In this document: piece by piece, positions 1-23,878 of the stretch | Numbering within the stretch: the stretch's first letter is position 1 | Layout of the letters: the number at the start of each line of letters is the position of its first letter | Virus record (IMG/VR): IMGVR_UViG_3300035670_005308 | Location: 1 to 23,878 of that record | Origin: a virus | Reading direction: 5' to 3' (one strand) | DNA length: 23,878 bases | Translations under genes and position numbers: made by a program | Notes under the pieces: model-generated | What the model saw: only the letters and a program-made list of their open reading frames with translations | Databases searched by the model: none | What the model was told of the DNA's origin: nothing

Positions 1-2
1 GC

Positions 3-2519
3 CCCATCCCCACCACTGTTATTCCGTACGTCAACGGTTACACCCGCCGTAATTACTACGGCTCTTTTGTCGTGGAAGGTGTCCGCAAGGGTCGCTGGAA
101 CGGCCGAGATGCTGAGGTGCCGTTCACCAAGGCTATTGCCTCCAGCCAAGATGAAGCCGCCCGCTACGCTGATGAACTGAACAGCCGTGGCAATTCTGAT
201 GGTGTTGTGTTCCGCATCCGCCCTGTCCGTGAGGCTACGGAAGAAGGGACGGAGATTGGTGCGCTTTACAATCTAGGCGTTCTCAAGTCGAGCAATCGTG
301 CCGATCAGGCTATTGACCAGCTTGGGTTTGAGGTTGATCCCACCAGTCTTGCAGACACCCTGCATCTGAGCTTTGCCAACAGCGAGAAGCTGAATATGGC
401 GAAGGTTGTTTCTGGTCTGTCCACCAACTACAACGACTATTACGCTAGCCGTCTCGGCATCAGCAAGTTTGTTCCCGGCAGCCGATTCACACCGCCTAAA
501 GAGCGTCCGCTGAATTATCCTGGAACTCAGGAGCAGTTTAACAAAGAACTGGCTGATGCAAAGCAGTGGCATTCCCACATCAACCGCATTGCCGGCACGA
601 CGCCTGAAATGTTTGATGAGGCTGTTCGTCGCATCAATATGTTCATTGGCAGCGTCCTCACCGGCCTTGCCAATCAGACGGCTAAGCGACTCCCTGCCCG
701 TGTCATTAAAACTACGTCTGCTAGTCTGCGTAAGATTGGGGTGAACATCCGTAATGCTGATTCGGCTGATTGGTTTGTTGGTCCGTTCAATCGTGGCGCT
801 ACACTATTCCAGCTTGGCGGTCAGATGTTCTATCGCTGGGCACCAGAACTTGTCTCCACCTATCTGATTGGCCTGTCCAAGAATCGTGGTATGCGGTATT
901 TCTTCTCCGGCAATTACCACGCTGATTTTGTGCAGGTGATGGCTGGTGTTACGGGTAAGTCGTTTAACGTCAGCAAGAGCAATTTCAGTCGTGGCGCTCA
1001 GGTGTGGAAGGATGTTGAGCGGTCGGGCGTACTGGAGTCTGTTGATGCCGCTGTTATGCTTGCTGATACGAGCATCAATTTCTGGGCTAACGTAACGGCT
1101 GTTGGTCGCGCTCCTGGGGCCTTTGGCAAGGCTGCGGAGGCTGCTGGCCGCGCTCCTGCTACCATCGCCGACATCATGCGTTTCGGGGGTATTGAGGTTC
1201 CGTCGAGCATCAACAAGATTAATGCCTATCTGTTTGCCCGCAATCAGTATATGAAGGCAAACGGAATCAAGCAGCTTACGGAGGCTGATGATCCTAAGGT
1301 TATTGCTCTGATGGAGGAGTATAACCTGAGTGAGACGCGGGCTGGGCAGATTGGCGGATACACAGGTCTTGCCGCTCTGCTTACGAAGTATTCTAGCTGG
1401 CCTATTAAATACGCTCAGGCCATGCTGGGTCTTGACAATAGCTTTTCCAAATTGGAAACGGTTAAGCTGTGGATGCTGATGGTGGGTGGTTTTGGTGCCG
1501 GCGCGTTCTACAAGAATGCTGACATGCTGACGGATCAGGTGAATGAAATCTGGGCTAACAACACCGGAACCCCGCTGTCTGACGACACCCGCCGCGTCCT
1601 CACTGGCGGCTTGGTGGAATACCTGCTGTGGCGTAGCCATGCTTTTACCCTGAGCGATCAACCTTTTGACGCAGGTGACATGGCAATCAGCTATCGTGCA
1701 AGCCCTGTTTCTAGCCTTGTTGGCGGTACGGCAGATTTAATTGCAGCAGGAATTTCAACGGATTGGGGCCGTGTCAAGCAGACTGGCGCCAACATCCTTA
1801 CGGACTTCCCGGCTACAGGCTTTGCTGACAGCACGTTCAATCTCGCCAAGGATATGTGGTTTATCGCCTCTGACGAATCTAAGGATGTGTTGGGTGAAGG
1901 CCGCTACGCCGTAGCTCTTGGCCGTATGGTCCCGTTCATCGGTAAGACCCTGAAGCTGTATGCAGCGGCCGGTGCTGATCGTATTGTTGTGAACGGCAAG
2001 ATGGATGAGATTGGTCAGGCTGAGCTTGGTCATGTTATTGCCCAGCTCACCGGCTTCTCGACTTATGATGCCCTGTCTGCTCAGCGTATTCAGGAAGAAC
2101 TGTACGGGCCTTATCAGGAGCCTTCTACGGCAGGTGGTATGTTGGGCAAGGCGGAAGCGGCTGCTGACGAATACTACCAGATGATTGACCGTACGCTGTC
2201 TGTGGATGCAAAGCAGTCGATGGATGTCGATAGGATTGAGGCTTTGCTTGCCATCAAGCAGATGACCTTGGAAGGCATGTCGGAGCTGGAGAAGGAGCGT
2301 TTCCTTGAGCGTGTTCGCACCAAGCTGATTCGGGGCATGGAAGACAAGTCGCTCTATTCCAAAGCCCTGCGCTATGTAGAACTGATGCAGGAAGGCCGTG
2401 CCCATCCGACCAGCAACATGCGTGAATGGCTCAAGCGTGTCCTGCCGGAAAGCGATATGAAGGACCGTACTATTGATATGATTAATGATGCTCTGGAGCA
2501 GGAAGAACTAGATGGCTAA
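3..2519 (+). CDS. Large internal virion / DNA-ejection protein (5' partial)
   Basis: The reading frame is open from the first complete codon of the window, so the gene starts upstream and at least 838 residues are visible. A GTG at 72 is an internal codon, not a convincing start. The protein is largely helical and polar, with a few hydrophobic stretches (for example KLWMLMVGGFGAGAFY, encoded near 1465-1512) and Ala/Gly-rich segments around 1110-1160. I recognise no enzyme motif. It is followed by another helical virion-type protein (8-nt overlap) and a lytic transglycosylase, the neighbourhood in which T7-like phages keep the proteins ejected into the host to carry DNA across the envelope (gp14-gp16). 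The role is therefore inferred from position, size and composition. It could instead be another large structural protein. Confidence 0.7.
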   Translation, partial: PIPTTVIPYVNGYTRRNYYGSFVVEGVRKGRWNGRDAEVPFTKAIASSQDEAARYADELNSRGNSDGVVFRIRPVREATEEGTEIGALYNLGVLKSSNRADQAIDQLGFEVDPTSLADTLHLSFANSEKLNMAKVVSGLSTNYNDYYASRLGISKFVPGSRFTPPKERPLNYPGTQEQFNKELADAKQWHSHINRIAGTTPEMFDEAVRRINMFIGSVLTGLANQTAKRLPARVIKTTSASLRKIGVNIRNADSADWFVGPFNRGATLFQLGGQMFYRWAPELVSTYLIGLSKNRGMRYFFSGNYHADFVQVMAGVTGKSFNVSKSNFSRGAQVWKDVERSGVLESVDAAVMLADTSINFWANVTAVGRAPGAFGKAAEAAGRAPATIADIMRFGGIEVPSSINKINAYLFARNQYMKANGIKQLTEADDPKVIALMEEYNLSETRAGQIGGYTGLAALLTKYSSWPIKYAQAMLGLDNSFSKLETVKLWMLMVGGFGAGAFYKNADMLTDQVNEIWANNTGTPLSDDTRRVLTGGLVEYLLWRSHAFTLSDQPFDAGDMAISYRASPVSSLVGGTADLIAAGISTDWGRVKQTGANILTDFPATGFADSTFNLAKDMWFIASDESKDVLGEGRYAVALGRMVPFIGKTLKLYAAAGADRIVVNGKMDEIGQAELGHVIAQLTGFSTYDALSAQRIQEELYGPYQEPSTAGGMLGKAEAAADEYYQMIDRTLSVDAKQSMDVDRIEALLAIKQMTLEGMSELEKERFLERVRTKLIRGMEDKSLYSKALRYVELMQEGRAHPTSNMREWLKRVLPESDMKDRTIDMINDALEQEELDG

Positions 2520-4179
2520 CTTTGAATCCAATATTGGCAGTGTTGGCGCTTACACAGGGACCATGCAGCGCCCCCGTGATCTGTCTCCTATTACTAATCT
2601 CACTGGCTGGGCAACCGATCAGTATATTGAGTATAAACAGAATCAGTCTAAGGCTGAAAAAGACGCTCTCAAGCTAGAAGCTCAGGCAACTGTAGATGAG
2701 CTTATTACCTCTCAGGCCCGCGCTGAGCAGATTCGTAACACTTACGACGACTTCTCTGCTGGCCGTATTGAACTGTCGCTTGAGCAGAATCAGGCTCTGA
2801 CGGACGAGCTTGACCAGCTTGAGCGCAAGCTGAATTTGATGGGGCAGCAGGGTAAGATGTCGAGTGAAGCCTATCAAATGTGGGCCATCACTACGCTTCG
2901 TCAGCAGTTCTCCAATCGGCCGGAGGCTCTGTCTGCTGCCGTCTCTCATTTCCAAGATCGCCTCCCGCTCATTGGCGCTATGCGTAAAGCCGCAGACGAG
3001 GGTATGGAAGCTCAGGCTAAGAAGGATGCTGAGGACATCTATAAATATATTGGTGTGCAGATTCCTACGGACAAGGACAGCGTTGAACGCTATAAGACGG
3101 AGAACCCTAACGCCTGGAGCGTGGCTCTTTCTGCCCGTGCTGCGGAGGCTGTTACGGCTCGTATGTCCACGATGGAGAAGGCCAGCAATGCAGATGCAGC
3201 GGCTAGCGGTGCTTGGTATCTGAACAGTGGGACGGGCTACCAGCAGCTCAGCAACGACATCTCGGACATGCAGCAGATGGCCCTTCAGCTTATGCAGCAG
3301 GGGGATGACAAGGAGTCTATTCGCCAGGCGATTCAGCAGGAATATGTTGCTCGTAAGGGCCGTTTTGCCAATGCTGTTGGCGATCAGGCTAAGGGCTATG
3401 CTGCCTATTCTATTGTCGATCAGGAAGTCAATCGCCTGATGGAAGTGGTGAGTGGTACGACGGGTGCTAAGGATTTGGAGAATGACATCAACAGCCGCCG
3501 TGCTACGGCTGAGCTTGGCCTGATGTTGAATGATCCTCAGTATGTCACTGTCCAAGGCATCATGCGGAATCTGGGTCAATATCTGCCCGACCGTCAGAAG
3601 ACAGAGCTTGTGGAGACGATGGGCGTGCTGACCACTGCCCTGAGCGCGGCGGGGAAGCTACAGCCTATTAATCGTCCTCTGGCTACGGTGCAGGCTTCCA
3701 GCCCTGCCTTTCACAAGGCTGTCCGCAATCTGCTCTCCTTCTACAAGGATCAGCAGGGCAAGACCATCAAAACCGATGAACTGCCTTCAGCCATTCCTGA
3801 GATTATGACCAAGGCTCGTACGATTCAGGATGGTACGGCATTCCTTGATGTCATGTCGACGAAAGACTTCTTCAATGTCGCCACCAGCCAGGGGCATGTG
3901 GAACAGCTCTACAACAGTCCTGAAGCCGATGTGTTCTTTGAGAATCAGTATTCTCAGCTTGTCAATTCGTATAAGGAATATCAGAAGAAGATTCCTTCCA
4001 AGCTGGTTGTGGATAATGGTGGCTTGCGTATTGTCCGTAATGACGGCCTGCCTCTTGACCCCGCTCTGCGTACGGTGCAGAACAATCTGAATAGCCTTGT
4101 TCGTATTGTGTCGTTTGCTCGTCAGGCTGATATTCCTGCTACTGCCAATCGCTTTGCTGCTGAGATTGGAGCGCAGTAA
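2512..4179 (+). CDS. Internal virion protein, helical
   Basis: This encodes 555 residues, mostly charged and helix-forming. Heptad-like stretches lie near residues 45-115 (rich in Glu, Gln, Leu and Lys), suggesting coiled coil. There is no signal peptide, membrane segment or catalytic motif I can name. The ATG lies 8 nt inside the end of the preceding virion gene and is preceded by a purine-rich AGGAAGAA. The stop forms a TAATG junction with the transglycosylase gene. Size and placement between a very large virion protein and a murein-degrading enzyme match the gp15-like position of podophage ejection proteins, but this is inference. Arginine is written almost entirely with CGN codons, the usage I take as typical of this phage backbone. 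Confidence 0.7.
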   Translation: MANFESNIGSVGAYTGTMQRPRDLSPITNLTGWATDQYIEYKQNQSKAEKDALKLEAQATVDELITSQARAEQIRNTYDDFSAGRIELSLEQNQALTDELDQLERKLNLMGQQGKMSSEAYQMWAITTLRQQFSNRPEALSAAVSHFQDRLPLIGAMRKAADEGMEAQAKKDAEDIYKYIGVQIPTDKDSVERYKTENPNAWSVALSARAAEAVTARMSTMEKASNADAAASGAWYLNSGTGYQQLSNDISDMQQMALQLMQQGDDKESIRQAIQQEYVARKGRFANAVGDQAKGYAAYSIVDQEVNRLMEVVSGTTGAKDLENDINSRRATAELGLMLNDPQYVTVQGIMRNLGQYLPDRQKTELVETMGVLTTALSAAGKLQPINRPLATVQASSPAFHKAVRNLLSFYKDQQGKTIKTDELPSAIPEIMTKARTIQDGTAFLDVMSTKDFFNVATSQGHVEQLYNSPEADVFFENQYSQLVNSYKEYQKKIPSKLVVDNGGLRIVRNDGLPLDPALRTVQNNLNSLVRIVSFARQADIPATANRFAAEIGAQ

Positions 4180-4805
4180 TGCCGTTCCTTGATCGCATGT
4201 CCGGGAAGACCAAGCCTAAAAAGTCCATCTTCGATCTGGCTGGATACAAGGAGGCTGCCAAGAATCCATACGTCAAGCAGGCTCTTGGCCCTGTCGCAGA
4301 TGCTATGTCTGCTCCTAAGATTCCTGAAGGGGTTAATGCCGACAAGGCCAAGCCTTATTTGCCGCTGTTTGAGCAGGCTGCCAAGGACACAGGGATTGAT
4401 GTCGGTTTGCTGTTGAAGCAGGCTCAAACGGAATCTAGCTTCAATCCTGCGGCTAAGTCCAAGGCTGGGGCTGAGGGGTTAATGCAGGTGATTCCCAAGC
4501 ATCACCCTGAAATCAAAGACCCCACCAACCCAACAGAAGCTGTTCCTTATGCTGCTAAATACCTGAAGGGACTGATGGACCGATTTGACGGGGATATTCG
4601 TAAGGCCCTGGCTGCTTATAATTGGGGCCCCACCAATCTGTCTAAGCTGCTCGACAAGCGAGGCGATCAGTGGGAGCAGCATCTACCTGACGAGACTAAG
4701 GGGTATTTAACCAAGATTGTTGGGGAAAAGCCTGAAGCCGTTTTCATGGATGAGAAGGGACGATATTGGAAGGATGTTGCAGGTAAGCTAGTGGAGGCTG
4801 ACTAA
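4179..4805 (+). CDS. Soluble lytic transglycosylase (SLT/lysozyme-like)
   Basis: This encodes 208 residues. The SLT fold is plain at residues 59-160: catalytic Glu85 in QTESSFNP, then AGAEGLMQVIP (97-106) and the closing AAYNWGP (145-151), the usual order of family 23 lytic transglycosylase motifs. The enzyme cleaves the N-acetylmuramyl-beta-1,4-N-acetylglucosamine bond of peptidoglycan. It lacks a signal peptide, so it probably acts from the virion during DNA entry rather than as the lysis enzyme; a separate M15 endolysin lies at 9566-9925. In T7 the same domain is the N-terminus of the very large gp16, whereas here it is free-standing. It is coupled to both neighbours through TAATG overlaps. 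The first 50 residues are basic and may bind a virion partner. Confidence 0.9.
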   Translation: MPFLDRMSGKTKPKKSIFDLAGYKEAAKNPYVKQALGPVADAMSAPKIPEGVNADKAKPYLPLFEQAAKDTGIDVGLLLKQAQTESSFNPAAKSKAGAEGLMQVIPKHHPEIKDPTNPTEAVPYAAKYLKGLMDRFDGDIRKALAAYNWGPTNLSKLLDKRGDQWEQHLPDETKGYLTKIVGEKPEAVFMDEKGRYWKDVAGKLVEAD

Positions 4806-5458
4806 TGGCTAATCGCCGTATTGTAGGCCGTATCCGAACAGTTGAAATCCCTGTCGAAAAGATTGTAGAGAAGCAGGTGGTGACGGAGAAGCTGGTGCCT
4901 GTAGACAAACCTGTAATCCAGGAGATCGTCAAGGAAATTCCTGTCGTCAAGGAAGTGATTGCTCGTATTGATGACTCCCAGATTGCTGAATTAGCTGCAC
5001 AGTTCACCAAGCTAAAGTCCATCCTCGGTATGGCTGCTGGTGGCGGTGGCGGTATGCCGCAGGTAGCTATTGATTACCTGGCTCAGATTGCGTCAGGGAC
5101 TAGTGGAACACAAACTGTAGCACTAGACGCTGCGTCCTTAGCCGCTCTCGAAACCATCAGTATAGCTAATTTCCCAAGCACGAAAGGCGCTACGGCTGCT
5201 GCTCCCGGCACTGTTTCCGTTACTACGACAGCAACAGTAATCAAAGCCGCTGCTGCCGCTCGCGTCAAGTTGGTTGTCCGAAACACAAGCGCTGTAACGT
5301 CTGTGTTTCTTGGCTACAGCAACGCCATCACCACTGCCAATGCTCCTATTGAGCTTGGTCCGGGAGATGTTTACGAGGAGGTTAATTTCACTGGCATTAT
5401 GTACGGGATTGTCTCCGCAGGTAGTGTCACTGTCGCTCAGCAGGAGATTACTACCTAA
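4805..5458 (+). CDS. Tail-associated protein with Val-Glu-Lys stalk
   Basis: This encodes 217 residues in three visible parts. Residues 13-52 are a low-complexity run built from VEK, VPV and VKE units with alternating charge and valine, such as EIPVEKIVEKQVV, probably an extended stalk. Residues 57-72 form a short helix, followed by a GGGGG hinge at 74-78. The C-terminal part (about 120-217) is a beta-rich Ala/Thr/Val domain ending in a segment of the type VRNTSAVTSVFLGYS, reminiscent of small beta-sandwich domains on phage tails. No enzyme motif is present. It sits between the transglycosylase and another beta-rich tail protein, with TAATG junctions on both sides. A virion-surface or tail role is inferred; the exact family is not recognised. 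Confidence 0.6.
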   Translation: MANRRIVGRIRTVEIPVEKIVEKQVVTEKLVPVDKPVIQEIVKEIPVVKEVIARIDDSQIAELAAQFTKLKSILGMAAGGGGGMPQVAIDYLAQIASGTSGTQTVALDAASLAALETISIANFPSTKGATAAAPGTVSVTTTATVIKAAAAARVKLVVRNTSAVTSVFLGYSNAITTANAPIELGPGDVYEEVNFTGIMYGIVSAGSVTVAQQEITT

Positions 5459-6396
5459 TGGCTCGTAATAGTCCTAGTCTTTTCCGTAGCTGGATTGAAC
5501 GCCTTCTGAGATTCAGGACAGATGCTTCAACCCCAACCCACGCTGAAGGGACATTATTCTATGACACTACTGACAGGGCGCTTGCTTTTATGGCGGATGT
5601 CAGTGGTAATGTCCTTCAAATAGGGCAAGAAAACTACATGCGTGTCATCAATACGACAGGCTCTACGATAGCAGACGGTCGCTGCGTTTACATTAGTGGG
5701 TATGACAATACTTCCGGTCGTCCGACTATCGCGGAAGCTAGGGCAGATGCAGCGACTACGAGTTTAGCCATTGGCCTTACAACCCACTCTTTTCCTAACG
5801 GCACTGAAGGGTTTGTGACTCTGAACGGAACCGTCAGAAACATTGACACATCTGGTTTTAGTGCTGGCGCACCTCTCTATTTGTCAGCAACGATGTCCGG
5901 GCGTCTTACTAATACACGGCCTGATAGACCAAACATAGCCGTTGCTGTTGGATTTGCCGGAGCAATTAACGCATCTACAGGGACAGTCCATGTCGTTGCG
6001 AACAGAACACGACATATAGACACATTAGGTGCTAATTTATCAGCGGGTTCAATAACAACCCCATCAAGAACTCTTAACTCTAACTTCACGCCTAGTACAA
6101 CTCGCCCTGTCCTCGGAATATACACAGTAAGAATCTCCAGCCCTATTAATGTAAGTACAGGGAATGATGGAACTTGTGAGCTGAGAAGCGACACAAATGC
6201 CACCCCAACAACTTTGATTTGCAGCACAAGAAATGGAAACACAGGTACGGTGGTTGTGGGTGTTGCGATCACTTCAACAACAGAAGCGACTTTAGTCCAC
6301 TTATTTCCACCTGGACATAACGGAAGGCTTGTTACAATTAATAATACAGGAACACCTACGTTTACTTTAGTCAGAAGCGTGGAGATTGTCTTGTGA
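5458..6396 (+). CDS. Beta-rich tail / receptor-binding accessory protein
   Basis: This encodes 312 residues. The N-terminal third has the pattern HAEGTLFYDTTDRALAFM followed by GNVLQIGQE, typical of tail-fibre proteins with a short coat-proximal head. Residues 62-165 contain a repeated motif style seen in phage tail proteins (GRCVYISG, then FVTLNGTVRNIDTSGF and PLYLSATMSGRL). The rest is a Thr/Asn/Ser-rich beta region. No catalytic residues are recognised. Codon use departs from the upstream genes: by hand count 13 of 23 arginines are AGA or AGG, while the upstream virion genes use almost only CGN, and ATA/ACA are frequent. It looks horizontally acquired. It is coupled to the preceding gene by TAATG and followed by a small ORF overlapping 4 nt. 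Confidence 0.6.
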   Translation: MARNSPSLFRSWIERLLRFRTDASTPTHAEGTLFYDTTDRALAFMADVSGNVLQIGQENYMRVINTTGSTIADGRCVYISGYDNTSGRPTIAEARADAATTSLAIGLTTHSFPNGTEGFVTLNGTVRNIDTSGFSAGAPLYLSATMSGRLTNTRPDRPNIAVAVGFAGAINASTGTVHVVANRTRHIDTLGANLSAGSITTPSRTLNSNFTPSTTRPVLGIYTVRISSPINVSTGNDGTCELRSDTNATPTTLICSTRNGNTGTVVVGVAITSTTEATLVHLFPPGHNGRLVTINNTGTPTFTLVRSVEIVL

Positions 6397-6536
6397 TTAG
6401 GCACCTATACAAATGCAGACATTGCGGTGTTGTTTTCGGGTATGGCAGCGCAGCTACTGCATATGCAATAGAAGCTCATTTAATTGAATTCACAGACCAT
6501 GAAGTTCAGCTTTCAATTGTGTGGGCGCCTGAGTAG
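6393..6536 (+). CDS. Small putative zinc-binding protein (47 aa)
   Basis: GTG start inside GTGA, overlapping the stop of the tail gene by 4 nt, with a GGAG Shine-Dalgarno at 6381-6384 eight nucleotides upstream. It encodes 47 residues. C8 and C11 form a CxxC knuckle (KCRHCGVVFGYG) and H29 and H36 lie downstream, so the spacing C-x2-C-x17-H-x6-H could make a single C2H2-type zinc site. It is the last gene before a strong promoter. The function is unknown. The good ribosome site, overlap and cysteine pattern argue for a real gene, but its shortness leaves doubt. Confidence 0.55.
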   Translation: MIRHLYKCRHCGVVFGYGSAATAYAIEAHLIEFTDHEVQLSIVWAPE

Positions 6537-6540
6537 ATAA

Positions 6541-6569
6541 TTGACAATAGTCTAATTGTATAGTATAAT
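6541..6569 (+). promoter_or_regulatory. Consensus sigma70 promoter for the tailspike
   Basis: TTGACA at 6541-6546 and TATAAT at 6564-6569 are separated by exactly 17 nt: both hexamers match the bacterial sigma70 consensus fully. The expected transcription start is near 6576, giving a leader of about 21 nt before the tailspike ATG at 6597. A small inverted repeat ACAAT/ATTGT (6544-6548 and 6555-6559) overlaps the -35 box and spacer and could be an operator, which is speculative. Confidence 0.85.
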
Positions 6570-6596
6570 AGAGATACACTTAAAGGCCATTATAAC

Positions 6597-8885
6597 ATGG
6601 ATGATATTGATTTTGCAAGCCCTGACTTCGGTCCTCCGGAACAAGCTACATCTAGCCAGAATGCTGACTTCACTGACAAGCAGTCGGTGATGGAGCGCAT
6701 TAAGTCTCAGATGCGGAAGAAAATTGAGTCCAGCCCCACCTTGAATAAGGATGAGGTTCTAAAGTTAATTCAGAAGTATGTTAGTAATAGTGGCGTCCCT
6801 GCCGCTGCTGCTAATTTCGTATTGTCTGAGGGTTTTGACAAGCTGGCAGGACAAACGTCTGTCACTATTAGTCAGCCTTTCCTTGCCGATCATACTGTTC
6901 ATGTCTACATCAACGGTGTTCGGGAAGAGAATATTGTAGCTACCCCGCCCTACACTGTTACGTTCCCGCCCCTGCTGTCAGACAGCCGTGTGTTGGTGGA
7001 CATTGGCCGTGGTCCTAACGGTAATATTGTAGATACGCAGCTTCGTATTGACCTTGCCAGCAACGCCAGCGGCAAGGGCGTGGACCTCGTTAATAACGCA
7101 GTTCGTCGCGTCGAGAACATCGCGGAGATGCAGGCGCTGACGGGCCTGCGCGGCGGCACGCGCATCAGCGTCACCGGCTACTACACCACGGCCGTGAGCA
7201 TGACGCCGGACGGTGGCGGCGGCGAGTTCATCTACCGCGCCAGCAGCGCCGCGACGCACAACGGCGGGACGGTGTTCACGGCTACCGGCATGGGTGCTGG
7301 CCGGTTCCACCGCATAGATGTAGACGGCCTAAATGTTCGTCATTTCGGCGCCACGGGCAGCGGCAACGAGTCTACTATCTGCGCAACGATGATTTCGACC
7401 TTGAATCGTCTGCGAATCCCCAGCGGGCTGACAATCACGGCAAAGAATCTTGAGCTATTGGATAACACCGAAGTAGTCTGCGATGGCGCGCTAAAGTTGC
7501 CTGCGGGCTGTTCCGACTTCGACCGTTTGCTTTACGGCGCTGGGAAATCCAACCTTGTTGTGAAAATCCGCGAAATCGACGGGAACTATGCGGGCCAGTC
7601 TGGATCCATCGGCACGCATCTTGTCTATTTAACGAATTGCATTGGTGCGCTTGTGAATGTCCGCCATGCGCACGATCATTACATCGCTAGCGGAGCTGCC
7701 ATGCCGTCCGTAGACGGTATTCGCAATGCGTCGAGCGGCGCGATTTACCTCTACCGCTGCCACGATTCTGAGGTGAACATCGGAATGCTTGAGGGCTGGG
7801 GTCGTGAGGGTATTTATCTTGAGGAGTGCGATGACTCTGAAGCGTCGCTCGGACATGCTCAGGGCACGTTAGTCACGGAATACTCAGGTATCCAAGTCAA
7901 GGGAAATCGGTCAAAGCTGCTACGCGCTTCTGTGGACAATGCCGGAGCCTCCGGCGTCGGCTTTGATGTCATCGACGGCACGCTGGACAACGTCATCACC
8001 ACAAACACACGCGAGAATCACGGAGTCAATTTCGGGCATCCCAGCTTCCCGGCGTCCGGTTCGGTGGCCTCGAACATCGTGGTAGACGGTGCTTTTGTTG
8101 ACGGTATTAAAGTTTCTGCTTCTACGGTTGACCTGACCATCGACAACTTCTCAATCAAAAACGCAGGGCGGTATGGGATCAGCGTTAGCGATAGTTCTGT
8201 TCGCGGTAAATTCACGAATGGTGTTGTTCGGTACAGCGGGCAGGCGAATATTCAGGTTTCGGCAACGGAGATTCAAACCGCCAACGTCCGCTACGACGAC
8301 CTCGATGCCGGCGCGCTGCAACTCACCATGACTTCCGGGACCTATGTAGCGGGCGAGACGGTTACGGCTTCTGGAGGCAAGAGTGCCGTTGTGCGGGCTG
8401 TCGTTAAGAATCTGTCGAACACGTCGGAGATTCTGCTTCTATCCAGCGTTACCGGAACTTTTGTCGCTACCGACGTGGTAACTGGCGGGACCAGCGGAGC
8501 GATTGGCACGGTGAGCTTGGTCAGCACGCCCGCCAAACGGCTAGAGCAATCTAGTGGCATTGTGGCGGACGACATTCGTCTTTTCTCTGGGACTCAGGAT
8601 CAAATCAGATTCCCTGATGGAACGGCGATTATGACGGCAACAGTTTCGGCTGTTATCGCAACCCCCGCTACCCTGACCACCACGACCGTTAACTATTCAT
8701 CCAATGTGGCTTGGGCAAGCGCCCCTCGTATTGTTGCTCAAGTCAACAGCGCCAACAGCACGGGCGCCTACAACGTGGATCAGCTTGAGGTTTCCAGCAC
8801 GACGACGCAGATTCGTTTGGACATGATCGCGTCAGTTGCACAGACATATGGCGTCAGCGTTTTTGCAATAGGTCGATGGAAGTGA
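6597..8885 (+). CDS. Tailspike / tail fibre with beta-helix
   Basis: This encodes 762 residues. Residues 1-75 are polar and helical, probably the virion anchor. Residues 85-140 are a beta domain resembling tail-fibre heads (HVYINGVREENIV, then VLVDIGRG). After a junction at about 155-165 the central part has the periodic hydrophobic, Gly, Asn and Asp pattern of a right-handed parallel beta-helix (for example GIYLEECDDSEASLG and GYGISVSDSSV-like turns), as in pectate-lyase-fold depolymerases. Residues about 580-645 contain paired GETVTASGG / VVTGGTSGAIG units. The end (about 705-762, closing VFAIGRWK) looks like a small C-terminal beta domain. It should bind, and may cleave, a surface polysaccharide; catalytic residues cannot be assigned by eye. 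An AAAGG ribosome site lies at 6583-6587. Base composition turns GC-rich from about 7065. Confidence 0.82.
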   Translation: MDDIDFASPDFGPPEQATSSQNADFTDKQSVMERIKSQMRKKIESSPTLNKDEVLKLIQKYVSNSGVPAAAANFVLSEGFDKLAGQTSVTISQPFLADHTVHVYINGVREENIVATPPYTVTFPPLLSDSRVLVDIGRGPNGNIVDTQLRIDLASNASGKGVDLVNNAVRRVENIAEMQALTGLRGGTRISVTGYYTTAVSMTPDGGGGEFIYRASSAATHNGGTVFTATGMGAGRFHRIDVDGLNVRHFGATGSGNESTICATMISTLNRLRIPSGLTITAKNLELLDNTEVVCDGALKLPAGCSDFDRLLYGAGKSNLVVKIREIDGNYAGQSGSIGTHLVYLTNCIGALVNVRHAHDHYIASGAAMPSVDGIRNASSGAIYLYRCHDSEVNIGMLEGWGREGIYLEECDDSEASLGHAQGTLVTEYSGIQVKGNRSKLLRASVDNAGASGVGFDVIDGTLDNVITTNTRENHGVNFGHPSFPASGSVASNIVVDGAFVDGIKVSASTVDLTIDNFSIKNAGRYGISVSDSSVRGKFTNGVVRYSGQANIQVSATEIQTANVRYDDLDAGALQLTMTSGTYVAGETVTASGGKSAVVRAVVKNLSNTSEILLLSSVTGTFVATDVVTGGTSGAIGTVSLVSTPAKRLEQSSGIVADDIRLFSGTQDQIRFPDGTAIMTATVSAVIATPATLTTTTVNYSSNVAWASAPRIVAQVNSANSTGAYNVDQLEVSSTTTQIRLDMIASVAQTYGVSVFAIGRWK

Positions 8886-8908
8886 CTTGGTTCGATCGGA
8901 AACTGCCA

Positions 8909-9052
8909 ATGCCTACCTACCGCACAATTCACACCGACTTTGGCCTGGCCGCGATGGCTGCGGCCTCGCGATCTACATCGAGGGCGTCCGCCTCCCGAAG
9001 CGTGCCGGCGCCGGCGGCTGGCACGGAAACTTTCACATACAAAATTTCATAA
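8909..9052 (+). pseudogene. Tail-fibre-like N-terminal remnant or 47-aa leader ORF
   Basis: A 47-codon frame begins MPTYRTIHTDFGLAAMAAA, which resembles the first residues of many phage tail-fibre/tail-collar proteins (consensus-like YxTIxTxxGxxxxAxA). After that it turns into Ser/Arg/Ala-rich sequence with no family likeness and stops at 9050-9052, four nucleotides before the holin ATG. Its composition is GC-rich like the end of the tailspike. The likeliest reading is a recombination scar left by a tail-gene exchange. Because the holin lacks a clear Shine-Dalgarno, the ORF may still be translated and couple ribosomes into the holin. No good ribosome site precedes its own ATG. Confidence 0.4.
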
Positions 9053-9056
9053 ACCA

Positions 9057-9569
9057 ATGGCCCCCTTCGTCGCTACGCTGCTGCAATCCGGCCTCTCTCT
9101 TCTGGCTAACGCTGGCCTTGTGAAAGGAAAGCAATGGCTTAAGGAAAAGACAGGGGTTGATATCGACAAAGCTCAGCTTACTCCCCAAGAGCTTGCTTCC
9201 CTCCAGCAATTCCAGCTAGAGCATGAGGAGGAGCTTCAGCGTATTCGTCTGGAAGAGAATAAGCTAGACCATGAGATGGAGAAGGCTTATCTAGAGGACA
9301 GGCAGGACGCCAGAGCCAGGGATGTAGAATACGTCAAGGCAGGTAAGCATAATTTGCGGGGTGATATCCTTGCTTACGGTGCTGTGGCCGCTCTGATTGT
9401 CTCCATCTTCCTTGCTCATTTCACTACGCTTGAACAGCCTCAGCGTGACCTCGTTATTTTCTTTGCTGGTGTTATTGCCGGCTTGGTGAAGGATGTCTAC
9501 AGCTTTGAGTTTGGCTCCAGCCGTGGCAGCAAGGAGAAGAGTGAGCAGATGAAGGAGAAGAGCAAGTGA
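9057..9569 (+). CDS. Holin (3TM/GTA-type)
   Basis: This encodes 170 residues. An amphipathic or hydrophobic N-terminal segment (4-21) is followed by a highly charged helix (about 40-95, Glu/Lys/Arg-rich). Two clear membrane segments lie at about 103-121 (ILAYGAVAALIVSIFLAHF) and 131-149, and the charged tail has SSRGSKEKSEQ. This order matches the three-helix holin family often annotated 3TM or GTA holin. Holins open the inner membrane to release the endolysin. The gene directly precedes the endolysin with a GTGA overlap. ATG 9057 was chosen because in-frame sequence upstream is Arg/Pro-rich and unlike a protein; a Shine-Dalgarno is not evident, so coupling to the short ORF ending at 9052 is possible. 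Confidence 0.8.
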   Translation: MAPFVATLLQSGLSLLANAGLVKGKQWLKEKTGVDIDKAQLTPQELASLQQFQLEHEEELQRIRLEENKLDHEMEKAYLEDRQDARARDVEYVKAGKHNLRGDILAYGAVAALIVSIFLAHFTTLEQPQRDLVIFFAGVIAGLVKDVYSFEFGSSRGSKEKSEQMKEKSK

Positions 9570-9925
9570 GCCTCGTAGCAGAGCAATGGCTATTCCTGCA
9601 AGACCTCACCAAGCTCATCGCATTTGCTCAAGAGAAGGGCTACGTCCTGACGGGAGGTGAGCTTTCCCGCACTGTAGAGCAGCAGGAAATCTACATGAAG
9701 ACGGGGCGCAGCAAGACCATGAACAGTATGCACCTCAAGCGTGCTGCTATTGATCTTAATGTGTTCAAGGATGGGAAGCTGTGTACTCGTGACCAGATTG
9801 AGCCTCTCGGTGATTACTGGGAGTCTCTGTCCCCTAAGAATCGCTGGGGCGGGTCATGGAGAGGAGAGGTGGAAGCTGGCCGCAGTAAGTTTATTGATGC
9901 ACCGCATTTTGAACGTCGTGTATAA
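9566..9925 (+). CDS. M15-family peptidase endolysin
   Basis: This encodes 119 residues, the usual size of single-domain phage L-alanyl-D-glutamate-type endopeptidases. Zinc-site residues are visible: H56 in SMHLKRAAIDLN with D63 seven positions on (HxxxxxxD), and the terminal DAPHFE (D111 to H114). These are the hallmarks of the VanY/M15 fold. It should cut peptidoglycan peptides at lysis. No signal peptide is present, which fits release through the upstream holin. The GTG start overlaps the holin stop as GTGA and has AAGGAG at 9552-9557, eight nucleotides upstream. Confidence 0.88.
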   Translation: MSLVAEQWLFLQDLTKLIAFAQEKGYVLTGGELSRTVEQQEIYMKTGRSKTMNSMHLKRAAIDLNVFKDGKLCTRDQIEPLGDYWESLSPKNRWGGSWRGEVEAGRSKFIDAPHFERRV

Positions 9926-9936
9926 GGATAATTCTA

Positions 9937-10158
9937 ATGAGTGAAGAACTTGAACGAAGGATTGATGTCGTCAATCTACAGCGAGATGTCACAGATATGA
10001 AGGCTGAGATTGCTGAGCTTCGTAATGACATTCAGGATTTGGTGGTAGCTTGGCGCACCTCTCAAGGTGTAGTCGCCTTCGTCAAGTGGCTGTCTGGTGT
10101 AGCCCTTGCTGTGGGTATTCTGTGGCAGGCTTTCAAACAGACGATGGGGAAAGCGTAA
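9937..10158 (+). CDS. Small coiled-coil membrane protein of the lysis cassette
   Basis: This encodes 73 residues. Residues 3-36 form a charged heptad helix (ELERRIDVVNLQRDV and so on) and residues 45-63 a single hydrophobic span (VVAFVKWLSGVALAVGILW). The short C-terminal tail is basic. An AAGGA site lies about eight nucleotides upstream. Similar small coiled-coil plus one-helix proteins sit beside endolysin genes in many phages and are variously called holin, antiholin or hypothetical. It is not a typical inner-membrane spanin, because there the membrane helix precedes the coiled coil. The role in lysis is inferred from position. Confidence 0.65.
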   Translation: MSEELERRIDVVNLQRDVTDMKAEIAELRNDIQDLVVAWRTSQGVVAFVKWLSGVALAVGILWQAFKQTMGKA

Positions 10159-10385
10159 TGGCTAAATCTCGTAACTACCGTCGTGAATACGACATGTGGC
10201 ACTCGTCCACGAAGAGTAAGAAGGATAGGGCTTCACGGAACAAGGCTAGGCGTCAGCTTGAGAAAGAGGGGCGTGTTCACAAAGGAGATGGGCGTGATGT
10301 CGATCATGTAAATGGGCGGCCCCGGGACGGGAGAAGGTCGAATCTGCGTGTCACTAGCCGATCTTATAACAGAAGCAAGAAGTGA
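10158..10385 (+). CDS. Small HNH endonuclease
   Basis: This encodes 75 residues, very basic. ATG at 10158 overlaps the preceding stop as TAATG. The HNH core is compact: DVDHVNGRPRD (D49, H50), then SNLRV (N62) and RSYNRSKK (N71), the spacing of small phage HNH proteins that lack zinc knuckles. Such proteins nick or cut DNA; some assist packaging, others are homing enzymes. It is the last gene of the rightward transcript, and its stop is 1 nt from the terminator stem. Confidence 0.75.
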   Translation: MAKSRNYRREYDMWHSSTKSKKDRASRNKARRQLEKEGRVHKGDGRDVDHVNGRPRDGRRSNLRVTSRSYNRSKK

Positions 10386-10386
10386 A

Positions 10387-10417
10387 AAAGGCCCCAATTA
10401 AGGGGCCTTTCTTTTTA
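10387..10417. terminator. Bidirectional intrinsic terminator
   Basis: A perfect 9-bp stem AAAGGCCCC/GGGGCCTTT (10387-10395 and 10402-10410) has a 6-nt loop. On the plus strand it is followed by CTTTTT; on the minus strand it is followed by TTTTTC. It ends both the rightward late transcript and the leftward early transcript. The two convergent stop codons (10383-10385 and 10415-10417) are only 29 nt apart. Confidence 0.92.
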
Positions 10418-12301
10418 CAGCTCGCAATTACCTCCTGTACAGGCCAACGTCTGTACACCTTCCGTATTGTCCTGCCCCTTGTCATACAGCGGGAGCACAG
10501 ACCAGTCCAGAGCCTTTGGCATTTTCTTCAACCACTCCTCATACTGCTCTTCCGTGATGGCCTGATACGGCGCCTGCTTATAACTGTGGTCATCTCGTGG
10601 CAGGAAGCTAACACCACTAAGTTCATCAAAGTGGTCCCACACAAACTGACCAAGCTGTAGGAACTCATCGTCCTTATAGAACACAGTGATGGACGGCTTG
10701 TGTTCACACCAATTGGCCTGATAGGACAGCCACAGATTCATCTGGTCAATGGCCGTAACATCCTTGGTACACAGCGCGCCGAGCGGTGCCTTCTGCGGGA
10801 AATAGAACACCATCTGACTGTCAGGCTTATTGACGCAAGGCTCGTGTGGAATCCCTTGGTCAATCAGAAATTGGCAGATAGGGTCTTTGATGTCGTTACG
10901 GACAGAACGCAGGTAGTACGGAGAGTAGCGAGGGTGGATACCGCTGGCGCTGTTCACAAGCTGGCTAACGGTGCCGGAAGGCTTCACGCAGGTAATTGCA
11001 GTGCTGGCTGGAATGCCAAGCATTGACGCCCATTTGCTGTTCGTAATAACAGCAGTCTCCTCCATTTCCTTCAGCCAGGAGACATGCTGAGGGTGCTTAG
11101 GATTGTTGAGTACATTGTGATCGCAGATGCCGGTGAGACTAACCCCCAGCAGCCGCTCCTCTTCCGTATTACGCTGCCATTGCTTGCGGAGATAGCGGAA
11201 ATTAGTAAGCGTACTCTGAAGCGTGCCAAGAATCGTGGCAATCTCTACCTTCGCGCACAGGTCATTCAAGTCATCCGTAGAGCGAACAACAACTTCGCTC
11301 AGATTGCAGAACTGATGCGGTCGGAGAATGATCTCGCTGCAAGGGTTGGTTCCGAATTCATAGTCAGTGTCACGACGGCCGTTCTTGGCAGCAGCATTCT
11401 TACTGGCCTGACGATTAAAAATACCACGCTCACCGCTGTACGATTCGTACAGGCTCTTCCATTCATTCATGAACGTAGGGAAGCCGGGCTTACTCTCGTA
11501 CACGGCGCTGTTGTTGGCAAGGGCACGGTGAGGGTGCGTCTTCCACCAAGTACCGCTCTTGCACATCCGCATCTCTTCATCATTAAGATCAGAGAGACTG
11601 ATGAGGGCAGAGCGACGGACGCCGCCGACAACAACAATCTCAGCAATCTTGCAAACCAAATCGTGACATTCAACAGGGCGCAGCTTACGGCCAACAGCGT
11701 TAAGGACCATGTTCACAGTGAAATTAAACAGGTCGTTCAGGGGGCCGGGGCCAGAGGCACGGCCGCCAAACGTCTTCAGACGAGCACCAGCAGGACGCAC
11801 CTTGCTAGTATCCCACTTCGGAATCTTACCGGCCCACAGCATAGACAGCAGTTCACGGAAGGCAGAGGCCCACCCAATTTTGCTGTCAGCTACAACAATG
11901 GTGCTGTCGGTGCGATGGAATTCATCGGGCAGGGAGGGAAGCTGATTGGTGTAGCGGCTCTCTACGCTGAAGCCAACACCCGTGCCGCACATTAGGACAT
12001 AGAGGATTTCATCAAAATCTCGCAGCGACTCAATCACCGTATAAGAGCAATTGAAAGCAGCTACGTTGTCCCGCTTCAGGGCCTCACCAGCCGTCATCAA
12101 CGTACGCATTGACGGCATGATTTCATGACTCTTAATAGACTCGCCAATTAGATTGAGAGTTTTGTCGTTTATCTCAGGCAGATGTTCTTTCCAAAACCCA
12201 ATCAGACGATTAACAGTTTCTTCCCATGATTCACGACGCCCCTTCTCGTCGTCAAAACGGGCGTAGCGGGAGGCTGCAATATAGCGGGAATAGTCTTCCA
12301 T
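10415..12301 (-). CDS. nrdJ: Class II ribonucleotide reductase, adenosylcobalamin-dependent
   Basis: This encodes 628 residues. Conserved reductase residues: C85 (AFNCSY) and C332 (FCNLSEV), the redox pair; C321 with N319 and E323 in GTNPCSEI, giving the thiyl-radical cysteine; the glycine-rich CGTGVGFS at 105-112; PSGTVSQLVN at 441-450; and the C-terminal shuttle pair C621/C626 (ACTGGNCEL). The pattern and single-gene form fit the monomeric B12-dependent class II enzymes (Lactobacillus RTPR type), though this one is about 100 residues shorter. It reduces ribonucleotides to deoxyribonucleotides for phage DNA synthesis. No NrdB or NrdG partner is visible, as expected for class II. AAGGAG lies five nucleotides from the ATG. 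It has its own promoter (12363-12391) with a hairpin in the leader. Last gene of the leftward transcript. Confidence 0.9.
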   Translation of the reverse strand: MEDYSRYIAASRYARFDDEKGRRESWEETVNRLIGFWKEHLPEINDKTLNLIGESIKSHEIMPSMRTLMTAGEALKRDNVAAFNCSYTVIESLRDFDEILYVLMCGTGVGFSVESRYTNQLPSLPDEFHRTDSTIVVADSKIGWASAFRELLSMLWAGKIPKWDTSKVRPAGARLKTFGGRASGPGPLNDLFNFTVNMVLNAVGRKLRPVECHDLVCKIAEIVVVGGVRRSALISLSDLNDEEMRMCKSGTWWKTHPHRALANNSAVYESKPGFPTFMNEWKSLYESYSGERGIFNRQASKNAAAKNGRRDTDYEFGTNPCSEIILRPHQFCNLSEVVVRSTDDLNDLCAKVEIATILGTLQSTLTNFRYLRKQWQRNTEEERLLGVSLTGICDHNVLNNPKHPQHVSWLKEMEETAVITNSKWASMLGIPASTAITCVKPSGTVSQLVNSASGIHPRYSPYYLRSVRNDIKDPICQFLIDQGIPHEPCVNKPDSQMVFYFPQKAPLGALCTKDVTAIDQMNLWLSYQANWCEHKPSITVFYKDDEFLQLGQFVWDHFDELSGVSFLPRDDHSYKQAPYQAITEEQYEEWLKKMPKALDWSVLPLYDKGQDNTEGVQTLACTGGNCEL

Positions 12302-12317
12302 ACATCTCCTTAGACAG

Positions 12318-12337
12318 AAAACCCCTCCGAAGAGGGG
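12318..12337 (-). terminator. UUCG-loop terminator/attenuator in the reductase leader
   Basis: On the minus strand CCCCTC-TTCG-GAGGGG forms a 6-bp stem capped by the very stable C(UUCG)G tetraloop, followed by TTTTCTGTCT. On the plus strand no T-run follows, so it works leftward only. It lies downstream of the promoter at 12363-12391 and 16 nt upstream of the reductase start codon. It may end the upstream replication transcript, attenuate the reductase, or both. Confidence 0.7.
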
Positions 12338-12362
12338 CTGTAAATAATGCTGTTGGACCTAT

Positions 12363-12391
12363 ATTATACCACACCTACTAATTATTGTCTA
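12363..12391 (-). promoter_or_regulatory. Sigma70 promoter for the reductase
   Basis: On the minus strand: TAGACA (12386-12391), a 17-nt spacer, and TATAAT (12363-12368) preceded by TGG, giving an extended -10 element. Predicted start is about 12356, so the leader to the reductase ATG is about 55 nt and contains the UUCG hairpin. The -35 overlaps the last three bases of the DUF3310 gene. Confidence 0.8.
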
Positions 12392-12838
12392 GGCGTATTC
12401 CCAATCAACAATCTCACCTTGCAGACTTCTGTCATTTCCAACCCACTTCAAATCGCCTGCAAGGAAGGGGCCTCGCTTGTCTTTTTGTCCAGCTAAATAA
12501 ACATAGACACTGGCATCAGGATCGGGGAAGGGCTTGAAGTATTTAGGAGTTATTCGCGCAGACTCATAATATGGAACCTGCGTCACTTCTTCCTCAAACG
12601 TATCCTTACCAATCTCATCCTGTTCAGCAAGAATCAAATTGATGTAATTCCTGGCCTTCTTCAAATCCTCCCAGCTATTCTTCTCAGGAGCACGGAGAAT
12701 GTATTTGATGACATTCCCCATCCGGAAGCCGAAGCTGCTATTCACAGGCTGCTTAGCCTCCCACTTCTTGAGGACATCGTCAATAATATCAATGCACTCA
12801 AGCCCGCAAATCTGATAATGCTTAGGGGGATTACTCAT
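12389..12838 (-). CDS. DUF3310 / SaV-like protein, possible nucleotide kinase relative
   Basis: This encodes 149 residues. The N-terminal half has the DUF3310 pattern: HYQICGLECIDII near residues 7-19, then FGFRMGNVIKYILRA (about 41-55), KNSWEDLKKARNYINLIL (about 58-75). This domain is common in phages; as I recall, T7 gp1.7, a nucleotide kinase, carries a related region, which would fit a place next to ribonucleotide reductase in nucleotide supply. The C-terminal half (76-149) has no family I recognise. It overlaps the upstream 58-residue gene by 8 nt. Confidence 0.75.
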   Translation of the reverse strand: MSNPPKHYQICGLECIDIIDDVLKKWEAKQPVNSSFGFRMGNVIKYILRAPEKNSWEDLKKARNYINLILAEQDEIGKDTFEEEVTQVPYYESARITPKYFKPFPDPDASVYVYLAGQKDKRGPFLAGDLKWVGNDRSLQGEIVDWEYA

Positions 12839-13007
12839 TGCTGTCTGAGTTATCGCTGCTGTCGTAGTGGTCGCCAGTGGGTCCGTTCATTCCGATGATG
12901 TCAATGCGGCTAGTGCCTTTGACACGGACATTGTACAGATGAACACTACACTGCTCCTCCAGCTCCTGCTTTTCCGTCTCTTCATCGTGCTTGTTACAAG
13001 ACATCAT
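12831..13007 (-). CDS. Small acidic unknown protein (58 aa)
   Basis: The gene is short but well supported: GTAGGAGTGG places AGGAG five nucleotides before a doubled ATG ATG (13007 and 13004), its start overlaps the stop of the exonuclease gene, and its end overlaps the next gene by 8 nt. It encodes 58 residues. Residues 8-19 are Glu-rich (DEETEKQELEEQ), the middle is beta-like (VHLYNVRVKGTSRIDIIGMNG), and the tail is Asp/Ser/Asn-rich. No family or function is recognised. The choice between the two ATGs is open. Confidence 0.7.
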   Translation of the reverse strand: MMSCNKHDEETEKQELEEQCSVHLYNVRVKGTSRIDIIGMNGPTGDHYDSSDNSDSNE

Positions 13008-13747
13008 TCCACTCCTACAATCAAAGGTTTTTCTTTCTCAGCAACCCGTTCCCGCCCCCACGTTCCACAGTCCTGACACTGATATCGCTTGTAACGTACA
13101 GACCGTGTGACGGCAAAGCCCCGGCGCTGAAGGTGACTACTACCACAAGTAGAGCAAACAGCAGCGTGTTCTTCAGTGAATGTAGTATAGTTGGGGTGGC
13201 CTTGAATCCAGGGACGTAGATAGTCATATAGCTTTTCCAGCAGCACTACGTCTCCTTTATTATACTCCGTCATCTTACGCCGTGCAATCTTGTCGCCAGC
13301 CATCACCTTTACCCACAGCTCCATGCCCTCATGCTTCACCTTAGAGCCTAGACCGAGCTGCTGGCACACATGGTCCAGCTTGTTGCTGGCAAAGCGGAAC
13401 TGACGGCGGACAGTCTGGTAAAGATCAATACTCTTTACGGGAGACGGAGGAGGCATCCCATACTTCAGAAACTCTTGACGCAGGATAGGCTCATCAAATT
13501 TCTTGCCGTTGTAGGTGACGACAGCATCAGCCTCGTCAATAGCATCGTGGATACGGGCCATCATACCAACATGCCCATCGTCCCACTCCGATGCGAAATG
13601 CAGCTTGTCTTCGTTATGCCACTTCCAAGAGGCACACAGCAAGCCGCCTGTTTCAATCAGCCTGTCAACAGGGATGTATTGCTTCTTCAGGTCCCACAGA
13701 TAGGCTGTATGCGGCTTTGTCTCAATATCCGCACAGAGGATTTTCAA
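13004..13747 (-). CDS. DEDD (RNase H-like) 3'-5' exonuclease with C-terminal zinc ribbon
   Basis: This encodes 247 residues. The exonuclease motifs are visible: CADIET (D7, E9), VTYNGKKFDEP (D85) and EYNKGDVVLL (Y162, D166), with SIDLYQTVR at 107-114 between them. They define a DEDDy exonuclease of the RNase H-like (YprB-type) group. The C-terminus carries four cysteines in two CxxC knuckles (C198/C201 and C224/C227, CSTCGSSH and CQDCGTWG), a zinc ribbon probably used for nucleic-acid binding. The DNA polymerase has its own proofreading domain, so this is an additional nuclease, perhaps for repair or host DNA breakdown. It overlaps the upstream 55-residue gene by 4 nt. Confidence 0.85.
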   Translation of the reverse strand: MKILCADIETKPHTAYLWDLKKQYIPVDRLIETGGLLCASWKWHNEDKLHFASEWDDGHVGMMARIHDAIDEADAVVTYNGKKFDEPILRQEFLKYGMPPPSPVKSIDLYQTVRRQFRFASNKLDHVCQQLGLGSKVKHEGMELWVKVMAGDKIARRKMTEYNKGDVVLLEKLYDYLRPWIQGHPNYTTFTEEHAAVCSTCGSSHLQRRGFAVTRSVRYKRYQCQDCGTWGRERVAEKEKPLIVGVE

Positions 13748-13911
13748 TGCTCTTTCTCCCTGATGTCTTCAGGTAAATCAACAATAGAAACACTCAATCC
13801 GTGTGTTGCTGTAATAGGGATAATCATCTCCTGACTCTGCATCTTGGCTGACAGCAGCAGGAACAGAGAGCTACAGGCCGATGCTAACAGTTGATATTCT
13901 TGTTCATCCAC
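13744..13911 (-). CDS. Unknown small protein (55 aa)
   Basis: I place the start at GTG 13911, which has GGAGAG about six nucleotides upstream and overlaps the stop of the HNH gene by 8 nt; an ATG at 13959 would put 16 odd residues inside the HNH gene and lacks a ribosome site. The product is 55 residues: a hydrophobic helix near residues 8-22 (LLASACSSLFLLLSA), then a beta-like segment (MIIPITATHGLSVSIVDLP) and a charged end. It might be membrane-associated. No family is recognised. Confidence 0.6.
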   Translation of the reverse strand: MDEQEYQLLASACSSLFLLLSAKMQSQEMIIPITATHGLSVSIVDLPEDIREKEH

Positions 13912-14284
13912 TCCGACTCTCCGCTGTAATTTCCTTGTGGCAGGGCTTACAGACAACACGAAGCCCTTCTTTCTCGCAGAACAGACGCTCTACAAACCCC
14001 GGCAAATCAGCGTATGACTTGAGGCTGCCGCAGGGAACAATGTGATCCACTTCAACATTCTTCTGCATGTGCCATTGCTTACAAACAGCACATAGGAATT
14101 CCCATTTCTGCTTGATGTTAGGGCCTGTGTATTTCCGCCTGGCATCCTTGAGAGCAGAATAGCGAGGCTTCCATCGCTGATACTTAGCCCTTAGTCCTGA
14201 TCGGACAAACCCCCAGAAAGCTGCTTCTGTGTACGTCCCATCTCCCCTGGTTTTTGCAACCCTAACACGCTTCAATCGCCCCAT
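13904..14284 (-). CDS. HNH endonuclease with zinc knuckles
   Basis: This encodes 126 residues. The N-terminal 60 are basic and Trp/Arg/Lys-rich, likely for DNA contact. A zinc-stabilised HNH follows: CAVC (C65, C68), VEVDHIVPCGS (D80, H81 catalytic), then GLRVVCKPCHKEIT (C112, C115, H116). It is probably a free-standing homing endonuclease or a nicking enzyme; it lies between replication genes, as such enzymes often do. It overlaps the upstream 60-residue gene by 13 nt. The ribosome site is weak. Confidence 0.85.
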   Translation of the reverse strand: MGRLKRVRVAKTRGDGTYTEAAFWGFVRSGLRAKYQRWKPRYSALKDARRKYTGPNIKQKWEFLCAVCKQWHMQKNVEVDHIVPCGSLKSYADLPGFVERLFCEKEGLRVVCKPCHKEITAESRSG

Positions 14285-14454
14285 CCCATATGCTGCATCT
14301 TCAGTTTACAACTGTAAACCAACCCAGCGTATTCAAGCATTGCCTTAGACAGAGTGAAGGGGCTTTCGTCTGGGAGGATGCACTTCCTGACACAATCCTC
14401 AAGCTCTCCTTCTGTCAGGTCTTCAATGTATTTCTTCTCAGAGTCTGTAATCAT
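14272..14454 (-). CDS. Unknown small protein (60 aa)
   Basis: This encodes 60 residues, acidic at the N-terminus (DSEKKYIEDLTEGELEDCVRK) and helical throughout, with three cysteines but no paired metal motif. AAAGG precedes the ATG. It overlaps the 5'-3' exonuclease by 17 nt and the HNH gene by 13 nt, so it is probably translated by coupling. The function is not recognised; its size and place suggest a small accessory factor of the replication operon. Confidence 0.6.
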   Translation of the reverse strand: MITDSEKKYIEDLTEGELEDCVRKCILPDESPFTLSKAMLEYAGLVYSCKLKMQHMGWGD

Positions 14455-15160
14455 CTAGATTAAACCTTTCTTCTGGCTTGCGGAGAAGGTAAACAAGGGA
14501 AGCTACTTCCGTCAACAGCGCATCGTCTGCATACATCTCTCTCACCACTTCCTTACGCTTCTCAGGCTTCAACGGCAGCAGCAGACGCTTGGAACGTACC
14601 GGCCCCCACTTAGTTCCCTTCCTGCCCTTGGCTTCCCACAGCGAGGGGATGTTGTCTGTTACATCTCCCGTCAGGCATTGAATCCAAAACCAGCAATTAG
14701 CTCTGTCAGGACTGACAGTGTAGCGACGCTTCTGCCTGTAGTTGTAATGCTTGCCTGGAATCTGATTCAGGTCTTTGTCGATGTGGGCTACAACAGCATT
14801 CTCAATACGTCGGGCATCAATGCTTACAGCGTCATCTGCCTCCATTCCATCTACAACGTAGGCCCCCCAGAGCTTGATGAGACGATCACGAGCAGCTTCG
14901 TAATAGTGAGGCTTAGCTGCTGTACGATTGGCCTTATAGGGCTTAATCTTTGCTACGTCGTGCCTGAAGTTGCCAGAGCCGGTGAGGTAGAGTCGGTAGT
15001 CTTTTCGCCTGCTACCTTCCACAATACCGTTTACAGCCTGATCGAGCCGTGAGTTCATCACCCACGGCTCTGCCAGCGTCACCGACCCGTCTTCCTCTGT
15101 CTTCTGGCACCCAAATCCTATTGAGTAGCATAGAGTGTCCGCGTCGATTAGGACCGTCAC
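14438..15160 (-). CDS. 5'-3' exonuclease / flap endonuclease (T7 gp6-like role)
   Basis: This encodes 240 residues with the PIN-like 5'-nuclease fold. Metal-site and DNA-contact motifs: LIDADTL (D6, D8), FRHDVAKIKPYKANR (66-79, the arch-region basic motif), GMEADDAVS (E107, D109, D110), HIDKDLNQIPG (D128, D130) and LTGDVTDNIP (D166, D169). This is the acidic constellation of phage 5'-nucleases, which remove RNA primers and process recombination ends. It starts with GTG at 15160, overlapping the stop of the 37-residue gene (CAGTGACGG). Confidence 0.92.
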   Translation of the reverse strand: MTVLIDADTLCYSIGFGCQKTEEDGSVTLAEPWVMNSRLDQAVNGIVEGSRRKDYRLYLTGSGNFRHDVAKIKPYKANRTAAKPHYYEAARDRLIKLWGAYVVDGMEADDAVSIDARRIENAVVAHIDKDLNQIPGKHYNYRQKRRYTVSPDRANCWFWIQCLTGDVTDNIPSLWEAKGRKGTKWGPVRSKRLLLPLKPEKRKEVVREMYADDALLTEVASLVYLLRKPEERFNLDDYRL

Positions 15161-15270
15161 TGCGTTACAGCTTCCTGCTTAGGCTTACGGCCCCGCTTCT
15201 TGGCAGGAGTGCCATCCTTCTTACGGCCATACGGCGCTTCATTGTCAACAGGCTTGTTTTCGTCAGTCAT
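15157..15270 (-). CDS. Very small basic AT-hook-like protein (37 aa)
   Basis: This encodes 37 residues: an acidic start (MTDENKPVDNEAP) and a strongly basic Gly/Lys/Arg/Pro tail (YGRKKDGTPAKKRGRKPKQ). KKRGRKPK at residues 24-31 resembles an AT-hook, the minor-groove binding element. GGAG lies about seven nucleotides upstream of the ATG and its stop overlaps the exonuclease GTG, which supports a real, coupled gene. A DNA-binding or exonuclease-partner role is inference. Confidence 0.65.
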   Translation of the reverse strand: MTDENKPVDNEAPYGRKKDGTPAKKRGRKPKQEAVTQ

Positions 15271-15285
15271 GTTTATCTCCATTGG

Positions 15286-15723
15286 TTATTTTGCATTTAA
15301 TGCCTCCCCGTTAGCTTTATGCCAATCTCTATGGTGTTTAGAACACAACCACCGAACCTCCAACGGTTTAGCATAATCATCGTGATGGGCGTGGCTTCTC
15401 GCTTCCCCACACTCTTCGCACGGTTTTCTAAACAATTTCCCATCTCTAATGCTATTAGAAATCATAGCGTGGGCTTTCTTTTTTCTTGGGAAGTTTTCTT
15501 TATACGCTTTAGACACCCTCTTCTTGAGGGCTTTTCTTTCTGGAGTCAATGCCCTTTCTTTGTCGTAGCGTATATAGTATTCTTTTTTCTTCTCTCTGTT
15601 TTGTTTGATGTCGATTTTGCAGCACTCTTTACACTTATTAAGATGCCCATCCGCCATCATGCTGTGAGCATAAAAATAAGAGATGTCTTTCTCTTCCCCG
15701 CACTTGAAACAGACCTTCGACAT
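15286..15723 (-). CDS. HNH endonuclease with N-terminal zinc module
   Basis: This encodes 145 residues from ATG 15723, which overlaps the SSB stop as TGATG (a TTG one codon upstream is less likely). N-terminal zinc module: C5/C8 (CFKCGEEK) and C31/C34 (CKEC). The middle is a Lys/Arg/Glu-rich helix (36-90). The C-terminal part has C102/C105, AHHDDYAKPLEVRWLC (H113, H114, D115, C127) and KHHRDWH (H130, H131, H135), the arrangement of the NUMOD/HNH-type phage endonucleases. The gene is visibly more AT-rich than the SSB gene beside it, which suggests a recent mobile arrival. Probably a free-standing homing endonuclease. Confidence 0.82.
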   Translation of the reverse strand: MSKVCFKCGEEKDISYFYAHSMMADGHLNKCKECCKIDIKQNREKKKEYYIRYDKERALTPERKALKKRVSKAYKENFPRKKKAHAMISNSIRDGKLFRKPCEECGEARSHAHHDDYAKPLEVRWLCSKHHRDWHKANGEALNAK

Positions 15724-16373
15724 CAAAATGGTTCTGTGTCTGGGAAGTCATCGTCCTGATTCTTCGTCGCAGCGGCAGGCTTCCGAGAGGCAGTGCTGAT
15801 AGAACTCGCTGAAGTGGCACCCCGGCTTGCGGAAGCCTTTGGCGTCGCGGGCTTTGATTCGCCCGTCTCGGCGGCGGCTCCGCTCATCCGGCTCTCGTAC
15901 TCCACGTTCATTTTCTCGGACAACTTCAGAATTTCCCACGCTGCATCCTCTACGTTATCAATCTTACCTGCAACGAAAAGCTGTACAGCATTGGTCAGTG
16001 CATGGCCAATCTTAATTCCCTTGTCGCCGCTTCCGTAACTGGCACGGGCAGCAGGTGCCGCCTTAACACTGTCCCCAGCAGCAGGCGGAGAAACAGCACC
16101 GCTACTGCCCTTCAGGATGGTGATGTTGCCTTCCTTGTCATAGAAGGTCTTGCCCTGATATTCACGGCTCTTCACCATGAACTTCACCGTCATACCTTCC
16201 TTCAGGTCCACCCACTCCTGGCCATGCTTGACGCTGACAACAGGCTTCTTACCCTTACCAACACCGAAGAAATCACCGTTAATCTTGAGGCTACGCTGCC
16301 AAGTATTGCCCCACTGGTCAGCGGGGATTTCCTTAGTTTGAATCTTCTCAATTACGCCCTGTACAAAATCCAT
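15723..16373 (-). CDS. ssb: Single-stranded DNA-binding protein
   Basis: This encodes 216 residues. The N-terminal 90 form a beta-rich OB-like domain (VQGVIEKIQTKEI, SLKINGDFFGVGKG, WVDLKEGMTVKFMVKSREYQG). A Pro/Ala/Gly linker (91-118) leads to a helical section (119-165), followed by a Ser/Ala/Thr-rich linker (166-205). The end is the acidic tip DDDFPDTEPF, the hallmark of phage and bacterial SSB tails that recruit polymerase and other enzymes. The start overlaps the upstream stop as TAATG. The position beside the exonuclease and polymerase supports the call; the fold itself is judged from pattern only. Confidence 0.82.
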   Translation of the reverse strand: MDFVQGVIEKIQTKEIPADQWGNTWQRSLKINGDFFGVGKGKKPVVSVKHGQEWVDLKEGMTVKFMVKSREYQGKTFYDKEGNITILKGSSGAVSPPAAGDSVKAAPAARASYGSGDKGIKIGHALTNAVQLFVAGKIDNVEDAAWEILKLSEKMNVEYESRMSGAAAETGESKPATPKASASRGATSASSISTASRKPAAATKNQDDDFPDTEPF

Positions 16374-16573
16374 TACTTATTGTCCTCTACTGCCCGTCGA
16401 AGGGCTGTGATAAAATTCTCGATATCTTCAACTGTAGTAAGACTGGCGATATGTTCTCCACACTCACTATATAATTCAACAATGCCGTGCTTTACAGTGA
16501 GATAATCTCCACTGTCGTCCCATGAAAATCCTGTAATATCCTTTGGATAGGGTTTACGAACATCAAAAATCAT
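16373..16573 (-). CDS. Unknown small protein (66 aa)
   Basis: This encodes 66 residues. The first 45 look beta-rich (GFSWDDSGDYLTVKHGIVELYSE) and the last 20 form a helix (VEDIENFITALRRAVEDN). It is coupled to the upstream gene by an ATGA overlap and to SSB by TAATG, so it probably belongs with SSB. No family is recognised. Confidence 0.65.
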   Translation of the reverse strand: MIFDVRKPYPKDITGFSWDDSGDYLTVKHGIVELYSECGEHIASLTTVEDIENFITALRRAVEDNK

Positions 16574-16779
16574 TCATCTACTCCTTCTTTAATCCTGTCT
16601 TCCAATGCTACAATTTGATCTGTGGTGAAGAAATTCGTTACGTCATCGTCGTCTAGCTCCACATGCAGCACATCAACTTCCCCGTCCTCATACTGTACAT
16701 AATACACCAACACTTCAATGTCGGCTGTCTCATCCAGCACAGTGAGGGAGGCTGGGAGCCGAATCGTGCTTGGTTGCAT
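16570..16779 (-). CDS. Unknown small acidic protein (69 aa)
   Basis: This encodes 69 residues, rich in Asp and Glu (EYEDGEVDVLHVELDDDD at 31-48 as read, then a C-terminal helix). The acidic middle might mimic DNA or bind a basic partner, which is speculative. It is the first gene after the promoter at 16813-16821, with AAAAGGAG at 16791-16798 about 11 nt from the ATG. It heads a run of coupled genes that includes SSB. No family is recognised. Confidence 0.7.
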   Translation of the reverse strand: MQPSTIRLPASLTVLDETADIEVLVYYVQYEDGEVDVLHVELDDDDVTNFFTTDQIVALEDRIKEGVDE

Positions 16780-16812
16780 TAGAAGGCAATCTCCTTTTGT
16801 GATTGTATCTAT

Positions 16813-16821
16813 ATTATATCA
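16813..16821 (-). promoter_or_regulatory. Extended -10 promoter before the SSB operon
   Basis: On the minus strand TGATATAAT gives a perfect -10 with a TGn extension; no good -35 is visible (TAGATT at best). Predicted start is about 16806, 27 nt before the ATG at 16779. The bases after the -10 (TATAATATAGATACA) match those at the tailspike promoter closely. Confidence 0.7.
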
Positions 16822-16838
16822 GTACCGGAATGAAAAAT

Positions 16839-18584
16839 CTAGTGTGTCATAGCCCAGGTCAACCCTCTCTTCACCTCCCCGTCTAATGGGCATCGCAGCT
16901 TGTAATACTCCTGAGTCCACTTCAAGCCCTCAATGAACGCTTGCCCAGCAGCCTCTGCTTGCGAAGCGTCAGCCTCAATCTGGCACTCATCGTGAAAGTG
17001 CCCAACCTGCTTGGCGTATATTCCATCACGTAACCAAAGCTGGTGCATCCTCGCCGTAGCTGTTTTGACAACAACGGAACCAGCGCACTGAAGCAGGCTG
17101 TTAAGGGCGGCGTGTTCCGAACGGATCGGTATTTTCCTCCCGTCCAAACCAAGTAGGTATCCACGCGACGCCGCACTCGTAACCTTTGTAAGTAGGGTAG
17201 CATATGCAGGGAGATTGTCCAGAAATCGTCCCCGTAAAATTGCCCCGTCTTTCTTCGTCCCGCCAACCACCGACCCAATCTTTGCATCACCGGCTCCGTA
17301 AAGAAGAGCGTAGATAAACGTCTTTGCCTGATCTCGTGTCTCTAGACCAGCGAGATTTTGATTATATGTGTGCACATCACCTCGGAGTATCTGTTCCGTG
17401 AAAGCCATATCTCCCATGTAATGCGCGAGCATTCGTAGTTCAAGGCCCGACGCATCAACACCAACAAGCGTCTTCCCATCTCCCACCGTAAAGAGACTGC
17501 GGCATTCATGGCCGTAGAGAATCTTAGGGTGGGCCTTTGGGACATTAACTACATTCCGATGTCGCATTCTCCCGGTAGGTGTCGCTTGAGGAAAAGCTCT
17601 CGCTTCAATCCGTCCATCTGGCCTAACATTCTCAAGCCACCCCTCAATCTCACTTCGGCGCTTAAGCAGTTTGAATCGCTTTGCAATCTTACTGCCAGCT
17701 TCTCCGACTGCCGATTCAAGGCTTTCTTCCGTGACCTTGGGCTTGCCTGTCTCCGTGTATTCCGTGGGTTTCCAGCCATAGGATTGTAGTAGCTCTGCTA
17801 GCTGATCGCGGCTGCTAAGATTAGGAAACTCAAACACAACAGGAGAATACGGACCAGCCACATGTGCACAACCCTCTTCTCCATATCGTTCAACGACGAT
17901 GGCTTTGTGCTTTCCGTCTTTCTTGAATGGCGCTTCAACAGTGGCCCCCTTCTTCTTGCATTTCCGATTAATAATCGTCTCAAGCTGTGAGTCAATGGCT
18001 GCCACTTCAACATCAATATCAACAACAAGCTGCTTGGCTTTCTCTACATCAAACTTCCATCCGTCTACAGCCTGCTGGTGCATGATTTCAGCGATGCGAT
18101 GCTCAAGACGTAGAGCGCGGCTCCAGTCGTGGCTGTCCAGTTCTTTCTTGATGTGCTGCCATAGGCGAATAGTTACGGCTACGTCTTGCTTACAATATTC
18201 ACCCATTCGCTCAGAGTATACGTCCCACGGTCCTTGGTAATCTCCCTTGAACACTCCAAGGCGCTTTCCCCAGGCTTCAAGGCTGTGACCTCCTTCTGCA
18301 TCGGGCCAGAGGAGCGAGGTGCAGGTAAGCGTGTCAACAACACGCCCGCTGAAGCGTAGTTGAGCAAGGCGCCGGAGTACAGGAAGATCATAAGACAGCA
18401 CGCCGTGCCCGCAAAGCACAGAAGCAGAACTGAGTCTCTGAACAGCTTCGCTAATTTCTGAAGGGCCGTAAAGAACGATTCCATTGTCGTCTCCAATTGA
18501 AATGCAATGAATTAGGTCAGGCGTCAGCCCGTTGGCTTCGATGTCGAACCAGAGAAACTTTCGATGTACTGAATCATCTTGCAT
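16839..18584 (-). CDS. DNA polymerase, family A (T7 gp5-like)
   Basis: This encodes 581 residues. N-terminal 3'-5' exonuclease: FDIEANG (D14, E16), LSYDLPVL (D66) and YCKQDVAVT (D134). Polymerase motif A is VDASGLELRMLAHYMGD (D377); motif B is RDQAKTFIYALLYGAG (R417, K421, Y425, Y429); motif C is GHFHDECQIE (H531, D532, E533). Y425 sits where T7 has Tyr526 and E. coli Pol I has Phe762. Compared with T7 gp5 (704 residues) it is shorter in the exonuclease domain and in the thumb insertion that binds thioredoxin (residues about 205-257 here). The start lies 61 nt inside the end of the endonuclease VII-like gene; no other usable start codon precedes the exonuclease motif. Confidence 0.95.
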   Translation of the reverse strand: MQDDSVHRKFLWFDIEANGLTPDLIHCISIGDDNGIVLYGPSEISEAVQRLSSASVLCGHGVLSYDLPVLRRLAQLRFSGRVVDTLTCTSLLWPDAEGGHSLEAWGKRLGVFKGDYQGPWDVYSERMGEYCKQDVAVTIRLWQHIKKELDSHDWSRALRLEHRIAEIMHQQAVDGWKFDVEKAKQLVVDIDVEVAAIDSQLETIINRKCKKKGATVEAPFKKDGKHKAIVVERYGEEGCAHVAGPYSPVVFEFPNLSSRDQLAELLQSYGWKPTEYTETGKPKVTEESLESAVGEAGSKIAKRFKLLKRRSEIEGWLENVRPDGRIEARAFPQATPTGRMRHRNVVNVPKAHPKILYGHECRSLFTVGDGKTLVGVDASGLELRMLAHYMGDMAFTEQILRGDVHTYNQNLAGLETRDQAKTFIYALLYGAGDAKIGSVVGGTKKDGAILRGRFLDNLPAYATLLTKVTSAASRGYLLGLDGRKIPIRSEHAALNSLLQCAGSVVVKTATARMHQLWLRDGIYAKQVGHFHDECQIEADASQAEAAGQAFIEGLKWTQEYYKLRCPLDGEVKRGLTWAMTH

Positions 18585-19003
18585 AGTATCTCAGCAGATT
18601 CCTCAACCTTACCTAATGTGGTGTTACATCTATTACAAAGCAACTTCCTGACGACGTTGGTAGTGTGGCAATGGTCAACTGCAAGCATCCTGTTCAAACT
18701 TTCCTTCTGACCGCATATAGCACACACCCAGCCTTGATCGTCTCCCATCTTTTTGTACTGCTCTAAAGTCAACCCGTAATGCTTCTTAAGACTGAACTTC
18801 ATACTGGCGAGCTTCTTATTATCTCTAGCTGCCGGAGTCATACTTCGATAGGTGTTTAGATTGCTTGTTTTACAGCACACTTTGCACCAAGTTCTAAAAG
18901 CGGATAACCCGAACTGAGTACGGCCACGCAAACTATTTCGCCTATAGAAATCAGAAGTTGGTTTTTCTTCTTTACACTTTGAACATATCTTTAACAAAGT
19001 CAC
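18524..19003 (-). CDS. Endonuclease VII-like nuclease with N-terminal zinc module
   Basis: This encodes 159 residues from a GTG at 19003. N-terminal zinc module: C7/C10 (CSKCKEEK) and C40/C43 (CKVC). The C-terminal domain has CAIC (C94, C97), AVDHCHTTNVVRKLLC (D110, H111, H113) and NRCNTTLG (C126, N127), the recombination endonuclease VII family (T4 gp49 type) with zinc knuckles and the DHxH core. It could resolve branched DNA, the job gp3 does in T7, or be a homing enzyme. Its last 61 nt overlap the polymerase start, and it is more AT-rich than its neighbours, favouring a mobile origin. The ribosome site is poor. Confidence 0.82.
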   Translation of the reverse strand: MTLLKICSKCKEEKPTSDFYRRNSLRGRTQFGLSAFRTWCKVCCKTSNLNTYRSMTPAARDNKKLASMKFSLKKHYGLTLEQYKKMGDDQGWVCAICGQKESLNRMLAVDHCHTTNVVRKLLCNRCNTTLGKVEESAEILCKMIQYIESFSGSTSKPTG

Positions 19004-19004
19004 G

Positions 19005-19283
19005 TCAGAGCATTACTTCCACATAATCAGCAATCTCATCGAAGGTCCAGCCGTGCTCGTCGTTTGCTGCTGAAAGAATCAATTGATCTTCTTCTGAGAT
19101 AATAGCGCAATCCCAATTATTGTCTACAATCAGAGAGGTGTCAATTGAATGGTATTTAGCAATATGGCATAGAACACCTAGGCAACAATACTTCCCCTTG
19201 TTGTCCACAAGAACCTCTTTTCCCTGCTCATATTTTCCCGACCGCAGCGCCTTCACCCACTTAGCCTTCAGCTTCTTGTCCAT
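19005..19283 (-). CDS. Conserved phage protein of unknown function (92 aa)
   Basis: This encodes 92 residues starting MDKKLKAKWVKALRSGKYEQG, followed by KYCCLGVLCHIAKYH (31-45). This KWVxALRSGxYxQ plus YCCLGVLC pattern recurs in many tailed phages, but no function is known to me. The three cysteines in CCLGVLC could bind metal. GGGAG lies six nucleotides before the ATG, which overlaps the helicase stop as TAATG. Confidence 0.75.
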   Translation of the reverse strand: MDKKLKAKWVKALRSGKYEQGKEVLVDNKGKYCCLGVLCHIAKYHSIDTSLIVDNNWDCAIISEEDQLILSAANDEHGWTFDEIADYVEVML

Positions 19284-20827
19284 TAGAACTCCCGTTCAAC
19301 AGCCGTCAGAATACCTGTATGGGGATTGACCTCAAGAACATCCCCCTTGCCCGTCGTGCCATACTCGCGCGAAAGTAGTAGGTCTACCCTAGTATAACGC
19401 AATTGCTTGTCCTCTTCAATCTGCTTGCTCAGGCCAATCATGTTCCAGCAAAGCTGCTCGAAAGCACCAGACCCACGACCGTCCGTATCCTGCGTCTCCA
19501 CCCAGAACGGATATCGGATGTTACCCTCCTTGTCTCTGGGCGGCGTTACATTAGGCCGCTTGATGTGGCTGACAGCAATAATGTGCATCCCGGACTCACG
19601 GACAAAGGCAGCTAGGTCAGTGAGCAGCTTATCAATATCCTGCCTCTCGTTCGTACTGCTCATACCGCTGAAGATGTAAGACAGATGGTCAATAATAGCG
19701 AACCTAGCGCCACGGACATAGCAATGCCGGAGCGACTGCATAAGCTGGTCGGGGCCAATATGTCCCTTATCAGCAGTGCCGAACATAGCGACAGCAGGAT
19801 CAAGCAAATCCCGTTTAACATTCTCTACAAACTCCCGACTCAGACGGCTGGGATTGACACGAAATTCCGGCAGATGAATCTTGGCATGGCGGGCAACAAA
19901 GCTCTGGGTGGTTTTCTTGTTGTCCTCCTCTAGATAGAACCCGACAGTAGGTTCCTTGTGAAGCAGCAGGTGGTAGTTGATTTCCTTACACAGCGTGGTC
20001 TTACCGCACTTCGGCGGGGCAAGGATGATAGTAAGCTCCCCCTTGCGAAACCCTCGCATCATCTTCATGAGCTGGGGGAATGCCTCAATACGCAGGCCCG
20101 GCTGAATAGGGGTCAGGATGGTGTCTACATCCACCCCACCAGGATTGATGCACTCCGGCTGATATTCCTTGCTGAAGGACAACAGCTTGTGAAGCTGCTT
20201 GCTGTCCTTGAGCAGAAGCTCATTAGGGTCTTTGACAGGCAGCAGGACATCGTGGAAATTCCCCAGAAGCACGGAACACTGCCCAACCCCCTCCCGCCCA
20301 TCCTCGTCATTATCGAAGCACAGGACGGGAATCTGGAAGCCCTTGACCCACTCAATGTTGCTGGCGATGTGGCTGGCTGCATTGCCTGCCCCAAGGCTGA
20401 TGGACACGACATTCGGCTTTACGTTATTCGCCTTGCCCCAATTCTCCCACAGAGCCTGCCAAGCAGAGGGAGCATCGTACATCCCCTCCACGATAAACAG
20501 CTTCTTACCGCCAGAAGAGCAGGCTGCCTGACCGAACAGATCGCAGTGAATATCTACCTGCCCGACAGTGCTAAACCCATCCTTCTTGGACCGACGAAGG
20601 TCACGACGGACATACCCAACCACCTTCCCCGCCTTGGTCTGCGGGAAGTAGTGGGCAATCACCGTGCCCGTCACCTCCGAATACTCTGAACGAATACCGA
20701 AATGCTGGCATGTCTCTTCAGAGAGTCCACGCTCAGGGATAGCCCGGATAGGGAACCCCTGGATTTGATCGACAGTAATATCGGTAAACACTTTCTTCTC
20801 TTTGAATTTAGACATGTGTATTGACAT
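19283..20827 (-). CDS. Primase-helicase (T7 gp4B-like, no zinc domain)
   Basis: This encodes 514 residues. TOPRIM primase domain: FIVEGMYDAPSAW (E114, D118), VVSISLGAGNAAS and LCFDNDEDGREG (D172, D174, D176). RecA-type helicase domain: Walker A LAPPKCGKTTL (270-278), Walker B FAIIDHLSYI (376-385), IIAVSHIKRP (416-425), RGSGAFEQLCWNMIGLS (451-467) and a late SREYGTTGKGD likely holding the arginine finger. The order equals that of T7 gp4. The cysteine-rich N-terminal zinc domain of gp4A, needed for template recognition in priming, is missing, so length and start match gp4B. ATG 20827 has no Shine-Dalgarno; ATG 20815 is an alternative. Confidence 0.93.
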   Translation of the reverse strand: MSIHMSKFKEKKVFTDITVDQIQGFPIRAIPERGLSEETCQHFGIRSEYSEVTGTVIAHYFPQTKAGKVVGYVRRDLRRSKKDGFSTVGQVDIHCDLFGQAACSSGGKKLFIVEGMYDAPSAWQALWENWGKANNVKPNVVSISLGAGNAASHIASNIEWVKGFQIPVLCFDNDEDGREGVGQCSVLLGNFHDVLLPVKDPNELLLKDSKQLHKLLSFSKEYQPECINPGGVDVDTILTPIQPGLRIEAFPQLMKMMRGFRKGELTIILAPPKCGKTTLCKEINYHLLLHKEPTVGFYLEEDNKKTTQSFVARHAKIHLPEFRVNPSRLSREFVENVKRDLLDPAVAMFGTADKGHIGPDQLMQSLRHCYVRGARFAIIDHLSYIFSGMSSTNERQDIDKLLTDLAAFVRESGMHIIAVSHIKRPNVTPPRDKEGNIRYPFWVETQDTDGRGSGAFEQLCWNMIGLSKQIEEDKQLRYTRVDLLLSREYGTTGKGDVLEVNPHTGILTAVEREF

Positions 20828-20925
20828 TCAGAAAAGATATGTTATACTAAATAATACATATAAATATATAAATAAAGAATGGAAGTTCTCCTGTTGTCAT
20901 ACGAATAGTTTAGCATGCGACTAGG
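20828..20925. other. AT-rich intergenic region, candidate promoter and origin
   Basis: This is the largest gap on the leftward side. On the minus strand a possible sigma70 promoter reads TTGACG (20931-20936), 18-nt spacer, TAAACT (20907-20912); TATAAC at 20841-20846 is a second -10-like element. Bases 20848-20880 are almost pure A/T, mostly TA-rich. A plus-strand TTGACA (20821-20826), 16-nt spacer, TATACT (20843-20848) points the other way with no gene to serve. An AT-rich unwinding element beside the primase-helicase is compatible with a replication origin, which is inference. Confidence 0.4.
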
Positions 20926-21222
20926 CTACTCGTCAACTTCAATTTCAGTTTCATCAATCCGCTGCACGGGAGTAGCCCAAACATGTTCGACATCTTCCTT
21001 CTTGCTGTAATACGATTCAGTAATCCAATAGACGTTGGATTGCTTCATCACCCACCGCCACTTCTTCACCTTTGCCTTGGGCTTGATGCGGTACTCATTC
21101 CTTTCATCCCAAGAAAGCCAGGGTGTTTCCTGCCAAACATCGGGCTTACGATGAAGTATTTCCACCGTCGCCCCATCCACCCACGCATGGGCCACAGCAC
21201 GATGCTTCTCTGGCACGTTCAT
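20926..21222 (-). CDS. Unknown phage protein (98 aa)
   Basis: This encodes 98 residues from ATG 21222, chosen because GGGGA lies seven nucleotides upstream; a TTG two codons earlier is less likely. Trp-rich, with the pattern VDGATVEILHRK then WLSWDERNEYRIKPK, a short beta module that recurs in phage proteins of unknown role (xxWxDxxEYRIKP). The second half is basic, then acidic at the end (ETEIEVDE). It is the last gene of the small-gene run before the AT-rich gap. Function unknown. Confidence 0.7.
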   Translation of the reverse strand: MNVPEKHRAVAHAWVDGATVEILHRKPDVWQETPWLSWDERNEYRIKPKAKVKKWRWVMKQSNVYWITESYYSKKEDVEHVWATPVQRIDETEIEVDE

Positions 21223-21224
21223 GT

Positions 21225-21512
21225 TCAAATCCCCATGTCCCGATCACGCTGCATGTCATAGCAGCGGTCCGCAACATCAGCCATATAATCCTGCATACGC
21301 TCGTCTGCCTTCTTCCAGGCCCTCTCACGGAAATAGTTTTCCATGATGTCCTCCAGAATCGTATACACATCGTCCTTACGGCCGTCACGCAGGGCTTGAC
21401 CGAGAGCCTCTAGCTTCTCGTCGCGCTGCTGGCTCAGAGCCTCCACAAACAAATCGGGGTTGGTGACAAACTCATCCATTGCGTCTTCGATATAATCGTC
21501 CATACGGTCCAT
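21225..21512 (-). CDS. Unknown acidic helical protein (95 aa)
   Basis: This encodes 95 residues, nearly all helix-forming and strongly charged (MDRMDDYIEDAMDEF at the start, CYDMQRDRDMGI at the end). AGGAG lies eight nucleotides before the ATG. No cysteine pairs, signal or membrane span. Its size, acidity and place among small early genes would suit a host-takeover or inhibitor protein, but nothing in the sequence proves it. Not recognised. Confidence 0.65.
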   Translation of the reverse strand: MDRMDDYIEDAMDEFVTNPDLFVEALSQQRDEKLEALGQALRDGRKDDVYTILEDIMENYFRERAWKKADERMQDYMADVADRCYDMQRDRDMGI

Positions 21513-21513
21513 T

Positions 21514-21735
21514 TCAATACTCCTCGTTGCGTTTCAGAACAATAACAGGGCGAGCATCAAGAACAACACCATCAGCGTTGCCATCATCTTCATAAGCGTT
21601 GCGCTGTCCTTCAAGCGTATTGTAGAGTGTCAGATAGATGTTTGCAATACTCTCTTGGCGTTCCGCTTCCAATGAATGTCGCCTGAAGCTGGCCCAAGCA
21701 GCTTCCATCTGCTTGTCGATTTCTTCAATATTCAT
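21514..21735 (-). CDS. Unknown helical protein (73 aa)
   Basis: I choose ATG 21735 (MNIEEIDKQMEAAW) over 21816, which would run through the next gene. It encodes 73 residues: one long helix (2-48) with coiled-coil character, then DDGNADGVVLDARPVIVLKR. It overlaps the upstream zinc protein by 11 nt. The ribosome site is weak, so coupling is likely. Not recognised. Confidence 0.6.
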   Translation of the reverse strand: MNIEEIDKQMEAAWASFRRHSLEAERQESIANIYLTLYNTLEGQRNAYEDDGNADGVVLDARPVIVLKRNEEY

Positions 21736-21919
21736 CGCTGTTTCTGCGTGTTGGCTGATATTCAGGGATAAAAGTAATATCATCCTCCGGCATATCACGG
21801 TCATAGTAGTCAACAAACTTCTGACATTTAGAACAGGTGTCTTTGAACTGTCCGTGATTGTCCTTACGTCGCAGCTCCCATTCCGTCAGTGAAGCGTCGC
21901 AGCATACGCATCGGGACAT
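21725..21919 (-). CDS. Small zinc-ribbon protein (64 aa)
   Basis: This encodes 64 residues. Two cysteine knuckles, CVCC at 4-7 and CSKC at 29-32 with about 21 residues between, make a four-cysteine zinc ribbon. The tail is acidic and ends in a proline/arginine stretch. TAATG overlap with the upstream gene and AAGGAG seven nucleotides before the ATG support it strongly. It may bind nucleic acid or a host protein; no family is recognised. Confidence 0.7.
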   Translation of the reverse strand: MSRCVCCDASLTEWELRRKDNHGQFKDTCSKCQKFVDYYDRDMPEDDITFIPEYQPTRRNSDEY

Positions 21920-22071
21920 TACAGGTTCTCCTTGTTATAGAAATACGCCATCAGGTCTTGTTCTTCAGCAATACGCTTTTCCAGATGCTCAAGCCATACA
22001 CTCGTCGGCATGGTGCTGAACGTATCAGCCTTCATCATGCCCAGCAACTCATTCAAGATTGATTCGTACAT
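21919..22071 (-). CDS. Unknown small protein (50 aa)
   Basis: ATG 22071 (MYESILNELLGMM) has TGGAGG four nucleotides upstream, so it is preferred to the in-frame ATG at 22104. It encodes 50 residues, mostly amphipathic helix with six methionines in a short span and no cysteines. It overlaps the previous gene by 19 nt and ends in TAATG with the zinc-ribbon gene. Not recognised. Confidence 0.6.
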   Translation of the reverse strand: MYESILNELLGMMKADTFSTMPTSVWLEHLEKRIAEEQDLMAYFYNKENL

Positions 22072-22577
22072 GCATCCTCCAGGAGTTGAACAATCATCTG
22101 CCATCCGTCCCTGCTGATATTGATTGATGGCGATGCTAGCTTACTCTTACTACAGCGGTCATTAATATGAGAAATAATACGCTTTGCTTGCTCTTTGTCA
22201 ATCCCACGACCTAATGGCGCGGCGGGCCGTGCGGTATCTGCTGCCAGGTTTACCCGCGCTTGCAGGCCGGGCGTATCGTCCTCTGCGCCATTGCCGCGAA
22301 TTGGCGGCGGAATGGGAGCCGGGCGCTCAATCGGATAGCAGGCCGCTGCTCGAAGCAGGTCCATGCGCTCACGACCGATCATGGACTCCAGCGCGCACTC
22401 GCTGATTTTGACGTATCCGTCCGAGATTTTTGGCGCCGGGCGCAGGGCGTGGGCGGCGAGTAGTTTTGCATCCTCACAAAACTTCAATAGAGCTAGCGGG
22501 TATTTGACCGCAATAACAGGAAATCCCTGCACCCGCTCTGCCGCCTCGCGCAGTTCCTTGTCGGTGGGGTTAGTCAT
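22053..22577 (-). CDS. Chimeric accessory protein (174 aa)
   Basis: ATG 22577 (MTNPTDKELREAAERVQ) has GGAG about seven nucleotides upstream; the longer frame from 22664 lies inside the next gene. It encodes 174 residues. The N-terminal part is Ala/Arg/Pro-rich and GC-rich, ending in a PAPIPPPIRGNG linker and RPAAPLGRG. The last 50 residues (about 22053-22205) are AT-rich with Ile, Lys, Asn and Ser codons. The change of composition inside one gene suggests a fusion at a recombination point. A function cannot be named. Confidence 0.6.
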   Translation of the reverse strand: MTNPTDKELREAAERVQGFPVIAVKYPLALLKFCEDAKLLAAHALRPAPKISDGYVKISECALESMIGRERMDLLRAAACYPIERPAPIPPPIRGNGAEDDTPGLQARVNLAADTARPAAPLGRGIDKEQAKRIISHINDRCSKSKLASPSINISRDGWQMIVQLLEDACTNQS

Positions 22578-22815
22578 GGGGAGGCTCCGCCGCGTTGCTA
22601 AAGGCAGGCAAAATTTGTGGGTATGGGGGAGCAAACGTTCGCAGATAATCTGCCGCGGCTTCACTATCTGGTCTGTCCAATAACTGCATATCTAGCGCAG
22701 CCGAAATAGCTGCCCGCCCCCTGTCGAAGTCGTGTCGGTGCGGCGTATTTTTCCCGCAATAGCGGCACACACTTGTGCCCTTAGCCTCAGTTTCTTTTTG
22801 AACGGAATCATTCAT
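22570..22815 (-). CDS. Small putative zinc-binding protein (81 aa)
   Basis: This encodes 81 residues. CRYCGKNTPHRHD at 17-29 offers two cysteines and two histidines for a zinc site. The remainder is helical with a Pro-rich end. AAGGAG lies seven nucleotides before the ATG; the stop overlaps the next gene by 8 nt. Similar short CxxCG proteins are common in accessory regions of proteobacterial phages. Function unknown. Confidence 0.65.
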   Translation of the reverse strand: MNDSVQKETEAKGTSVCRYCGKNTPHRHDFDRGRAAISAALDMQLLDRPDSEAAADYLRTFAPPYPQILPAFSNAAEPPHD

Positions 22816-22816
22816 T

Positions 22817-22987
22817 TCAAATCTCCTTCGGTTTTAATAGCGCGGCACTGCACAAACGCGCAGTCTCGGGGTCTTCGCCGCGAAGGGCATATAGTTCGGA
22901 TATGAGCGACGCTGCCTCTCGCGCCTTGGCTCGCTGGTCGTCAATGTCTTCCCGCAGCATATCTTCCACACTAGGTTGTGTGTTCAC
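22817..22987 (-). CDS. Unknown small helical protein (56 aa)
   Basis: A GTG at 22987 in a GTGA overlap with the previous stop, with AAGGAG eight nucleotides upstream, is preferred to the ATG at 23116, which is inside the neighbouring gene. It encodes 56 residues: acidic helix (SVEDMLREDIDDQRAKAREA) followed by SLISELYALRGEDPETARL. Not recognised. Confidence 0.65.
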   Translation of the reverse strand: MNTQPSVEDMLREDIDDQRAKAREAASLISELYALRGEDPETARLCSAALLKPKEI

Positions 22988-23436
22988 TTCCCGCTCTCCT
23001 TCGTCTGCGCCTGCATGGCGGCGTCGATTGCGGCATCTGCATGAGCGCCAGAAAGAGAAACCCGAACCAAGTGAACGCCCGGCAGGAATTGCATAATGAA
23101 AGGGCCTTGCCCGCACTGCTCAGTGATGCTGCTCGCTGGCGTAAAATGCTTTCGCCCACAATCTCGCAGCCACCGATACCTCGCCGCGTCCCGCTCCAAC
23201 TCCGCGATGCGGTCCAGCAGAGCTGGGACTTGGGCGGCGACGGCGTAGGCGTCCGGGGCGGATGCGAACAACGCCGCGTTGTCCTCCGCATCACGACGCT
23301 TGCATACCGTCTCGCCGCCATCCCACAGCACGGTCGTGCGCCATGCGACGGCCCACTTCCCCGGCGTCGCCTTCGCCGCCAATGCCGCCAGCCTCGCGCA
23401 CTCGGCGCGGAGTTGTTCGGGGGTCATGGTGGTCAT
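22984..23436 (-). CDS. Ead/Ea22-like phage protein
   Basis: This encodes 150 residues. The layout matches the Ead/Ea22-like accessory proteins: a helix LRAECARLAALAAKATPGKWAV, a DNAALFASAPDAYA segment, VPALLDRIAELERDAARYRWLRD (about 70-92) and a closing DAAIDAAM. These proteins are common in phages and prophages of proteobacteria; their role is not established. The gene is GC-rich, unlike the replication genes to its left. It overlaps the upstream phosphoesterase gene by 4 nt. Confidence 0.7.
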   Translation of the reverse strand: MTTMTPEQLRAECARLAALAAKATPGKWAVAWRTTVLWDGGETVCKRRDAEDNAALFASAPDAYAVAAQVPALLDRIAELERDAARYRWLRDCGRKHFTPASSITEQCGQGPFIMQFLPGVHLVRVSLSGAHADAAIDAAMQAQTKESGK

Positions 23437-23878
23437 GCGTCGCCCTCCCAGCCAACAGGCATCGTGAAGCCGGAGGCATTGCGGTGCCCGCCACCGCCGT
23501 ATTGCTTGGCGACCTCCGAAACGTCAACTGCATCGGGCGCGCTGCGCAGGCTGAACACGCGGCCGGTGGGGGTGTCCCAGTAGCAGGCAGCGAAGGGCTC
23601 GTTCTTGCCCATCAGGTGGCCGGCGTCACTGGACAGCGTGTACGGCAGGTTCGCCACCGGAACGTCGTACCCGCCGATCCTCATGCGGCGGCGGGTCACG
23701 CCGACCAGCTCGGCGATGTCCTTGTGGTGCTTGCGCTCAATCGCCGCGCCTTCGGCGCGCAGCAACTGAACGTCGGACGCCATCAGTTTATCCCACACCT
23801 CAAAGTCGTACGGGTAGCTGAACACGTTGGCCTGGATCTCGCGCGTGCCCTCCAACTTGAACAGCCACAGGTCGCGGT
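23433..23878 (-). CDS. DHH/DHHA1-family phosphoesterase (5' partial)
   Basis: The frame is open to the right edge, so only the C-terminal 147 or so residues are present; the TTG at 23855 is internal. The sequence DLWLFKLEGTREIQA followed by VFSYPYDFEVWDKL and the glycine motif KQYGGGGHRNASGF near the end mark the DHHA1 substrate-binding domain found in RecJ, NrnA/NrnB and cyclic-dinucleotide phosphodiesterases. The catalytic DHH domain would lie beyond the window. Likely substrate is short RNA or a (cyclic) oligonucleotide; which cannot be told from here. GC-rich composition matches its accessory neighbours. Confidence 0.78.
   Translation of the reverse strand, partial: RDLWLFKLEGTREIQANVFSYPYDFEVWDKLMASDVQLLRAEGAAIERKHHKDIAELVGVTRRRMRIGGYDVPVANLPYTLSSDAGHLMGKNEPFAACYWDTPTGRVFSLRSAPDAVDVSEVAKQYGGGGHRNASGFTMPVGWEGDA

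Follow-up and report, generated by a model that had tools for sequence, protein, structure and literature searches.

A terminator-like CUUCGG hairpin between the promoter and the ribosome site of a phage class II ribonucleotide reductase gene

Introduction

Why would a phage place what looks like an intrinsic terminator between the promoter and the ribosome site of its own ribonucleotide reductase (RNR) gene? RNR genes are common in phages and the control of their expression has been little described; the main text of a survey of phage RNR genes mentions neither promoters nor terminators (PMC3653736). The question is raised by an IMG/VR virus record that was analysed over its entire length of 23,878 bp (hereafter, the window). 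Its minus strand carries, in this order, a promoter, a C(UUCG)G hairpin, the tail UUUUCUGU, the ribosome site AAGGAG and the ATG of nrdJ. If it is true that the terminator sets or senses the dose of the reductase, the leader would provide a small, cloneable handle on the tuning of dNTPs by phages, and one reporter design would suffice to test the idea, since the arrangement recurs before class I as well as class II genes.

The nrdJ Locus

10415-12301, minus strand: nrdJ, predicted class II (adenosylcobalamin-dependent) RNR of 628 aa, from its phrog_367 match and conserved cysteines
12389-12838, minus strand: DUF3310 gene, upstream of nrdJ, annotated as 'nucleotide kinase' in many phages
10387-10410, no strand assigned: terminator at which the early (minus) and late (plus) units meet, d'Aubenton-Carafa score +25.9

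The first-pass annotation had named the gene behind this leader a B12-dependent reductase, and the protein comparisons agree. The predicted product is assigned to the class II RNRs (NrdJ/RTPR) from a full-length match to phrog_367 (588 bits over residues 3-627) and from five cysteines, C85, C321, C332, C621 and C626, that are invariant in the nine proteins compared. Its best NCBIfam match is TIGR02505 RTPR, at 297.8 bits and below the cut-off of 340.

The minus strand holds the replication genes (primase/helicase, DNA polymerase A, exonucleases, HNH endonucleases, DUF3310 and nrdJ), and the plus-strand virion genes converge with them at the terminator at 10387-10410. In its gene order the phage resembles the Zobellviridae, such as Methylophilales phage MEP402 and Lentibacter phage ICBM2, whose layout is similar and whose nrdJ likewise lies near the convergence point. 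An intergenic gap of 87 nt separates the stop of the DUF3310 gene (12389) from the start of nrdJ (12301), and transcripts that read through from DUF3310 also meet the hairpin.

The window has some other features worth recording. Amid the replication genes, 13904-14284, 15286-15726 and 18524-19003 encode one HNH endonuclease (phrog_1985) and two small cysteine-rich endonuclease-like proteins, possibly homing endonucleases; the library scan covered the first of these ORFs alone. An AT-rich, 98-bp gap before the helicase gene (20821-20925) contains a promoter-like site on the opposite strand (20821-20848, plus; near-consensus, 11/12, extended -10), and may function as an origin or antisense promoter. 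In the virion-gene half, the 815-aa protein encoded at 72-2519 had no match among 50,697 phage records.

The Promoter and Its Start Region

12363-12391, minus strand: predicted sigma70-type promoter, TAGACA-17-TGGTATAAT, extended -10, matching the consensus at 11/12 positions
12352-12358, minus strand: start region GTCCAAC, in register with record L266 and, as GTCC, with record L171 (see below)
from 12369, minus strand: -10/start motif, nrdJ copy, GTATAATATAGATACAA with at most 3 mismatches
6563-6579, plus strand: second copy of the motif at the same threshold, before the tail fibre gene and without a hairpin behind it
16803-16819, minus strand: third copy at the same threshold, before a small gene starting at 16779 and without a terminator-like hairpin behind it

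The element at 12363-12391 has near-consensus -35 and -10 hexamers at a spacing within 16-18 nt and is predicted to be a sigma70 promoter, as the first-pass annotation had proposed for this stretch of the minus strand. Chance alone would give 0.18 matches of 11/12 or better per window, and 0.017 when an extended -10 is included. What makes the promoter well supported is the recurrence of its -10/start motif, which is present three times in the window (0.03 copies expected), always intergenic and always oriented with the gene that follows. Of the three copies, only that of nrdJ has a terminator-like hairpin behind it. Transcription is predicted to start near 12356 (T12357, C12356, C12355, A12354).

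The host-type promoters at 6541-6569 (plus) and 16813-16841 (minus) share with the nrdJ promoter the bases that follow the -10, and one of the two is a perfect TTGACA-17-TATAAT. Evidently, to judge from these elements, host-type promoters of one make, a promoter family, are used by this phage.

The Hairpin and the Ribosome Site

12318-12337, minus strand: 6-bp GC-rich hairpin with a UUCG loop, then UUUU; intrinsic-terminator-like by its fold and terminator score
12311-12306, minus strand: Shine-Dalgarno sequence AAGGAG of nrdJ

The core stem pairs CCCCUC (12337-12332) with GAGGGG (12327-12322) around the UUCG loop (12331-12328), and two weak outer pairs lengthen it to 12339/12320. The tail after the stem is UUUUCUGUCU (12321-12312), in which UUUU is followed by CUGUCU up to 12312. 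The ribosome site comes next, at a rather short spacing of 4 nt from the ATG (12301-12299). The order promoter, terminator-like hairpin, ribosome site and gene, first read from the sequence in the first-pass annotation, is confirmed.

The predicted folding energy of the 42-nt segment containing the hairpin is -13.9 kcal/mol, where its shuffles give -6.8 +/- 2.2 (z -3.3; 2/200); for the hairpin alone it is -12.5 kcal/mol. With the 6-bp stem its d'Aubenton-Carafa score is +10.3; when the two weak outer pairs are taken as stem it drops to -10.9, because these pairs consume U residues. The T7 Te terminator, in what we take to be its sequence, scores +3.2 by the same method. As a class, terminator-like sites are in mild excess between 12000 and 23878 (16 found, 9.9 +/- 3.5 expected). 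With a U tract as short as four U before CUGU, and a score that depends on where the stem is cut, the nrdJ hairpin has the appearance of an intrinsic terminator of moderate strength and of the phage CUUCGG type, plausible rather than strong.

Being a C(UUCG)G-capped stem in an intergenic position, the hairpin is one of the phage intercistronic CUUCGG hairpins, and taken alone this part of the leader is ordinary. Such hairpins are described as common in phage intergenic regions in PMC8948821 (which cites Tuerk et al. 1988), and they stand directly before ribosome sites, with no convincing promoter, in Otagovirus, Schitoviridae, Nankokuvirus, Mydovirus and Rosemountvirus phages. These facts favour a plain interpretation that is possible, if somewhat unlikely: the hairpin is an ordinary intercistronic terminator of the replication unit and serves the DUF3310 transcript, by ending it or shielding its 3' end; lack of room forced the nrdJ promoter into a place upstream of the hairpin, and the arrangement has no regulatory meaning. 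This account is weakened by the recurrence, described below, of the promoter-first order before RNR genes elsewhere. A BLAST search of the leader against phages returned hairpin look-alikes and no promoter-plus-hairpin leaders. The identical 24 bases of hairpin and tail are also found in two unrelated contigs, L014 (at a gene end) and L015; these gene-end or intergenic sites were not considered counterparts.

Search for a Switch in the Leader

The first-pass annotation had read the layout as that of an attenuator. By position this stands, since a predicted intrinsic terminator lies between the promoter and the first gene; the regulated cis switch that the term implies finds no support in the leader sequence. 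The stretch from start to stem pairs with the arms of the hairpin at only -1.8 and -2.2 kcal/mol (-12.5 for the hairpin), so it offers no cis antiterminator. The best pairing offered by the upstream coding region is weakly better than that of shuffles (P 0.04); in the predicted fold of the read-through RNA the hairpin still forms and is not displaced. Since the leader contains no competing fold, the terminator should form by default. No ATG that could open a leader peptide occurs between start and stem. An Rfam scan of the leader found neither a cobalamin riboswitch, for which the leader of about 55 nt had already been judged too short, nor any other family.

The distance of about 43 nt from promoter to terminator would also suit a small regulatory RNA of that length, with nrdJ expression as incidental read-through. 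We regard this as very improbable. Besides its own site, the 5' part of such an RNA matches the window over only about 9-11 nt, with no strong target, and no Rfam family exceeds its threshold: the near-match to RsmY (18.9 bits, cut-off 57) was dismissed as chance.

Leaders of Other Phage nrdJ Genes

No close relative of this phage was found. In IMG/VR searches with single proteins the best identities were 57% for NrdJ and 44% for the DNA polymerase, with nothing for DUF3310; an alignment-based search with NrdJ reached 61%, and GenBank phages likewise included no close relative. At 57-61% NrdJ identity the hairpin is absent and nrdJ usually abuts its neighbour. The regions upstream of nrdJ were read at 99 other phage loci and in about 50 relatives of locus L118. 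In 61 of the 99 loci the gap to the neighbouring gene is 15 nt or less, and the idea of a hairpin linked to nrdJ as such was rejected, as most nrdJ genes abut the upstream gene. In none of these approximately 150 leaders does a near-consensus promoter precede a U-tailed hairpin that is followed by a ribosome site and nrdJ, and among the 1.2 Mb of loci compared before the gene-blind scan described below the full layout was present in the window only. A sigma70-type promoter before nrdJ is in itself not rare (L007-L011, L135, L150), and GTCC is missing from these other phage nrdJ promoters. Three loci (L146, L148, L205) whose nrdJ gap contains a hairpin that is T-tailed or strong were set aside because no near-consensus sigma70 promoter precedes it.

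In L118, L188 and L190 the region upstream of nrdJ has a strong promoter and, immediately after it, a hairpin of 11 pairs. This hairpin was not accepted as a counterpart, since it has no U tract and has disappeared from L189 and L191, which are close relatives. A promoter-proximal hairpin of this kind would fit the proposal that the nrdJ hairpin stabilises the 5' end of the nrdJ mRNA and terminates little, as does the statement in PMC8948821 that the T4 gene 32 transcript is stabilised by a CUUCGG hairpin in its leader. We consider a stabilising role improbable here: the T tract is kept in all copies of the promoter-first layout, the nrdJ mRNA would carry about 18 unpaired bases at its 5' end, and the L118-type hairpin is itself not kept in L189 and L191.

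Recurrence Before Class I Reductase Genes

L171, 265-347; L266 and L267, about 1422-1503: promoter, CUUCGG terminator-like hairpin and ribosome site before class I RNR genes, with the TATAAT-N4-GTCC start region

IMG/VR was scanned, blind to gene identity, with the pattern TATAAT...CTTCGG-N5-TTTT...AGGAG. Eighteen of the 33 matches have true stems, and in most of the 18 the TATAAT lies at the end of the upstream gene. One match, L171, from an unrelated phage lineage, has an intergenic extended -10 promoter (TTGCAA-17-TGGTATAAT, 10/12), and its leader precedes the small subunit gene of a class I RNR (nrdB), with the large subunit next. The layout is also kept in L266 and L267, two relatives of L171 (74-75% protein identity) that were not selected by the pattern, and the stem shows a compensatory change from A-U to G-C. 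Among the six pairs of the three-sequence stem comparison, four differ on both sides and all remain paired, counts that are inflated by selection. TATAAT-N4-GTCC is common to the window, L171 and L266, with GTCCAAC in register in the window and L266 (P about 0.001 by shuffling), and the exact TATAATN4GTCC occurs once per record in the window, L171, L266 and L267, each time at the RNR leader.

L171 was chosen for its hairpin, T tract and ribosome site, so that the free evidence consists of the gene identity, the quality of the promoter, the GTCC and the conservation in L266 and L267. Since the last two are nearly identical, only two lineages are represented, the window and the L171 group, and the GTCC register is a post hoc observation. 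In bacterial and archaeal genomes, TATAATN4GTCC...CTTCGG...TTTT was found in 92 stretches; five of the 80 that were fetched have the stem, and none of the five is followed by a ribosome site and a gene, which suggests that the combined motif is not a common host element. The layout itself is genuine and exceeds what chance would give. Its retention at 74-75% protein identity speaks against a hairpin that merely ends the upstream transcript.

The recurrence before unrelated RNR genes raises, without establishing, the possibility of a dedicated, perhaps nucleotide-sensing, RNR leader. In one such scheme, read-through of the hairpin or the choice of start within GTCC varies with nucleotide pools or with an antitermination factor of phage or host, raising nrdJ expression when needed. 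This is unlikely on present evidence, although the same TATAAT-N4-GTCC before class I genes, once per record and at the RNR leader only, points in its direction, as do the pyrimidine start regions associated with nucleotide-sensitive start choice at pyrC and pyrD, according to titles cited in PMC5730371. It is opposed by the failure to find an antiterminator in cis, a leader peptide or a riboswitch in the leader, by the other phage nrdJ promoters without GTCC, and by the two lineages and post hoc register just mentioned. A broader conjecture, in which the extended -10, GTCC and CUUCGG terminator of unrelated phages sense pyrimidine pools through start choice, read-through or both, and so tie the output of class I and class II reductases to their precursors, is more speculative still.

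A Leaky Terminator as the Favoured Explanation

The explanation we favour, at somewhat less than an even chance, is that a leaky intrinsic terminator between the gene's own sigma70 promoter and its ribosome site passively trims nrdJ transcription. Host sigma70 would start nrdJ transcripts from this promoter near 12356. Some of these polymerases would stop in the U tract near 12314, as would some that enter from the replication genes, and the remainder would continue into nrdJ. The net effect would be a fixed, passive cut in nrdJ transcription from both sources, presumably serving to limit the dose of the reductase; an RNA of about 43 nt would arise as a by-product. It has been reported that the lambda tR2 terminator is fully efficient beyond about 27-30 nt from the ribosome, and that ribosomes mask it when closer (PMC4824070). 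The nrdJ hairpin, with about 50 nt between it and the DUF3310 stop codon, is outside this masking range and should therefore also act on upstream transcripts.

In favour of the leaky terminator are the threefold promoter motif, the stable hairpin with its U tract, and the same order, with a compensatory stem change, in L171 and L266/L267. Against it, a weaker promoter alone would be a simpler route to a lower dose, the U tract is short and the score depends on the stem cut, and no close relative was found that could reveal selection on the nrdJ copy.

Comparison with Known Systems

Bacterial operons such as pyrBI and trp have transcription attenuators that resemble the nrdJ leader in placing a terminator between promoter and first gene; the nrdJ leader differs from them in that no leader peptide, antiterminator or ligand site was found in it. 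The T4 gene 32 leader likewise has a CUUCGG hairpin before a phage gene of DNA metabolism, described as an mRNA stabiliser, whereas the nrdJ hairpin has a U tract and stands directly before the ribosome site. The intercistronic CUUCGG hairpins of phages are the same hairpin, often with a T tract and right before a ribosome site, but in the nrdJ leader a near-consensus promoter lies upstream, and its own transcripts must pass the hairpin. The L171, L266 and L267 leaders serve class I rather than class II genes, with another stem sequence, a weaker -35 and a shorter distance from the -10 to the hairpin (about 12-18 nt, against about 25 in the nrdJ leader); they nevertheless share with the nrdJ leader an extended -10 TATAAT, GTCC four bases on, a CUUCGG terminator, a ribosome site and an RNR gene.
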